From: a virus
Length of the DNA stretch: 64,000 bases
Virus record (IMG/VR): IMGVR_UViG_3300042868_007959
Location: 124,001-188,000 of that record
Reading direction: 5' to 3' (one strand)
A program made the position numbers and the translations under genes. The notes beneath the pieces were generated by a model that saw only the letters and a list, made by a program, of their open reading frames with translations, did no database searches and was not told where the DNA came from. Positions 1 to 64,000 of the stretch are shown here, one piece after another (positions within the stretch are counted from its first letter, which is position 1; each line of letters starts with the position of its first letter).

Positions 1-883
1 ATAACTCATTAGGACTTTGTTCTTCTTTAATTAGTGCATTAAAAAAAACTTCAGCATCTTTTTCACTTAATTCTTTATCAATACTCTCCATATCGGTAAT
101 TAACTTTTCTTCATCATCTAACCCATCGTTTAATGTATTGTCCCAAACGCTCATATCGTCTTCGTCATCTTCGTCTTCAATTGGATCTACATAGTAAGGT
201 GTAAATGCTAATGCGGAAGGTTCATCTTCAATATCCTCTTTTGTTGGTATGGGTAATTTACCTTCTTCCCTCAATCTATTAACTCTACCCCAAACTTCCT
301 TTTGTATGTCATAATATTTACTTACTACATCGTCACCTACCACCTCTTCCATTTTAGTAGTGGTATCATCTATTGTTTCTTTTATTTCTTTAGTATCGAC
401 TGTATCCTCATTCGTTGAATCTACTTTTTCGTATTTAACAAAAAAGTGTAGTGATGTTAATGATATTATTGGTAATAAACCACCTTCTAAAAATGCCAAC
501 CATCTTTTCATAGAAGGTATGTCTGTTGGATCAGATCCTACCAATTCCCACATAGGACCAGTTAACTCAACCCAAGATTTAAATAGCTCACCATTGGGGT
601 CTATTTCTTTATATGAAAAGAATATATTACCTATCATTTGGATTAATGTCACAATACCAAACATAAACCAAACACCACCCTTAATTTTATTAGTTGCCGC
701 AACTAATGCAGTCATAGCACCAACCTCAATCGCAACTGATAAATAAATTGCCCAATTTAATGGGTTTGCGATATTATACCAAGTAACTACGTGCGAAATA
801 GAAATTGCCGCAACTAGTAAAATCGGTACTAAAAACATTGCCCTATTAGGATTATTTTTAATCCATTCCCAGATTTTTTTCAT
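1..883 (-). CDS. Membrane protein with acidic C-terminal half (partial, runs off left edge)
   Basis: An open frame starts at ATG 883 and has no stop before the window edge, giving at least 294 residues. The N-terminal half has about four hydrophobic segments, roughly residues 15-36, 44-64, 69-89 and 130-150, so it should sit in the inner membrane. The rest is hydrophilic and very acidic, with a DEDDEDD run near residue 240, and would lie on one side of the membrane. I do not recognise the family. It lies just downstream of another small membrane protein read in the same direction, which suggests a shared role at the host envelope, but no function can be assigned. Confidence 0.8.
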   Translation of the reverse strand, partial: MKKIWEWIKNNPNRAMFLVPILLVAAISISHVVTWYNIANPLNWAIYLSVAIEVGAMTALVAATNKIKGGVWFMFGIVTLIQMIGNIFFSYKEIDPNGELFKSWVELTGPMWELVGSDPTDIPSMKRWLAFLEGGLLPIISLTSLHFFVKYEKVDSTNEDTVDTKEIKETIDDTTTKMEEVVGDDVVSKYYDIQKEVWGRVNRLREEGKLPIPTKEDIEDEPSALAFTPYYVDPIEDEDDEDDMSVWDNTLNDGLDDEEKLITDMESIDKELSEKDAEVFFNALIKEEQSPNEL

Positions 884-908
884 TATAATTGATGTTATTA
901 GTTTACTA

Positions 909-1238
909 TTATTTTTGGAGTTTTTTGATATTTTCCTTTACAACCATGTGTAACTCCATTAACTGTTCACTTCTGTTTTTTTCAGATATATAATCATCAT
1001 ATTCAGAATGTACTTTTAATTTCTCAACTCTGATTACTTCCGAAATATCTTTGATGGTGTCTTTTTGTCCATTAATGACAAAATTTAAACTATCAATAAC
1101 TTTAGAGTTATGTATTTCCTCTTTTTGTAATTTTTTTACTTCACTAGATTTAATACAAGACCTAAAGAAGAAAATAAATAACAATGTTGACAAGATGTGA
1201 ATCTTATACTTTTTCAAAAATTCGATAAAATTTTTCAT
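909..1238 (-). CDS. Small single-pass membrane protein with coiled-coil tail
   Basis: This 109-residue protein has a basic N-terminus (MKNFIEFLKKYK), one hydrophobic segment at about residues 13-28, and a charged helical tail with heptad-like spacing. The architecture resembles an inner-membrane spanin (Rz-like) or another phage envelope protein, but no outer-membrane partner is visible, so the spanin idea is only a guess. It starts 75 bases after the sigma-gene terminator. A copy of the late-type motif lies at 1250-1258, 11 bases before the ATG, so it probably belongs to a different transcription unit from the sigma factor. Confidence 0.75.
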   Translation of the reverse strand: MKNFIEFLKKYKIHILSTLLFIFFFRSCIKSSEVKKLQKEEIHNSKVIDSLNFVINGQKDTIKDISEVIRVEKLKVHSEYDDYISEKNRSEQLMELHMVVKENIKKLQK

Positions 1239-1249
1239 ACTTTTTTTTT

Positions 1250-1258
1250 AATAAATAT
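1250..1258 (-). promoter_or_regulatory. Putative late promoter motif ATATTTATT
   Basis: The minus strand reads ATATTTATT, 11 bases before the ATG at 1238 and just past the sigma-gene terminator. It belongs to the recurrent motif seen before many virion genes in this window. Confidence 0.4.
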
Positions 1259-1283
1259 AATATTTTTTACTTTTAAAGTAAAT

Positions 1284-1310
1284 AGAAAAAAAATGGGGGA
1301 TAATCCCCCA
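1284..1310 (-). terminator. Rho-independent terminator after sigma factor gene
   Basis: On the minus strand a seven-pair GC-rich stem (TGGGGGA pairing with TCCCCCA, 1294-1310) with a three-base loop is followed by about nine T. It begins four bases past the sigma-factor stop codon. It is a textbook intrinsic terminator and closes the UVR-protein and sigma unit. Confidence 0.92.
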
Positions 1311-1313
1311 AAT

Positions 1314-2111
1314 TTATATGTTAAATATTCCACCCATATTATTCCTAATTTTTCTGATGGCACCCTCTTTTATTTGTCTGACTCTTTCTTTTGTAAGTCC
1401 TACCTCATCTCCTATCATTTCCAGTGTCATAGGTTCACCATTAATACCGTAATAACAATTAATTATCTCAATCTCTCTAGCGGATAAACCTCTAATTATT
1501 CGATTCATTTCTTTAGCTTTAAGATATTCTTCTTCCTCAGTGAAAATGTCTGGTCTTTTAAAGAAATTATCTTCTAATAGATTAATCATTTCTTCACCAT
1601 CCTCATTAATAGTCATATTATATGATATACAAATAGGTGTAGATATTTGTTCTACTTCATCATTTTGAGGATTTCTTTGGTTTTCTTTTTCAAAAGATTC
1701 TATTTGTTTCTTTATTTTAGATAGTTTATTTATAATATTACCTGGTAATCTAACAGTTCTAGAATTATCATTCAAAGATTGTAATATAGATTGTTTAATC
1801 CACCATATCGCATATGATATAAATCTGAAACCTTTAGTATGATCAAATCTTTTTGCTGCCGTAATTAATCCATAATTACCTTCAGAAATTAAATCTGCAA
1901 TTGGTAATCCTTGATTTTGGTATTCCTTAGCCACTTTAATAACAAATCTTAAATTTGCCTTAACTAATTGGTTTAGGGCATTTTGATCCCCATCTTTAAT
2001 TCTCTTTGCTAAACTAACTTCCTCATCTATTGTTAAGATATCTGTTTTTCTAACGTCTTTTAGGTATAGGTTTAATGAATCTTCTGTTAAGTCAATATAT
2101 TTATTTGTCAT
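1314..2111 (-). CDS. RNA polymerase sigma-70 family factor, Bacteroidetes RpoD-like
   Basis: This 265-residue protein aligns by eye with primary sigma factors over its length. Region 1.2 covers about residues 8-35, region 2.1 about 49-69 (LVKANLRFVIKVAKEYQNQG), and regions 2.3-2.4 about 87-110, with the FISYAIWWIKQSI core-melting segment and following RTVRLP. The region 4.2 helix-turn-helix is at about 229-256 (GLTKERVRQIKEGAIRKI). Region 1.1 is absent, as in Bacteroidetes RpoD. It is much closer to a host primary sigma than to T4 gp55. It should bind host core polymerase and redirect it to phage promoters. It shares a unit with the UVR-motif gene and ends at a strong terminator. Confidence 0.95.
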   Translation of the reverse strand: MTNKYIDLTEDSLNLYLKDVRKTDILTIDEEVSLAKRIKDGDQNALNQLVKANLRFVIKVAKEYQNQGLPIADLISEGNYGLITAAKRFDHTKGFRFISYAIWWIKQSILQSLNDNSRTVRLPGNIINKLSKIKKQIESFEKENQRNPQNDEVEQISTPICISYNMTINEDGEEMINLLEDNFFKRPDIFTEEEEYLKAKEMNRIIRGLSAREIEIINCYYGINGEPMTLEMIGDEVGLTKERVRQIKEGAIRKIRNNMGGIFNI

Positions 2112-2134
2112 AAGTAAACTTTGTTTTTTATTTG

Positions 2135-2626
2135 TTATTTATTTTTTATTTGATCCCTTAATTTTGCGGCAGTTTCGTAATCTTCTTTATCCAATGCTTC
2201 TTTTAATTCTTCTTCTATACTTTTTTCAGTAAAACCTTTAAAACCATAATCTGTAATCTCATCAAAAATCCCATTCTTAATGTTTTTTAAAGTCTCTTGT
2301 ATTTGTTCAAAGGGTAGTATATTAAGTTGTTTACCAAATAACGCCTCCTCAAAACTCTTATCTTCTAAATTCGCTGCGTAAAACCCAGGTGTCATCTCAA
2401 ATACAATATACGATTTCTTACCCATATCTAGTAACTCTTTTATCTCTAATAGATTGAAGCTACTTTTAAATGTGGCAATTATTAATCCTGATCCACTAAC
2501 AAAATTAACATTAGTTTCTGAAATAATAGTTAAATCCTCCTTTAACTCCTCTATACTATTGAGTCCTACAACACAATAAGTTTTTAAAAAATTTCTTTCC
2601 ATATCTACAACATTAAATATCAACAA
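2135..2626 (-). CDS. UVR-motif protein encoded upstream of sigma factor
   Basis: This 163-residue protein has an unrecognised N-terminal domain and a C-terminal UVR motif at about residues 135-160 (KEALDKEDYETAAKLRDQIK), the helical hairpin found in UvrB, UvrC, McsA and ClpC. In those families it mediates protein-protein contact. There is no nuclease or helicase domain, so it is not UvrB or UvrC. The start could also be the ATG at 2602 (MERNFL), which leaves a longer leader from the promoter at 2653-2682. It lies 23 bases before the sigma gene in the same unit, so a role beside sigma or the Clp machinery is possible but inferred. Confidence 0.85.
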   Translation of the reverse strand: MLIFNVVDMERNFLKTYCVVGLNSIEELKEDLTIISETNVNFVSGSGLIIATFKSSFNLLEIKELLDMGKKSYIVFEMTPGFYAANLEDKSFEEALFGKQLNILPFEQIQETLKNIKNGIFDEITDYGFKGFTEKSIEEELKEALDKEDYETAAKLRDQIKNK

Positions 2627-2652
2627 AAATCATACACATTATTTTATAGTGA

Positions 2653-2682
2653 CAAATATAACAATTTCTATTTGATTTGCAA
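2653..2682 (-). promoter_or_regulatory. Host-type (Bacteroidetes) promoter for UVR protein and sigma factor
   Basis: The minus strand reads TTG (2682-2680), 19 bases, then TATATTTG (2660-2653), matching TTG-N19-TAnnTTTG. It overlaps the 3' end of the gp46-like gene. Transcription should start near 2649, which gives a leader of about 23 bases to ATG 2626 or 47 bases to ATG 2602. Confidence 0.75.
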
Positions 2683-5040
2683 AGTAGAAATGTCATTTAT
2701 TTTTTCTACTGTAACAATTTTGTCAGCCCAGTCCTGAACTATGGGGTTATGACTGATTAATAAAATAGTGTCATACATCTTTTTAATCTTATCAAAAAAT
2801 ATTTTAACTAAATCCAAATTAGTATTTGCTACTTTACCTAGTACTTCATCAAACACTATCACATTTGGTTTTGGTAATGTGGATATCCTACCTAAAACTG
2901 ACCTCAGAGCTAAGGATGCTAAAGTAGTTTCTAAACCAGATCCTGTTCTTAATTTTTTAATGACATCATTTTTTATTAAAAGAAAATCTACTTCATTTTT
3001 ATCATTTATTTCTAACTGAACCTCAAAATCACAAACTTCATCTAATAATCTAGTTAATTCATAGTTGATAATTGGTATTACTGAGGATAAGACTAATTTC
3101 GATATCCCATTTTTACCTATCATTTTTGAGTACACCTCAAATATTTTAAGAACATCCTCTTCTTTTTTTATTTGACTGATTATGTTTTTATTTTCCTCAA
3201 TAGTATTATTTTTTAAAGATATATCATTCTCTAAAGATTGTATTTTATTTTTAGAATTATCTTTTTCCGCTTCTAAAGTCTCTATTAATTGATTATAACC
3301 TAATATCGTACTTTCTAATTTTCTATTCTCCTCAATAAAAGTAGAGTTCTTTTCATAATCTTTTAATAGATTATTTTTTTCTTTATAATCTACTCTCATT
3401 TTATCTATTTCGATGTCTGTTTTATCTTTAGACATACTTAATCTATCATATAAATCTGAATTCTTCTTCTCTTCAGAAATATCAGTTAAATTACTTTGGA
3501 TTTTTTTTAGGGACGTACTACTTTTTTCTAAATCTATTTTTATACCTTCTAAAATTTTTTCATTTTCTTTAATTTCAGAAGTGTGATCAACATCCTCCAA
3601 AGATCTTTTACAGGTTGGGCATATCTCACCTTCTTTTAAATTTAATATAGTTTTTTCAAGATTTTTAATTTCTATCTCTATATTATTTTTTTCTAACATT
3701 AATTTTTTCTCTTCATCTCTTAGATTATCATGTGTTTGTTCATCATAAGAAAATTTAGGTAATTCTTTAATACTTTCTTTTATCTCATCTAATTTTTTAT
3801 TGAGTAGTGTACCAGTATTAGTTAACTTCTCCAGTTCTATTTTTAATGTATCAGGGTTAACTTTAATTATATCATCGTCAATAATATACCTTTTACCTAA
3901 TAACTCTTCTTTTTTAGTGACTGACTCTTTAATTTTATCTAATGTCTTTGTTAAAGAATTTTGACTTTCTTTTATTTCTATTCTACTCTCACCAATTATT
4001 CTATTAAATTCTTCATTATCAATTTCTAATTGTTTAGTATTATATAAGTTAGATTTCATCTTACTTTTAAATTCGGACATTAAAGTTTTATTAATATCTT
4101 CTTTTTTCTCAATAATTTCTAAACCAATAAATTTAGTTAATAATCTACCTCTTTGTGTGGGTTTAGTTTCTATTAAATCCTCCAAATTTTTTGAGGTTGC
4201 AACTATAGTCAACATAAAGTCATCATAAGAACCTATAGTTTCTACAATTAATTTATCAGTTTCTCTCCTTTGTTCACCCTCTAAATTTTCTTTAGTACCA
4301 TCAGATAATATCTTATAGAAATCAAGTGTTGACGCAACTTTATATTCACCACTTTTAGATAACTTTCTACTTAATCCCCTTTCGATAATATACTCATCCC
4401 CGTCAATTTCAATATGTCCACCAACAGTTACGTTATCCTCTTCACTAAACGTATTAAATATCTCAGAGGTTACTTCTGTCTTAGTAGTTTTCCCAAAAAA
4501 TAAAAATAATAAAGAATCTATTGTAAAAATAGTCTTACCTCCTTGATTTGATGGTATTGAATTGACTACAGTTAACCCGTTTAAACTTTTATAAGTAATT
4601 TCGTTGTTTCTACCAAAAGATAAAAAATTATCTAACCATATTTTTTTAATACTCCATCTTCTATATCTTACATCTTCTTCTTCGCTATTAACTAATACCT
4701 CATTTACTTTATCATCTAACCTACATAACCTATCATATTCAATATTTACCTCATTTAACTTTAACCATTCAACAAATAAAGTTCTCTGATAGGCGGTATC
4801 CATTATATTATCTATTAACCCATCTGTTATGTCAATAACTTTACCTGCAGTATTTTTGAAAATAGGGATAAAATTAATTTTTATTAACCCTTTAGGGATA
4901 TTATATTTTTCAGAAAAATATGTTTTAACAGTATTAACTGTTTCCAATGTTCTTTCTTCTGGATAACCTTTCCAGTCTATCCTTATTTGTGCCTTTTCAG
5001 GTAAGATTATTTTATTTTGAGTATCTGCTATTGTATTCAT
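2668..5040 (-). CDS. 46: Recombination endonuclease subunit gp46 (SbcC/Rad50-like) with N-terminal extension
   Basis: This 790-residue SMC-type ATPase pairs with gp47 to process DNA ends for recombination-dependent replication. The ATPase begins near residue 130, with a Walker A at about 161-170 (SNQGGKT). Long coiled coils flank a CPTC zinc hook near 475. The signature-like TGSGLETTLASLAL, a Walker B in VIVFDEVLG and an H-loop in LLISHNP follow near the C-terminus. The first 128 or so residues, before the usual ATPase start, form an extra domain I do not recognise, and T4 gp46 is only 560 residues. It follows the coiled-coil gene by one base and belongs to the unit that starts with gp47. Confidence 0.93.
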   Translation of the reverse strand: MNTIADTQNKIILPEKAQIRIDWKGYPEERTLETVNTVKTYFSEKYNIPKGLIKINFIPIFKNTAGKVIDITDGLIDNIMDTAYQRTLFVEWLKLNEVNIEYDRLCRLDDKVNEVLVNSEEEDVRYRRWSIKKIWLDNFLSFGRNNEITYKSLNGLTVVNSIPSNQGGKTIFTIDSLLFLFFGKTTKTEVTSEIFNTFSEEDNVTVGGHIEIDGDEYIIERGLSRKLSKSGEYKVASTLDFYKILSDGTKENLEGEQRRETDKLIVETIGSYDDFMLTIVATSKNLEDLIETKPTQRGRLLTKFIGLEIIEKKEDINKTLMSEFKSKMKSNLYNTKQLEIDNEEFNRIIGESRIEIKESQNSLTKTLDKIKESVTKKEELLGKRYIIDDDIIKVNPDTLKIELEKLTNTGTLLNKKLDEIKESIKELPKFSYDEQTHDNLRDEEKKLMLEKNNIEIEIKNLEKTILNLKEGEICPTCKRSLEDVDHTSEIKENEKILEGIKIDLEKSSTSLKKIQSNLTDISEEKKNSDLYDRLSMSKDKTDIEIDKMRVDYKEKNNLLKDYEKNSTFIEENRKLESTILGYNQLIETLEAEKDNSKNKIQSLENDISLKNNTIEENKNIISQIKKEEDVLKIFEVYSKMIGKNGISKLVLSSVIPIINYELTRLLDEVCDFEVQLEINDKNEVDFLLIKNDVIKKLRTGSGLETTLASLALRSVLGRISTLPKPNVIVFDEVLGKVANTNLDLVKIFFDKIKKMYDTILLISHNPIVQDWADKIVTVEKINDISTLQIK

Positions 5041-5041
5041 A

Positions 5042-5557
5042 TTATTTATTTAATAAATTTGATCCATATAAACCACCTTTACGTTCATCACCGTAAATGT
5101 CATCTTTTTTATTTTGATTTTTCTTTTCTTCTTCTATAGATTTTTTTACTATATCTAACTCTTTATCTTTTTTAGATAGTTCATGTTGGAAATTATTTTC
5201 CATTTCTTTGGTTTTAGTGGAAAAAATTTGTCTTTCTTCCTCTATTTTTAGTTTTAACTGGAAAATATTTTCTTCCAGTCCACCAATCTTCTCAACAAGT
5301 TTGTCTTCACTATCTTTGTCAGAAATATATTCTATTTTTGTGACAATCTTTTCAACAGGTATTTCTTTTTCGATAATTACTTCCTTTATAACCTCAACAA
5401 TTTTTTCTACTTCCATACCACCCATTGGGGTAGACCCGTATTTTTCAGCAGTAAACCCTTGTCTTATCATTCTTAAAATGAAATCATCTACATTAGATAT
5501 ATTGTTAATTCTACAATATTCCCATAGTTCGTCTTTTATTTTTTTAGGAACGTCCAT
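5042..5557 (-). CDS. Coiled-coil protein between gp47 and gp46
   Basis: This 171-residue protein has an N-terminal part (about residues 1-35) with a KIKDELWEYCRINNI sequence that could be a small helical DNA- or protein-binding fold. A long charged coiled coil (about 55-150) and a Gly-rich tail (GGLYGSNLL) follow. Its ATG overlaps the last base of the gp47 stop region, and it ends one base before gp46, so all three are almost certainly translated together. Its position suggests an accessory subunit of the gp46/gp47 complex. That is an inference from context; I do not recognise the family. Confidence 0.85.
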   Translation of the reverse strand: MDVPKKIKDELWEYCRINNISNVDDFILRMIRQGFTAEKYGSTPMGGMEVEKIVEVIKEVIIEKEIPVEKIVTKIEYISDKDSEDKLVEKIGGLEENIFQLKLKIEEERQIFSTKTKEMENNFQHELSKKDKELDIVKKSIEEEKKNQNKKDDIYGDERKGGLYGSNLLNK

Positions 5558-6375
5558 TAAAAATTTGTTAAATATTCTCTTTCGTTTTCAATATCCTCCA
5601 AAGAATTTATTCTAAAAACATAATAACCGTAATCAGATTTAATATTATGTTCTGTATATGTTAAATCATCGACATTCCAAACTAAATAACCATGATTGTC
5701 TACTCGTTCACCAAAATCTTGTTGTATTAAACTACCACAATAGGCTATATTAATACCTTTATATTTAAAATTTTGTCTATGGTGTATATCACCCATTAGA
5801 ACTGCATCACATCCATCGAATTGGGATAAATCTGTACTATCCTCAAACTCAAAACCAATAGATGTGATTGCACCTGTTACGGGTGCATGATATAATCCTA
5901 TATATTTTTTATTGTTACCCAATTTTTCTCTACTTTCTTTTATATCAGGTTTCTTATTCTCCTCAAAAATAGAATAAACACACCAAACTATATTGTCATC
6001 TTCATAACATAAACTATCTTTGTAGTAACTAACTTTATCATTATTAATCGCATTGACTATCGGTGTAATACTATCTAATCTATCTTTATTATTTTCTAAA
6101 AGATCGTGATTACCTGCGATAATAACCACAGGACATATTTTACTACATTGATTGAAAAACCAAGTTATCAATGCAAATAATTCATTTGATATTGTAATTT
6201 TTTGGTGTACAATATCTCCAGCAATTACAATTCTACCCTCATCATAATTTAATTTGTTTTCATCAAAGTAATCTGAAACATCTTTTAAGAATCTTTTACA
6301 TACTTCTTCTGATTCTTCTAATCTTTTATACGTCCTGAAATGTAAATCGGCGCAGTGGAATAATTTTTTTATCAT
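5557..6375 (-). CDS. 47: Recombination endonuclease subunit gp47 (SbcD/Mre11-like)
   Basis: This 272-residue calcineurin-type metallophosphoesterase has all five metal-binding motifs visible: D10-L-H12, G53-D54, G-N89-H90-D91, H163 in YHAPV, and G195-D196-I-H198-H. These define the Mre11/SbcD nuclease that works with the gp46 ATPase. The protein lacks the long C-terminal capping region of cellular Mre11, as phage versions do. The start is fixed, because the first catalytic motif lies only ten residues in. A host-type promoter lies five to 34 bases upstream, so the message may be leaderless. Confidence 0.95.
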   Translation of the reverse strand: MIKKLFHCADLHFRTYKRLEESEEVCKRFLKDVSDYFDENKLNYDEGRIVIAGDIVHQKITISNELFALITWFFNQCSKICPVVIIAGNHDLLENNKDRLDSITPIVNAINNDKVSYYKDSLCYEDDNIVWCVYSIFEENKKPDIKESREKLGNNKKYIGLYHAPVTGAITSIGFEFEDSTDLSQFDGCDAVLMGDIHHRQNFKYKGINIAYCGSLIQQDFGERVDNHGYLVWNVDDLTYTEHNIKSDYGYYVFRINSLEDIENEREYLTNF

Positions 6376-6379
6376 TTTA

Positions 6380-6409
6380 CAAATATAACAATTTTATTTA
6401 TTAATACAA
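6380..6409 (-). promoter_or_regulatory. Host-type promoter for gp47/coiled-coil/gp46 unit
   Basis: The minus strand reads TTG (6409-6407), 19 bases, then TATATTTG (6387-6380). The element ends only four bases before the gp47 ATG (6375), so transcription should begin at or within a base or two of the start codon. Confidence 0.72.
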
Positions 6410-6413
6410 AATA

Positions 6414-7328
6414 TTACGAGAAAAACAATTCTTTTTGTGTTCTCAACATATGAAACATCTCATCAACATAATTAGAATAATCTTCACATTTAATAATTTC
6501 ATAGTTAGGGTTTTCTTCGTTATACCAAACTAAATAACAACCACCAAATCTTAGATTTGTATTCTTTTCTATTATTTTTTTATAGACATTTAACTGTAAC
6601 GAATACGTATTAAATTCACATTCATCTAATTCAGATAAACAATATTTCATTTTATTACCAAATTCATTAAACATTTTCAATAAGGTATTAGTTTTCCAAT
6701 CCCATATCTGAAGACACTGGTGTTTAACATTCCAAAAAATTTGATCTATCATCCCACATAATAATAACTCTTCATCACCAACAACTAATTCAGATTTAAC
6801 AGGTATTAATTTACCTTGTGCGATTGTATCATTATAAAAGTTATGAAAATAACCTTTCATTACATTATACGTAGACTCAATTTCCTCAAACATTAAACCT
6901 TCAGGACTTATTTTAGGTTCAGGTTTAATCTTATTACTTATATAGTTCTCAATGTAGTCGTGTAAAGTAGAACCCTCATAGGTTGCGTGAATATTCTTAT
7001 ATCTCCACTCTGATTTTATTTGTTCTTCTGTAATCCATTCATTAATCGGTTTAGGTTTTGAGTAGTCAGGTCTACCATACTTATCCGATTCCATTGGGTG
7101 GAAGTTTTGTTTGTGAGCATATCTATCAGCCATACTATTGGCTTTATATATATGTCCCTGTTTTTCTGCCCATCTATCGGGTTTTAAAATCCCATCTTCA
7201 AACTCATGCCCAAATTTATGGATTAACCCAGTACAGGATATTGATTTAACACCGTCAATATAATAAGTGTGTGGTTCATCATAATATTTTATATTATTAA
7301 AAACCGATAACTCTTTTAAAATTTGCAT
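6414..7328 (-). CDS. PD-(D/E)XK nuclease, RecB/Cas4-like
   Basis: This 304-residue protein carries the motif series of RecB-like PD-(D/E)XK nucleases: H123 in LHDYIE, E180, G-M-I-D195, D210-W-K212 (the D-x-K catalytic pair) and Q245-LNVY249. Cas4 and RecB nucleases also use the Q-x-x-x-Y motif, but I see no Fe-S cysteine set. The likely role is processing of DNA ends or host DNA breakdown. It lies directly upstream of gp47 in the same direction. It is divergent from the plus-strand accessory genes at 7385, with which it shares a 56-base spacer. Confidence 0.85.
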   Translation of the reverse strand: MQILKELSVFNNIKYYDEPHTYYIDGVKSISCTGLIHKFGHEFEDGILKPDRWAEKQGHIYKANSMADRYAHKQNFHPMESDKYGRPDYSKPKPINEWITEEQIKSEWRYKNIHATYEGSTLHDYIENYISNKIKPEPKISPEGLMFEEIESTYNVMKGYFHNFYNDTIAQGKLIPVKSELVVGDEELLLCGMIDQIFWNVKHQCLQIWDWKTNTLLKMFNEFGNKMKYCLSELDECEFNTYSLQLNVYKKIIEKNTNLRFGGCYLVWYNEENPNYEIIKCEDYSNYVDEMFHMLRTQKELFFS

Positions 7329-7336
7329 ATATAAGT

Positions 7337-7345
7337 ATATTTATA
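7337..7345 (+). promoter_or_regulatory. Putative late promoter motif ATATTTATA (plus strand)
   Basis: The plus strand reads ATATTTATA followed by ATTAATAATA, 39 bases before the ATG at 7385. It resembles the motif found before minus-strand virion genes and is a candidate promoter for the three plus-strand genes. The spacer is so AT-rich that chance is possible. Confidence 0.3.
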
Positions 7346-7384
7346 ATTAATAATAATAGTAATTTTTTACTTAAAAAACAAATT

Positions 7385-7816
7385 ATGAATAAAAAAATAT
7401 TATACAGATTAATTTTACTTCTTAATGATTCATTTGGAGAATATTCCGTAGATGAATATTATAGTGATAGACATACTTATATGACAGTTTCCGAATTCAT
7501 ACAAAATGATTTAGGTTTTAGTGACTCAGATGAAGTAGATTTTATTTACGCATCTTTTTATGAGACATTAAAAAAATTAAATGGAGATTTATCAAATTTT
7601 AGTGAAAACGATGTAGTATTACCAATAAAATATGAATTTCGTGGTGAAAGAAGTTATTTTGCCACAGTCCGATATAACGAAAGTTTCTATTATGACACAT
7701 ACCTACCAGTTATATTAGAATATATGATAGATGAATATATGATAAATGAAGACAATGTTGAAACAGATATTAGAGATACTTGGGATCATGAAACAGAAAT
7801 AGTAAAAGTAAAATAA
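7385..7816 (+). CDS. Hypothetical acidic protein
   Basis: This 143-residue protein is rich in Tyr, Asp and Glu, with no signal peptide or membrane segment. I do not recognise it. It is the first of three plus-strand genes that interrupt the minus-strand replication block. Its stop codon overlaps the next ATG by one base (TAATG), so the two are probably translationally coupled. The switch of strand and the lack of known relatives mark this as an accessory insertion. Confidence 0.75.
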   Translation: MNKKILYRLILLLNDSFGEYSVDEYYSDRHTYMTVSEFIQNDLGFSDSDEVDFIYASFYETLKKLNGDLSNFSENDVVLPIKYEFRGERSYFATVRYNESFYYDTYLPVILEYMIDEYMINEDNVETDIRDTWDHETEIVKVK

Positions 7817-8385
7817 TGAACAAATTAATTAAGAGGATTTTAAAAGAAGAGTTTGAGGTTATAAGTCAATACGAAGAAACTGATTTTTTATCACCTGAAG
7901 AAGAGGATTCTTTACCAACTGTTATTTTGGTTGGTGGGTTAGATACTGGAGGTTATAAAAATATTACACTACAAAAAAGTTTATTACAAAAAGGTTTGGG
8001 TTCAAATTTTAAAGTAATTGCACATAGATGGACTGAGAAAGAAAACGCAAAAAATTCTATTTTAACTTACCCTAACTCATATGTAGTATTATTCAGTAAG
8101 GGTGGGGAATATTCAGAAAGTTTCGCATCCTTTTTAAAAAATAGTGGTGGTTATTTAAGTAGAATGTATATTGTAGAACCTTATAGTTGCAGTAGTGGTA
8201 CTAAAAATTCTGTTGATGGTGCAGTATCTAGAGGTGTACCAAAAAGAAATGTTTTAGGTGGGGGTAGTGACTGCACAGGTAAAAATGTTGCGGGAACTAG
8301 AACTACTTGTGGTAGTAAAAAAGGTAATGAAGTTCATTGGTGTGCGTTGACTGAGGCAGGTGAAATAATATCGTATGGTAGATAA
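7816..8385 (+). CDS. Unknown alpha/beta-type protein with LIxxILKEE N-terminus
   Basis: This 189-residue protein begins MNKLIKRILKEEF, nearly the same as the next gene's true start. The middle, about residues 35-110, alternates hydrophobic strands and helices (VILVGGLDTGGY, FKVIAHRW, SYVVLFSKGGEYS). This suggests an alpha/beta fold, and the SKGGEYS turn is reminiscent of a hydrolase elbow, though no catalytic triad can be assigned. The C-terminal part is rich in Gly, Ser and Cys (four Cys, one in GGGSDCTG). The shared N-terminus may be a targeting signal, for example for packaging into the capsid. Function unknown. Confidence 0.75.
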   Translation: MNKLIKRILKEEFEVISQYEETDFLSPEEEDSLPTVILVGGLDTGGYKNITLQKSLLQKGLGSNFKVIAHRWTEKENAKNSILTYPNSYVVLFSKGGEYSESFASFLKNSGGYLSRMYIVEPYSCSSGTKNSVDGAVSRGVPKRNVLGGGSDCTGKNVAGTRTTCGSKKGNEVHWCALTEAGEIISYGR

Positions 8386-8389
8386 AAAT

Positions 8390-8965
8390 ATGAAAAATTT
8401 AATTAGAAAAATACTTAAAGAAGATATACCGATATATAAGGAAAATAATCCTTATAAAAGGATGTATGATAAATTAAGGACTTATTATAACTCTACACCC
8501 GAATATGTATTAAAAGATATTTTCTATAATAATTTATTACCAAACTCAATGGAGGACATTAAAAAAAATTATTATGGGGATCCTATCTTATTTTTATCTA
8601 GATTCGATGGGGGTTACTGGGATAGGTTTCTAAAAGGTTCTTGGAAATTAGAAATATTAAATGTAAATCCAGAAGACTTTGATGAAAATACTATTAATGC
8701 ATTTTTAGAAAGGGATTTTGGTAATATAGACTCATATTTAGTACCAAAAGATGAAGAAAGAATGTCCACACAAAAACAGTTAGCCAAATCTACTGGTACA
8801 AATGAACCTATTATTGTTCTGAAAAATCCTAATGGTAAATATGAACTTATCGAAGGATGGCATCGAACTATGTCAATATTATTATTAGGTGATAATGGGG
8901 AAGATTTGAAGAATTGGGATAAAGTAAAAATTAGAGCTTTTGTAAAAGATTTAAAAAAATATTAA
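8390..8965 (+). CDS. ParB/sulfiredoxin-like protein with LIxxILKED N-terminus
   Basis: I place the start at ATG 8390 (MKNLIRKILKED), 15 bases inside the longest frame, because it reproduces the N-terminus of the preceding protein and lies just after that gene's stop. The 191-residue product has E155-G-W-H158-R159-T preceded by an IIVLKNPNGKYELI strand. This matches the core of ParB/Srx-fold domains (DGxHR), which in other phages act as NTP-binding or nuclease modules. The first 100 or so residues are unrecognised. Its 3' end overlaps the convergent gene at 8962 by four bases. Confidence 0.75.
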   Translation: MKNLIRKILKEDIPIYKENNPYKRMYDKLRTYYNSTPEYVLKDIFYNNLLPNSMEDIKKNYYGDPILFLSRFDGGYWDRFLKGSWKLEILNVNPEDFDENTINAFLERDFGNIDSYLVPKDEERMSTQKQLAKSTGTNEPIIVLKNPNGKYELIEGWHRTMSILLLGDNGEDLKNWDKVKIRAFVKDLKKY

Positions 8966-9339
8966 GTATATTTTTTAAAAATTTCTAAATACAACTCTAT
9001 ATTTTTTTTACCTTCAGGATTTGCAGAATGTACATAATATTGTGGTAATGTATGTTCATTCTCTAAACAATATTCTACTAACCACTTAGCTGAATCATAA
9101 CCAGTTTTTTCCTCTAAATTCTCATATACAATACTTTTCTGATTTTCTTCTAAGTAATGATCATACGATAAATCATGATCGAATGATATAAACTTTGGTA
9201 AACCGAATTTCTGTATTGCGTTTATAAATTCGTAATAGTTACGCACTATAACCCAATCGTCATTTTTTTCATACAATGGATTAATTGTATTTTTAAAAAC
9301 ATCGTAAGGGACTCTTATATCATCTAAAAATAATAACAT
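8962..9339 (-). CDS. Cyclic-phosphate processing receiver-domain protein (cPPRD)
   Basis: This 125-residue single-domain protein has a receiver-like fold: LFLDD(6-7)IRVP, SFD54-H55-D56, a DSAKWLVEYC helix and VHSANPEGKKNI at 103-113. This pattern is that of the cyclic-phosphate processing receiver family, predicted to act on 2',3'-cyclic phosphate ends in RNA repair systems. In a phage it could help repair tRNAs cut by host defence ribonucleases, but no RNA ligase or kinase lies in this window. The gene follows the small Cys-rich gene by one base and shares its promoter. Confidence 0.85.
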   Translation of the reverse strand: MLLFLDDIRVPYDVFKNTINPLYEKNDDWVIVRNYYEFINAIQKFGLPKFISFDHDLSYDHYLEENQKSIVYENLEEKTGYDSAKWLVEYCLENEHTLPQYYVHSANPEGKKNIELYLEIFKKYT

Positions 9340-9340
9340 A

Positions 9341-9604
9341 TTAACAGTATTTTTTATTTAGAAATTCATCAATATCTGCACCACAAGAACAACTCTTAGT
9401 TTCCACATTAAATTGACATCCTTTTCTTACACTTAATTTATTTAACATAAATACGTGTCTTTGGGATTCTAAGTCATTATAGTCTTCATCATACCCAACA
9501 ACTGTTTTAACCCTCATAGGTTTTAAAATTCTTTCTTTTTTAGAAATAATATTTAATTTTCTCATTAAAATTAAAACATTAGTCTTTACCCCACCTCTTT
9601 CCAT
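9341..9604 (-). CDS. Small Cys-rich hypothetical protein
   Basis: This 87-residue basic protein has four cysteines in its last 25 residues (CQ...CSC...C), which could bind a metal. I do not recognise the family. Two starts are possible: ATG 9604, or an internal ATG at residue 14 (MRKLNII). A promoter 18-48 bases upstream gives the first a short leader, so I prefer it. It is the first gene of a two-gene unit with the cPPRD protein. Confidence 0.65.
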   Translation of the reverse strand: MERGGVKTNVLILMRKLNIISKKERILKPMRVKTVVGYDEDYNDLESQRHVFMLNKLSVRKGCQFNVETKSCSCGADIDEFLNKKYC

Positions 9605-9621
9605 ATATTTTTATTTTAAAA

Positions 9622-9652
9622 CAAATGTATAACAAATTTTTGACTATAACAA
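9622..9652 (-). promoter_or_regulatory. Host-type promoter for Cys-rich/cPPRD unit
   Basis: The minus strand reads TTG (9652-9650), 20 bases, then TACATTTG (9629-9622), fitting TTG-N20-TAnnTTTG. The -33 triplet lies inside the end of the primase gene. The predicted leader is about 14 bases. Confidence 0.65.
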
Positions 9653-10594
9653 ACTTTCTTTAATTTTTTTTGCGGTAGTTAAAATATCAATGACACCTTT
9701 CTTACCTAATTTCTGATTAATGTCTGAAATATCATAACCCTCTGGTAGTTTAATAATCATAACTCTATTCATAAGTTTAGTAGAGTTTAATCTCTTATAT
9801 AGTTTAATTGCATCATTATGAGCATCTGAATCTAATAATATGATAACCTTACATTCCGCTTTCTTTACCAAACGAATAAATAGGTTTTCACTCATAACTT
9901 TACCTAACATTGGTATACTATTAGGTACCACTATGTGATCGAATACTCCTTCTACTATGTAGATATTTGAATCCCAAATAACTAAATTTTCGTTAAAAAT
10001 TATTTCTGATTTAGGTATATCAGGATTTTTATATTTTAGTTTACTATATTTATCATAACTCCTACCTAAAAAATAATTAACATCTCCATGTATATCGTAT
10101 GATGGAAATATTACCCTACCACCATAATCACCATTTTCACAATAACCTATATTATATTTTTTTATGGTTTCTAACCCTATATTCCTTTTCTGTAGATACT
10201 CCATTGATTTTCTATATCCCTCAGTAAATGTCTCAATCGATAGTGGTTGGAACTCTTTGGGTAACCCCTCTAATATTTTTATTTCCTCTTTTCTATAGTT
10301 ATCTATTAAATCAGGAGTTACTAATTTATATTTTTTAATGTCAGATTTAGTACCATATTGTTTAATTAGTTTATGTATGGATCCATGTGTGTTATTAGTT
10401 TCTGAACATGCCCAACATTTATAAACATTACTCTCATAATTTATTTCTAAATTACCTTTACCATCTCCTTTATCTAAACCTTTAATATCATAAGAGCATA
10501 CTGGACAGTCAAAAGAAATTTGTGATTTTTCTCTATAATGTTTTTTAGATTTACCTAAAACACCTTCTAATATTTCTACTACTAGTTCTGACAT
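9644..10594 (-). CDS. 61: DNA primase (gp61/DnaG-like: zinc finger plus TOPRIM)
   Basis: This 316-residue primase has an N-terminal zinc ribbon (C30-PVC33 and C60-WAC63). An RNA-polymerase domain contains YGGRVIFPSYD near 157-167. A TOPRIM core follows, with E215-G-V-F-D219 and LLD255-S-D257. It should make RNA primers for lagging-strand synthesis with the DnaB-type helicase at 42562. No helicase domain is fused, in line with the separate helicase. The start is supported by the zinc ribbon and by a TATCTTTG element six bases upstream. Confidence 0.93.
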   Translation of the reverse strand: MSELVVEILEGVLGKSKKHYREKSQISFDCPVCSYDIKGLDKGDGKGNLEINYESNVYKCWACSETNNTHGSIHKLIKQYGTKSDIKKYKLVTPDLIDNYRKEEIKILEGLPKEFQPLSIETFTEGYRKSMEYLQKRNIGLETIKKYNIGYCENGDYGGRVIFPSYDIHGDVNYFLGRSYDKYSKLKYKNPDIPKSEIIFNENLVIWDSNIYIVEGVFDHIVVPNSIPMLGKVMSENLFIRLVKKAECKVIILLDSDAHNDAIKLYKRLNSTKLMNRVMIIKLPEGYDISDINQKLGKKGVIDILTTAKKIKESLL

Positions 10595-10600
10595 TTAATA

Positions 10601-10608
10601 CAAAGATA
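10601..10608 (-). promoter_or_regulatory. Possible host-type -7 element before primase
   Basis: The minus strand reads TATCTTTG, matching TAnnTTTG, six bases before the primase ATG. No TTG lies at the expected 17-23 bases upstream, so only half of the promoter pattern is present. Confidence 0.4.
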
Positions 10609-10635
10609 GTAAAATTCTAAAGAAAAAAAAATATA

Positions 10636-10667
10636 TTAAAAAAAAATATCGCCTAAAAAGACGATAT
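10636..10667 (-). terminator. Rho-independent terminator after RuvC-like gene
   Basis: The minus strand forms a stem of ATATCGTC with GGCGATAT (six Watson-Crick pairs, one G-T and a closing C-G, loop TTTTTA, 10646-10667), followed by nine T. It lies 28 bases past the RuvC-like stop and separates that gene from primase. Confidence 0.85.
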
Positions 10668-10694
10668 CACTAATTATCGGTATTTAAAACGATA

Positions 10695-11327
10695 TTATTT
10701 CCACTTACCTTCTTTTCTCATTTGTCCTAAAACACATGCGTAAGCGTCTGTCATATCATAATTTTCTTTTACTAATTTCTGATGTTTATCGTACATCCAT
10801 ACAATTTGTGGTTCTCTTTCATTAACCCTTTCCCAAATAACTACTTTTTTATCTGTATCCCAAGAATAAGAACCAAACAACACTGGTTGTTTTTTATCAA
10901 TTTCCTTATCAGTATATGGTTCACCTTTTTTATTGTGGGTTCTAACCTGCATTAAATCAGGGAATGCGTATTTTCTAGCATCATATGATGATATAAATTC
11001 TGGTATAATATTTAAAACTTCGTATACTGATTTACATATCATCCCATTAAATCTTAATAGTGTTGACACTGTATTTACATTATTTGATTGCAATAAAGGT
11101 TCTTCTATAATAACTCTAGTGATATCGATATCACTATATTTTTCTAAAAACTCGAACTGAAAGACTTGTGCCTTTTTAATTAATAATTCAATATTGTCAG
11201 TAGGTTTGGGTTTAATGACAGGTGTTATATGTGTTAACATCTGTAATTTACCATTTTCACCGATATCCTCAAATAATGAAATACCTATTGTTTTAGTCGA
11301 AACGTCTAGTCCTAATATTCTACTCAT
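10695..11327 (-). CDS. RuvC-like Holliday junction resolvase
   Basis: This 210-residue RNase H-fold nuclease has the RuvC catalytic set: D8 in LGLDVSTKT, E75-E76 in VIIEEP, and D191/D194 in DMTDAYACV. Its role would be to cut branched DNA made by recombination-dependent replication before packaging, the job done in T4 by the unrelated gp49. A segment of about 40 residues between the second and third motifs (about 120-165) is longer than in bacterial RuvC. It is read toward primase but separated from it by a terminator. Confidence 0.9.
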   Translation of the reverse strand: MSRILGLDVSTKTIGISLFEDIGENGKLQMLTHITPVIKPKPTDNIELLIKKAQVFQFEFLEKYSDIDITRVIIEEPLLQSNNVNTVSTLLRFNGMICKSVYEVLNIIPEFISSYDARKYAFPDLMQVRTHNKKGEPYTDKEIDKKQPVLFGSYSWDTDKKVVIWERVNEREPQIVWMYDKHQKLVKENYDMTDAYACVLGQMRKEGKWK

Positions 11328-11347
11328 AAAAACTTTTATATAAAATG

Positions 11348-12643
11348 TTATATTATAATTTGTACATCGAAAACTACAAAATCATTTTTCTTTTTAACTA
11401 TGTGTCTATCTGTTTTACCCATTGCCAAAACATTTCCAGCTATATCTGTTATCGCCACTTCACTTATTCTAACATCATCATACACTGTTAATGTTTCATT
11501 TTGTGAGTTGTAAAATTCACCTCTTGCTGCGATACAAACAATATTCTGTACTAAATCCTTTTGTATACTATCGATTACTGTATTATATGTGCTAGCACTA
11601 TAATAGTAAAGTCCTAAACCATTATTTATTATATCTGTATCCGTATCACCAATAAAATTAGTTGCAATATTATCAACTATTGTTGGGTTTGTTATTGCAA
11701 AAATACCTTTATCTAAATAAATGACTCCTGCTATTTCATCTGCATTAATGCCTGTTGATGATACTGTTTGGACATTTATTAATTCCTTACCGTTTAAACT
11801 ATATGGTTTAAATGTATCATAACCAGTTGACCAACTTTTAGTATTATCGTTATTAGGTTTTTTAATTTTATCTGATACTAAATATGAAACATTTATTTTT
11901 CTCCCATATATCGATTGCGGATAACTACTTTCATCTATATATTGGTTATCTAATTCAGTTTTTGGTATAGTTGTTCTAGGGAATGTACTATACAATTCAT
12001 ACGTAGTAATTCCTGTTGGTGTTCCACCAACAGTATATCCCGTATATACAGGTAAACTTATTTTTACACTTTTACCATCTATTATTTCACCGTATTGACT
12101 GTTATCAATAATACCCATTAATACTTTAGTAACCCCTAAACCACTAAAAGGTGTATCTGACCACCCACCATTTTGGGATGTGGTGCCTGTGAATATATTA
12201 ACAGTTGCGTCTTTAATTGGTAGAGATAAACTTTTAAAATAGTTTGAGTTTCCATTTGAATTATCGTTTCTATTAATTGATACATATGTTAAATTGGATC
12301 CTGTAACTATTGTTTCACCAATTTCAGAAGTTATTAAATTAACTTTAGAAGAATTAGGTTCTACAATTTTTTTTATAACTGGTGCAACTGTAACAAATAT
12401 TTTACTATATACATCAACATTCGATGATATATTATCATTTGTACTACTATTACTACCTAAATCACCACTATCAGCAGGTACCCTACCAGTAGTTAATTTA
12501 AAATTTGTATTGTAATTGGAATCAGAATCTCCCAAAATAAAGTGAGAGAAAACTGTATTTGTACCAGTTAATAATCTCTGTCTTCCAAGATTAGTTAATC
12601 TAGCCCTTATTGTTACTGTTGTTGCACTATTTATAAATCCCAT
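11348..12643 (-). CDS. Tail fibre/baseplate-type structural protein, paralogue of the 747-residue neighbour
   Basis: This 431-residue protein shares its N-terminal region (about residues 8-45: RARLTNLGRQRLLTG, FILGDSDSNYN) with the next gene upstream, and its last 30 residues are also alike. Such short N-terminal domains resemble the attachment domains of phage tail-fibre proteins. The middle is beta-rich, Ser/Thr/Asn-rich and low in charge, as in fibres. It ends the long tail-gene run and lies ten bases from its paralogue. The exact place in the virion is unknown. Confidence 0.75.
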   Translation of the reverse strand: MGFINSATTVTIRARLTNLGRQRLLTGTNTVFSHFILGDSDSNYNTNFKLTTGRVPADSGDLGSNSSTNDNISSNVDVYSKIFVTVAPVIKKIVEPNSSKVNLITSEIGETIVTGSNLTYVSINRNDNSNGNSNYFKSLSLPIKDATVNIFTGTTSQNGGWSDTPFSGLGVTKVLMGIIDNSQYGEIIDGKSVKISLPVYTGYTVGGTPTGITTYELYSTFPRTTIPKTELDNQYIDESSYPQSIYGRKINVSYLVSDKIKKPNNDNTKSWSTGYDTFKPYSLNGKELINVQTVSSTGINADEIAGVIYLDKGIFAITNPTIVDNIATNFIGDTDTDIINNGLGLYYYSASTYNTVIDSIQKDLVQNIVCIAARGEFYNSQNETLTVYDDVRISEVAITDIAGNVLAMGKTDRHIVKKKNDFVVFDVQIII

Positions 12644-12653
12644 TTTTTTTTAT

Positions 12654-14897
12654 TTAAAAATCTATTGTTAATTCTATTGAAGCCGTGGTAGAATCAGCCA
12701 ATCTTATTGGTCTCGAAAGTTTACCTACTAAAACTAAGTTTTGGTTATTGTCTAATATCCCTATTTCACTTATGTATCTATCATCACCAAATTCATAAGT
12801 AGGATTACTACTAGATGAAATAGTTGCCCCATCTACGTTTATATTAAATAAAGATTTATAAATGGTTGCACCTATATGTGTTCTAAGGTTACCATAGAAT
12901 AATCTTTCATCACCTAAAGTCATTTTATCATAGTAACTTGCATTTGGCATATCTAGTTCTACCCCTAAATTGAAGTTAGTAGATCCTGTGAATAATGAAC
13001 CTGTCATTATAAATCCAGTGATGTTAGGATTTTGATTTTCAAATAAAAGTGGATTTATTGTTTCCCCACTGTTACCTGTAATATTTGGAGATGTGAAGTC
13101 CATAACTTTCCAATTAGATGGAACTGGTCTAGACTGACTATTTAAATCTACTACTTGTGCAATAACTTTAAATGTATCCGCAAAGAAACCAAAACCATCA
13201 TATAAAACATCTTCTCTTTTTCTCATGTAAGGTAACTCACCTAAATTGTTTATTCTGAATTGTACATCTTTATCCGAACTAGTTGTATTATCTATTACAG
13301 TATATCTTTGAGATGGTAAGAATGGTGTTGTTACAGTTGTTGTACCTGTTGATCCTGTTCCTGTATTTTCTAACCAATAAGTTAAATACATTCTTTCACC
13401 AGATTTAAGGACACCCGTACAGTTACCATTAACTGGTGTGATTAATTCCGCAGCCAAATCAGGTAATGTAAAATTCCTATTTGATGCATAAGACATAGAT
13501 GCAATCAATTCCTCATTATCTATAACTACTATTTGTAATTGTGGGAATACTTTACCAACTGTTAATGGTAGTGTTGGTGATACAGACATACCACTGTACT
13601 CTATTAAATCATAATATTCAATGTCATTATTAGAAGATAATGTTTTCTTTATAGTATCTGAAGTAAATCTCATTCCTAATGTTGTCCCACTTGCAGTTCC
13701 AACATCATTTCTTCTATGCCACATCACTGGTATATCTAAATTTAATAATTTACCTGTCTCACCGTCAATATAGAATTGTTCCCCATAAAAATTGGAGATA
13801 CAACTATTTGAATAATGTATAATAGAGATTGATTTTTTATAAGGATCCATATAACTGATAGATTCGTTAACACCACATATAGATGTACCATCATTTGTAT
13901 CACATACTAAATTTTCATTATACCCTAAATATTGTTTCGTACCTGTATATTGTTCTGAACCAAACAAATTATGTTCGTGATAATTTATTGGTGAGTCTTT
14001 AAATAATCCCGCAGGATTTTCTGTCCAAACATTATTCATATTCCAAACAGGTATATTTTCTACACAAATATCACAACTACTATCAAATGACAGAGTTCCT
14101 GTATTCCAATATGCAGTTAATGAATTTAATCCATAATAATCATCAGTAGGACTATCACCACCAGGTAATGTGTAATATGTAATAATTGTACCCGAATATG
14201 CACTTAATGTAGGTAATGTTCTATCTACTCTTATTGTGGATCCACTTAAATATGTGATATTATATGTTGTATTTATTGTTGCCGCAGTCATTGTGTCACC
14301 AGTGACATTACCCAATGTTGGATTACTAAATCTAAATATTATATAATCGTTAACACTTGTTGCCGTTAGAGGTGTGTCTAAAACTAAAATTCCTTGTGTG
14401 TAAGTTGTTAAATCATACGAACCATCAAACTTACTCAAATCTATTGTTCCGCTTTCTTTTATGAATCTATTTCCTGTTTGAGCAACTAAACCACTGTCTA
14501 CTGTTGATCCAGAAAAGAATCCTCTATCCTCAGCTTCGTTGGTTACAATACCTTTTATTAATTGTATATTACTTTGTTGATTTAAAGGGAAAAGAAACTG
14601 ATTACTTTGGTTCAATAAAAAGGTAGAGAAAAATGGGTTATCGTCTTTTGGTCTCAATACCTTAGAAAATATATTTTTTTGGATATTCCCATCTGCCTCA
14701 ACAAAATAAAATTCTCCTGTTGACGCACCTATAGACGGAACAAATTCTTTCCACCCCTTAACGTAATTGTAATCCACTTCCGAATCCCCAATTACGTAAT
14801 TACTGAAAGTTAATTGTCCTTTAGCTAATTGCTCTCTACCAACATCACTTAATTTTACTCTCACTAATGTTGTACTCTGTTTATTGATATAACTCAT
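12654..14897 (-). CDS. Tail fibre/baseplate-type structural protein (747 residues), paralogue of 431-residue neighbour
   Basis: The N-terminus (VRVKLSDVGREQLAKG, YVIGDSEVDYN) matches that of the downstream gene, followed by a much longer beta-rich, Thr/Ser/Gly-rich body. Cysteine pairs (DICVENI, CDTNDGTSICG) occur near the middle. The shared ends suggest both proteins attach to the same site on the baseplate and differ in their outer parts. A late-type motif lies 15 bases before the ATG. Confidence 0.75.
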   Translation of the reverse strand: MSYINKQSTTLVRVKLSDVGREQLAKGQLTFSNYVIGDSEVDYNYVKGWKEFVPSIGASTGEFYFVEADGNIQKNIFSKVLRPKDDNPFFSTFLLNQSNQFLFPLNQQSNIQLIKGIVTNEAEDRGFFSGSTVDSGLVAQTGNRFIKESGTIDLSKFDGSYDLTTYTQGILVLDTPLTATSVNDYIIFRFSNPTLGNVTGDTMTAATINTTYNITYLSGSTIRVDRTLPTLSAYSGTIITYYTLPGGDSPTDDYYGLNSLTAYWNTGTLSFDSSCDICVENIPVWNMNNVWTENPAGLFKDSPINYHEHNLFGSEQYTGTKQYLGYNENLVCDTNDGTSICGVNESISYMDPYKKSISIIHYSNSCISNFYGEQFYIDGETGKLLNLDIPVMWHRRNDVGTASGTTLGMRFTSDTIKKTLSSNNDIEYYDLIEYSGMSVSPTLPLTVGKVFPQLQIVVIDNEELIASMSYASNRNFTLPDLAAELITPVNGNCTGVLKSGERMYLTYWLENTGTGSTGTTTVTTPFLPSQRYTVIDNTTSSDKDVQFRINNLGELPYMRKREDVLYDGFGFFADTFKVIAQVVDLNSQSRPVPSNWKVMDFTSPNITGNSGETINPLLFENQNPNITGFIMTGSLFTGSTNFNLGVELDMPNASYYDKMTLGDERLFYGNLRTHIGATIYKSLFNINVDGATISSSSNPTYEFGDDRYISEIGILDNNQNLVLVGKLSRPIRLADSTTASIELTIDF

Positions 14898-14912
14898 TTC
14901 CTTTTATTTTTT

Positions 14913-14921
14913 AATAAATAT
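14913..14921 (-). promoter_or_regulatory. Putative late promoter motif ATATTTATT
   Basis: The minus strand reads ATATTTATT in the spacer between the 968- and 747-residue structural genes, 15 bases before ATG 14897. Confidence 0.45.
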
Positions 14922-14936
14922 TCTAAATTTTAATTA

Positions 14937-17843
14937 TTAGTATGTATTACCAACATTTGTTAGTACTTCTATCTTATTTGTGTCACTATATTCTACCGTA
15001 TAGATGGTTTCACCTATTATTGGGGTATAAAATTTTTCATTTTTAATTCTATATATAAATTTATCACCAGCAACCGCATTTGTCAATGTTACTAACTTAC
15101 TATATGTTTTTTGTCCTACCACATATTCCACAATTTCACTATATATCACATTCTGATAGTTTATATCTGATGGACTTGTAACTTCAATAGTAAATCTACC
15201 TAAAATTTCGTTAGAAGGTTCACTATTTATTGACCAACTCAATATAGGTGTGTTAGTAGATATTCCACCATTAATCGATGCATTAGGGACATAAAACGCC
15301 TCAATAATATCACCCATTATTAAAGTTTCTTCTAATATAATCCTTCTAGCGTCTGTAGTAGATTTATAATATTCAATATCTTTAGTTAGTATTGCCCCAT
15401 TTAAAGAAAAAACTACGTCTGAAGCAGGTGAACTAACTAAATAAAATTCATATTTTCCTGTTGTCGTATTATAATATACTCTATCGGATGTTAATTGATT
15501 TCCAGTTGTCCCGCTATTAATTAAAGAATTTATAGGATAAACATCTGCGAGTAAATCATTTTTCTTACTATCAACTATAAACGCATAAGTCAATATTTGT
15601 TTATCTAATGGTGTAAATAATAATTTTATGAATTGAGTATTTGCAGTTGTTATTGCACTATACTCAATGTCTTTTGCCAAAACAGAACCATTATAACTAA
15701 CTATCGGATCAGATAATCCATTCACTATATATTCAGTTTGACCTGTTTGAGTGAATTGTGACGATACTGTTAGTGTATTTAATGGTGGTGGTGACGGTGC
15801 AACACTATTATTAAAGATAGGTTTTTCCGCTGCAAAAATATTAATAAAATACCAATCTGTTTCTGGATAATATAAACCATATAAGTTACCTCTTTTATAA
15901 GTGTCTATATTATTTTTTCTCGTCAACTGTTGTTTAGCCAATAAAGTGTTTATATCATAGTTCCAATAAGATTTTATTAAAAATTCACCTTCTCCTATAT
16001 TGAATGTCGGAATAAAAATTGTATTTCCAGTGGTACCCGTTAAATCTTCATATGCCAATGAAAAATTATATAACGCGGAGGTGTTAAATGTTACACTATT
16101 CTGATTATACTTATAAATTTCACCATAATAAGATAATTTATTTGTATCAATAACACCATTAACATCATTTACTAATAAGTCGAATTCAAAACCAGTTCTA
16201 CTTTTAGGTGTAATGTAAACACATCTATCGCAAGATAAAGATTTTGTTGTAACTACATTCGGTAACCCCCAATATGAGGATGTTCCTGTTATAGTAGTAG
16301 ATGTTAGACTTAATGCATCAATTTCAAAATTACATTGTACCCCTAACCCATTTGGTCTATGTATAATATGTAAATTAGTATTGTTAAAATCTGCAACATA
16401 AATTCGTTCATCAGGACCCATTTGCAATGCCCCTAATGTTGACCCACTTATATCTGCAACTGTTATTACATTTTCTACCATATCGGTTGCGGATGTATAT
16501 GTTAAATCAAACTGATGAACTTTTTCACCTGCACCATCCGTAACATAGAACTTTGATGAATCGGATGAAAACTCTAACCCATATGGTCCAACATTGAATG
16601 TCATTCCCGTAATTGTAATTAAATTACTCAAAGTACCCGCAGAAGATTCAAAATCTAAAATATCTATAATATCTTCATCATATAACAAAGATATTAGTTT
16701 TGTTGAGTCAGGTGATGTTTTCATATAACCTCTAGCGGTATTATGTACACTACCAATATTACTTATAATAGGTCCTGTCAATCCAGATGATGATACATTA
16801 AAACTATAATAAGTACTATCTCCACTAGTGTGGGTAATAACCCAATAACTTTCATCATTCATATTATTACACGCAGTAACCTTTTCGGTTATAGGTGAAT
16901 TAATTAACTTAATATTTTTAGTTTCTACTTCACCATCACCATTTTGTAAATCCATATTAACTACGGAATACTCAAACCCATTTGGTGATCCATTGTAGTC
17001 TGTAGTAAAAATAAAGTATTTATTTGATTCAGGTTTTGGTACAATAATTGCCGATTGTGTTGATGTTCCTGAACTTGATAATCCAGTACCGTTTACCATT
17101 ATTGTATTTCCACTAGTATAAACAGTTTCACCATTAGTATAAAATAACAACTCACCTATCTGATTAGATATTGATGATGATCCTTCTTGTGTCACCATAC
17201 CACCACTAAATATAACGGGTTTATTTCCCGTTATAATAGGATTAAAACTAATTCCTACATTTTTTCCGAATAACCAATTATAGTTAATTCTATCATAAGT
17301 ATAACCAGTATAAGTAACTGGTCCACATAAAGTATCCGCAGTTGTCGGAGGTATTTTACGAACACCTCTCATAGTTATTTGAGGGAAATCAAAACTATCA
17401 AAATCTGATCTTTCAATATGCACATATTTTGCGTCATTACTAATATCTAATTCCCAATTATAACTTTCATTTCTACTAGATAATAATTTATATTTTTTAC
17501 CTCCATCTACATAACTTATTTGATTATTTGGGAGTATCGGTTCTAATGATGAACTATCACTACTATTTCCCGATAAAGATAAAATAATAGTTTTTTCAGT
17601 TAACCTATCCCTAAATATAGATTGACCATATTTACCTGGATTAGAAATTAAAAAAATATCGTTTACCATAGTTAAATTAGTCGGTAAAAATAATGCAGAT
17701 TCCGTTTCTAAGAATGGTGACAACGATGCCGCTTGATAAGTTATATCAGTACCCACTCTAATCAATACAGGTGCCTCTATCTCGTTAATTATCTCACCCC
17801 TAGTATTTATAGGATTAATTATTTTACCACTTATTTTTGCCAT
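14937..17843 (-). CDS. Virion protein with Bacteroidetes-type beta-propeller
   Basis: This 968-residue protein lies in the tail module. Residues about 185-545 read as a beta-propeller of the kind seen in Bacteroidetes secreted and gliding-type surface proteins: YFIFTTD, LEFSSDSSKFYVTDG, LGALQMGPDERIYVADF, a closing CNF and GLPNVV. The flanks are beta-rich, and the C-terminal half has repeated strands such as VVFSLNGAILTKDIEYY and IVSYNGSVLAKDIEYS, which look like internal repeats. The likely role is host-surface recognition or fibre structure. The domain looks borrowed from a host protein. A late-type motif lies 33 bases upstream. Confidence 0.75.
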   Translation of the reverse strand: MAKISGKIINPINTRGEIINEIEAPVLIRVGTDITYQAASLSPFLETESALFLPTNLTMVNDIFLISNPGKYGQSIFRDRLTEKTIILSLSGNSSDSSSLEPILPNNQISYVDGGKKYKLLSSRNESYNWELDISNDAKYVHIERSDFDSFDFPQITMRGVRKIPPTTADTLCGPVTYTGYTYDRINYNWLFGKNVGISFNPIITGNKPVIFSGGMVTQEGSSSISNQIGELLFYTNGETVYTSGNTIMVNGTGLSSSGTSTQSAIIVPKPESNKYFIFTTDYNGSPNGFEYSVVNMDLQNGDGEVETKNIKLINSPITEKVTACNNMNDESYWVITHTSGDSTYYSFNVSSSGLTGPIISNIGSVHNTARGYMKTSPDSTKLISLLYDEDIIDILDFESSAGTLSNLITITGMTFNVGPYGLEFSSDSSKFYVTDGAGEKVHQFDLTYTSATDMVENVITVADISGSTLGALQMGPDERIYVADFNNTNLHIIHRPNGLGVQCNFEIDALSLTSTTITGTSSYWGLPNVVTTKSLSCDRCVYITPKSRTGFEFDLLVNDVNGVIDTNKLSYYGEIYKYNQNSVTFNTSALYNFSLAYEDLTGTTGNTIFIPTFNIGEGEFLIKSYWNYDINTLLAKQQLTRKNNIDTYKRGNLYGLYYPETDWYFINIFAAEKPIFNNSVAPSPPPLNTLTVSSQFTQTGQTEYIVNGLSDPIVSYNGSVLAKDIEYSAITTANTQFIKLLFTPLDKQILTYAFIVDSKKNDLLADVYPINSLINSGTTGNQLTSDRVYYNTTTGKYEFYLVSSPASDVVFSLNGAILTKDIEYYKSTTDARRIILEETLIMGDIIEAFYVPNASINGGISTNTPILSWSINSEPSNEILGRFTIEVTSPSDINYQNVIYSEIVEYVVGQKTYSKLVTLTNAVAGDKFIYRIKNEKFYTPIIGETIYTVEYSDTNKIEVLTNVGNTY

Positions 17844-17876
17844 TTATTTTTTGTTTTTAAAAACAATATCGTTATT

Positions 17877-17885
17877 AATAAATAT
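17877..17885 (-). promoter_or_regulatory. Putative late promoter motif ATATTTATT
   Basis: The minus strand reads ATATTTATTAATA, 33 bases before ATG 17843, in the 59-base spacer after the giant structural gene. Confidence 0.45.
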
Positions 17886-17902
17886 TAGTTTTTATATTAT
17901 AA

Positions 17903-20900
17903 TCATTCACAATTGTGAATTAATTCTTGATTATAATAGAATCCTGATATCTGAATCGGTGGAAATGTTTTTATGAATTCTGGTGGATCAAAATCTGGAT
18001 CCCCTATTATTGTAACATTACCCTCATATTCATTAGTATCATATATTTGAGTTATAAATACTGTATTATAATCACTTATTAACGTATTTGTTTTTCTAAC
18101 ACATTTATCATACTTATTTCTAAGTCCAGCAATATAGTTTCGTTGTCTTTCATATGATGTTGTACCAGGTATGAAATTAGATAAATTATTTTGTGCAGTT
18201 ATTAATGATTGTGTTATACCACTACAACTCATAAAATTATTATAGAAATTATTTTGTTGGTTTATATATTCTATCTCTAATTGTGATAATTGTTCAAATA
18301 GAGTACTAAGTTGTGTATTTAACTGTGTTAATGAGTCATTCAATTCCGTTATAGTTTGAGTTACCTCTAAAATACTTTGAGTTAAATTCGGAGTAGTAGT
18401 ATCTTGTAAATTTAAAGAACATAGTCTACCATTATACAATACTATTTGTTGATTTACTATTGCAATTTCAATCTCTTTATTTCTTATATCATTTTTAATT
18501 GATTTTATTTCTTCATTCGTTGGGTATATTGGTTTTTGTTCTACCAAAGAATGTATAGATTCTTGACCCACAATAAAATTAGTCTGTGCACTTAATGGAC
18601 AATCTAATTCCGTATCAATAAAATTTAAACTATATTTTTTATATTTAAATTTATTTTGATCAAATATTGTATTCCTATAAATTTTTCCTGAATTATCACA
18701 ACCTTCCCATATTGTAGTTGCAGGAACTACTTGTTCTAATAAATCCAACCAATAATCACCAACTTTATCCATAAAATCAAACATAGTATCATATGTGAAT
18801 TTACCAGATAAATCTTTACCACAATTACTAGCTCTTAAGTATAATTCATAAAATAATCTAAGTAATGGATAATCACTTATTGTTTGTCTACTTTTGGCAT
18901 CAATTAAGTTACTTAATACCATTTGATCAAATACATCCTTAACCATAATAGTAGATGGATCATAATCTAAAAAGTCTAAAGGGTTAATACAAACTGAATA
19001 TGTATTATTAGTAGTAACTCCCGAAACACATTCTTTCATTTTACCACAATACTCACAATCTCCTTTACAATTTGCACATTCATCAATATCCCTCCAATAA
19101 CATACTTCATTAAGTTCATTCCAACGATAGTTTTTACCTAAACCTAATCCATCTACACCATTATCATTTAATAATTTATTAATAGATAAACAACATTCTT
19201 TTGTGATTTCACTACTTTGATTAAATGTTTGTGCAGTTATCCCCGCACCAATTTGTTGTTCAACACCACCATTATAAAGTGGTGTACCTGAATAAACGTA
19301 TATCTCAAATAAATTAATTGTCCCATCACTATCTTCAACAATAAGACTGAATAAATTATCTAAATTTTTATTATTGTTTAGAACTAAGATGTCGCTATCA
19401 CAACTAGTCCCATCAATATAGAATTTAGAAAGTGATTCACCTTTATTTAGTAAATCATAATAGTTTGAATTTAATGATTCAGAATAATTCGCAGTTAAAG
19501 TGTAATATTCATTTTTAAGTTCTATTACTTGATTTTGTAATATATTAGTGAATGTTTCACAACTAAATGGAATGACACTAGATGTGGATGCACCTAAATC
19601 AATAGTATAATTCGTAAGTGTATTATTAATATTTAATACCCCATTAAAATTAATGTATGTTGCTATTTGATCCTGAAAAATATATTCTTCACTACCCATA
19701 AACAAATAATCTTCGTCAGATTGGAAAATATAGTTATCTGTATTACAATCGGTTGGACAATTATCACAATCTATTCTTTTCCAAAAATTAAATACATCAC
19801 ACTCTATAGATTTTGCAGGATCAATACTAAATGATGTGTTTTTAACGTTTAAAATTAAATCAGAATGGTAGACATCATAATTAGTATATCTATATTCTAA
19901 ATCAAGCCATAATCTTTCCTCTGGATTGGTAATTCTTACTATTTCATAGTTATTAGTTGATCCTGTATTACATTCACCATTAGGGTAGATAGTTTCTTTT
20001 ACTACACCACCGTCATAATATACCCAAGATTTTTTATTATCGATAACACAATTTAATTGTGGTATTAAACAATCATTAATAGATAGTATCCTATTTGTTT
20101 TACAATCAGAAACATTTACCATTATATTATCTACCAATAGACAAAGATTACATTCGTAATTCTGAATCTCTATACTAAAGAAAAAGTCCTTATTAGGGTA
20201 TAATCTTCTTAAATCATCGCAAACACATTCAGGTATTGTGAAATTAAATGTTTTCCAATCTGGTTCAAATAAATCCGAATTATAACTTATTCCTTGAGAA
20301 GACAGTTGGTTGAATATTGACTCCTCAATTTGAGCCATCAATTGTTCATCACCTTCTATAAAAATTCCACTGTATCCTTCATTAGGATTAAATTCCCATA
20401 TTGGGTTTACTGACTGCGTATACGGTAAATAAGTTAATGAAGTATCAATATTATTCTGAACGTCAATATTATTATTATCTACAAACAATTTAAAATTAAT
20501 TTTTAAGTCGTCTATGTAATTTAAATAATTATTATTGTTTGATTCTTCGTATACATTATATTTTTTTATTAATGACTCATACCATTTATTATAACAAATA
20601 TAAGTTTGTTCTTCTACATATAATAACGAATTTTGTATACTATCTAATAATTGGTTTAGTTCTTTTATTTTACCACTTCTATTTAATTCAATAATGAAAG
20701 GACAACATTGTACATCATATGTAGTTGTTGTGGAAGATTCACTACCAATAACTCTAGGATTAAGAATACATTCTTTATTTACATAACTTACATCTAAATT
20801 TAATGTGGCTTTATTACAACAATTCTGTGGGATATTTTTCCCATTTGTTAATACCACATAATTAGGTGTAATCGTTAAACTATTACTAGTTATTCCCAAA

Positions 20901-23900
20901 CATTCTTTACTATTTACTGATATTGCATCTGTAGGTAATTTTGGGTTGGTTATTGCATCCGCAGACTGCAGATTATCTGCAGGTAATTTAGGCAAATCCA
21001 ATATAACATTGGTAGATATACCAACAACTGGTTTCGACATTAATGGGCTTAACTCAACAGTTCTAAATGCATTTTGTTTAAATTCTGTACCTACTTTTAC
21101 AAAAGTTTGGTTTTTAAGATTTTGAGTAAATAAATCAGTTTTTTGTTCTCTTTCAGTTATTAATCCCGATATTTGAGACTGGTTCTTAGTTAATTCAACA
21201 TTTAATTTAACTTTTTGTGAATCAGTTAACTGTAAGTTACCACTATTATCTGTAATACTTTTAGTACTTACAGATAAAATATCTGCAGTTTTATTAATCG
21301 TATTTTGAGTATCATTCTGTAATAACTGAGATTTTTGTGCCGATTCATCATAACTTATAAAGTTATTTACATCGGTAGTTAATGTGTTAATTGTATTACT
21401 TAAATCCTGAATTTGTTTTTCTAATTCAGTTATTAATACAGTATTATTATCAAATTTTGCTTTAACTAATTGATCCGTTAATTGCGTTTTTAAAACACAA
21501 GATTCAAATAACTGAGAATAAACTATTATTTGATCCTGATTTTCTTTTGTTTTAGATGATACACAATTACTATACTCTTTAGTTTTTGTACCATCATTTA
21601 TAGAATCCCCATATATTATAGTATTACAATATGAAACATAATCAAAGTTTTTAAGTTCTTTAATAGTATTTTCATAAACACTACAATCTAAATTAGTGTT
21701 AACATTAGTTAATGCTTTTTCTATTATAACATTACTTTCTTGTTTTTCCGCAATTTCATTATTTATTTCTAATATACTATTTTTTAGTATTGTTTCATTA
21801 ATAGTGTAATTATCTAACTGAACATTTTTTTGTGTTGTTAATGAATTATATACCTTTATGTCTTCAATTATTTCTAATTGTGGTTTAGTTGCATATCTTT
21901 TAAATGTATCTGTAGGTAATTTTGGGGTTATTACATCTGCAGGTAATTTTGGGTTGGATATTACATCTGCAGGTAATTTTGGGTTGGATATTACATCTGT
22001 AGTTACGTTGACTTGTGAATTCTTCAAACAAGGTTCTAAATTACGGTTTATTAATTCAATTAACTCGCTTATTTCAGAAGATAATTGTTCATAATCACCG
22101 TATAATTTACTCCATAACCCACATTCTAGTGGAATCTGTAATGAACATACATTTTGTGTCGTAATATATTTTTCATATTTTATTTCACAAGCCCCAACAT
22201 TAAAATTAAATACGAAACAACTTGTTGGTAAATTAGAAACAATAGTTAATAATTTATTTTTAATTTCATCGTATTTTTTTATTTCTCCCAATATAGGTGT
22301 ATAATCAAAATTTAAAGATGAAAGTGTTTGACTATTTTGAGATAGAATATCATTATAAGTTTGTGTAATATTATTAACCCATGATTGGTTAGTGCCTGAC
22401 CATTGCGTAAATGATACCACATTACCATCTACTGCCCTACAACAATCTGTATTAGGTTCTAAAATATTACTATTTTGCCATATTACATACTCATCAGTTA
22501 GATTTTCAGAGTCATTGAAGTTAGATTGTAAATTTTGTGATTCTTCGTCACTATTAGTAAACGCAACAAAATTTAAACACTTTATATTATTAATTGTATT
22601 ATCATAAATAAAAGCTGGAAAACAACTTATATTGTCCGCACATTTTATAAGATTATCTGCAGTATATTTTAACATATAATCAAATGAAAAGTCTATAGTA
22701 CAACTACAATCATCTAATTGTGGTAGTTTAAATCCTTTCCATTTTTCACTAGCGAAAACAACCGCAACGCTATTAAAGTCACCACAACCAATTCTAGAAG
22801 GATCGACTGCCGCAATTATTATAGAATTAGGATTGGTACTGTATTGATTGTCCCCATTGTACGGTATTAAAATATTATTGTCATAGTCAAATGTGAATTG
22901 TCCGAATTGATACCCGTAATAATTTGCTACGTCCCCATATAAATCACTTAATAAGTCAGTACTATACCAATCTAATATAAAATTATTATTATATATTGAT
23001 GGTGTAAAACTAACTCTTCCATATTCATCAATAGACTCAACCTTCCAGTTTGATGGATTCATAAGTGATGGATCCTCTAAAATGGAGTTTGGTTGCGGAG
23101 ATAATGATGTTGATCCCTCAACTACACCTTTTACTATTCTGGACTCATTAAAACAATCCCAAAAAATTTCAGTGGAGTAATACTCATATATAGAACCTAT
23201 AGGATTTTGTAAATCATAGTAACTATTATTAACTGAAAAATCTATAATCGGTAATGTGTAATTTGCATCTGGTGTAGTTAATTCAGTAGCACTATTCTCA
23301 TTATTTTTTTTACATACAATAAATTTATTACCATTTTGTTCCAATATTTGGTAATCGTAACCATACCAAGCACAACATTCAGGACTACTGATTATAGATG
23401 TTTTTTTACAATTAACCTCAGTAAAAAATTTATTACATGATATTATAGGTGAGTCCTTTTTAAAAGTATCAGATAATCTTTTTTTACCACAATAGTTATT
23501 GATAAAAGTTTTTGGTTCCCCATATTTAATAATGAAATCTGATAAAGAAATTTGTGTATTACTATATTGGTAACATTTACCCCCTATCTGATAAGTACCC
23601 AATTGAGGTGTCGTATTATTAGTCATAGTAAACTCTATCACACCATTAGGTAATGTTCCTGAAGGTGTACCGACACAAGGTGCCAATTTAGAACAATATT
23701 CCGTTTGTCTACCGTATTCATTTACATATGAAATATAATTAGCGTCTTGTGTTTTACAACAAGCTGGGAATTCATCAAAAGAAACTTTAATACCATCACT
23801 ATTAGTATAATAGATAAATGGACTACAATCTTCTAAATTTAAATTATCACAACTATATTCTACTACATTTTTTGGTTTTTCTGATAAACATATTTCTAAT

Positions 23901-26173
23901 GTTTTGTTAATATCACAATTTTCTGTAGATATTTCATTTAAACAATTTTTTAAAGATAATTCATAATTATTTTTTATTGTTTGCCACTCAGGAGAATAAA
24001 TTAAATAACCGTCTTTTTCAATTAACAATAAGTATTGGTTATAATTCGCTTCTGCTTCATTAAATGCTTGTTGTAATGTAGTCTTACCATCATTCTGTAA
24101 TGGTGTCTCAATAATACTATAATCGACATCTATACAATCCTCTATCGGTTGATACCCATTTGTTGTAGGGTTAAACGTTAACTGAGTAGTAAATATATCT
24201 GAATTATTACTAATTCCATTAAAAATACCATAATTATAATTTATAAAATAATTTTCTACTATAGTTGTAGCAGTTAGTGTTACAGTTGGTTGGTTATCAA
24301 AATTAGGTATATAACACCTACTAAAATATTGTAAGTATTCGTTACCACCATCGTATTTACCAACGTGAGGGTTATTACCCCTTAAAACTGAAACTACATT
24401 TGATCCGTAAGTTTCTCTATACCATCCGCCCGCTTTTTGAAAGTACATTTCTGTAAAATCATTTTCTACTAATTCTCCTGTTTGAGGATCAATAAAATTG
24501 GTAATTACGACATCACCATTTACAGGTGGTAATGGGAATCCTTCATCGTCATATGGTATACCTTCTAAATTAACTTCACCAGTATAAAGGTATAAAAGTT
24601 TTTTTATCTCCTCTATATCCAAAGGCTTATCAAGTATTACTATATATTCATTAAAATTAACTAATGATTCTGGTGCCCCTATAAATCTAAATAAAAATTC
24701 TACCGCTTTTCTTGTACCCTTACTTTTCCAAAGCCAAGCTATGTTTAAAATTAATCTTCTATATAATTCAATATCTATTTCTGATTGAGTTAGGTTTGTT
24801 GATGTCCCACTAAATGAACCCGAACCATTACTAGGTAAAAATAATTTACTAAAAGATGCGTCATCTATAAAATTAATTGGTTCTATACCTAACATATATG
24901 CCAAATCTTTAACTAAAGTATCAGGTACATTGTTTTTCTTATCGTAAGTTACTACATGAGCAAATTTGATTGCATTAATATATTTTTTAACATAATCGAA
25001 TTCCACCCCATAAATTCTAAGTAATTTAGTTGCTTTTTCACCATTTAATACTATATCTGCTCCATCTGCTCTAGGTATCGTATCAAAACTAGATATTGCT
25101 TCAGTCGTATACTTTCTTACAATGGTATCAGTTTTTGTCCCATCTAAACCTTCACCTAATTTATTTAATTCATCAATATAAGCAATATAAAAACTATCAA
25201 AAAAGTTTAAATTATAACCATCCTCTAAGATTGGAAATGTTAAAACTGATTTAGATGTTAATAAAACCCCATCATCAGTATAATTTGTACTTATAATTTC
25301 CGATTTATATTTAGGGTATAAGTTTTTATTTAAAATATTACTTTGAAAATCATTTAAACTAGTAAAGAACTTTTGATTCTCACTTTCATTTGGTTTAATG
25401 AAATACGGTATGGATGCAGTAACATTATTAAATAAAAAAGAAAGTTGTGGTATAAAAATACCAGTCAACTCAGGAAATGGATTACCTTCCACTATCAATT
25501 CTAAAACTGAATTTGTTTTTTGTGGAGATGGTGTAATACTTTTAATTTTTTTAATAATACCATTATGTTCTATTACATATGAACCATAGTTTACAGTAAA
25601 ATTTCTTAATGGATTAGTTATATCTGTATCCGAAATATATTGAGCATCTAAAGTATACTTTATTGCGTATGGGTTAACAAAGAAATTACTATTAACTGAA
25701 AAAGTGGATTCATCTGCTTCTATATCGTAAACATAATCAGTGATGTTATTTCCCGTAACACTACCTACTTTAGTATCAACATATATCGCAGCTGGCCATT
25801 TCTCTTGAATATCCAATAAAGAAGCTCTTATCAATTCTTTTGCGGATCCATACCAAACATAACTTAATGGATTTGATAAATCTAAATTTAATTTAGTTTT
25901 AACATTTTTTTGTATATCTAACTGTGTCGTTCCTGATGCGGCAATATCATCTAAAGTATAAAATCTAGATTTAGTACCTTGTTTAAATAAAACATCTGGT
26001 TTTGGATCTAAATTTACTGATATAGAGAAATTACCATTTGTGAATAGCGTAGTTCCTCCATCACTAGTAAGTTGAAACCCTACTAAATCAGGACTAAAAT
26101 CCCTATATTCAATGTTATCATTGAAAAATATTCTTTGGGCATATCCTGCGACTTTTATTTTTTTATTTGCCAT
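17903..26173 (-). CDS. Giant virion structural protein (2756 residues) of the tail/baseplate module
   Basis: This is the largest gene in the window. Residues 1-560 include a segment near 470-500 (WKSKGTRKAVEFLFRFIGAP) that I associate with large virion proteins of related phages. Residues about 700-1350 are Cys-rich with many short loops. The stretch about 1430-1720 is helical and coiled-coil-like, flanked on both sides by PKLP(A/T)D repeats. Residues about 1800-2400 are again Cys-rich (CANCKGDCEYCGKMKEC). Another coiled coil falls at about 2560-2700. It may be a long fibre or peripheral baseplate component. There is no recognisable enzyme domain. Confidence 0.8.
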   Translation of the reverse strand: MANKKIKVAGYAQRIFFNDNIEYRDFSPDLVGFQLTSDGGTTLFTNGNFSISVNLDPKPDVLFKQGTKSRFYTLDDIAASGTTQLDIQKNVKTKLNLDLSNPLSYVWYGSAKELIRASLLDIQEKWPAAIYVDTKVGSVTGNNITDYVYDIEADESTFSVNSNFFVNPYAIKYTLDAQYISDTDITNPLRNFTVNYGSYVIEHNGIIKKIKSITPSPQKTNSVLELIVEGNPFPELTGIFIPQLSFLFNNVTASIPYFIKPNESENQKFFTSLNDFQSNILNKNLYPKYKSEIISTNYTDDGVLLTSKSVLTFPILEDGYNLNFFDSFYIAYIDELNKLGEGLDGTKTDTIVRKYTTEAISSFDTIPRADGADIVLNGEKATKLLRIYGVEFDYVKKYINAIKFAHVVTYDKKNNVPDTLVKDLAYMLGIEPINFIDDASFSKLFLPSNGSGSFSGTSTNLTQSEIDIELYRRLILNIAWLWKSKGTRKAVEFLFRFIGAPESLVNFNEYIVILDKPLDIEEIKKLLYLYTGEVNLEGIPYDDEGFPLPPVNGDVVITNFIDPQTGELVENDFTEMYFQKAGGWYRETYGSNVVSVLRGNNPHVGKYDGGNEYLQYFSRCYIPNFDNQPTVTLTATTIVENYFINYNYGIFNGISNNSDIFTTQLTFNPTTNGYQPIEDCIDVDYSIIETPLQNDGKTTLQQAFNEAEANYNQYLLLIEKDGYLIYSPEWQTIKNNYELSLKNCLNEISTENCDINKTLEICLSEKPKNVVEYSCDNLNLEDCSPFIYYTNSDGIKVSFDEFPACCKTQDANYISYVNEYGRQTEYCSKLAPCVGTPSGTLPNGVIEFTMTNNTTPQLGTYQIGGKCYQYSNTQISLSDFIIKYGEPKTFINNYCGKKRLSDTFKKDSPIISCNKFFTEVNCKKTSIISSPECCAWYGYDYQILEQNGNKFIVCKKNNENSATELTTPDANYTLPIIDFSVNNSYYDLQNPIGSIYEYYSTEIFWDCFNESRIVKGVVEGSTSLSPQPNSILEDPSLMNPSNWKVESIDEYGRVSFTPSIYNNNFILDWYSTDLLSDLYGDVANYYGYQFGQFTFDYDNNILIPYNGDNQYSTNPNSIIIAAVDPSRIGCGDFNSVAVVFASEKWKGFKLPQLDDCSCTIDFSFDYMLKYTADNLIKCADNISCFPAFIYDNTINNIKCLNFVAFTNSDEESQNLQSNFNDSENLTDEYVIWQNSNILEPNTDCCRAVDGNVVSFTQWSGTNQSWVNNITQTYNDILSQNSQTLSSLNFDYTPILGEIKKYDEIKNKLLTIVSNLPTSCFVFNFNVGACEIKYEKYITTQNVCSLQIPLECGLWSKLYGDYEQLSSEISELIELINRNLEPCLKNSQVNVTTDVISNPKLPADVISNPKLPADVITPKLPTDTFKRYATKPQLEIIEDIKVYNSLTTQKNVQLDNYTINETILKNSILEINNEIAEKQESNVIIEKALTNVNTNLDCSVYENTIKELKNFDYVSYCNTIIYGDSINDGTKTKEYSNCVSSKTKENQDQIIVYSQLFESCVLKTQLTDQLVKAKFDNNTVLITELEKQIQDLSNTINTLTTDVNNFISYDESAQKSQLLQNDTQNTINKTADILSVSTKSITDNSGNLQLTDSQKVKLNVELTKNQSQISGLITEREQKTDLFTQNLKNQTFVKVGTEFKQNAFRTVELSPLMSKPVVGISTNVILDLPKLPADNLQSADAITNPKLPTDAISVNSKECLGITSNSLTITPNYVVLTNGKNIPQNCCNKATLNLDVSYVNKECILNPRVIGSESSTTTTYDVQCCPFIIELNRSGKIKELNQLLDSIQNSLLYVEEQTYICYNKWYESLIKKYNVYEESNNNNYLNYIDDLKINFKLFVDNNNIDVQNNIDTSLTYLPYTQSVNPIWEFNPNEGYSGIFIEGDEQLMAQIEESIFNQLSSQGISYNSDLFEPDWKTFNFTIPECVCDDLRRLYPNKDFFFSIEIQNYECNLCLLVDNIMVNVSDCKTNRILSINDCLIPQLNCVIDNKKSWVYYDGGVVKETIYPNGECNTGSTNNYEIVRITNPEERLWLDLEYRYTNYDVYHSDLILNVKNTSFSIDPAKSIECDVFNFWKRIDCDNCPTDCNTDNYIFQSDEDYLFMGSEEYIFQDQIATYINFNGVLNINNTLTNYTIDLGASTSSVIPFSCETFTNILQNQVIELKNEYYTLTANYSESLNSNYYDLLNKGESLSKFYIDGTSCDSDILVLNNNKNLDNLFSLIVEDSDGTINLFEIYVYSGTPLYNGGVEQQIGAGITAQTFNQSSEITKECCLSINKLLNDNGVDGLGLGKNYRWNELNEVCYWRDIDECANCKGDCEYCGKMKECVSGVTTNNTYSVCINPLDFLDYDPSTIMVKDVFDQMVLSNLIDAKSRQTISDYPLLRLFYELYLRASNCGKDLSGKFTYDTMFDFMDKVGDYWLDLLEQVVPATTIWEGCDNSGKIYRNTIFDQNKFKYKKYSLNFIDTELDCPLSAQTNFIVGQESIHSLVEQKPIYPTNEEIKSIKNDIRNKEIEIAIVNQQIVLYNGRLCSLNLQDTTTPNLTQSILEVTQTITELNDSLTQLNTQLSTLFEQLSQLEIEYINQQNNFYNNFMSCSGITQSLITAQNNLSNFIPGTTSYERQRNYIAGLRNKYDKCVRKTNTLISDYNTVFITQIYDTNEYEGNVTIIGDPDFDPPEFIKTFPPIQISGFYYNQELIHNCE
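20927..20998 (-). repeat. PKLP(A/T)D repeat, second cluster (2 copies)
   Basis: Two further copies of the PKLP(A/T)D unit lie about 950 bases from the main cluster in the same gene, encoding LDLPKLPADN and ITNPKLPTDAI. The DNA tctg(t/c)aggtaatttt(g/a)g is shared with the first cluster. Confidence 0.75.
21909..21998 (-). repeat. Tandem 30-base repeat encoding VISNPKLPAD
   Basis: Two identical 30-base units (21935-21964 and 21965-21994) and one degenerate 26-base unit (21909-21934) encode tandem PKLP(A/T)D decapeptides at about residues 1393-1425 of the 2756-residue protein. They mark the edge of its central coiled-coil region. Confidence 0.9.
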
Positions 26174-26181
26174 TTACGTTT

Positions 26182-27084
26182 TTAAAAATTAGTTATGTCA
26201 TCAAAATCTTTTGTTGGATCAATAGTAAATTTCTGTTCTCTAACTTCGAACAATGGTTTACCGCTAAATTGATCTTTAACTTCATATAAATTGTATTGTC
26301 TATAAATTTCATTACCGAAATTGTATATAGTATAAATACCATCTTCTAGAGATTTTGTTTGATTGGAGAACAGTGCGTATGCTAAAGTTTCTTCATCAAA
26401 CTCTACCATTTCTATTTCCATCATAACTGGATTAAAAAACGTATTAGTAATGATAACCTCTTGTTGTGGGTTACCTATGAATGGTGTTGCATTTGGTTTA
26501 AATGATGGTGCAGATGCGGGAGTTACTGTACAAAATACACTTGTCGAATTATCGTTGAAGGTATATGCTTGTGACGCATTACTATTACCTTGATTTTGTG
26601 TTATTGGTAAAGCCCTATTATTTGAGGTAATTATTCTAAATAAATTTTGTATTTTATCTTGTCCCGTACCTGTTTGTTCTTTAAGGTACTCTACTCTATA
26701 ACCTACAAGATTTCCATTCTCAAATCTATTTTGTAACTCTAAAGGTATCTGATTAATATCAAAAACAATACCTTTTACATCTTGATTATCTATTAAAACT
26801 GCACAATCTTGTATGGTTACTCTAATTTGTTTAGGTCTTATTATAATACTATAATACCCCTTAGTACCAAATACTGATGTAGGTAATTTTAATGTATATA
26901 ACCCACCAAATATTTCAGTTACATTATTTGGGTTAGCAGCAGGTATCAAAACTTGTGCTGGATCTAACGATATTAATTCTACCGATGTGATAGATTCTCT
27001 ACTTGGGGTATAACTGTAAAAAATTTCTACATCTTCTACTGATACGTCTGCTGGTCTTATTGTACCATAATTTCCTGTTGCCAT
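26182..27084 (-). CDS. Structural protein of tail/baseplate module (300 residues)
   Basis: This 300-residue protein has a beta-rich N-terminal part (YGGLYTLKLPTSVFG-like strands, YYSIIIRPKQIRVTI) and an acidic C-terminus. No family is recognised. It lies nine bases before the giant structural gene and ten bases after the 291-residue gene in a tight run, so it is almost certainly co-expressed with virion proteins. The fixed start is MATGNYG. Confidence 0.72.
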   Translation of the reverse strand: MATGNYGTIRPADVSVEDVEIFYSYTPSRESITSVELISLDPAQVLIPAANPNNVTEIFGGLYTLKLPTSVFGTKGYYSIIIRPKQIRVTIQDCAVLIDNQDVKGIVFDINQIPLELQNRFENGNLVGYRVEYLKEQTGTGQDKIQNLFRIITSNNRALPITQNQGNSNASQAYTFNDNSTSVFCTVTPASAPSFKPNATPFIGNPQQEVIITNTFFNPVMMEIEMVEFDEETLAYALFSNQTKSLEDGIYTIYNFGNEIYRQYNLYEVKDQFSGKPLFEVREQKFTIDPTKDFDDITNF

Positions 27085-27094
27085 AACTTTATTT

Positions 27095-27970
27095 TTAAAT
27101 TCTTATAAACCCACCTCTATTTGTGTCTATATCATTAGTTGTCTTAATTTCTGATAATAATGAGTGTCTTTCAAATATATCAACAATACCTCTATTTATA
27201 AATACTACACTCTTAACTTCTGGTTTAAAAACTATACCTAAATATTCTTCTTTTTTTATGTTAGCACTTAAAGATGTGTTATATTGGTTCCATCCACCGT
27301 TTGATGCGGTGAATTCTGTTTTATTAAAAGTTAATTCCTTACCATATTCGTCAAATGTTTTTTGGAATATATTTTTATATGTTTTAAAAGAAACACCTGT
27401 ATTTTGTATATCACTAACATTTGCACCTATTTTATAAAGTGTTTCATCTTGATTCTCACTTAACACACCGTTAAATATATTTTTAGGATCATAAGAAACA
27501 TTTAAATTAGGAACATAAATATCATTACCTGATAAATCTTTCCTATATGATTTTACTTGTTTAAGTAATCCATCGTCAGTTGTACCAGTAATAGTGGCAA
27601 CGTCACTATAATAAAAATTAACTGGTGCGCCCGCCAATCTACCATATTCAAAGGAATTAAATCCTTCAGGTTCACTTAGTAATATTGGTGTTTTAGGGAT
27701 AAATTGTTGATCACTAAAAAGTCCCATATCATCGATATCTTGTTTTAAAAAAATATCAATGTTTATTGTGTTTATTATTTTCTGCCCGAAAGAATCTAAT
27801 CTAAAATTACCCTCTTTATCTACCTTATAAACAGGTATTTTACCATAATAGTAATTTGGGTTACTTTCATCTATAATGGTTTTACCGTTTGAGTCTTTTT
27901 TTAAAACACTTTTAGGTATACTTCTTATAGTATAATTTTCTAAATTTCTTTTTTTCCTTATAATTTCCAT
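27095..27970 (-). CDS. Structural protein of tail/baseplate module (291 residues)
   Basis: This 291-residue protein starts with a very basic segment (MEIIRKKRNLENYTIR) and continues with a mixed fold rich in Asn, Asp and Tyr. I recognise no domain. It is part of the continuous structural run and is preceded by a late-type motif only six bases before its ATG, which would leave almost no leader. Confidence 0.7.
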   Translation of the reverse strand: MEIIRKKRNLENYTIRSIPKSVLKKDSNGKTIIDESNPNYYYGKIPVYKVDKEGNFRLDSFGQKIINTINIDIFLKQDIDDMGLFSDQQFIPKTPILLSEPEGFNSFEYGRLAGAPVNFYYSDVATITGTTDDGLLKQVKSYRKDLSGNDIYVPNLNVSYDPKNIFNGVLSENQDETLYKIGANVSDIQNTGVSFKTYKNIFQKTFDEYGKELTFNKTEFTASNGGWNQYNTSLSANIKKEEYLGIVFKPEVKSVVFINRGIVDIFERHSLLSEIKTTNDIDTNRGGFIRI

Positions 27971-27976
27971 ACTATT

Positions 27977-27985
27977 AATAAATAT
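27977..27985 (-). promoter_or_regulatory. Putative late promoter motif ATATTTATT
   Basis: The minus strand reads ATATTTATTAATAGT directly before ATG 27970, six bases away. If this is a -10 type element the message would be leaderless or nearly so. Confidence 0.4.
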
Positions 27986-27986
27986 A

Positions 27987-28877
27987 TTAAGGAGTGATTT
28001 GCCAAAAAGTTAATGTCGGTATTCCTCCACTTGATGGATTAAGATTAACTCCTGGCGGTAACTGTATTTGTCTAGGGTTTGGTGTAAATCTGTATTTATA
28101 TACTCCATTATCATTTTTTAAAATAATTTTAAGATATAATATACCATTATCACCCTCTAAGTTAGTTACCGTTATGTTATTAGGGTCAATATCTTTAGAT
28201 GCTGCCATATCATATGTTTTACCATTTGATGCATTGTTGAACTGTACTACACCATAAAGTTCATATTCTTGATTGGGTGAGTTGTCAACTAAATCTTTAA
28301 ACCAATATATTTGAAACCCTTCATGTATTTCATCGGGGTGCGTAACTGGATCACCTAAAGTAAAAGTTATAGGACATATATCAATAGGTAATGTAAACCC
28401 AAATGCGTTTTCCTGTTCTTTACCTACTTGAACAAATACGTCATAAAATGTGAGTAATTTATTTTGCCCACTATATGGTTTATCATAAAGAGAAAATCGG
28501 AAAAAACTATTTATAAATCTGTTTGTCCTACAAAATATATCATCAAATACGAAACCTAGATCTTTATAAAGTCCAGGAACCGCACCAGTTCCCCTATGTA
28601 GTGGTGCACCTAAGGCAATACTTTCAGGAGTATAAAAATTTAAATTAATTTTAAATTTATCAATAATATTCCAATTATTATCTGCAGGTTTAAATATAAC
28701 TTTTTTATAGTCAATTATTGGGTTTATAGAATTTTCTACCTCCTCATCGACAAATTTAACTTGTATAAGTTCTGAATTGTCAACTGGGAAAAAATTAGTA
28801 CCCAATGCGATATCTATGGTAGTCCCACTACCAATATTATCTATTAATATTCTTCTTTTATCAACAAACATCGTCAA
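27987..28877 (-). CDS. Structural protein of tail/baseplate module (296 residues)
   Basis: This 296-residue beta-rich protein starts MTMFVDKRRI or, two codons later, MFVDKRRI. Its start overlaps the end of the 671-residue gene by 17 or 11 bases, so translation is probably coupled. The C-terminal part is Pro- and Gly-rich (RQIQLPPGVNL). No family is recognised. The position implies a baseplate or fibre-attachment role. Confidence 0.7.
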   Translation of the reverse strand: MTMFVDKRRILIDNIGSGTTIDIALGTNFFPVDNSELIQVKFVDEEVENSINPIIDYKKVIFKPADNNWNIIDKFKINLNFYTPESIALGAPLHRGTGAVPGLYKDLGFVFDDIFCRTNRFINSFFRFSLYDKPYSGQNKLLTFYDVFVQVGKEQENAFGFTLPIDICPITFTLGDPVTHPDEIHEGFQIYWFKDLVDNSPNQEYELYGVVQFNNASNGKTYDMAASKDIDPNNITVTNLEGDNGILYLKIILKNDNGVYKYRFTPNPRQIQLPPGVNLNPSSGGIPTLTFWQITP

Positions 28878-30876
28878 TTGTTTTTTCTTTAAGTAATGAA
28901 AAGTCTATACAACCTCCACCAATATCTCTTTTACCTAATTCATATTCACCTATGTAGTCACCCAACGTAACTTCTATCTCTAAAGGTGTTACCCCATTAT
29001 AATTGACTAAATTAAATACTCCGTCTGTACCACTTGTATTAACAAGGTTTGATATCGCAGTACCTGATTTAAAACCATACTGTAAAAATGTTGGATCTTG
29101 TAACAACTTTAAGAATTTATTCTGTTGTACGTTTCCTATATCAGAGGAACCTAATGTAATATCTTCCGATATTAATAAAAATTCACATGGTGGATCTTGT
29201 CTTTGGAAATAAAATCTTTTATCTAAATATAAATAATGTGCACCATCCTCAAATGGGTAATCTACACCATTTCCTGTACTATCAAACTCCCCAATTTCCA
29301 TTATATCTCTCCATTTAAATACATTTGGTGCAATCTCAACCGCATAATCAGGTATTTGAAATGATTTTTTTAAGTCCAATATCTCAATTGGGTTAGTTAT
29401 ATTATATTCGTCAATGACAGATTGTAAGTCAACTACGGGATTTATATAGTTCATAAATTCCTTAATTTTTATTAAATTAAAAGGTGAATATATATATCCC
29501 TCTTTTTTGTTTTCTTTACTACTATCTATTTGATTTAACTTTTCTCTATATGTGGTATTAATTCTATGATATAATAATTCTAGTCTTCTTTCTAATAATT
29601 CGTTTTCATTATATTCTACAATGTCACCATCAAAAATATTATCAGACTCATCTATATTTTCAAAATAAAGTGAACCTGTATAATCCGTACTACCGTAAGA
29701 TCTAATATTGTAATTTATATTTACATCATTCTCTAATAAATAACCCGCAGAAATTTTAGTCCAAAATCTAGTATTAAAAGGTACTTGTAGATTTTGTTGT
29801 TTACTAATCCAATATTGGGATGATATAGATGTCGATGAACTATCATTATCATTTTTTATGATTGTTAAATATAGTTCTGTTAATGGTCTATTTAAGTTAT
29901 CCACTAAACCGTCTACATTAATATCTTTTTTAAAGTTAAATGCGGCAACTCTGTCATCAAAATATGTGACACCATATGCAGCAGGATATAAATCATAATC
30001 TTTATAATCTGAACTTGATAAGGATTTAAATTGTCTTACATAATATTTTGAAGGTTTATCTCTGATAACTCTTTTAACTGTACTTATACCTATTGTAAAA
30101 TTGATATCATTCGGATCCACATCTAAAACAAAAGTTCTAAGTTTATTATCATTTGTTTGATTACCTAATTTAAAAACCCTATAAAATTTAGTGGTTAAAT
30201 TTAAAGAATTAATAGATGTAGTATCAATAAAATTTAGTAGACTGATTCTATCCCCCTCAATTAAACCATGATTCATTGCAGTTCTAAAACCCGTATATTT
30301 TCTACCATTTAAATCAATGACAAATTTTTCTATAATAGGAATTCCATCCTTTAGAGATACGTTTGAATTGTTTTTTACTAATACAATATCCTTACTATTA
30401 AATGGGTAAGTTACCTTTAATAAATAATTCTGAATTCCATCACTATCTAAAAAATTTAACCTATCGTAACCAGGATCAAACGGGAAAAATTCACATAACG
30501 CACTTTTATTATCGTTAAACTGTAATGCGTCTTCGTCAGGTTCATCATTATAATATCCAACCCACCCATCTTTTTCAAAAATTGCACTACTTAGTATCGG
30601 TTTACTAACTATGTCATCATTTGAATCAGAATAAATCTTTATATTTTCGTTAAAAAGTGTGTTAGTGATTACTGGTTTTATTATACCGTAAAATCTATAT
30701 ATGTTACTTTCTATTCTTTCCTTTTCAAATTGTTCAAATTGACTTACTGTAGTGTCAACATTATTTAGTGGTATTGGTCGATTATGATTTTCAATACCTA
30801 ATTGGATTTGTGTGTCTACATTAACATTGTTAGGTAATCTAGCACTATTTAATAATATTTTTTTAGTTTCTTCCAT
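28861..30876 (-). CDS. Structural protein of tail/baseplate module (671 residues)
   Basis: This 671-residue protein has many aromatic and Asn/Asp-rich strands, such as EKDGWVGYYNDEPDED near residue 90 and FFPFDPGYDRLNF near 120. No enzyme motif or known domain is visible. It follows the 1366-residue gene by one base and overlaps the 296-residue gene at its end. It belongs to the same late transcript as the gp6-like and gp25-like wedge genes, so a tail or baseplate role is inferred. Confidence 0.72.
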   Translation of the reverse strand: MEETKKILLNSARLPNNVNVDTQIQLGIENHNRPIPLNNVDTTVSQFEQFEKERIESNIYRFYGIIKPVITNTLFNENIKIYSDSNDDIVSKPILSSAIFEKDGWVGYYNDEPDEDALQFNDNKSALCEFFPFDPGYDRLNFLDSDGIQNYLLKVTYPFNSKDIVLVKNNSNVSLKDGIPIIEKFVIDLNGRKYTGFRTAMNHGLIEGDRISLLNFIDTTSINSLNLTTKFYRVFKLGNQTNDNKLRTFVLDVDPNDINFTIGISTVKRVIRDKPSKYYVRQFKSLSSSDYKDYDLYPAAYGVTYFDDRVAAFNFKKDINVDGLVDNLNRPLTELYLTIIKNDNDSSSTSISSQYWISKQQNLQVPFNTRFWTKISAGYLLENDVNINYNIRSYGSTDYTGSLYFENIDESDNIFDGDIVEYNENELLERRLELLYHRINTTYREKLNQIDSSKENKKEGYIYSPFNLIKIKEFMNYINPVVDLQSVIDEYNITNPIEILDLKKSFQIPDYAVEIAPNVFKWRDIMEIGEFDSTGNGVDYPFEDGAHYLYLDKRFYFQRQDPPCEFLLISEDITLGSSDIGNVQQNKFLKLLQDPTFLQYGFKSGTAISNLVNTSGTDGVFNLVNYNGVTPLEIEVTLGDYIGEYELGKRDIGGGCIDFSLLKEKTIDDVC

Positions 30877-30877
30877 T

Positions 30878-33800
30878 TTATGATCCTTTACCGTTAAAAG
30901 AAATAAAATTATTGTTAGTTAAAACAGGTGGTGTTCCAATTTCAACTTTTTTGATTAATGTTTCACCTAAACAAGTTTTATAAATTGTAAAATTATTTTG
31001 AGTTTCATTTGAAATATTAGGTGAGTTATTAATATTTTCCTCTACATTAGAGTTTGATGCACCAATACCTTTAAGTGTTGTCGCATTAATTTTATCAGCA
31101 AAGAACTGAGATACTGTCTTATGTAACGCTGTTTTTCCTGGCACTAATCCAAAATAAAGATAATAGGGAGTCTGACTCTTATTAAATTTAATTCCTTTTA
31201 TCGATACATCACCATTTATTTCATCATCGATTAAATCGATACCTCCAGTTGACGTTTGACCAAAATTCAATGACTGACCACCATTAGGGTAATTAATGAA
31301 TGTCGATGTTTGCCCAGGTGCCAAACCATAAAAATAATCTGAAGTTCCATTTGTATTTTTGTAACCACACGCATCACCAGGAATAAATGAGTCTCCGTCA
31401 TTATATTCTGAACGTATATATTCACCATCTAATAGATAATATAATGGTGTTCCATCAGTTAATGTTATTGGTTGGTAAGTTTGGTAAGTATTATCAAATT
31501 CTAAAGATCCTGGTCTAATATGATGAAAATTAAGGTTAGTTGTCTTAAACCCATTAAATCTTCTACAAAAATATTGTCTAACATCAGCATCGTGATCAAA
31601 TCTTAAAAAACAATTCCCAATTTCAATACCTATATCATTTGCGTCAATCATTTCTACCCCTATTTGGGAGTGGTTAACGGTTGCAGCAATATTAGTACAA
31701 ACTGTATTAAAACATGAAAATTCTATATATGCTCTAAGGTTTAACGATAAATCTTTTTTATCGTCAAATTTTAATATAGGTTTAGTTGATCCATCTAAAT
31801 ATGGTGTTTCGTTACCTATTTTATATTTAATTTCTTCATAACTAACGTTAAAAGTAGTTGTTGGAATAGAACTGATTATGAATGGTACATCATCTATATC
31901 ACAGAAAACACTACTTCCTAATTCCATAATAGTCGTAGGTAACATTAAATTAGCTTTATACTCTAAATTATTAAATTTAACATCTCCTTTAGGAATATAT
32001 GGGGTATAATATATTTCATTATCCCACCAACTTATAAGACCATGTTTTATAATTTTACTATAGTTATCATATTCACTTTGACTATATATACATGGTGCGA
32101 CACCGTTTGATCCACAATCAGGTATACAACCAGGTTTAGGACAATTAGGATCGTTATTCGCATCTGCTTCTTCACCTTCTGGTTGATCGATGGGTCCAAA
32201 TGTATTTTGATCTTCAGGTAAAGATCCATCAGGAAAAGTTTCTGAATTACTATATGTGACACAATCCAAACTATTTTTAAAGTATTCTTTTCTTTCTACC
32301 ATTCTAGTATTGTCACATATATTTCTATGGTGTCCATGTCCACCTATGTTTTCCCAAGAAGTAGTTCCATCACCACCATCTGTCTCCACATATTCAGGTT
32401 TACCATGAACTCCTTGTATTTCCCTATCTTTTATTGTGTAAGGTATACCTTGACTATTAAATGCGTTTTGGAAGTCACTAAATGTATTAAATTTTATTGT
32501 ACAACCATCAAAAGAAATTGTGTTACCTTTAAAAACTAATTCTTGAACCGCCAAATTTAAATTAGGGGTTTGTAAATCATTTTCCTCTGTTCCATACCAT
32601 TCAGTAACTCTTCTACCTTTTATTTTTGCGGTACAACCATTAACACTTATTGTTGGGTTAGAAAATAATATTGCAGGTATTTTTATCCTCCATTGATCAA
32701 ATGTTGGATCCCCTTGAAAATTGACACTGTTGTTGCTCTCTCTACAATCAAAATCACAGAATTTATCTTTTTTAATTTGTCCAAATTTTCTTTTTGATTT
32801 CTTTAATTTAAATTTTCTTTTTATCAATGGGAAATATAGTACACCACCTACCCAATCATTATAAAAATCAAATTTTAACATTCTTAGGAAAACTGCAATA
32901 GGTTCCATAACACAGGAAACCCAATCTTTTATTCCTGGTGTTTGTAAACCACCACAATTTTTACAACTAAATGGTTTAACATATGCGGAATTACAACCTT
33001 GTTGGTTACCAAATGGCGTTTCAAATAATGTTACTCTAAGTTCAGTACCCTCATCTGCACACCTTAATGGTATTAATGGTATTTTAACACAACATTTAGA
33101 ACAACATGGTATGTTATCTGGCGGACCCGAACTAGCTGATACATCTATTGTATCATTGGATGGGCACCCTGAAGCATATGAACTAGGGCAACAACTATGA
33201 TTTGCAGATGCAGGACAAATACCTTTACATTTTTTACATAATAGTTTACTAAATATACACCTCCATTTGATAATAAGTGATAACGAAAAAAACGAACCTC
33301 CGCTATCTGCACAGTCTTCAGAACAGTTATTGCCGTTACACAATTCAAGATTAAGTGGTAAATTTATACAATAGTTCAATGTTATACCTATCCCAACAGG
33401 TATTTTAACCGAACAAACAGATGTAATTAACCCATTAATGATATTAAGAATCCCATTAATAAATCCTACAATGTGACCGAATAATGTCATTAATAAACAT
33501 ATTATACTGTACAGTGGATTTAAATTAACATCTATTCTATTAGTTGGAAATTTATTAACACCTTCACCATTTAAAATATCTTTAATACCTATAAACCCTC
33601 TAGCCTCATCGTTTTTCAGTTTTTGCATTCTACCAATGTACTGTTTAACTGTATAAACTTTTTTCCATCTAAAAGGGTAGAATTCTTCTAAGTAATTATA
33701 TTGATTCCTTAAATCATTTGCATAAGGAGTACCTGTAGTAATTGTTGATAATTGTTTATTAATAGTGAAATCCTGACTATTTTTTAAATCATCAGAACCG

Positions 33801-34978
33801 TATTCACCAAAATTAAAGTTATTGTTTGTATTAGGTACTAAAAATTTTGCCCTCTGTCTCAACCTTTTATCGTTAGAAGTTGCATCCATAGATATTCTAA
33901 ATCTATAATCACCTTCTGTTGCAACACCTTTAATACCATCTGGAGATGGGACTAAATTACCAAATTCATCCGTTACTACTTTTCTAACATTCATTGGTAC
34001 TAATAATGACCAATTACCGTTTTCATCTACACCATTACCCTTAAAACTATATTTTTCTATTGCACCATCTACCGTTCTTCTAATTGCCTCTACATTACCA
34101 GGTCCTGTAATTACCTCGTTCATTTTACCCATTTCTCTAGTGGGTTTACAATTCTTATTTAAAGAATCTTTTTCATCATCCGAAAAAACACTACCCATAA
34201 AAATTGCGGTAGGAACTAGTTCTAAATTATCTATAGAAATATCGTACCTATTAATCCCTAATGCACTACCCACACTTAGACTATCACACCAATAAGGTTC
34301 TACCCTCACAGGAATGTTTTCTGAAAAAATTTGTGGTAAACTATCTAAATTATTTGAGGATTTGAATTTAAACCTATCTTTAAATAAGTCATCACTATAA
34401 CCTTGTTCAATCATTTCAAATGGTCGAACAGATAAGAACCCTATATCACTTACATCCATATCATAGTGTAAGAAATGATCACCAACTGGTACCCCAAATA
34501 AAATATAATCTCCCGCCTCATTGGTAGTCGTAGTATATTTATAATACTTTTCGTAAATTTCTAATGTCGTATTATTATCTAATACCTCTCTTTTTTTAGG
34601 AAATGTACCAACAGGTGTATGATCTAACTTTTGTTGGTTTTTTGGTAATACATTATATCTTATACCATTTCTATTTTTTTGATCAGGAAATGGTTCAGTA
34701 TATGGGTAAATTGCGGATTTTACTGGATCTGTTAAATCAGTTTCATCAACAGGTACAAATATAGAAACTCTTACATTTGGGACACCGAATCCGTTATTTA
34801 TTATAACTCTTCCAGCTATAACACCATATTCGGCACAAAAACTTTGGTAATCGTCTTTTTGTGATATTTTTAAACTTAATATTTCTAAATGATCATAATT
34901 TTGACTAAGATCAACATTAACCTTTAAATATCCATTTTCATTACCTGGTTTTGTCCTAATTCTATATGATTTAGACAT
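30878..34978 (-). CDS. Large virion protein with Ig-like N-terminal domain, hydrophobic stretch and Cys-rich core (1366 residues)
   Basis: Residues about 45-180 hold a carboxypeptidase-regulatory or Ig-like domain (GVIAGRVIINNGFGVPNVRV, then NEAGDYILFGVPVGDH). Around 486-525 is a strongly hydrophobic stretch (SIICLLMTLFGHIVGFINGI) unusual for a baseplate protein. It is followed by a region about 540-720 dense in cysteines, including CC pairs and CxxC. The rest is beta-rich. It could be a fibre or a membrane-contacting part of the tail. It lies seven bases downstream of a small membrane protein gene. I do not know a characterised relative. Confidence 0.78.
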   Translation of the reverse strand: MSKSYRIRTKPGNENGYLKVNVDLSQNYDHLEILSLKISQKDDYQSFCAEYGVIAGRVIINNGFGVPNVRVSIFVPVDETDLTDPVKSAIYPYTEPFPDQKNRNGIRYNVLPKNQQKLDHTPVGTFPKKREVLDNNTTLEIYEKYYKYTTTTNEAGDYILFGVPVGDHFLHYDMDVSDIGFLSVRPFEMIEQGYSDDLFKDRFKFKSSNNLDSLPQIFSENIPVRVEPYWCDSLSVGSALGINRYDISIDNLELVPTAIFMGSVFSDDEKDSLNKNCKPTREMGKMNEVITGPGNVEAIRRTVDGAIEKYSFKGNGVDENGNWSLLVPMNVRKVVTDEFGNLVPSPDGIKGVATEGDYRFRISMDATSNDKRLRQRAKFLVPNTNNNFNFGEYGSDDLKNSQDFTINKQLSTITTGTPYANDLRNQYNYLEEFYPFRWKKVYTVKQYIGRMQKLKNDEARGFIGIKDILNGEGVNKFPTNRIDVNLNPLYSIICLLMTLFGHIVGFINGILNIINGLITSVCSVKIPVGIGITLNYCINLPLNLELCNGNNCSEDCADSGGSFFSLSLIIKWRCIFSKLLCKKCKGICPASANHSCCPSSYASGCPSNDTIDVSASSGPPDNIPCCSKCCVKIPLIPLRCADEGTELRVTLFETPFGNQQGCNSAYVKPFSCKNCGGLQTPGIKDWVSCVMEPIAVFLRMLKFDFYNDWVGGVLYFPLIKRKFKLKKSKRKFGQIKKDKFCDFDCRESNNSVNFQGDPTFDQWRIKIPAILFSNPTISVNGCTAKIKGRRVTEWYGTEENDLQTPNLNLAVQELVFKGNTISFDGCTIKFNTFSDFQNAFNSQGIPYTIKDREIQGVHGKPEYVETDGGDGTTSWENIGGHGHHRNICDNTRMVERKEYFKNSLDCVTYSNSETFPDGSLPEDQNTFGPIDQPEGEEADANNDPNCPKPGCIPDCGSNGVAPCIYSQSEYDNYSKIIKHGLISWWDNEIYYTPYIPKGDVKFNNLEYKANLMLPTTIMELGSSVFCDIDDVPFIISSIPTTTFNVSYEEIKYKIGNETPYLDGSTKPILKFDDKKDLSLNLRAYIEFSCFNTVCTNIAATVNHSQIGVEMIDANDIGIEIGNCFLRFDHDADVRQYFCRRFNGFKTTNLNFHHIRPGSLEFDNTYQTYQPITLTDGTPLYYLLDGEYIRSEYNDGDSFIPGDACGYKNTNGTSDYFYGLAPGQTSTFINYPNGGQSLNFGQTSTGGIDLIDDEINGDVSIKGIKFNKSQTPYYLYFGLVPGKTALHKTVSQFFADKINATTLKGIGASNSNVEENINNSPNISNETQNNFTIYKTCLGETLIKKVEIGTPPVLTNNNFISFNGKGS

Positions 34979-34985
34979 TTAAATA

Positions 34986-35420
34986 TCACTTTTTTTTCTT
35001 ATTATTCTTTTGTTCAAAAATCTCTATATCATCAAAATCTTTATTTTTTTCAGAATCTTTTTTTAATTCTTCTACATAATCCACATTTTCACTAAATTGA
35101 TTTTCACGTTTTTTAATTTCTCTATTATATTTGAACTTAGCATAACCATTTAATATAGACATAAAAAACCCTTTTAATTTTTTAGTTACTTTAGGTAATG
35201 ATTTAGGTAAAAAGAATGTCATAAAAATTTGACCCACTAAAACTAAAATAATTAGTGGTAACGCAATTAAAATAACAAAAAATGCAATTAACTTAAAAAA
35301 GAAATTTCCGTTATAGTTCCCATTCTGAATAGATTCAGGAATTAAATTAATATCTATAGTTTCTTGTTTTTGTTGATTCATACTTTTTTTACTTTTTTCT
35401 TTACATGTTTTACATTCCAT
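34986..35420 (-). CDS. Small membrane protein with N-terminal CxxC
   Basis: This 144-residue protein starts MECKTCKEK, with a CxxC pair, and has one long or two short hydrophobic segments at about residues 44-75. A Lys/Glu-rich cytoplasmic-type tail with coiled-coil character follows. It lies inside the tail module between the gp6-like gene and the 1366-residue gene, whose product also has a hydrophobic stretch. A membrane protein here is unusual; it could aid assembly or entry. Function unknown. Confidence 0.72.
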   Translation of the reverse strand: MECKTCKEKSKKSMNQQKQETIDINLIPESIQNGNYNGNFFFKLIAFFVILIALPLIILVLVGQIFMTFFLPKSLPKVTKKLKGFFMSILNGYAKFKYNREIKKRENQFSENVDYVEELKKDSEKNKDFDDIEIFEQKNNKKKK

Positions 35421-35470
35421 AACTTATATTTTTTATAATAAAACTAATTAGTTTTTCAAAAAAGTAATTA

Positions 35471-37300
35471 CTATGATGTAGAAATAGTGACTTTTATATC
35501 TTTATTTGGGAATTTTACCTCAAACATCGCATTAGGTGCACCAAATAATGTATACCTACCTAATAGATCTATCTGTCTAGTTGTATCATCAATATATGGT
35601 TGAGCTATCTCATTTAAAGAATATTTACCATTTTCATTAACTTTATTAAATACTCTAAGATCGGTAACATTTAAAACTCCCGCCACATTATTTATATTCT
35701 CTACTAATTGAGATATGTAGATATTATCACCCATATCCCATTTGTTGATATCAAAATATTGTGTAACTGATGAGATAACACCTGATATAACTTCTCCTTT
35801 TGGAGTTGCCTTATCTGCAAAAATATCTATCTCAAAACCTAAATTAATTACCCTACCATTTTTAACAGTGACGTAATCATTTATCATTCTATAATCCGCC
35901 AAATATTCTGCAATATTTTGTTTTAGGGTTGAGGTTGACTCAGTAGTTAATTTACTAGCCGAATCTAATGCCAATATATAAACATTAATTTTATTTCTTT
36001 CCTCCCATACACCTGTTCTAAATGGAACACCAAATTTACCAGGCATTAGTGGAACTCTACTTTGGTAATCTTTTATAGTTACACATCTATCTTGTGCAGA
36101 AAAATTATACTTAACTAAATTTCTTATTTCTTCAACTGATGGTTCTTCTTTACCCCCTAATGCAGGAATTGGGTTATTAACACTAATACTATTTTTTACA
36201 ATTCTATTAATGTTACTGTCATCACCATTTATGATACTACTAACAGTACCTAAAGTAGTAATAGTATTTGGACCAATATTCGAATCTTGTCCACCACCTA
36301 TTCTATATCTAACATATAGTGTGTTATTTGTTTGTGGTATCGCACCTAATGATAAATTATTAACTACTCTACCTATTCTATCTATTTGTCCTCTACAACC
36401 GATGAATTCATTTAATTCTGAAATATCTGAATCACCTGCACCAAATGTTATTTTACAAAAACCATTATCAGTAAATTCTTTAATAAATCTTTGCGGTGCA
36501 TTCTTCCATTTACCTACAACAACTCCTTCTCTATCAGAAACAGTATTCTCATCTTCTATATAAATCTCTGCCTGTGCCAATGCAGGTACCTCAAACCAAT
36601 TATAGTTGAAATTGGAAAAGTCTGCTTCCGTTGGGTTGTTAATAAAATTAGTACCTTCTTTAGTTATTATGTTTTCTATCGATAATACATTATCTTCAGG
36701 TAATATAATCTCTAAAAATGGTCTGTAATCTTCTCTACTTAATGTTTTTTTAAATATCTTTGTGAAACCATTTAACATGATTTCCCTTTTTGTAAGAGAG
36801 TAGTTTTGAATTATCCCACTACCATCTATATTAGGTATTATTAATCTATTAGGTATACCTCCTGTCGTAAATGGAGATGAGAAATCACAATCTTCTATTA
36901 ATTCAAATACCTTTCCAGCACCAGTTGCCTGTGAACCTTTAAGTATTTTAGGTGCATAACTTATGTCAAATGTATCACCATTTACAGGAATATTAGTCAC
37001 AGTCCAATCCACAATCGTAATACTTGGTCGTTTACCTGGTATATTTAAACCAAAAGTTCTTGCCAATTCTAAAACTGATGATCTTTCTTGTGCATAACTT
37101 ATTTGTGTCTCATTAAACATCCTATCAGTGTGGAATGATAACATATCACCTACTGCAGCGTTTAATTCTAATAACATCATACCTACAGAGGCATCGTTAA
37201 AATCTGAAAAAATCTCAGGATAATACTTCTGTATAAATTCAATAAGTTGTAATCTCACATCTGTGAAGTTACGTGCATTATAATCTATTTTTTTTGCCAT
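35471..37300 (-). CDS. 6: Baseplate wedge protein gp6-like (baseplate J family)
   Basis: This 609-residue protein has the gp6/baseplate-J N-terminus at about residues 30-75 (SVGMMLLELNAAVGDMLSFH and following TDRMFNE). The core and the C-terminal part (about 400-520: NYKIKDYQSR-type segment, VNVYILALDS) also match that family. In T4, gp6 dimers form the inner ring of the wedge that couples sheath contraction to the hub. It lies two bases after the gp25-like gene, the usual 25-6 order of T4-like phages. This pair anchors the whole 11-39 kb module as tail and baseplate. Confidence 0.93.
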   Translation of the reverse strand: MAKKIDYNARNFTDVRLQLIEFIQKYYPEIFSDFNDASVGMMLLELNAAVGDMLSFHTDRMFNETQISYAQERSSVLELARTFGLNIPGKRPSITIVDWTVTNIPVNGDTFDISYAPKILKGSQATGAGKVFELIEDCDFSSPFTTGGIPNRLIIPNIDGSGIIQNYSLTKREIMLNGFTKIFKKTLSREDYRPFLEIILPEDNVLSIENIITKEGTNFINNPTEADFSNFNYNWFEVPALAQAEIYIEDENTVSDREGVVVGKWKNAPQRFIKEFTDNGFCKITFGAGDSDISELNEFIGCRGQIDRIGRVVNNLSLGAIPQTNNTLYVRYRIGGGQDSNIGPNTITTLGTVSSIINGDDSNINRIVKNSISVNNPIPALGGKEEPSVEEIRNLVKYNFSAQDRCVTIKDYQSRVPLMPGKFGVPFRTGVWEERNKINVYILALDSASKLTTESTSTLKQNIAEYLADYRMINDYVTVKNGRVINLGFEIDIFADKATPKGEVISGVISSVTQYFDINKWDMGDNIYISQLVENINNVAGVLNVTDLRVFNKVNENGKYSLNEIAQPYIDDTTRQIDLLGRYTLFGAPNAMFEVKFPNKDIKVTISTS

Positions 37301-37302
37301 AT

Positions 37303-37686
37303 TTAGAATGTTAAGGTTATAGTATCAGTACTTGCGAAAGTTCCTTCCGTAACCGTATAAGTTAATTCCACAATTATTAATTCTTCTATATCATCATTTC
37401 TAAATGATATATCGTTTATAAGTAAGTTTGGTATATACAGTTTAATTGTGTCGTTTAAATTATCCCTAATTTGATCATGCGTAATTGCATCATTTGGTTC
37501 AAAAATGTATTTTTTTAAATCACTACCGAAATCTGGAAGATATAGTCTTTCTCCTTTATTAGTTAGAAGTAAATGCAATAAATCTGATCTAATAGCATCT
37601 TTATCAGTTTTATTCATTTTAAAATAAAAACCGTTATCACTATCTCTAAAAGGGAAATCTATATTTATATACCTAGTCTTTGCCAT
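37303..37686 (-). CDS. 25: Baseplate wedge protein gp25-like
   Basis: This 127-residue protein has the gp25 family core: a start near DFPFRDSD, LLTNKGERLYLPDFGSDL at about 42-59, and EPND at about 64-67 in the place of the EPR motif. gp25 nucleates sheath assembly on the baseplate wedge. Length and its place directly before gp6 fit the family well. A late-type motif lies five bases before the ATG. Confidence 0.92.
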   Translation of the reverse strand: MAKTRYINIDFPFRDSDNGFYFKMNKTDKDAIRSDLLHLLLTNKGERLYLPDFGSDLKKYIFEPNDAITHDQIRDNLNDTIKLYIPNLLINDISFRNDDIEELIIVELTYTVTEGTFASTDTITLTF

Positions 37687-37691
37687 ATGTA

Positions 37692-37700
37692 TATAAATAT
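37692..37700 (-). promoter_or_regulatory. Putative late promoter motif ATATTTATA
   Basis: The minus strand reads ATATTTATATAC five bases before the gp25-like ATG (37686). It is a candidate driver of the gp25-gp6 unit. Confidence 0.42.
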
Positions 37701-37746
37701 AATAGTATAAAATTTTTGAAAAGAAATATTAAAATAATAATTAATA

Positions 37747-39648
37747 TTACTCACATTTAACTTCCATGTTAAATATTGTTCTTTCTAATGGTGAAAATGC
37801 TAATACAATAACATTAAAATTTTCATTCTCTTTAGTTATTTTAAAGGATGTACCCGATTTCATTATACCTTTATATTTAACTATATTATCTTTAATGTTA
37901 CCTGTTTTAATAATTTCGTCAGTTATTTTTTCTGCTTCAGAATCCCCATTTTTGAAAATATCGGTAACATTTAATTTCCCTCCTTTAGATTTAATTGATG
38001 CATTGATGCTTTCTAATAAACCATCTTCACGTTTATACATTATTAATTCACCAACAAAGTTTCTGACAACATTATCCATTCCACTATAATCATTATCACC
38101 CGCATTCAATTCGTCTTTAACAATTTTTTTAACGTAATCAGATTGTAATGGTAAAACTTTTTTCTTTTCCAATACACTTAGAGCAACTTGTTTATATTCC
38201 ATATTATAAACATCACCCATAAATCCACTAAAAAATTCTTGATCACCATATTTTAGATAAAATGCGTCTGGAACAACTAATGAGTCAAATGAAATTGTCA
38301 CTGTGTCTCCTTCACCTACAGGAAAACTACTATCTAGTGACGCAGCAACAAAGTTATTTTGTTTTGTACCCCTACCACCTTCTTTTTTTGTGGAAGAATT
38401 ACATTTTATAGGTGGTTTTGGTGTAACACAATTACACGCTTCTGGAATAGGTTTTACCTTACCTTCAGGGCAATCACATTCTTTTGTCTCCTCATTGTAT
38501 TTCATTCCATCAGGACATTTACACTTACCATCCTCATCTCTTTTCATACATTTATTAGGACATTCTTCTGGTGGTAATTTTACACATCTACAATCCTCTG
38601 TCTTTTTAAAATCTTTAGGGCAATCACATTCTTTTGTCTCCTCATTGAATGTCATTCCTTCTGGACAATCACATTTTTTTGTTTCTTTATTAAATGTCAT
38701 ACAAGGATCTGGACAACTATTACATTCACAATTTTCATCTGCCTCTTTACCGTTAGGGCAAAAACATTTACCATCTTTTTCTGTTAACCCTTCTTTACAT
38801 TTACATTTTTTTGTTTGTGTATCCCTAATCATACATTTGGGACACGGATCATTAGGTGTAAAACATAAAATTGCATCTATCATTACAAATTGACCAGCAT
38901 TTAATTCACCACTTTTAATAGATGCCATTACACTAGAATGTGTATCAGTTTTATCAGTAGTATATATTGATCCCGATTCAACTGATTTTACTTCTTGTTT
39001 AAAATTATCTGCTACTTTAATATTATTTTGTTGTGCGTACGCAACAATTTTATTTGTAAGTTCATCTAAAACTTTTTGTGCTCTTCTTTTTGCTAAATCT
39101 TCATTCTTCTTTTTACCTGTAGCATTTTTATCATATGTCGCTTTCGGAGTTTTATCAAAACCCTTACAACCCGAACCCCAAGGTTTTAATGATTTTATAC
39201 CAACATTAACATCATATTCGTTACAATATTTAGGTTCTACCGCAGGAAATTTATTACTATTACTACCTTTCCAGTAATTACTAGCACCACCAAATACATT
39301 AATGTCCTCAACAGTGAACTGTCCATCTTCAAATAAACCAAATTGTTCTTCTACTTTTTGTTTAAATTTTTGGAAGAATTTTTCAGGTACTTCGGTATTT
39401 ACATCACTTTCAGTGTTATATCTTTCAGTGTTTGTAATATAAACACAATTTTTTTTATCTGTTTTTTTTAACTCAGTAGTAGGTTCTGGTTTAGTTTCTG
39501 TAGATTTATTACTATCATTTGTTTTAGTTTCCGCAGGTTTAGATGAAACCCCTTGAACTGAGGAAGTACTCACTTCATTAATATTTGAGGTGCTATCATA
39601 CACCATTAAAGACTTAATTCTTTGCAACTCTTCAAAAAGATTCTTCAT
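37747..39648 (-). CDS. Cys-rich protein with EGF-like repeats (633 residues)
   Basis: The N-terminus (MKNLFEELQRIKSLM) is an amphipathic helix followed by a Ser/Thr/Pro/Lys linker to about residue 65. A folded domain follows (about 65-255) with an LAKRRAQKVLDEL helix like that of OmpA-type domains. Residues about 258-415 are a string of small Cys-rich repeats (KCMIRD, KKCKCKEG, CDCPEGMTFNEETKECDCP), EGF-like in spacing. A beta-rich C-terminal domain has no recognised relative. Such repeats are common in secreted cellular proteins and rare in phages. It lies just upstream of the gp25-like gene and is probably a virion component. Confidence 0.8.
   Translation of the reverse strand: MKNLFEELQRIKSLMVYDSTSNINEVSTSSVQGVSSKPAETKTNDSNKSTETKPEPTTELKKTDKKNCVYITNTERYNTESDVNTEVPEKFFQKFKQKVEEQFGLFEDGQFTVEDINVFGGASNYWKGSNSNKFPAVEPKYCNEYDVNVGIKSLKPWGSGCKGFDKTPKATYDKNATGKKKNEDLAKRRAQKVLDELTNKIVAYAQQNNIKVADNFKQEVKSVESGSIYTTDKTDTHSSVMASIKSGELNAGQFVMIDAILCFTPNDPCPKCMIRDTQTKKCKCKEGLTEKDGKCFCPNGKEADENCECNSCPDPCMTFNKETKKCDCPEGMTFNEETKECDCPKDFKKTEDCRCVKLPPEECPNKCMKRDEDGKCKCPDGMKYNEETKECDCPEGKVKPIPEACNCVTPKPPIKCNSSTKKEGGRGTKQNNFVAASLDSSFPVGEGDTVTISFDSLVVPDAFYLKYGDQEFFSGFMGDVYNMEYKQVALSVLEKKKVLPLQSDYVKKIVKDELNAGDNDYSGMDNVVRNFVGELIMYKREDGLLESINASIKSKGGKLNVTDIFKNGDSEAEKITDEIIKTGNIKDNIVKYKGIMKSGTSFKITKENENFNVIVLAFSPLERTIFNMEVKCE
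38466..38655 (-). repeat. Direct DNA repeats within EGF-like region
   Basis: A segment beginning agggcaatcacattctttt occurs twice (near 38467 and 38618) as almost identical copies of about 33 bases. Each encodes the EETKECDCP unit. They suggest recent duplication of the Cys-rich module. Confidence 0.8.
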
Positions 39649-39664
39649 ATTCTTTTAAAAATTT

Positions 39665-39694
39665 TTGTTTATTAAAAAAAAACTATTATATTTG
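39665..39694 (+). promoter_or_regulatory. Host-type promoter for metzincin-like gene
   Basis: The plus strand reads TTG (39665-39667), 19 bases, then TATATTTG (39687-39694), a full match to TTG-N19-TAnnTTTG. Predicted transcription starts near 39698, about 21 bases before the ATG at 39719. Confidence 0.78.
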
Positions 39695-39700
39695 TTCTTA

Positions 39701-39709
39701 TATAAATAC
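39701..39709 (-). promoter_or_regulatory. Possible late motif (GTATTTATA) for EGF-like protein gene
   Basis: The minus strand reads GTATTTATATAAG, one base off the recurrent motif, 52 bases before ATG 39648. It lies in the divergent spacer shared with the plus-strand protease promoter. Confidence 0.25.
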
Positions 39710-39718
39710 AAAACAACT

Positions 39719-40285
39719 ATGAAAAATTTAATCATCATCCTATTATTTTTAAATCCTTTTGTGGATTTTTCTCAAAATCTTTTTACTAAAGAAGAAATTT
39801 TACTTGCCACAGAAGGTGGGGATAGATGGCATAAGGATATTAAAATATCTTTATATGGTAACTACAGTAAACAAGATTCTTTAGATGTAGTTGAAAACAT
39901 TAAGATTTTTAAACCATTAATAAAACCTATCAATATTAGTATGGTTAAAAATATTGATTCCGCCAATGTAGTTATTTATTTCTTAACTGATGATGAGTTT
40001 GGGACTAAGTTCAAATGGAGTAAAGAATTTGTTAAGTTAAGTATAGGTCAATCTTTTATAGAACCTATTAAATACTCAATTAAACGTGTTGATATTCATA
40101 TAGATATTGTTGAAAATAAAGAATTTAAATCTTTTTCTAATACAATTAGACATGAAATGTTTCATATGTTAGGTTTTTATCATTATAGTAAAGAGAATAA
40201 TTCTATATTAGATCACGATCATTATTTAACTGAAAAAGATAAACAAATGATAAAATATCTTTATTCAGATAAATTTAAGGTATAA
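39719..40285 (+). CDS. Secreted metzincin-like zinc metalloprotease
   Basis: I take ATG 39719 as the start because it gives a clean signal peptide (MKNLIIILLFLNPFVDFSQ, likely cut near FSQ) and follows a host-type promoter. An upstream ATG would lie inside that promoter. The 188-residue product has R-H145-E146-M-F-H149-M-L-G152-F-Y-H155, an exact HExxHxxGxxH metzincin zinc site. SILDHDHYLTEKDKQMIKYLY follows, resembling the end of matrixin domains but with Leu where the Met-turn Met is expected. It should act in the periplasm or outside the cell. It is a single-gene plus-strand unit with its own promoter and terminator, amid minus-strand genes. Confidence 0.88.
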   Translation: MKNLIIILLFLNPFVDFSQNLFTKEEILLATEGGDRWHKDIKISLYGNYSKQDSLDVVENIKIFKPLIKPINISMVKNIDSANVVIYFLTDDEFGTKFKWSKEFVKLSIGQSFIEPIKYSIKRVDIHIDIVENKEFKSFSNTIRHEMFHMLGFYHYSKENNSILDHDHYLTEKDKQMIKYLYSDKFKV

Positions 40286-40289
40286 AAAA

Positions 40290-40318
40290 AATCACTACGA
40301 TTGTAGTGATTTTCTTAT
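40290..40318. terminator. Bidirectional terminator between metzincin and DUF5522 genes
   Basis: A nine-pair stem AATCACTAC/GTAGTGATT (40290-40298 with 40303-40311) with loop GATT is followed by a T-rich run on the plus strand and by T on the minus strand. It serves both convergent genes, and the DUF5522 stop codon lies inside the stem. Confidence 0.88.
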
Positions 40319-40519
40319 TTTTGTATTACCTTTTTCATATTTTGGTTCAAACGGACAATGTTTACATCCGTTACCACAACATGATTTTCTATTTAAGTGG
40401 TATGATTCAGTCAATACCATTTTACCATCTTCCCAATAGAAGTCAGTAGGTTGTAATTTAGGTCCAAATTCCCTAACATATAATTGTTGTATCCAATCTT
40501 TTGATGCCCCTACATTCAT
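40295..40519 (-). CDS. DUF5522 family small Cys-rich protein
   Basis: This 74-residue protein has the family signature in FYWEDGKMVLTESYHLNR and the metal-binding-type cluster SC47-C48-GNGC52-KHC55-PF. DUF5522 proteins are small, likely zinc-binding and common in Bacteroidetes genomes; their function is unknown. Presence in a phage suggests capture from a host. It is read into the bidirectional terminator, and a 13-base perfect inverted repeat lies 23 bases upstream of its ATG. Confidence 0.85.
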   Translation of the reverse strand: MNVGASKDWIQQLYVREFGPKLQPTDFYWEDGKMVLTESYHLNRKSCCGNGCKHCPFEPKYEKGNTKIRKSLQS

Positions 40520-40542
40520 AATTAATTATTTTTTCTTATATT

Positions 40543-40580
40543 ATATAACGCTAACAGTACTTGATGTGTTAGCGTTATAT
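40543..40580. repeat. Perfect 13-base inverted repeat
   Basis: ATATAACGCTAAC (40543-40555) and its exact reverse complement GTTAGCGTTATAT (40568-40580) flank a 12-base spacer. It lies between the ribonucleotide reductase stop and the DUF5522 start. Neither side has a clear T run, so it is not a typical terminator. It could be an operator, a processing site or a structured leader. Confidence 0.85.
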
Positions 40581-40605
40581 CATTACCCCATTTTACTTTC
40601 ATATC

Positions 40606-42465
40606 TTATATAATTTCACAAGCTCCTCCAGCACAAGCAACTTCACCAGAAAGATTAGTATTATCTTGTAACTCAATTACCTTTGTTAAATCGACAGAAG
40701 TTAATGATTTCAATAATGTATCGTAAGTTTCTATTGTACAATCTTCAAATGGTGCCTGTTGGTAAGTACCTCCATTGTATGGTAAAACAGATAATCCATT
40801 ATATGATTTCCTATTTGTCCACATCCATTCACCAGCTAATTCCCAATCTTCCTCTTTTAAAGATATTGTTGCAGATACATTATGACTATTTTGTCCACCT
40901 CTATGTCCTGGTTTAATCCATTCTTGTGATACTTTTTTAACTCTATCCAATAAATCAAAAGGTGATTCATATCTTAAAATTGATCCTTCTGGTGATTTTT
41001 GTGGGATAGAAATAACTGCGGTATCATGCGGTCTAAAAATTTCATCCTCAACTAATTCTGGATGATTTACCGATAGGTATGTATAGATTGCCTCATTTTT
41101 ACCAACTCTAATTCTTCTAACATAATAATCATTATGCCAAGCATGAATACCAGAAGAAGTTCCTAAAACTAATGATGAGGTACCTGATGGTTTAACTGTT
41201 GTAGTTCTAGCTGCCGAATTAATCCCAATTAATTTTGCGACTCTAGAATTCTCTTCTTTAACTGCGTTAGCGGCAGCTTTCATATCATAACCTAAAACTA
41301 CACCTGATCCTATTCCTGTCATTCCAACACCTATTAAGGCATCTTTTTCTGTAGTTCTTTTCCAAACATCTCTTAAATAATGGAAGTCAGTATATCCTGC
41401 CTGAAGTGTTCCAATAAATGCTGCCCCTTTAACTCTTTTTTCAAAATCTTCTTGTGATTCTATATCCGATGCGTTTACCTCACATAGATTACAGAACTGA
41501 TATGGTCTCAAACCTATTTCACAACATGGATTTGTTCCCCAATCTTTATCATTTGAAAAGTAGATTCCTGGTTCGCCAGCACCACTCAATTCAATTCTTT
41601 TCCATAAATCTAAAAAGAATTCTTTAGTAACTTTATGTCTTAATAAAACTGCTGAATTATTAGCTCTACCTCTTTGTGGATTTAATTCCCACCAATTACC
41701 TGATTTACAAGAAATCATTTCGTTATCATCTGCAGAAAATAAACTTATTAATGCTGCTCTACGAATACCACCTGCCAAAACTGCATCTGCAATATGACAA
41801 ACAATATCATGAACTTCAATCGCAGTAAGTTTATCACCATCATTTTTAGAATCTAATACTTTTTTAATATTGTGTATACAATCTTTTAATGGTTGAGGAC
41901 CTGGAGCTTTACCACCAGAAGTTACTAATAACGCACCCTTATGTCTGATGTCAGAAAAATCAAATGTCGGTGTTGATGACTTAACACCTAAATATGATTC
42001 AACCAAAAGTTTAATTGCGTCTGCCCATCCCTCAATAGAATCACTGATTAGATACCTTCTTTTTCTATCGGGATTAGGTTTTCTAATTTCAGGTAATTTT
42101 TCAACATGATGTTTTTGTACTGAATATCCTACTCCAGTTCCACCTAATAAAAGGAACATAGTTTCAGAAAACGCATCAACATGATCAATAGGTAAATATG
42201 CACAATTATATACCCTATTTGGAGAAATTTCAATAGGCTTACCTCCAAATTGTAAACTTCTCATTGAAGGTAAAATCTTTTTATCATAAACTAATTCATA
42301 TACTTCCTCAATATCATCTTTAATATGAGGATATTTTTTTTGGTGCATTTCTTTATTTCTAGTAACCAATTCTTCCCATGTTTCTCTTCTGTTTTTTTCA
42401 GGTAGATACTTGGCGTATTTCATGTAAACAGTAATGTCGGATAAAATCCTATTTGTTAATTCCAT
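40606..42465 (-). CDS. nrdJ: Class II (adenosylcobalamin-dependent) ribonucleoside-triphosphate reductase
   Basis: This 619-residue enzyme makes deoxynucleotides for phage DNA synthesis. Visible motifs include SMRSLQFGGKPI near residue 65, NPCCEI at about 307-312 holding the thiyl-radical Cys and catalytic Glu, and PSGTSSLVLG in the barrel. A C-terminal redox pair C611-AGGA-C616 resembles the tail Cys pair of monomeric Lactobacillus-type RTPR. There is no NrdB partner, and T4 uses class I instead. The enzyme needs B12 from the host or environment. It lies between the helicase and DUF5522 genes. Confidence 0.93.
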   Translation of the reverse strand: MELTNRILSDITVYMKYAKYLPEKNRRETWEELVTRNKEMHQKKYPHIKDDIEEVYELVYDKKILPSMRSLQFGGKPIEISPNRVYNCAYLPIDHVDAFSETMFLLLGGTGVGYSVQKHHVEKLPEIRKPNPDRKRRYLISDSIEGWADAIKLLVESYLGVKSSTPTFDFSDIRHKGALLVTSGGKAPGPQPLKDCIHNIKKVLDSKNDGDKLTAIEVHDIVCHIADAVLAGGIRRAALISLFSADDNEMISCKSGNWWELNPQRGRANNSAVLLRHKVTKEFFLDLWKRIELSGAGEPGIYFSNDKDWGTNPCCEIGLRPYQFCNLCEVNASDIESQEDFEKRVKGAAFIGTLQAGYTDFHYLRDVWKRTTEKDALIGVGMTGIGSGVVLGYDMKAAANAVKEENSRVAKLIGINSAARTTTVKPSGTSSLVLGTSSGIHAWHNDYYVRRIRVGKNEAIYTYLSVNHPELVEDEIFRPHDTAVISIPQKSPEGSILRYESPFDLLDRVKKVSQEWIKPGHRGGQNSHNVSATISLKEEDWELAGEWMWTNRKSYNGLSVLPYNGGTYQQAPFEDCTIETYDTLLKSLTSVDLTKVIELQDNTNLSGEVACAGGACEII

Positions 42466-42561
42466 TTTTAAATTTTTTTTAATTTTTTATTTATTAATTT
42501 TTGGTGTGTAAATTTCCATATGACTTATTGTTTAAACCATTATATCTTTTTAAAATCTACT

Positions 42562-43944
42562 TTAATTGAAATTTTCTCTTTTTTTATTTAAAGTATCCTG
42601 TATAAATGAAGAATCCTTTTTCTTAGATAATTTATCATGTTCTAATAAAGTAACATCTCTACTATCACTAGTGTCAATAACTAACGTTCCATTATCAAAT
42701 AAGATGTCTTCAAATACAACACCATCTTTACCAAATCTAGATTTAAGTATGGCTAAAGTTGCTCGTCCCTCTTCTTTCTGTTCTAATGTTTTAGCTGCGG
42801 ATAAAATAAAGTGTCCGATTTGTCCTTTCTTAATAGAACCACCCATCATATGAGCTTCCACTAAATCTGCACCTATTGAACTTCTATTACCTTGAACTGC
42901 AGTCCAACCAGCGACATCTAATTCAGAAATCATAGTTTCGAATTGTCTCATTACATTTCCTTCACCACTATATTCATCTTTAAATTGTTTAGTCGGTTGA
43001 ACACAATCAATATAATCAAGGAATATAATATCAGGTTTTATACCGTTAGATATTAATTTTCTAAGATATTGTCTAATATGTGGTATTGTAGTACCATCAC
43101 TAGGCATTTTCTTTAAAATTAAATTTCCTGATGTATTTTGGAAATTAGATAACTTTTGTTCAACTTCTTCTTTTCTATCACTAAGTTCACCTAAAGGTAC
43201 TTCTGTAAAACAAGTAAAATGTTTTCTTTGAATTACCTTCGGGTTATCCTCAAAAAATATTTGAACAACATTTTTACCCATTTTATAGGCGGTGTTCGCC
43301 ATTCTAGTCATTAATGTAGTTTTACCTACACCAAATGCCGCTAAAATAACACCTAACTCACCTTTGGATAAACCTCCACCCATTAAGTTATCTATCCCCA
43401 CTAACCCAGTAGGTATAGGACTCCTAAAATCATCTGACAAAACATCTTCAATTGCATGAAAAATATCAACACTATCGTCTTTTTCAGTACCTACAGTTAT
43501 AGCTTGTTTAACAATTTCCTCACACTCATCGTAACGATCAAAATCTCCCGTATCTAAGATTTTTTGAATTTTTAAAGTAGCCTTCTTAAGTTCCTGTTGC
43601 TTACAGAATTTAATGGCAACGTCTTGTGTGTGTAAACAATCTTTATTATCTGAATCTTTAACCTCTTTAATTAACTCATTTGCCGATTCTCTCGTAATTT
43701 CTCTTCTTACTTCTGTTTTAATAAGGTTAAATATGGTTTCATAAGACGGTATGGTCTCATACTTTTCATAATAGTTCTTAACACTAGCAACAATCAATCT
43801 CATATACTCATTATCAAAATAATTTGGATCGATTATAGAAATAATACTCTCCGAAAATTTTTGATCTTCTACCAATTGTTTTACTAGTTTTACTTGGAAA
43901 CTGTATCCCAAATACCCTAAATTAGAACTTTCATTTTTTGACAT
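42562..43944 (-). CDS. 41: Replicative DNA helicase, DnaB-like (gp41)
   Basis: This 460-residue protein has an N-terminal DnaB-type helical domain (about 1-140), a linker, and a RecA-type motor. Its Walker A is FGVGKTTL (about 201-209) and its Walker B IIFLDYID (about 305-312). GGGLSKGELGVILAA precedes the Walker A as in DnaB and gp41. It unwinds DNA at the fork and should bind the separate primase at 9644. It lies eight bases after the 168-residue gene in the UvsX/SSB run. Confidence 0.93.
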   Translation of the reverse strand: MSKNESSNLGYLGYSFQVKLVKQLVEDQKFSESIISIIDPNYFDNEYMRLIVASVKNYYEKYETIPSYETIFNLIKTEVRREITRESANELIKEVKDSDNKDCLHTQDVAIKFCKQQELKKATLKIQKILDTGDFDRYDECEEIVKQAITVGTEKDDSVDIFHAIEDVLSDDFRSPIPTGLVGIDNLMGGGLSKGELGVILAAFGVGKTTLMTRMANTAYKMGKNVVQIFFEDNPKVIQRKHFTCFTEVPLGELSDRKEEVEQKLSNFQNTSGNLILKKMPSDGTTIPHIRQYLRKLISNGIKPDIIFLDYIDCVQPTKQFKDEYSGEGNVMRQFETMISELDVAGWTAVQGNRSSIGADLVEAHMMGGSIKKGQIGHFILSAAKTLEQKEEGRATLAILKSRFGKDGVVFEDILFDNGTLVIDTSDSRDVTLLEHDKLSKKKDSSFIQDTLNKKRENFN

Positions 43945-43952
43945 AACTTTTT

Positions 43953-44459
43953 TTAGATTTGTTTATTAATAAATATATGACTTAACTCATAACCGCAGTA
44001 ATTTTTTGTATAATTTTTTTGCCCCATTCCTATTTGGATAGTATCGATGATTTTTGGAATTATTTTTCTTATGTCCACATCATATCTTACTTTAGGTGGG
44101 AAATCATTTCCAGTGAAAATCTTCTCAATTATTACTTTACCATCTAACTTAATTTGGAAGGTGAAGAAGTCTTCATTTTCATATATATCTTTTACCTCTG
44201 TATTTTCATCACTATTCTCCACAAAATAATTGTAATACTTATAAAGGTATTCATATGTATTATTTTTGAAGTGTAATTTAATTACATCAACAACATCGTC
44301 TATAATATCTCTCAACTCTATCGAATTAACACAATCTCTGTTAAAATTTTTGATTGGGAAATTTCTACCTACTATTGGATTCCCATTAATCATAAACAAA
44401 AATTCATATGGGTAACTTTGATAACTCTTTTTCGTAACTGCATTCATAACTGTATTCAT
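43953..44459 (-). CDS. Hypothetical protein between helicase and FEN nuclease
   Basis: This 168-residue protein has an internal near-duplication in design: YEFLFMINGNPIVGRNFPIKNF and FTFQIKLDGKVIIEKIFTGNDF have the same strand-loop pattern about 80 residues apart. This suggests two copies of a small beta-rich domain. Its ATG overlaps the FEN gene stop by four bases (ATGA), so it is coupled to replication genes. It could be a helicase loader or regulator by position, but there is no sequence evidence for that. Confidence 0.75.
   Translation of the reverse strand: MNTVMNAVTKKSYQSYPYEFLFMINGNPIVGRNFPIKNFNRDCVNSIELRDIIDDVVDVIKLHFKNNTYEYLYKYYNYFVENSDENTEVKDIYENEDFFTFQIKLDGKVIIEKIFTGNDFPPKVRYDVDIRKIIPKIIDTIQIGMGQKNYTKNYCGYELSHIFINKQI
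43968..43976 (-). promoter_or_regulatory. ATATTTATT motif upstream of helicase
   Basis: The minus strand reads ATATTTATTAATAAAC, 23 bases before ATG 43944. It lies inside the coding end of the preceding gene and before a replication gene, so it may be a chance match or show that the motif is not restricted to virion genes. Confidence 0.25.
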
Positions 44460-45499
44460 TTTAAACTATTATAATATTTTTTTTCTTTTTTAATTAACGA
44501 TAAAAATGGTTGTAAAAAATTTATATACCCATCTTGTCCTCCAGGTATCGCCATCATTAAACCATCTTCCATCATCATCTTTATCACGTTTTTTATTTCT
44601 CTACCTTCAGGATCAATTGTTGTGGACATTAAATAATCTATATCAGATTTTGTGTTTTCAGTTATTAAAGGTTCACTCAGATCAATTAATTTTTCATTAA
44701 CTTCAAAAATTTTGTCTTTTTGGATACCTTTAGTCACTCTATTTATAATATTGTCCAACGATTTTAAATTACTTTTTCTTTCCTTTTGTATATATTCAAT
44801 CTTACTAAAAATATACTCCAAAGTCAAAGTTTTTTCTTTAATTTCAGGAAAAAATTTAAATAGGGTTTTTTCACTTACACCTGTGATTCCTTTTATGTTA
44901 TCACTAGTGTCACCAGATATAATTTTAATTAATTTTAGATTACTATAATGATGGTTGAAGTGTTCTAAATAGTTATCTTTCGTCACTATCTTTTTAAGGT
45001 TAATTAGGTATATTGCAACCCTCTCACCTATTAACTGACACATATCTCTATCATTAGTCATTATAACAACTTTCTCATCTTCTGAGATGTTCTTTACATA
45101 ATAACCTATTAAATCATCTGCTTCGACAATATCATCACTGTACTGTCTTATAAACAATTCTTCACAATAAAATTTTACTCTTTCTTTCTGTAGATATAAA
45201 TCTAGTTCAGATGGTGGTTGATCAACATAAAAATCTTTTTCCCTATTTAATTTATAATCTTTATAAATTTCATATCTCAACCTTCCACTAAATTGACCGT
45301 CCCAAAAAACATAAACTTTATCAAATTTATATTCATTCATCATTTTTCTTAACATAGTAAGGAATTGAAAAATTCCACCTATATGGGTATCTTTATGGTA
45401 AAGATCTTTAGCCCCATAATAGGCGGTTTTAATCAATGAATCTCCATCCACTAATAAAGTTTTTTGAAACGTACTTTCTCTTTTACTTGGGATTTTCAC
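44456..45499 (-). CDS. rnh: FEN/RNase H family 5'-3' nuclease (T4 Rnh-like)
   Basis: This 347-residue PIN/FEN-fold nuclease has acidic active-site motifs LLVD18-G-D20, FWDGQF, VE126-A-D128-D129-L, ND150-RD152 and SGD197-TSD200. A helix-hairpin-helix-like GITGVSEKTLFKFFPEI follows, as in T4 RNase H and the Pol I 5' nuclease domain. It removes RNA primers and flaps. The frame begins at GTG 45499, since an in-frame TGA lies three codons upstream and no ATG fits. It shares a four-base overlap with the next gene. Confidence 0.92.
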   Translation of the reverse strand: MKIPSKRESTFQKTLLVDGDSLIKTAYYGAKDLYHKDTHIGGIFQFLTMLRKMMNEYKFDKVYVFWDGQFSGRLRYEIYKDYKLNREKDFYVDQPPSELDLYLQKERVKFYCEELFIRQYSDDIVEADDLIGYYVKNISEDEKVVIMTNDRDMCQLIGERVAIYLINLKKIVTKDNYLEHFNHHYSNLKLIKIISGDTSDNIKGITGVSEKTLFKFFPEIKEKTLTLEYIFSKIEYIQKERKSNLKSLDNIINRVTKGIQKDKIFEVNEKLIDLSEPLITENTKSDIDYLMSTTIDPEGREIKNVIKMMMEDGLMMAIPGGQDGYINFLQPFLSLIKKEKKYYNSLK

Positions 45500-45524
45500 A
45501 AACCATCATTTAATGGTTAAACAA

Positions 45525-46574
45525 TCAAACATCTGAGTAGTCAACAGGTGAATCTATAAATCCTTCTTCTACTACGTCAAAAGATACATCATCACCGAAG
45601 CCTTCAAATACTTCTGCCCAATAATCTTTATTTTCAGTTTTGTAGTCATCTATAGCCTTTTTATCATCTTCGATAAAACCATGTGTAGTTGCCAATATTT
45701 TATTATCAGCGTAACCCAAACCATTCATATGATTTTTATGAATACCTACTTTAGTTCTAATTGCGAAGTTGACTTTTCTACCTTTATTGGTTGCAGATAA
45801 TTTAGATACACTAGCACTTTTTTGGTTTCCAAATAAGAATACCAATGCACAAGATAAATAAATTGAATTTCCACCTTTTGGTTGAATTGTAGGTTGTCCG
45901 AATGGATTATCAGGTATTGCTACCCAAGGTTGGTTCACAAATATCATTGTATTTGTATATGGGTAACTTTCTTTTCTTGATGATGTAATTCTCTGAGCCA
46001 ATCCCATACCCCATTTTTCAGAAATAACTCTAGCAGTATGTTGATTACCTCCCTTACCCTCAAAACTCATTTGACAAGGTATAGTTCCTATTGAGTCCCA
46101 TAAAAATACGATATCATAAGGGATTTCACCATTCTTTTGTGCGTTTAATACTTCATTAACATATTCAAATGCTTGTTCTATAAAATCAAAACCTAATTTA
46201 TATAACAAAAATCCATCCCAATACGCACTTACCTCACCTGTTTTCTCATCTACTTCTTCAATATACTCAGTTTCTAACCCCATTTGTTTGGCGTGTTCAA
46301 AACTAAATTTTTGTTCTGTAATAATAAAAACAGGTAGGATTCCTTTTTTCTGTGCATCTACTGCACTCTTAATTAAGGCAGTAGTTTTTCCTGTGTCAGA
46401 ATGTCCTAATAACATATTAATCTGACCCATAGCTGGTCCTGGTAATCCAGTTGACTTCTGAAAGGCTTCACCTAGATCAAAGTACTTTTGTTCTTTGTAC
46501 TTATCACTAGATGAAAATTTCTTTCTTATAGAAGAGAATTCAGATACTTTTTTCTTTAATGGTGTCTTAGCCAT
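45525..46574 (-). CDS. uvsX: UvsX recombinase (RecA family)
   Basis: This 349-residue strand-exchange ATPase has a Walker A G57-HSDTGK63-T64, a Walker B IVFLWD160-S, and the RecA-type QPWVAIPDNPFGQPTIQPKGG loop region (about 225-250) near DNA-binding loop 2. An acidic C-terminus (DYSDV) follows. It drives recombination-dependent replication with gp32 and the gp46/gp47 nuclease. It follows the SSB gene by nine bases under the same host-type promoter. Confidence 0.94.
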   Translation of the reverse strand: MAKTPLKKKVSEFSSIRKKFSSSDKYKEQKYFDLGEAFQKSTGLPGPAMGQINMLLGHSDTGKTTALIKSAVDAQKKGILPVFIITEQKFSFEHAKQMGLETEYIEEVDEKTGEVSAYWDGFLLYKLGFDFIEQAFEYVNEVLNAQKNGEIPYDIVFLWDSIGTIPCQMSFEGKGGNQHTARVISEKWGMGLAQRITSSRKESYPYTNTMIFVNQPWVAIPDNPFGQPTIQPKGGNSIYLSCALVFLFGNQKSASVSKLSATNKGRKVNFAIRTKVGIHKNHMNGLGYADNKILATTHGFIEDDKKAIDDYKTENKDYWAEVFEGFGDDVSFDVVEEGFIDSPVDYSDV

Positions 46575-46583
46575 AGTTTATAA

Positions 46584-47495
46584 TTAAAATGGTAATTCAT
46601 CATCATCCTCATCCAAACTAGTTGGTGCGAAATCATCCTCATCATCATCATCATCTGATGCATCTTGACTCACCAAATCTTTTGATTTAAATGTTTCCGA
46701 TTTCATCATGTTGATCTCTTCACTCAAAGAGGCAGTTTCTTTTTCCTCTTTATCTTCTTCCGCAACAAATTTCTTTTGTTCAGAATCCCAAATAGGTGTT
46801 TTATTTGTCGCCACAATATCTAAGTACTCTTGTGGTTTTTTAGAATACACATCTCTATGTGTCTCTACATTACCAAACCACACATTCGCCTTTTCTTTGT
46901 CAGTAGTTAAAATAGAAACATCGTCAGCCATAATAGAATTTACAACACTGTGTTGTTTATCATTTCTACCTGTAGTCATTAGTAAATCTCTACCTTCTCT
47001 AGGATCACTAATATCACCTTTAAGTTTAAAAAGTGGTATGATTTTATCCATAATACCGTCACCAGTATATTTATGTTTAAATCTCCAAAACTTAACCCCA
47101 TCTTCCTCGTTATCTCTATCAATTCCTTTTACTACATAGAATTTTCTAGCGATAAACTCCTTTGCCAATTTTTTAGCTCTCTCAGAACCATCTTCGTAAA
47201 GGGCATCTTTTGCTTCACATAAAGGACAGTGTTCACCATCGTTTAAATGACTACAATAAATCTTTTCCCATTTACCATTAACTTGTTTTTCATGATAATA
47301 TACCTCGGTGAAAGGACTATTTCCATCTTTGTTAGGTAAAATCCTAAACCTTTTTGTTTGTGACTTAACACCTTTCGGTAATTTTTCACTGAAATACTTC
47401 TTCAGTCTGTCTTCACTAGACATCTTAGTAGTAGTTTTTTTATCTTCAGTATTTTTTTCGTACTGGGATAAAATTGCATCTAAAGTTTTACTCAT
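46584..47495 (-). CDS. 32: Single-stranded DNA-binding protein gp32-like
   Basis: This 303-residue protein has a zinc site in the OB-fold core (C81-SH83...H89-C90-PLC93), as in T4 gp32. It ends in a very acidic tail (DDDDDEDD and final DELPF) that recruits partners. The basic N-terminal region (about 30-52) likely gives cooperativity. It is the first gene of the gp32-uvsX-FEN-helicase run and is preceded by a strong host-type promoter, in line with abundant early or middle expression. Confidence 0.93.
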   Translation of the reverse strand: MSKTLDAILSQYEKNTEDKKTTTKMSSEDRLKKYFSEKLPKGVKSQTKRFRILPNKDGNSPFTEVYYHEKQVNGKWEKIYCSHLNDGEHCPLCEAKDALYEDGSERAKKLAKEFIARKFYVVKGIDRDNEEDGVKFWRFKHKYTGDGIMDKIIPLFKLKGDISDPREGRDLLMTTGRNDKQHSVVNSIMADDVSILTTDKEKANVWFGNVETHRDVYSKKPQEYLDIVATNKTPIWDSEQKKFVAEEDKEEKETASLSEEINMMKSETFKSKDLVSQDASDDDDDEDDFAPTSLDEDDDELPF

Positions 47496-47523
47496 TTTTT
47501 CTTTTTTAATGATTAATAATATA

Positions 47524-47554
47524 CAAATATACTCATTTTTTATCCGAAAGTCAA
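47524..47554 (-). promoter_or_regulatory. Host-type promoter for gp32/uvsX/FEN run
   Basis: The minus strand reads TTG (47554-47552), 20 bases, then TATATTTG (47531-47524). Transcription should start near 47520, about 25 bases before the gp32 ATG. It lies just past the terminator of the upstream unit. Confidence 0.78.
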
Positions 47555-47575
47555 TAATCTACAGAAAAATAAAAA

Positions 47576-47604
47576 TAAAAAAACCCCACTTTGTTAGTGA
47601 GGTT
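47576..47604 (-). terminator. Rho-independent terminator after acidic 247-residue gene
   Basis: The minus strand stem AACCTCAC/GTGGGGTT (47604-47597 with 47589-47582; seven Watson-Crick pairs and one G-T) is followed by a run of T. It lies 22 bases past the stop at 47626 and separates this unit from the gp32 promoter. Confidence 0.9.
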
Positions 47605-47625
47605 CTTAAATTTTTTCAATTTTGT

Positions 47626-48369
47626 TTAGTCTTCTTCCTTATCTTTATAATTAAAAGAACTTTTTATTTCATTCCTATCAAAATTTTCTACATCACTTTG
47701 TCTTAGAACATATTCTTCTTCGTTTTCTTCAGTGGCTTCATAACCTTCTTTGTCTTTCCAAAAATCTGTTAATTTTACACTATATGGGAATGATTGCATA
47801 GATCTCATTTCTAATCTTTCTACTGGAGTAGGATTTCTTTTTTCAATTTCCTTTTCTAAAGTTTCTATTTTATCAATTACTTTATCCATACCAGATACTT
47901 GATTTTCAAGATCTGTTAATTTTGTTAATAATTCATCCATTTTAGTACTAACTCCTTCAACTGAAGTTTTTGTTGCTTCTGTATTATCAACAATATCTGT
48001 GACATCTACCTCTACTGTATCTTCACCAGATTCAACTTCTGTATCGGCAAATTCATCTTCAATCTCCACATCCTCTTCTTCACCTTCTTCTGGTTCTTTA
48101 TCAGTTTTGGTATCTCCTTCAGGTGCAGGTGTTTCTGTTTTTGATTCGGCTCCAGGTGCGGGTGGTGGGGGTGGAGGTGTTGTAGTCTCTTCATCCGCCA
48201 CATCCATAAATGGATCATCACCAGCAGGATCTTGTTCAGTTAAAAAAGAATCATCAAGTAATAAATCACCATTCTCATCTTTTTCCTTATCTTCAGGAAC
48301 ATAAAAAGTATATTCTAAAAGTTGTTTATATCTTTTTAAATCCTCAGAAATCAATTTTTTATTATTCAT
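47626..48369 (-). CDS. Acidic Pro-rich protein with coiled coil, possible head/core protein
   Basis: This 247-residue, very acidic protein begins with a helix (KKLISEDLKRYKQLLEY) similar in style to other N-termini in this window. An acidic linker with six Pro in a row near residue 66 follows, then a Glu-rich stretch, a coiled coil (about 135-175) and a conserved-looking tail (SMQSFPYSVKLTDFW). Acidic charge and coiled coil recall phage scaffold or prohead-core proteins, but no capsid gene is in the window to support that. It is the second gene of a short late-type unit closed by a terminator. Confidence 0.75.
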   Translation of the reverse strand: MNNKKLISEDLKRYKQLLEYTFYVPEDKEKDENGDLLLDDSFLTEQDPAGDDPFMDVADEETTTPPPPPPAPGAESKTETPAPEGDTKTDKEPEEGEEEDVEIEDEFADTEVESGEDTVEVDVTDIVDNTEATKTSVEGVSTKMDELLTKLTDLENQVSGMDKVIDKIETLEKEIEKRNPTPVERLEMRSMQSFPYSVKLTDFWKDKEGYEATEENEEEYVLRQSDVENFDRNEIKSSFNYKDKEED

Positions 48370-48374
48370 AATTT

Positions 48375-48563
48375 TTATATTAAAAGTTGTCTACCATCGT
48401 TAGTTTTGTAAACTTTATTTACTCTCTCGACAATTTCTTTTCCGTCATTAATTAGACATTCATCACCAACACATTCCTCTTTTTGAGTTTTTTTGTTAGA
48501 TAAAAAATAATCTAATTCATTTTCTAAATTGTCACTATTTTTTTTATTTTTATTATCTTCCAT
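48375..48563 (-). CDS. Small hypothetical protein (62 residues)
   Basis: This 62-residue, Lys/Asn/Glu-rich protein has a CVGDEC pair near residue 33. It ends five bases before the 247-residue gene, so the two are coupled. A late-type motif lies 16 bases before its ATG. Function unknown. Confidence 0.65.
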   Translation of the reverse strand: MEDNKNKKNSDNLENELDYFLSNKKTQKEECVGDECLINDGKEIVERVNKVYKTNDGRQLLI

Positions 48564-48579
48564 AACATTTTATTTTATT

Positions 48580-48588
48580 AATAAATAT
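48580..48588 (-). promoter_or_regulatory. Putative late promoter motif ATATTTATT
   Basis: The minus strand reads ATATTTATTAATA, 16 bases before ATG 48563, in the gap between two small gene groups. It would drive the 62- and 247-residue genes down to the terminator at 47582. Confidence 0.48.
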
Positions 48589-48595
48589 CTTATTT

Positions 48596-49006
48596 TTAAG
48601 AAAAATCTTTATTTATATCTATAATTTTTAACTCATCATTTTTTATGATAATTATTTTATTCTGATACTCATCCCAGTTAATTTTATATTCTAAATAATT
48701 TATGTTTCCATTTTCTAAATTATTTAATGTTTCTATAAGTTTATTTAAGGCATTAATGGTGTAAAAACACTCACCTTTTTTGTGAACTATTATTGTTGGG
48801 GGATATATAGATGACATATCAATTTTAGTATTATCTACTAATGATACCCTATAAGTGATTATTTTTTTATTATCCTCAAAATATGAGTACTGAAATATAT
48901 TTTCTTCTGATATTTTGAATCTTTTCTGTAGATATTTTTTAAAGGTATCTACTTTATCAACATATACAAATGATGCTAATGTAATAATTTTAGTTGTTGT
49001 CTCCAT
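48596..49006 (-). CDS. Hypothetical protein (136 residues)
   Basis: This 136-residue protein, rich in Ile, Asn and Lys, starts METTTKIITLASFVYV. It overlaps the end of the upstream gene by 17 bases, which implies translational coupling. There is no recognised motif, signal peptide or membrane segment. The tail is Ile- and Lys-rich (NKIIIIKNDELKIIDI). Confidence 0.65.
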   Translation of the reverse strand: METTTKIITLASFVYVDKVDTFKKYLQKRFKISEENIFQYSYFEDNKKIITYRVSLVDNTKIDMSSIYPPTIIVHKKGECFYTINALNKLIETLNNLENGNINYLEYKINWDEYQNKIIIIKNDELKIIDINKDFS

Positions 49007-49592
49007 TTTTAATAATATAGGGGATAAGTCTGTTTTTATTTTTTATCTTAAATAAAAAATCCCTGTAATTATTAAATATCTTAGAATCTATCAAAACACT
49101 ATTTTTTAATTTTTTAATTCTATCTAATACCTTTTCTTTTTTATCATCAAAATATCCAATAATATTCAAATCGATACCAAAAATTATATTTTCACCAAAG
49201 ATATAAACCATATTATTTTCAGACATAAAAATATGTGATTCTTTTAATGTTAAGATTTTCTTTATTATTTTTTTAGTAGTTGATTTTTTACTATATAAAA
49301 TATCTAGATATACATATGGTACATTGTCACCAAAGATATTATAAGTGAACTCTTTGAACTCCTCTATATCTACTTCATAATCTACTTTTCTTTCTTTTGT
49401 GTTGAATGTCCAAAACGTTTTTTGATCAATACATTTATGTAGTATTGATATGGTATTACCATATAATTCTTTAACTAATCCCCAACCAACAATTATAGTC
49501 GGTAAGTCATTATCTATAGAGTGATAATCACTAAAATATTTAAACCCATCTATGTGGATTTCTGAACCTGATACTACATTTCCAAAATACAT
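48990..49592 (-). CDS. Hypothetical protein (200 residues)
   Basis: This 200-residue protein starts MYFGNVVSGSEIHID and contains a TTIVGWGLVKELYG-like helix near residue 35. I do not recognise the family. It is the first of a two-gene group. A TATATTTG element four bases upstream could make its message leaderless, though no -33 TTG is seen. Confidence 0.65.
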   Translation of the reverse strand: MYFGNVVSGSEIHIDGFKYFSDYHSIDNDLPTIIVGWGLVKELYGNTISILHKCIDQKTFWTFNTKERKVDYEVDIEEFKEFTYNIFGDNVPYVYLDILYSKKSTTKKIIKKILTLKESHIFMSENNMVYIFGENIIFGIDLNIIGYFDDKKEKVLDRIKKLKNSVLIDSKIFNNYRDFLFKIKNKNRLIPYIIKNGDNN

Positions 49593-49596
49593 AATA

Positions 49597-49604
49597 CAAA
49601 TATA
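49597..49604 (-). promoter_or_regulatory. Possible host-type -7 element
   Basis: The minus strand reads TATATTTG, four bases before ATG 49592. It matches TAnnTTTG but lacks a TTG at the expected upstream distance. Confidence 0.4.
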
Positions 49605-49623
49605 GTAAAAATATTTTAAAAAG

Positions 49624-52600
49624 TTAAGGTCCTGGATTAAAATAATTAATTAATGGTTCCCCATTTTTTTGTGTAAGGTTAGTTAAAACCTTTTCAAAAG
49701 TAATAAATGCATTTTCTATAGGTTTTGCATTATACTGATGAGATACCCCAATACATTTAGAATAAACGGTTGCAGAACCACTATCCAAACTAGAAAAATC
49801 ATATGCAGATTTATTATTATCTTTCAAATAATTCCACATTTTTATACTAGTTCCCATAGCAGCTACTTCTGTGTCGGATGCCACTTTAGGGTTAGTTTGC
49901 CCTAAATCTTTTAAAATATCTGTATATTGTTTCCTACCTATTACATATAAATAACCTCTAGGTTTGTATCTATATGCGTCACCTTCAAATATGTTATAGT
50001 ATTTAAGGGTTTTAATTAAATTACTTTCGTCTTTTAATAGTTTTGATAATTCTTTTTCTAATTTTTCTTTCTCAGTTTTTTCTGTGGCAATATTAATATC
50101 TAATTTAGGTAATCTTTCGTTAATTTCTTTTTTCCTATTTTCTATTTGATTGTTGATTGCGAATTCTTTTAAATCATCGTTACCTGGAATATTATATGAA
50201 ATATCATCTATACTTCCACCCGTAAAAATAGGTAGGGATAAAAGATAACCTTCAATATCTGGTGTACTTGTATTACCATAATATTTATTTTTACCTTTGT
50301 TTAATAAATCACTATTAGGGAATTGGTTTATGTATGTTTCTTTATTTTCTACACTCCATTCCATATCTTTATTTAATAAATTATTTGAATTGGATAATAT
50401 TGAAGATAAAAACATAGTTACTTGTGAATTTGTTTTTATGTTTGATCCTTGTAATAGTATTCTCGTATCATTTAGTAGTTTACCTAAAACTTCATCTGTA
50501 AATTGAGTGACCCCAATTCGTTTAAATTTATCAATTGATGTTGCATTATTACTTAGGTTATTTTCAAAATCAAATGCGTCTTTAGGGTTTAAAACACCAA
50601 TACTTAATAAACTATTTTTATTATTTAAATTAGTAAATTCTATTTTAGGTGTCTCACTACTTTCATTTAAATCGACATCTAAATCTGCAGTTATTTGTTT
50701 TGCTGGTGATGTAATATATCTAGATTGTCTTAATCCCTCAAAACTTGTAGACATTTGATTTGGTGTAATGTTATGGGTGACACTGGTGATTAAATAAGCC
50801 CCATTAAAGAATGGTACATTTTGTAAATCAAAATACATTAATGGTTGTATATTCATACAACCCATAGCCTCAACTTTGCAACTATAAGATCTAGTTTTAA
50901 ATAATTTTAATAAATCTGTCCCTACATATGACTTTTGAGTTCCACCTCTTTTATCAACTAAATCCGATATCGCTTTGAAATATTCTCCAGTCTCTCTATG
51001 TTCTTGTTGACTTAATGATACATTCTTAAAAACTGTTTGGTTTTGTGCACCAAAGGATACTCTAAATGCCACTAAAGACGATTCGTCTAGATTAATATCA
51101 CCATTTTGAGCTACCGCATCGGAAGTGGAATTTGGATCAACTAAATCTGTAGGTAAATTTCCCGTAGTCAATGAAAATCCGTCATCTTTAAAGTAGTAAT
51201 TACTCCTTTCACCAATATCTAAAGACTGAGATGCCCCACCAACATAAATACAACAAAATATCGGACCCGATGACTCATTTCTTTCTAATACTGTCTGTGG
51301 TTGAAATATCTTTGCAACTTCTTTCGCACTTTTAAAATTTATATATGTCGGTAATATCTGAAATAAAAAGTTACTATCCCTTAATAGTTTTGATATGAAG
51401 AAATATACACTAGTATTTAAATTACTCCCTAAAGTAAGAAAACTTTTTAAGTTAAAAGTCGCTTCATCACCAATGAATCTCCAACCCCTATCTATAAATT
51501 TAAAATACTCAAATAAATTTTTATCTGCTGAATCACCACATATACTAAATGAACCATCATTCCCAATCCATTTATTACTTATATTTTTAAAATAATTATA
51601 TAATTGTAACTTTATGATATTAGTACTTTTATTATCATTTTTTATCTCTTTATTTTCTTCAGTACCATTAACATTTTCTTTACCTACCTCGTTGAATTTT
51701 TTTCTAAAATTAGTAACATAATTTAAAAGAATCGATTTATCTACAACTAATCCCTTTTTAGTTTTATTCTGATCAATTTTAGTTTTATCAAAAATATCGG
51801 GATTTAATAAAATTAAATCTGTTGTTTCTATTATTTTTTGAAAGATAAAAGATTTTGCGTTCTTTTTTTCTTCTTTTGTTAATGTAGGTTCTGTTATAAT
51901 ATCTGGAATATATAATTTCATATTCCTCTCAAAAGTGCCATTTTTTGTAGAATTAAAATTATCACTATCTACCCAATTTTTAAATTTATTAATAAGGGTA
52001 TCTTTAACAGATTTAGGTAAATATATTAACTCATCTTCCAATAACTCATTATCAATTTTATCCAATGTTTTATTATCTTTTATTAATTTATATCCAATTT
52101 TATTTAGGTAACAATTAGATGGAGTACTAAATAGACTATAATTTTTTTGTGGTGTTGTTGGAAATGTTAGAGGATCAGCATTAGTTATTGATTCTTCATA
52201 TCTCCATAATAAAGCACCGATATAATAAACATAAAATTTAGGTAAGTTTATTATTCTAGCACCATCTTTTACTGTGGAATCAAAAACTGATTGTATAAAA
52301 CCTTCTTTAAAGTTTCTAAATGGAAAAGTAGATAATAATAATAATGCTCTAGAATAGTTAGATGCTTGTATATCATATAAATCTGAATATGTTAATACAT
52401 CTTCATAATCAGTAGAACTATTAGAAGCGTTTTTAAAATATGTTCTATTAAGATACGTACTGTTATATGTAGTACCACTAGGATTTATATCCTCTAATGT
52501 GGACTTGTTTAAATTTCCTAATATTTCATTATTACTAGATTTTAATATATTATTACATATATCTTTATACCAAACATTATACGAATTATATGTGGTAAAA

Positions 52601-55314
52601 TTGTTAGCACCTGAATAAAAGTTTTTGTAGAACAAAGGTCCTTTTGATTCTTTTACAGGTGGGCTAGATTTAGGATCAACCAATTTTCTGTAAGATTCGT
52701 CATCTCTTATTTCTTGAAATAATTTTTTACTATTACCTATTATTCCAGTATCATCGAATAAAATATAATCTACTTTATCTGAGAATGTTCCACTTATGGG
52801 AAAATTTCCTATTTTTTGAAACTGATTTTCTTCATTAATTGTGTAGAAATTATTATCTTCTATTATAAAATCTTTATAAAAATTAGATTTTTTAAGGTTA
52901 AATTTTTCACTATCTACTACTGGTGTATTAGGATTATTTAATTGATTTTCTATATCGATTAAAATATTTGATATTAGTAACCTAGCTTTTTCAGAAAAAA
53001 TTGTTTTATTAGCAGCAATAGATTCTAATCTAGCGTATCCATCGACATCCTTTATACCACTACTTGGAGAAAATCTACTATAATTTATTAATAATGCTAA
53101 CCTAGTAAAGAACTTTTCTACTAATTCATTACCCATTGATTGTACGTCATTGATTGAGTTAAGCCTAATCCAAGGATTAATTTTATAATCTATAGGGTTA
53201 ATCGGGAACCAGTTATCTGTATCTAAACCATTTTTTAATACACTTGCCTTAGTTACATCTTCAAGTGATTTTGTTTTACCAACTAAATTTTCAAAAACTC
53301 TTTCTACAAAATCCCACTCTGGAAAATCTGAACTATTTATCGTCAATACTTCACCAATATAAATTTCTTCTAAATCACCTTTATCGTTTTTTTGGTATAT
53401 AGAAGGCCAAGCTACACCATCAATACCTGTAGGGACATCTGTTTCATATGTTTGTAAAATAGATTGTCTATTAGTAGATTTTGATTTATCTTCCGCACTA
53501 ACACTTATATCATAAACAGTTTCAACCATTGCTTGAGTATTATTAGCGATAATTTCAAAACATTTACCAATAGTAGGATCGAACTGAACATTTAAACTTT
53601 CTCTGAAATTCTTCAAAAGTTTTTCATTTAATTCTATCTGAACTATTTCTTTCTGAATTTTAATTATCTCTTCTAAGTCTTTAATACTATCCTCAACCAA
53701 TGCCCTCTGTTTTCTAAAGTCCGCTACTAAAACATTTGAGGTTTCTAATAAATTTGTTGTAGGTGAATAAAAGTTTTTACCCTCAACTTGTTTTATAAAT
53801 TGTTGTATACTGAAATTAGTATTTATTTCAGGTCCTTTTTCATAACTAGGTTTTAATAGGTATATTGGTGAATTAGGTGTATAAAAATCGAATAATACAG
53901 ATATTAAAGTAATTGGTTCTGGTTTTAGGTTATCATTCTTTGTTGGGAAGACAATATAATTTTCCCAACTATTTTCGTCCGACCCATTATCAGTAAAAGA
54001 TTTAATTAAATCATTATCTTTAGGTGATATAATTGTTTCATTTTCTTTTATCTTTTGAGTTTTTAAAATGTCTTTTAATTTTGCACTCTCTAAAGTATTA
54101 TCAGGTTTAAATTTTACCCTTTGATCCGATTTAAGATACTCTTGATATTTTAAAATTATTGTATTAAGTGTTGAAATGAATGATTTAAATGAAGCCCTAT
54201 TTATAGAATTAAATACTATGTAGTCTCTAATAGATAAACAATTTTTATTAATAATTATTTCATCATCTTTAATTGCGGACGATTGGATTACATCATTTCT
54301 ATTTTCTAACTCTAAATAAGATTTAGTCTCTACATTTTTTTGATCACTCCCTTCACCTGATTTTTTAGGTTGTTTTGGTAATGGTGCACCAATAAAAGAT
54401 TTTATAGTTTTTAATAAAGTTAATTTACCATTTAAATCTTTTAGTAATTGGAAACTATTAAGATCGGTTTTAATAATTTCGGACTCTACTTGTAACTTAC
54501 TTATCTGAGTAAAGAAATCATCTATTTTTCTAATATCTAAATCACCTGTTTTTCTTAAATCATCTAAGGTTTTACCTTTAAGATTTGGTGAGGTTATTTG
54601 GGTATTACTATTTTCAAATATTTTATTCAGTTTATTATAACCTTCTGGTGTATTAACAACTCCAATAATATTACCTAAAACCATGTCATTTAAGAAGGCT
54701 TGTTGAAACCCTAAAAAATTTGCACTTATTTCAAAATTACCTGTAGAACCATCAAAATTAGATGTCCAATTAGTCATATGTAAACAAAAATCTACTTTTT
54801 GACCAAAGTAACCTTTTATAGATAAGTTAAATACAGGATATGGCATTTTAAAAAATATACTATACGGTGATAATCTTTCATCATCCTTTATAACATCAAA
54901 TAATGCCCCACCTCTAACATCTGTAAATGTTATGTCTACTGTTGGGACTAAACTAGAGTTATATTTAATATCTATAGATTTTATACCAAAACCTTCTAAT
55001 GCTCCCGCACTTCTACCGTCACTACCATTAAAACCACCTATGTTTGACCAATCAGTTGTCGCATATGATTTTTGTAACGCAGGATCTAATTTACCTGTTG
55101 TGTTATTATATTTTAAATTTGTAGATATGAAATGAACTTCATCTTCTATTCCTGAATTAAAATTTTTATTTTGACCTCCATATGTAACTCTACTTCTAGG
55201 GTATGCAGAAAATTTAACATATATGAATAAATCTTCAGGTGGAATTATTGACGTACCTGGTGGGTTTGGGTCAACAATAAACGCCTTACCAATCTTTTCT
55301 ACTTTTGGATCCAT
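49624..55314 (-). CDS. Large tail/baseplate hub-region protein (1896 residues)
   Basis: The N-terminal domain (about 1-240) is beta-rich, with VDITFTDVRGGALFDVI and a FNLSIKGYFG segment. A very long, mostly helical Asn/Lys-rich middle follows. Around 1480-1560 a segment (CKVEAMGCMNIQPLMYFDLQ, GAYLITSVTHNITPNQMSTS) looks like the carbohydrate-binding-fold ring of hub proteins such as gp27. The C-terminal 300 residues are unrecognised. It follows the gp53-like gene by six bases, which supports a hub or tube-tip role. No lysozyme motif is visible. Confidence 0.75.
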   Translation of the reverse strand: MDPKVEKIGKAFIVDPNPPGTSIIPPEDLFIYVKFSAYPRSRVTYGGQNKNFNSGIEDEVHFISTNLKYNNTTGKLDPALQKSYATTDWSNIGGFNGSDGRSAGALEGFGIKSIDIKYNSSLVPTVDITFTDVRGGALFDVIKDDERLSPYSIFFKMPYPVFNLSIKGYFGQKVDFCLHMTNWTSNFDGSTGNFEISANFLGFQQAFLNDMVLGNIIGVVNTPEGYNKLNKIFENSNTQITSPNLKGKTLDDLRKTGDLDIRKIDDFFTQISKLQVESEIIKTDLNSFQLLKDLNGKLTLLKTIKSFIGAPLPKQPKKSGEGSDQKNVETKSYLELENRNDVIQSSAIKDDEIIINKNCLSIRDYIVFNSINRASFKSFISTLNTIILKYQEYLKSDQRVKFKPDNTLESAKLKDILKTQKIKENETIISPKDNDLIKSFTDNGSDENSWENYIVFPTKNDNLKPEPITLISVLFDFYTPNSPIYLLKPSYEKGPEINTNFSIQQFIKQVEGKNFYSPTTNLLETSNVLVADFRKQRALVEDSIKDLEEIIKIQKEIVQIELNEKLLKNFRESLNVQFDPTIGKCFEIIANNTQAMVETVYDISVSAEDKSKSTNRQSILQTYETDVPTGIDGVAWPSIYQKNDKGDLEEIYIGEVLTINSSDFPEWDFVERVFENLVGKTKSLEDVTKASVLKNGLDTDNWFPINPIDYKINPWIRLNSINDVQSMGNELVEKFFTRLALLINYSRFSPSSGIKDVDGYARLESIAANKTIFSEKARLLISNILIDIENQLNNPNTPVVDSEKFNLKKSNFYKDFIIEDNNFYTINEENQFQKIGNFPISGTFSDKVDYILFDDTGIIGNSKKLFQEIRDDESYRKLVDPKSSPPVKESKGPLFYKNFYSGANNFTTYNSYNVWYKDICNNILKSSNNEILGNLNKSTLEDINPSGTTYNSTYLNRTYFKNASNSSTDYEDVLTYSDLYDIQASNYSRALLLLSTFPFRNFKEGFIQSVFDSTVKDGARIINLPKFYVYYIGALLWRYEESITNADPLTFPTTPQKNYSLFSTPSNCYLNKIGYKLIKDNKTLDKIDNELLEDELIYLPKSVKDTLINKFKNWVDSDNFNSTKNGTFERNMKLYIPDIITEPTLTKEEKKNAKSFIFQKIIETTDLILLNPDIFDKTKIDQNKTKKGLVVDKSILLNYVTNFRKKFNEVGKENVNGTEENKEIKNDNKSTNIIKLQLYNYFKNISNKWIGNDGSFSICGDSADKNLFEYFKFIDRGWRFIGDEATFNLKSFLTLGSNLNTSVYFFISKLLRDSNFLFQILPTYINFKSAKEVAKIFQPQTVLERNESSGPIFCCIYVGGASQSLDIGERSNYYFKDDGFSLTTGNLPTDLVDPNSTSDAVAQNGDINLDESSLVAFRVSFGAQNQTVFKNVSLSQQEHRETGEYFKAISDLVDKRGGTQKSYVGTDLLKLFKTRSYSCKVEAMGCMNIQPLMYFDLQNVPFFNGAYLITSVTHNITPNQMSTSFEGLRQSRYITSPAKQITADLDVDLNESSETPKIEFTNLNNKNSLLSIGVLNPKDAFDFENNLSNNATSIDKFKRIGVTQFTDEVLGKLLNDTRILLQGSNIKTNSQVTMFLSSILSNSNNLLNKDMEWSVENKETYINQFPNSDLLNKGKNKYYGNTSTPDIEGYLLSLPIFTGGSIDDISYNIPGNDDLKEFAINNQIENRKKEINERLPKLDINIATEKTEKEKLEKELSKLLKDESNLIKTLKYYNIFEGDAYRYKPRGYLYVIGRKQYTDILKDLGQTNPKVASDTEVAAMGTSIKMWNYLKDNNKSAYDFSSLDSGSATVYSKCIGVSHQYNAKPIENAFITFEKVLTNLTQKNGEPLINYFNPGP

Positions 55315-55320
55315 TAATTT

Positions 55321-55647
55321 TTATTTTTTAATATAATAATTTATATATTTTTGTGTTTGATCAATATATTGTTGTATACTGTCTTTAAAAGGGAAGGGTA
55401 TTCTTATAATTTCACCATCAGGTATGTTTTCCTCAACACCACCATATTGTGGATTCGCTAATAATATTAACCATCCATGATAAGGATTATTATAAAATTT
55501 TTGACTCATTTTATCCAATCTAGATATTTGTGATTCATATACCACACTTTTATCCGACCCTTTAGGTGGGATTGCGATATAAGGTAATGGTAAGTATTTA
55601 CCATCAAATTTAAAACTCTGATATCTATCAAAATATTCTTTTCCCAT
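55321..55647 (-). CDS. 53: gp53-like baseplate wedge protein with LysM-like fold
   Basis: This 108-residue protein has the pattern of gp53/tail-protein-X proteins: YESQISRLDKMSQKFYNNPY, HGWLILLANPQ and DGEIIRIPFPF. These match the helix-strand layout of a LysM domain (start, W-x-I-x-x-A-N, then a G-x-x-I-R-I-P strand). In T4, gp53 joins adjacent wedges around the hub. It sits between two large hub-type proteins, five bases from one and six from the other. Confidence 0.82.
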   Translation of the reverse strand: MGKEYFDRYQSFKFDGKYLPLPYIAIPPKGSDKSVVYESQISRLDKMSQKFYNNPYHGWLILLANPQYGGVEENIPDGEIIRIPFPFKDSIQQYIDQTQKYINYYIKK

Positions 55648-55652
55648 TTATA

Positions 55653-58600
55653 TTAAGTTAAACCATTTTCAGTGATAGTAAATGTTTTATTTACTGTAGT
55701 TGTTTTTTTATTCTTAGAAAGATATGCGGTTACTTCAACTGAAGAGGATACACTACCCTCATATTTTTTTAATTCTTTCTCTTTATCATTAAAATCGTTT
55801 TCTGCTTTTTTTAATTGTGCGTTAGTAATTGTATTATCACCATTTACTTTTTGAGTTTTTAAAACAATATAGGCTGCCAATGCATCTTCAACTGCCTTTT
55901 TTTTCACCGTTAATGTTTCAAAATTAACTATCTTACCCTTAAATTTTGGATTTTCTTCTGAACAATCTATGTCAAATGAGGTTGCAGTATTAAGAGATGT
56001 ACCATCATCTGAAGACTTACCTACTTTTACTTTCACTACTATTGAATTGTCTGGCGATTTTTCACCATCGATTTCAATATCAGATGCTGCTTTACCGTCT
56101 TTTGTTTTCACCACTATTTTACTTGGTTTTTCTACCGATATATCTAAAACACCTGTATTTTCACTACCTTTACCGTTATCAGAATTTTCATTATCTTTAG
56201 TTTGATTAACAATACCTTCTTTTTTAAGACTATTTATATACTTGTTAAGATTTTCTTCACCAACCAATTGTTTTTTAAGTTCTCCTAATTTTATACCGTC
56301 AATAACTTTTCCTGTATTATAATCTACTTTATCTGATCTTACATCATACATTTCTGTATTTGCGTAATAATTAAATGATACTGCATTTTGTAATCTATTA
56401 AGTGGTCCAACTAATGAATGTCCACCTATATAATCAATACCTAATGATACTGTCGCAATCATAGGTTGGACACCGATGCCTTCAGGATTTAAATCCCATT
56501 GTGGTCCATCATATGTTATAGATAAACTATTAATTGCTACTTTAGTATGGAAAAAATCCCCAATCCTTAATATACATATAGGAGGTCTACCAAATGATAA
56601 ATTTTGTGGTTGTACACCTACTTCTGTACCATCTTTTTGGGTTACCCTATCATAAATACTTGGACCTTGCCTCATACACTGATTTAAAAACGTCAACCTA
56701 CTATTGAATCCTTCAGGTGTAATACTATGAAATCCAGCATGAAAATATTTTATTTTTTCTGAAATATATTTAAAATAATTTGGGTAATTTTCATCTATAA
56801 AGTCAAAATATGTCCCTTCATCTATAATTAGATTATCAATTAGTCTAATATCTTCTGGAATAGTGAAAGAACCATCGTCTTTTTCTTCCTCTTTTGGTTG
56901 GGAATCTTTAGAATTTTTTGTATCATTTTCCATTACTACATCAACTCTATATGAATTAGTATCCTCAGTAGATAATGATGAATTACCTTTAGATTCAATA
57001 GGACTTATATTAGATATTAATTTTGGATCAATGCCTGAAGATTTTAATCTACTATCAATTTCCGATTTTACTATATCCGCAAATTCTTTACTTAATTTTG
57101 TTCCGTCATCACCTGTTGGGGTACCGAAACTATCTACAGTAGCCCCTACTCCAACCCAACCATTTAATGTTATTTTTACTTTAGGGTTAGTATTACCACT
57201 TTGTTTTTCAACAAATTCTTTTATTAATGTTACTATGGAAGTTAAATCAGTTTCAGAAGGAGTTCTTTTAGCTTTACAATTTTCAGTGGATGAGTCACAA
57301 TTAACATCTTGTTCAAAAATTACTCTACCATCTTTCTTTGAACTTTCAACATCAACTTTTTTTTGTGGTTCTTTTTCTTTAATTTTCTTTTTTATTTCTT
57401 CTAAATCACTTTGAGGTACAGAACATTCTAATGCCCTTAAAAATTCATCTGGTGTAGCACAACCCGCAAAAAATCTTTCGGTTAAATTAGTACTATTTCC
57501 CCTATAACAATTAATAACTCTAGGGTGGTCAACAATTATTTTAAAACTTAATGATCCTGATCTACTTGAATTATTATATGTATATACTGGTTCACTTCTA
57601 CCGATAAAATCAGTTTTGTTCCAATTTGCGGAAGTATTCTCATCAAAAGTTAATTCATATGGAGGAAACCACATTATTCTTCCTTTGTTACCACTTAATA
57701 AATCACCAGGTCCAATTTCACTTAATGGTAAATCTGCCAAATTATCTGTCCAAGCCAAATTTTCTATGGATAACATAAATTTTTTACGTGTGGTACTTGA
57801 GTCTAATATAGAGGGGTGAATTTTCGGAATACCATTACTCATCAATACACTTTGAGATGCCTGATTATTTGACACTGAAAATCCTTGTAAGTCTATACTA
57901 GGTGAACTAAATAATCCAGTATTTCTTATAGCGTTTGCGTAACTATATCTATCGTTAACTGTCCATACTCTACAGAAATTACCATTTCCATCTATATCTA
58001 TTAAATCAAGTGTTTTAATTGCGTTACCTCTACTTATTACCCTATTTTGTTCTTTATCTTTAAAATATTTTTTAGTCTGATTTATAAAAACATCATTCTG
58101 AAAATCATTAACTAATTGTTGAGTTTTATATAATAATGTCTTCTCATTGAAATTTTGTTCCCCACCTGTTGTCCAGAAAAATTTATTATCTTCACCGAAA
58201 GGTTCACCGATACCCTCAACTGTAGTCCTTTTAGCGTTACCTGAAGTATCCACCGCACCATTAAAATCGGCACTTGTAAATTTTTTAGTTATTAAACTAC
58301 CTCTATTAGTATTTTTTTCCGTACCAACATAATATCTTGAATTTAAACCTGCGTCAGATGTACCCGCCAACCTTCTATCTTCATATAACGGTCTATAATC
58401 ATTTCTATTCATTAGATTAAATGCAAATGAAACTTGTGTCGAACTAGTTCTACTCAATAATGTATTCATTCTTATTTCAGTAGACAGAGTTGGTTCTACA
58501 CCTTCTTGTATATCTAAATCTGATTTTATTAATTCTGATCCTGATTTCGCACTACTATTGTACTCATTCCACCCAACTGCGTTATTGGGTAATGTGTTGA

Positions 58601-59258
58601 AGAATTGATCACTACCTCTTAGTTTATTAACATAATTGTCAACAATGTTCCCAATAGGTTCAGTTATAAATCCAGTTTTTTTATTGGAGTTACCTGTTTC
58701 TTCAGAAATTTGTGATATTTTATTTAAAATTGTTTTTTCTAATTCTTGTCCACCTATTAAACCTAATGAACTTTCTCTTTGGAAATTTAATGATTTATAT
58801 GTGTCAATAACATTAAAAGGAAATTTTACACCTTTTTGATCACCTTTATTAATTAGAAAAAATTGTTCTTGATTATAAAATGATGGGTAGTCATCTCTTA
58901 CTTTTTCACCAAATCCTTCAGGTAGTGGATATCCTAATTTAGGTGGATATGAAAATTCAAAAACTTCATATACATCATCTTGTGGTATATATCTATTAAA
59001 ATTAACATTTTGTGTTGTTCTATATAAATTACCTAATGGGAATAATCTTTTATTTACATCATAATGAACTGGAATATTTTCATTGGCTTCACCATTTACT
59101 GGTACACTTATAACTGTTCCAATATCCTGTAATTTAGAAACTAATCCTGATTGTGTTAATGTTTCATTAACTGGTAAAGGTAAATTTCTATTTAATAGAC
59201 TATTTCTAAATCCTTGTGTAGAATAGATACCTTTATTATAATCTAATATTCCTGCCAT
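55653..59258 (-). CDS. Large tail/baseplate protein with OmpA-like segment (1201 residues)
   Basis: Residues about 490-620 hold a hub-like domain (GDLLSGNKGRIMWFPPYEL, YTYNNSSRSGSLSFKIIVDHP). Residues about 660-800 resemble an OmpA-type peptidoglycan-binding fold (KITLNGWVGVGATVD, GTKLSKEFADIVKSEIDSRL, SSGIDPKLI), with Phe where the usual Arg of the motif sits. A second beta domain (KVAINSLSITYDGPQWDLNP) spans about 880-960. The C-terminal 200 residues are Lys/Asp-rich and coiled. A role in contact with the cell wall or in hub assembly is likely. A late-type motif lies 19 bases upstream. Confidence 0.75.
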   Translation of the reverse strand: MAGILDYNKGIYSTQGFRNSLLNRNLPLPVNETLTQSGLVSKLQDIGTVISVPVNGEANENIPVHYDVNKRLFPLGNLYRTTQNVNFNRYIPQDDVYEVFEFSYPPKLGYPLPEGFGEKVRDDYPSFYNQEQFFLINKGDQKGVKFPFNVIDTYKSLNFQRESSLGLIGGQELEKTILNKISQISEETGNSNKKTGFITEPIGNIVDNYVNKLRGSDQFFNTLPNNAVGWNEYNSSAKSGSELIKSDLDIQEGVEPTLSTEIRMNTLLSRTSSTQVSFAFNLMNRNDYRPLYEDRRLAGTSDAGLNSRYYVGTEKNTNRGSLITKKFTSADFNGAVDTSGNAKRTTVEGIGEPFGEDNKFFWTTGGEQNFNEKTLLYKTQQLVNDFQNDVFINQTKKYFKDKEQNRVISRGNAIKTLDLIDIDGNGNFCRVWTVNDRYSYANAIRNTGLFSSPSIDLQGFSVSNNQASQSVLMSNGIPKIHPSILDSSTTRKKFMLSIENLAWTDNLADLPLSEIGPGDLLSGNKGRIMWFPPYELTFDENTSANWNKTDFIGRSEPVYTYNNSSRSGSLSFKIIVDHPRVINCYRGNSTNLTERFFAGCATPDEFLRALECSVPQSDLEEIKKKIKEKEPQKKVDVESSKKDGRVIFEQDVNCDSSTENCKAKRTPSETDLTSIVTLIKEFVEKQSGNTNPKVKITLNGWVGVGATVDSFGTPTGDDGTKLSKEFADIVKSEIDSRLKSSGIDPKLISNISPIESKGNSSLSTEDTNSYRVDVVMENDTKNSKDSQPKEEEKDDGSFTIPEDIRLIDNLIIDEGTYFDFIDENYPNYFKYISEKIKYFHAGFHSITPEGFNSRLTFLNQCMRQGPSIYDRVTQKDGTEVGVQPQNLSFGRPPICILRIGDFFHTKVAINSLSITYDGPQWDLNPEGIGVQPMIATVSLGIDYIGGHSLVGPLNRLQNAVSFNYYANTEMYDVRSDKVDYNTGKVIDGIKLGELKKQLVGEENLNKYINSLKKEGIVNQTKDNENSDNGKGSENTGVLDISVEKPSKIVVKTKDGKAASDIEIDGEKSPDNSIVVKVKVGKSSDDGTSLNTATSFDIDCSEENPKFKGKIVNFETLTVKKKAVEDALAAYIVLKTQKVNGDNTITNAQLKKAENDFNDKEKELKKYEGSVSSSVEVTAYLSKNKKTTTVNKTFTITENGLT

Positions 59259-59444
59259 ATATAATATATTCTTATTATATAAATATTAGGTCAATAAAAT
59301 TCAGGAAAATTAAATAGTATTATTTATATATATTCTTGTTTTTTATTAATTAAGATATAAATTAATAGTTAAATATGCAGGTCCTTGTAATAATAGGAAA
59401 TTTATTTCGTAAAGTCAATAGTAAAATGAAATAATTTTAAAAAA
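59259..59444. other. 186-base intergenic gap
   Basis: Apart from the promoter-like motif at 59278-59286 I see no gene or strong hairpin in this AT-rich gap. The only ATG frame is 19 codons on the plus strand (59375 on), and nothing supports it. Confidence 0.5.
59278..59286 (-). promoter_or_regulatory. Putative late promoter motif ATATTTATA
   Basis: The minus strand reads ATATTTATATAATAAG, 19 bases before ATG 59258, in the longest intergenic gap of the window. It is the best-placed of the late-type motifs, as the gap has no other clear function. Confidence 0.5.
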
Positions 59445-61415
59445 TTATCCCATATAGTCACTTGCCTCTTTACTTGATGGAACTCCACCATTTCTAAATG
59501 TACCGTTTAAGTGAGAAATTATAGTTTTTATAATATCAGGTTTAATAGATTCTATATCCATATTTTTAGTAGAACCATCAGGTGAAACTATTTCTATTCT
59601 CCCTGAAACATCTAATGTCCCAAACTCAATTTTGGAAGGTATCGTACCACTATTACCACCTGATGATAGATTTTTATCCATTAATTTATCTAAAGGTCCA
59701 CCTCTTTTAGCTCCGATAATATCATCTTCATTAGTGAAGCTAGTTACTTCACCAGAAGACCTCATCATAAAATCCTCACGAACAATTGGATCTCCAGGTT
59801 TTTTTATCACATCTTCCCCACCCATTTTCTTTAACTCTGTTAATATATCTTCTAAAGAAGTTTTTAAGTCAAGTTCTTTTAATGCATCCTTTAAACCCTT
59901 AGTAAAGTCAGCATCAAATACCTTTTGAATTCCTTCACCAGTAGTAATACCTAGTAATTGTGCCTGTTCTAACATAGCTTCCCTAAGTTTACCATAAGGT
60001 GTTGTTTGGAGATATTCTATTGTCTTCTGAATTTGTTTTTCAGTACCTTCCATAAGTGAATCCATACCTGGTCTTAATATGTCCTCAGTCAATTCATAAA
60101 CATTTGTTTCTGCCACATACCCTGTTTTCATAGCTTCTAAAATGTTCTGTAGAATTTGGTTGGTAGTCATTGAATTTTTAGCCATATCCATTATCGCCTC
60201 TTCTTCATTTTTAGGTGCTGCCAACATTTTTTCTGCCATATCAACACCAATCTCATCTATACCTATTTCTTTACCATCAAAATCGACTACCCATTTACCA
60301 TCTTTCATTTTAGCCATACTAGCTAAACCTTCTCTCATATCTTCATCAACGATATTGCCAGAAACATTCATTTTGATGTCTTTTATTTTTGCGGATTGTC
60401 TAGCCATATCAATAAGACTTTCAGCACTACCACCAATCGTTTTTGATAAAGCCTCAAATTGTTGTCTAGCTTCTGGAGGTAATTCATATTCACCAGATTC
60501 TTCGTTAAACTGTAACATGTTTTCAGTCATTTTACCAACCTTCTCAGCCAACTCTTGAGGTTTGTTTCTTGCTAAATACATAGTTTCGAAAGGATCACCA
60601 AACGCTTCTGCAATATCACCACCTAAAAGTTGTAATTCTGCTGCTGCCTCTATTGCCCCCTCAGGATTGTAAAATTTATCTGCCATAGATAACATATCAC
60701 TGACATCCATTCTCATCTTAACTGCCAATTTAGACATCTCCATCATTCCTTTGACACCACCTTTAAATGAATAAGATGACATTTTATCAAAATTATTTGC
60801 CAATGTCTTAGCTACTTGACTAGCATTTAAACCTAATTTTTGACTATCTACAGTTAATTTATTTAAAAATTGTGAGGAGTTTTGAACACTGACACCCATC
60901 AAATCCATTCTTTCAGCTAATGCTGATGCACTCTCAATTCCTACCCCTAATCCCTTTTCTAAAAGAAAGATATTCTTAACTTCTTCTGGTGAGATAATTC
61001 TAGCCCTACCATTTGCATCAGAAAACTTTGTCATTATAGTATTAACATTTTCCGCAGTACCCCCAAATTTTTGAACTTCCGCAGTCGCCCTATTAAATGA
61101 TTTAGTAAATTCGTGACTTCTACCTACTGATATACCAATGTTTACCGCAGTTGACTTACTTGTTTCCGCCAATTTTTCGGCATACTTATATTGTTCTTTA
61201 CTATCTGTTGCAAATTTTCTAAATTCAGAAGATATATTTCTTACAGATAAAACCGCATCTTCTAATAAATTTTTACTATCTCCTATATTTTTACTTACAC
61301 CCTCAGAATCCTTATTAATCTTAGCCATATTACCAGACATTTCATCTAGTTTTTCATTTAACTCATTAATTTGTTTTTGTAACTTTTTTATATCGTCTTC
61401 AGTAGGTGCTGCCAT
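59445..61415 (-). CDS. Tail tape measure-like protein (656 residues)
   Basis: This 656-residue protein is mainly helical. An N-terminal coiled coil (about 5-70: KKLQKQINELNEKLDEM) precedes a long alpha-helical region with Ala/Met-rich helices (about 90-330), typical of tape measure proteins. There is no transmembrane segment or lytic domain, so it may be one part of a shorter or split tape measure. It ends the unit that starts with the gp26-like gene, which fits the usual order of chaperone genes before the tape measure. Confidence 0.72.
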   Translation of the reverse strand: MAAPTEDDIKKLQKQINELNEKLDEMSGNMAKINKDSEGVSKNIGDSKNLLEDAVLSVRNISSEFRKFATDSKEQYKYAEKLAETSKSTAVNIGISVGRSHEFTKSFNRATAEVQKFGGTAENVNTIMTKFSDANGRARIISPEEVKNIFLLEKGLGVGIESASALAERMDLMGVSVQNSSQFLNKLTVDSQKLGLNASQVAKTLANNFDKMSSYSFKGGVKGMMEMSKLAVKMRMDVSDMLSMADKFYNPEGAIEAAAELQLLGGDIAEAFGDPFETMYLARNKPQELAEKVGKMTENMLQFNEESGEYELPPEARQQFEALSKTIGGSAESLIDMARQSAKIKDIKMNVSGNIVDEDMREGLASMAKMKDGKWVVDFDGKEIGIDEIGVDMAEKMLAAPKNEEEAIMDMAKNSMTTNQILQNILEAMKTGYVAETNVYELTEDILRPGMDSLMEGTEKQIQKTIEYLQTTPYGKLREAMLEQAQLLGITTGEGIQKVFDADFTKGLKDALKELDLKTSLEDILTELKKMGGEDVIKKPGDPIVREDFMMRSSGEVTSFTNEDDIIGAKRGGPLDKLMDKNLSSGGNSGTIPSKIEFGTLDVSGRIEIVSPDGSTKNMDIESIKPDIIKTIISHLNGTFRNGGVPSSKEASDYMG

Positions 61416-61434
61416 TATACTTTATTTTAGTTTT

Positions 61435-61587
61435 TTAAGGTGTTTTTTTATTTTCTTCAAAGTCTTTTTTTATTTTTTCAAAATCTTTTTTTATTTTATC
61501 AAAAATTTTTAATATCTCACTAAATTCTGTTTTATTCACAGAATTATTTACAATTTTTTTTATATTATTAGTTAAATCACCTAACAT
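61435..61587 (-). CDS. Small Lys-rich coiled-coil protein (50 residues)
   Basis: This short frame starts at ATG 61587, one base after the stop of the 165-residue gene, and ends with TAA at 61435-61437. The product begins MLGDLTNNIKKIVNN and carries a repeated KIKKDFEKIKKDFEE coiled coil. Tight spacing on both sides and the heptad pattern argue that it is real despite its size. It lies between the 165-residue protein and the tape measure; function unknown, perhaps an assembly factor. Confidence 0.65.
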   Translation of the reverse strand: MLGDLTNNIKKIVNNSVNKTEFSEILKIFDKIKKDFEKIKKDFEENKKTP

Positions 61588-61588
61588 A

Positions 61589-62086
61589 TTATCTTTTTTC
61601 AATTATCTCAAAAGATACTTTTTCTTTTAAACTACTTCTTGTTTTTACCGCTGAACTGACAAACCCATCTTGACTGTAAAATAATTGGATGTCCCCTTCT
61701 TGAGATAAACTTGTCCGTAATGTCCTATAATTTAATATCAAACCGACTCTATAATCCCAATCATCTTTTTGTAGAATTATATAACTATCTGTAACAGATA
61801 AAACATTAAATCTATTTCTCCCATAAAATTCGAATTCTAGCTTTTCAACTGCCGCACGTAAAGACAATTTTATTTTATCTATAAAAGATATACTTATTTC
61901 AGTAAAAGGCAGTGATTTTTGGGTATTTTGTTGATCTAATCTACTTTGAATACGAGCATTTAACATATCCATCTTCTCTTTAGTCTTATCAATACTATAC
62001 TGAACATCTTGTATATCTTGAGTGGAAATACTTTCTATTAGAATATTTATATCTTCTATAGTTTTTAAATACTTATTTATATCCAT
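61589..62086 (-). CDS. Tail-module protein (165 residues) with coiled-coil N-terminus
   Basis: The first 60 or so residues are helical and coiled (MDINKYLKTIEDINIL, KEKMDMLNARIQSRL). The rest is a compact beta-rich domain (LEFEFYGRNRFNVLSVTDSY, WDYRVGLIL). I do not recognise the family. It lies between the gp26/gp51-like pair and the tape measure, so an assembly or tail-tube role is likely. A late-type motif lies 14 bases upstream of the ATG. Confidence 0.7.
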   Translation of the reverse strand: MDINKYLKTIEDINILIESISTQDIQDVQYSIDKTKEKMDMLNARIQSRLDQQNTQKSLPFTEISISFIDKIKLSLRAAVEKLEFEFYGRNRFNVLSVTDSYIILQKDDWDYRVGLILNYRTLRTSLSQEGDIQLFYSQDGFVSSAVKTRSSLKEKVSFEIIEKR

Positions 62087-62100
62087 AACATATTTTTATA

Positions 62101-62109
62101 TATAAATAT
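62101..62109 (-). promoter_or_regulatory. Putative late promoter motif ATATTTATA
   Basis: The minus strand reads ATATTTATATATAAA, 14 bases before ATG 62086, in the 36-base gap after the 76-residue frame. Confidence 0.42.
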
Positions 62110-62122
62110 TCTATTTTTTAGT

Positions 62123-62353
62123 TTATTCTTTTGGTATTAGATAATCTATATAATATTTACGCATATAAGTTGGCATAATCAGAATATCTGAATATGAAAA
62201 ACCTCTATTAACTAAAAATAATATCTCCCTAAGAAGATATTGTTGATGGTTAGATGTCAGGCCAAAATAAATTTTTATTGATTCTAAGAAAGGTATTAAC
62301 GGACTCTCCCCCCTGAGTCCTAGCAATGACATTAAAATTAATTCCTGGCTCAA
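62123..62353 (-). CDS. Overlapping second-frame gene, gp51-like tail assembly protein or frameshift extension
   Basis: This 76-residue frame overlaps the gp26-like gene by 104 bases in the +1 (equal to -2) frame. By itself it would start at TTG 62353 or ATG 62332; a TAG lies two codons above the TTG. The C-terminal half (SYSDILIMPTYMRKYYIDYL) has the MPxxxRxYY pattern I associate with tail assembly chaperone extensions and gp51-like proteins. It may be made alone or as a fusion through a shift at the run of six G at 62313-62308. A fusion would be about 301 residues. Confidence 0.72.
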   Translation of the reverse strand: MSQELILMSLLGLRGESPLIPFLESIKIYFGLTSNHQQYLLREILFLVNRGFSYSDILIMPTYMRKYYIDYLIPKE

Positions 62354-63026
62354 TCTCTAACAAATACTTATTAAGATTTCTAATATCCATGATAGGTAAC
62401 GCTTTTAAAATATTGGATATTTTAATCTTATCTCTTTCACCGTCTATATCCATTATCGATCTTTCTAATCTTAAAGTTGTTTTAGTAGAAATTTCATTTT
62501 TAGACCTTTCCATAATTTGTTGATCTAAAATTTCTATTTCTTCCTCATCTTTACCTGTCAATAATCTAAATTTTAAATTTTTATTTGATTTAGGAAGAAT
62601 GAAATCAAATAACCCATTTTCGTCTGGTTTAACAGTTAATTTTTTTTGTTCTAAAGTAGATAAATCAACCTCCCCTTCTACCACCTTTTTAGAAAAAGGA
62701 TCAATAATAGGTTGTATATATTTTTCACCAAATGCAGAAACTCTTAAGAAAATAATTATTGCCATTCTATCACCTTCCAAAAGTAACTTATGATCAAATC
62801 CTAAATCTTTAACTTTTCTTTCTAATAAAACATCTATAAGTTTCCCACTAGCCAATATATTTGGTGATGTCAATATGTTCTCATCAAAAGCAGTTAAGTA
62901 TTCTACTTTAATTTTATCTTTTTTATTTGGGTATAATAAACCTTGTGAAGGTAATTCTATTATATCGTAAGGTACCTTATAATCTTCAGGTACAAAGTTT
63001 GGGTCATTAAAGCTATTTTTATCCAT
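62250..63026 (-). CDS. 26: gp26-like baseplate hub/tail assembly protein
   Basis: This 258-residue protein has the T4 gp26 family layout: an ELPSQGLLYPNKKDKIKVEYL start (about residues 25-45) and LTAFDENIL at about 44-52. LERKVKDL and DRMAIIIFLRVSAFG follow near 70-100. The T4 relative is needed for baseplate hub assembly. The 3' end overlaps the second-frame gene. The codon run CAG GGG GGA in the overlap is the proposed shift site. Confidence 0.85.
   Translation of the reverse strand: MDKNSFNDPNFVPEDYKVPYDIIELPSQGLLYPNKKDKIKVEYLTAFDENILTSPNILASGKLIDVLLERKVKDLGFDHKLLLEGDRMAIIIFLRVSAFGEKYIQPIIDPFSKKVVEGEVDLSTLEQKKLTVKPDENGLFDFILPKSNKNLKFRLLTGKDEEEIEILDQQIMERSKNEISTKTTLRLERSIMDIDGERDKIKISNILKALPIMDIRNLNKYLLEIEPGINFNVIARTQGGESVNTFLRINKNLFWPDI
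62307..62314 (-). promoter_or_regulatory. Candidate programmed ribosomal frameshift site (run of six G)
   Basis: The gp26 frame reads ACT CAG GGG GGA GAG, with six G at 62313-62308. A -2 or +1 slip at this run moves ribosomes into the downstream frame that continues to 62123. The shift site lies inside the 104-base overlap, after the last stop in the second frame, as a functional site requires. Confidence 0.55.
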
Positions 63027-63062
63027 ATTATAAAACTATTTATTAATTATTAAAAGTAAATA

Positions 63063-63980
63063 TTATACTATTTCTATTGGTTCAACAAGAACTTCTATTT
63101 TACCAAACATTTTATCTAATTCATTTTGATCGATAACTTTATTGGTATCTACATCATCATCAAAATCGTCTGGATCTACAATTATACCACCTTCTGATCC
63201 TGCATCAACTTCTCTTTTCTTATTCCAATACTCTGAACAAGTTTGATCTAATTTATTTTCTAAATCTACTAATTTCCCAACAGATAAAGGTTTCCCATCT
63301 ACACTTGTTTTAGGTAAAAATCCCGCTATTAATTCGTCAACTGTTGGGACTTTGGGGAATGCACCACCGACCAATGGGGTATTTCTTAAAAAATCACTTA
63401 TGTCTTTGAACCATTCATTATCTCTTTCTTTACCTTTAAATTGTTCATTAGTTTCTTTTTCAAAATTTTGTAAAGATTCCTTTAAGTATTTTATACGCTC
63501 TCTTAATTTTGTAGATTTACCTTCTTTATCATTACAAAAATCTTCAATTTCTTTTTGATTCCATGAGGCAATATTTACTATATTATTATATTCTACACTA
63601 AATTCTTCTAATGCCGTCATATATTCATCTTTTTTATTAAAAAAAGCGTCTACTTTTTGGTTACATTCACTTATACAACTATTAGTATTAGCATTACCAT
63701 AACCGAATTTACTTTCACATTTTGATCTACATCTAGCGTAACCAATTTTCCTTAAATTTTCTAAATCTCTTTTAACAGATTTCAGTGGTTCTACTACTAA
63801 AAATCCTAAAGGATGATACTTCCATAGTTTACTATTACCATAATCGGCACCTGCAGTCATTATTAAGGATTCTGAATCAGGTAAACTACCTCTTTGGGTT
63901 GATACATAAATTTCATTTAAACTAATTAAAGCGACTTGTTCTACCACAATTATTCTAAGGACATCTTCTATATTTTTCAT
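63063..63980 (-). CDS. Hypothetical tail-module protein with Cys-rich segment (305 residues)
   Basis: This 305-residue protein has an N-terminal part with few known features. A Cys cluster at about 84-106 (CRSKCESKFGYGNANTNSC and CNQK) resembles a small disulfide or metal knot. A helical middle (about 120-190) and an acidic tail (DDFDDDVD) follow. No family is recognised. It is the first gene of the run leading to the gp26-like gene, 36 bases away. Confidence 0.7.
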   Translation of the reverse strand: MKNIEDVLRIIVVEQVALISLNEIYVSTQRGSLPDSESLIMTAGADYGNSKLWKYHPLGFLVVEPLKSVKRDLENLRKIGYARCRSKCESKFGYGNANTNSCISECNQKVDAFFNKKDEYMTALEEFSVEYNNIVNIASWNQKEIEDFCNDKEGKSTKLRERIKYLKESLQNFEKETNEQFKGKERDNEWFKDISDFLRNTPLVGGAFPKVPTVDELIAGFLPKTSVDGKPLSVGKLVDLENKLDQTCSEYWNKKREVDAGSEGGIIVDPDDFDDDVDTNKVIDQNELDKMFGKIEVLVEPIEIV

Positions 63981-64000
63981 TCTTTTACCTGACCAACCTT

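Follow-up and report, generated by a model that had tools for sequence, protein, structure and literature searches.

The window analysed here is a 64,000-nucleotide stretch of DNA corresponding to bases 124,001–188,000 of a 253,879-bp virus record (G000). Several features of the record, which comes from a large phage with Bacteroidota-type hosts, are T4-like, namely gp46/gp47, a gp32-like SSB, a DnaB-type helicase, PhoH and proteins of the baseplate wedge. Downstream of gp46, on the minus strand, lies a compact transcription unit with two genes (Table 1), the first encoding a small protein that we call the partner and the second an RpoD/RpoS-like sigma factor that we name A. The unit promoter, TTTGCAAATCAAATAGAAATTGTTATATTTG, is a perfect Bacteroidota-type promoter that overlaps the gp46 stop codon. 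Its type is referred to below as class H, to distinguish it from a second class, L, with the motif ATATTTAT. The hairpin of the intrinsic terminator has a minimum free energy of –13 kcal/mol (z = –2.1), and terminator-like sites in the region number 4, compared to 0.4 expected from shuffled sequences. An earlier note on this DNA had proposed a self-contained unit in which the sigma factor is accompanied by a small UVR-motif protein, transcribed from a host-type promoter and ending at a strong terminator. All of these elements are present in the sequence, and the order gp46–partner–A is conserved in relatives.

Table 1 Positions of the partner–A unit and of selected promoters in the window.
Feature	Position	Strand	Description
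Class L promoter ATATTTAT of g2 (next gene)	1251..1258	-	kept in relatives
Intrinsic terminator TGGGGGATTATCCCCCA-T8	1294..1310	-	closes the unit
Sigma A	1314..2111	-	RpoD/RpoS-like, 265 aa; regions 1.2, 2 and 4, shortened region 3
Partner protein	2135..2602	-	155 aa; predicted ferredoxin-like N-domain and C-terminal UVR hairpin
Degenerate class L element ATATTTAA	2613..2620	-	one mismatch
Class H promoter of the partner–A unit	2653..2683	-	TTTG-N19-TATATTTG; –33 part within the gp46 3′ end
gp46 (SbcC-like)	2668..5040	-	immediately upstream of the partner–A unit
Class H –7 element TATATTTG of gp47	6380..6387	-	TTTG –33 element 19 nt upstream
Class H-like –7 element TATCTTTG of primase	10601..10608	-	
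Class L promoter	14914..14921	-	before g17
Class L promoter	17878..17885	-	before g18
Class L promoter	27978..27985	-	before g21
Class L promoter	37693..37700	-	before g27 (baseplate wedge)
Class L promoter	43969..43976	-	before g32 (DnaB-like helicase)
Class H –7 element of gp32-like SSB	47524..47531	-	
Class L promoter	59279..59286	-	28 nt before g42
Class L promoter	62102..62109	-	23 nt before g44

The partner–A unit, with its promoter, two genes and terminator, is real and conserved. Wherever gp46 and A are both present in a record, A comes after gp46. Records in which A is 61–87% identical have the order gp46, partner, A, hairpin, class L promoter and next gene, and in three further loci (L198–L200) the order gp46, partner and A is unchanged. 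Hairpins like the terminator of the unit are found 3′ of A in L007, L008, L009 and L102, and the class H promoter 5′ of the partner gene is retained in L007–L009 and L198–L200. Most relatives also have a ATATTTAT or TATTTATAATAAA element directly 5′ of the partner gene; at the position of the degenerate class L element of the window, L007, L009 and L102 carry ATATTTAT and L198–L200 carry TATTTATAATAAA. This arrangement implies that A may be produced in the late phase of transcription as well as before it. The unit in L102 has a class L promoter only.

Against Pfam, regions 1.2, 2 and 4 of A score 45.6, 64.1 and 48.6 bits, respectively, each far above its cut-off. Region 3 has no Pfam match, and alignment with host proteins reveals that it is shortened, with ~14 host-conserved columns missing between regions 3.1 and 3.2. 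The proposal that the sigma factor spans regions 1.2 to 4.2 is supported, with region 3 in shortened form. In distant A-type phage sigma factors from L016 (G010) and L015 (241 and 229 aa), region 3 is nearly all gone, and these proteins look as if the region were eroding in phage lineages. A falls below the curated equivalog cut-offs for both RpoD (RpoD_Cterm, 171.7 vs 354) and RpoS (202.7 vs 378.7), and “RpoD-like” is therefore its proper name. Its closest cellular relatives are the RpoD proteins of Bacteroidota and other FCB phyla, with a mean identity of 47% and a best of 49% across 80 FCB sequences. In a phylogenetic tree A groups with FCB RpoD, apart from the sigma factors of cyanophages, Acinetobacter and faecal phages (100/100 support); several rows of this tree have very long branches, and the tree does not settle the placement of A inside the FCB RpoDs. 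Judged by these sequence comparisons, A is a primary-type sigma factor with an FCB/Bacteroidota origin that is found in one lineage of large T4-like phages. The view of the sigma factor as host-primary-like and not of the gp55 type is thus correct for A, but a gp55-type sigma factor is also encoded in the record, as described below.

A shares with Bacteroidota RpoD a compact architecture without region 1.1, as well as almost the same promoter-contact helices. The –10 reading helix, FISYA-WWI-QSILQ, is almost identical to that of the host (regions 2.3–2.4 read FISYAIWWIKQSILQSL in A and FISYAVWWIRQSILQAL in the host), and the –35 helix in region 4.2, LTKERVRQIKE, differs from LTRERVRQIKE of the host by a single R-to-K change. 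The promoter-contact positions, which we take to be those of regions 2.4 and 4.2 from general knowledge of sigma70, are kept in A when the two proteins are aligned, the comparison that had been suggested as a check. Apart from the overall identity of only ~47%, the differences lie in region 3, in several residues near the –10 helix and in the conserved host C-tail SRSK-LK-YLG, which is replaced in A. Promoter choice by A is judged here from residue conservation, and with these differences in region 3, near the –10 helix and in the C-tail, its specificity could have shifted from that of the host.

The UVR motif of the partner (PF02151) scores 31.2 bits, above the cut-off of 21.5, and the same tail is present in L007, L008, L009 and L198–L200. 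In L010 and L102, however, the tail is instead DUF6576 (over the cut-off in L010 and just under it in L102). Since DUF6576 replaces UVR in these two relatives, the UVR motif that had given the partner its description in the earlier note is, as far as the sequences indicate, an exchangeable tail and not the defining part of the protein. The match to the McsA/Clp-regulator model NF053706 reaches 16.4 bits, compared to the 210 required, and involves the tail only. Two viral contigs, L202 and L203, encode bifunctional-nuclease-like proteins whose UVR tail closely resembles the one on the partner. The core is predicted to be ferredoxin-like (structure model, pLDDT 68). A fold search gave ACT/PII/ferredoxin-like matches, all of them weak, and nothing in the PDB at E ≤ 0.001. 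No sequence relative of the partner was found among sequenced phages.

Every full-length partner gene found sits directly before A, and its product, made together with A, most likely modulates A as either an anti-sigma factor or a co-factor. A more specific version of this idea, compatible with A acting on class H promoters, is that the partner is an anti-sigma factor that keeps A inactive until a certain signal or stage, and that A is freed by a protease or other effector recruited through the UVR or DUF6576 tail. We consider this possible but tentative. The invariable position of the gene upstream of A, a predicted core with weak matches to ACT/PII-like sensors and the exchangeable tail are all in keeping with it, but in the libraries searched the N-domain is not related in sequence to any known anti-sigma factor, the confidence of the structure model is modest, and in G010 a shorter and more divergent A follows gp46 with the partner absent.

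Promoter statistics were compiled over ~244 kb of the record with 298 predicted genes, leaving out 120,001–124,000 (~4 kb) and the last 6 kb. For 58 of the 298 genes, compared to 9.7 expected, the class L motif lies no more than 60 nt upstream, and the ratio of sense to antisense occurrences within 80 nt is 60:22. The second promoter class proposed earlier is therefore genuine. Class H, searched for as TTG-N18-21-TAnnTTTG, precedes 21 genes, compared to 0.75 expected. A –33 TTG is present at 22 of 35 class H sites and 10 of 53 class L sites (Fisher p = 4e-5). Class H corresponds to the host consensus, with some sites lacking the –33 element, whereas class L has a T-rich stretch 11–15 nt upstream and no –33 element as a class feature. 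The class L motif is approximately one base away from the host –7 element (TATATTTG vs TATATTTAT). Genes for DNA polymerase, primase, SSB, gp47, RNA ligase, NAMPT, an HNH endonuclease and a further sigma factor, B, have class H promoters, as does the A unit. Class L promoters precede genes for a baseplate protein, a head–tail adaptor and many long unassigned proteins. Two helicase genes, one of them for DnaB, have class L promoters as well, so the functional split between the classes is imperfect. A second round of motif discovery for a third promoter class gave a coding-like pattern only. We also considered whether ATATTTAT is the T4 late promoter TATAAATA on the other strand, and rejected this: ATATTTAT is what the sense strand carries 12–55 nt before the start codons, and TATAAATA stays close to background (17 occurrences upstream of genes vs 11.5 expected).

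When the entire record was searched for sigma region 2, three places were found, corresponding to A, B and C. B is an ECF sigma factor of 175 aa (G000 40,494–41,021, minus strand; L004:4495–5022) that consists of sigma2 and sigma4 only (PF04542 and PF08281) and passes the ECF model TIGR02937 with 115.7 bits vs 42.9. Its gene lies under a TATCTTTG promoter and adjoins the gene for a 664-aa secreted-type protein; no anti-sigma factor was recognised beside it. Relatives of B are found in G015 (near-identical across the ORF) and G044 (42%). Separately, several unrelated proteins of G000 have in common an N-terminal tag, such as MKNLIRKILKEE or LTEELRRMKNLM, that resembles a targeting or propeptide signal (for example at window positions 7816 (+), 8375 (+) and 37747 (–), and at 2958 and 3257 in L004).

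C, a protein of 244 aa (G000 241,722–242,456, plus strand; L005:4723–5457), matches phrog_234, “late sigma transcription factor”, with E = 3.7e-5. Three of 15 relatives of C match the gp55 family at E ≤ 0.01. Among PDB sequences T4 gp55 is the sole match to C at E ≤ 10 (E = 0.11), and a profile search, which found gp55 at E = 0.26, gave no gain over the single sequence. The top Foldseek matches to the AF2 model of C are mostly sigma factors, none of them significant. C is ~60 aa longer than T4 gp55 and has extra C-terminal helices, possibly a helix-turn-helix; because of these, we grade the gp55-like assignment as weak-to-moderate. No informative family was found among the neighbours of C, and gp33/gp45 partners were not identified in the record. 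C is widespread, with 48 loci in IMG/VR. A, B and C were seen together in this record only, while A and C are found in G010 and G012 (distant A), A and B in G044, and B and C in G015. Most of the records compared are fragments, in which the absence of A or C is not proof, and the true overlap of the three is therefore probably larger than seen. Among the 34 IMG/VR records searched, the four that reach the gp46 locus all contain A, and no complete relative with C and without A was found.

Flavobacterium phage immuto (NC_055915), whose genome is complete and which has been cultured, helps to assign the promoter classes. It encodes a homologue of C (27% identity over the alignment, 33% locally) and has (A/C)TATTTAT elements before the terminase, portal, tail sheath and tail tube genes. 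Its genome has no match to PF04542 (region 2) at E ≤ 1 and none to A at E ≤ 0.1. This combination of a similar late motif, a C homologue and no detectable A suggests that class L is most likely read by C and not by A. Furthermore, class L is present at most loci where C is ~50% identical or more, and was not found around the distant A-like sigma factors of L011–L014 and L017, records without detected C. Against this, the C homologue of immuto is only 27–33% identical, and the early promoters of immuto are different (TATATTTAGG). At ~60–76 kb in the same genome, consecutive small genes carry almost the same upstream promoter, AGTTGCC...TATATTTAGGTATCAATAATTAAAACA, which is probably a strong early class.

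The host-like contact helices suggest that, at the TAnnTTTG promoters of replication genes, A most likely takes the place of host RpoD. A would join the host core RNA polymerase and keep the TTTG-N19-TAnnTTTG promoters of the phage active, and in this way would take over from host RpoD or evade the cause of its displacement. These promoters would serve the genes for DNA polymerase, primase, SSB, gp47, RNA ligase, NAMPT and sigma B, and the A unit itself. C would switch on the class L genes, and the partner, produced together with A, would modulate A. This model as a whole appears to us about as apt to hold as to fail. The unit in L102, which has no class H promoter, also suggests that A may act later than such an early-to-middle role implies.

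Two other readings of A have been weighed against its action on class H promoters. A might not serve phage promoters in particular, and instead redirect or sustain host transcription, as in takeover or rescue during slow growth, or else read a small unseen set of promoters. Its host-like contact residues would allow it to read host promoters too, and phage sigma factors that act on host programmes are known (PMC9429907), but we regard this reading as unlikely, as divergent phages all keep the unit in the gp46 replication module and motif discovery gave no convincing third class. The earlier suggestion of a host-sigma to phage-sigma switch, in which A is the late sigma factor that reads the ATATTTAT class, appears quite improbable: A is indeed made from a class H promoter while class L serves structural genes, and a motif about one base from the host –7 element would be a small step for a captured RpoD, but the record contains a gp55-like sigma factor whose occurrence the ATATTTAT-type promoters follow, late promoters of the L type occur in immuto, where no RpoD-like sigma factor is detectable, several loci with a distant A-like sigma factor and no detected C are without class L, the class lacks the –33 element that the kept region 4.2 of A should use, and the A unit in relatives itself bears a class L promoter.

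The combination of an RpoD-like and a gp55-like sigma factor in one phage is already described. In the sections of the source available (PMC5259590), the enterobacterial phage CBB, also a T4-like jumbo phage, has a region 2–4 sigma factor, a gp55-like sigma factor and several promoter classes, among them an AT-rich late motif. That motif is the T4-like ATAAATA, however, CBB infects enterobacteria, and an ECF sigma factor and a sigma–partner operon are not mentioned for it in those sections. “Group 2” jumbo phages are likewise reported, in the available part of PMC7824862, to have minimal or complete RpoD-like sigma factors, probably derived from cells, that recruit host RNA polymerase. In that part, neither a partner gene nor a set of three sigma classes is described for a T4-like phage of Bacteroidota. 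In T4 itself, late transcription (gp55/gp33/gp45) uses a short sigma factor and an extended –10-like element without a –35, and the late promoter consensus is highly similar across the T4 family (PMC2988020). The short gp55-type sigma factor and the late element without a –35 are common to T4 and the present phage. The promoters themselves differ, being TATAAATA-like in the T4 family, whereas the sense motif here is ATATTTAT, which resembles the Bacteroidota –7 element TAnnTTTG, and C also exceeds T4 gp55 in length. In open-licence PMC papers we did not find descriptions of an ECF sigma factor as a third sigma in the same phage, of a sigma–partner operon or of a Bacteroidota –7-like late motif. 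The three-sigma set, the partner–A operon and the ATATTTAT late promoter thus appear to be new details.

These details could belong to a three-sigma cascade on Bacteroidota RNA polymerase, in which a captured RpoD (A), gated by a sensor-like partner of its own with an exchangeable tail, takes the host-type promoters, the ECF sigma factor (B) takes a further set, and the gp55-type C reads late ATATTTAT promoters instead of the TATAAATA of T4; this wider picture is speculative, and we think it rather doubtful in full. If true, the late promoters of T4-type phages would seem to take after the –10 element used in the host phylum, and whether gp55 or the core polymerase sets late-promoter choice becomes directly testable. 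As a compact unit, the sigma–partner operon is a candidate new regulator of phage sigma factors. If the assignments are true, they would also help in reading the promoters of Bacteroidota phages, for which few transcription systems are worked out.
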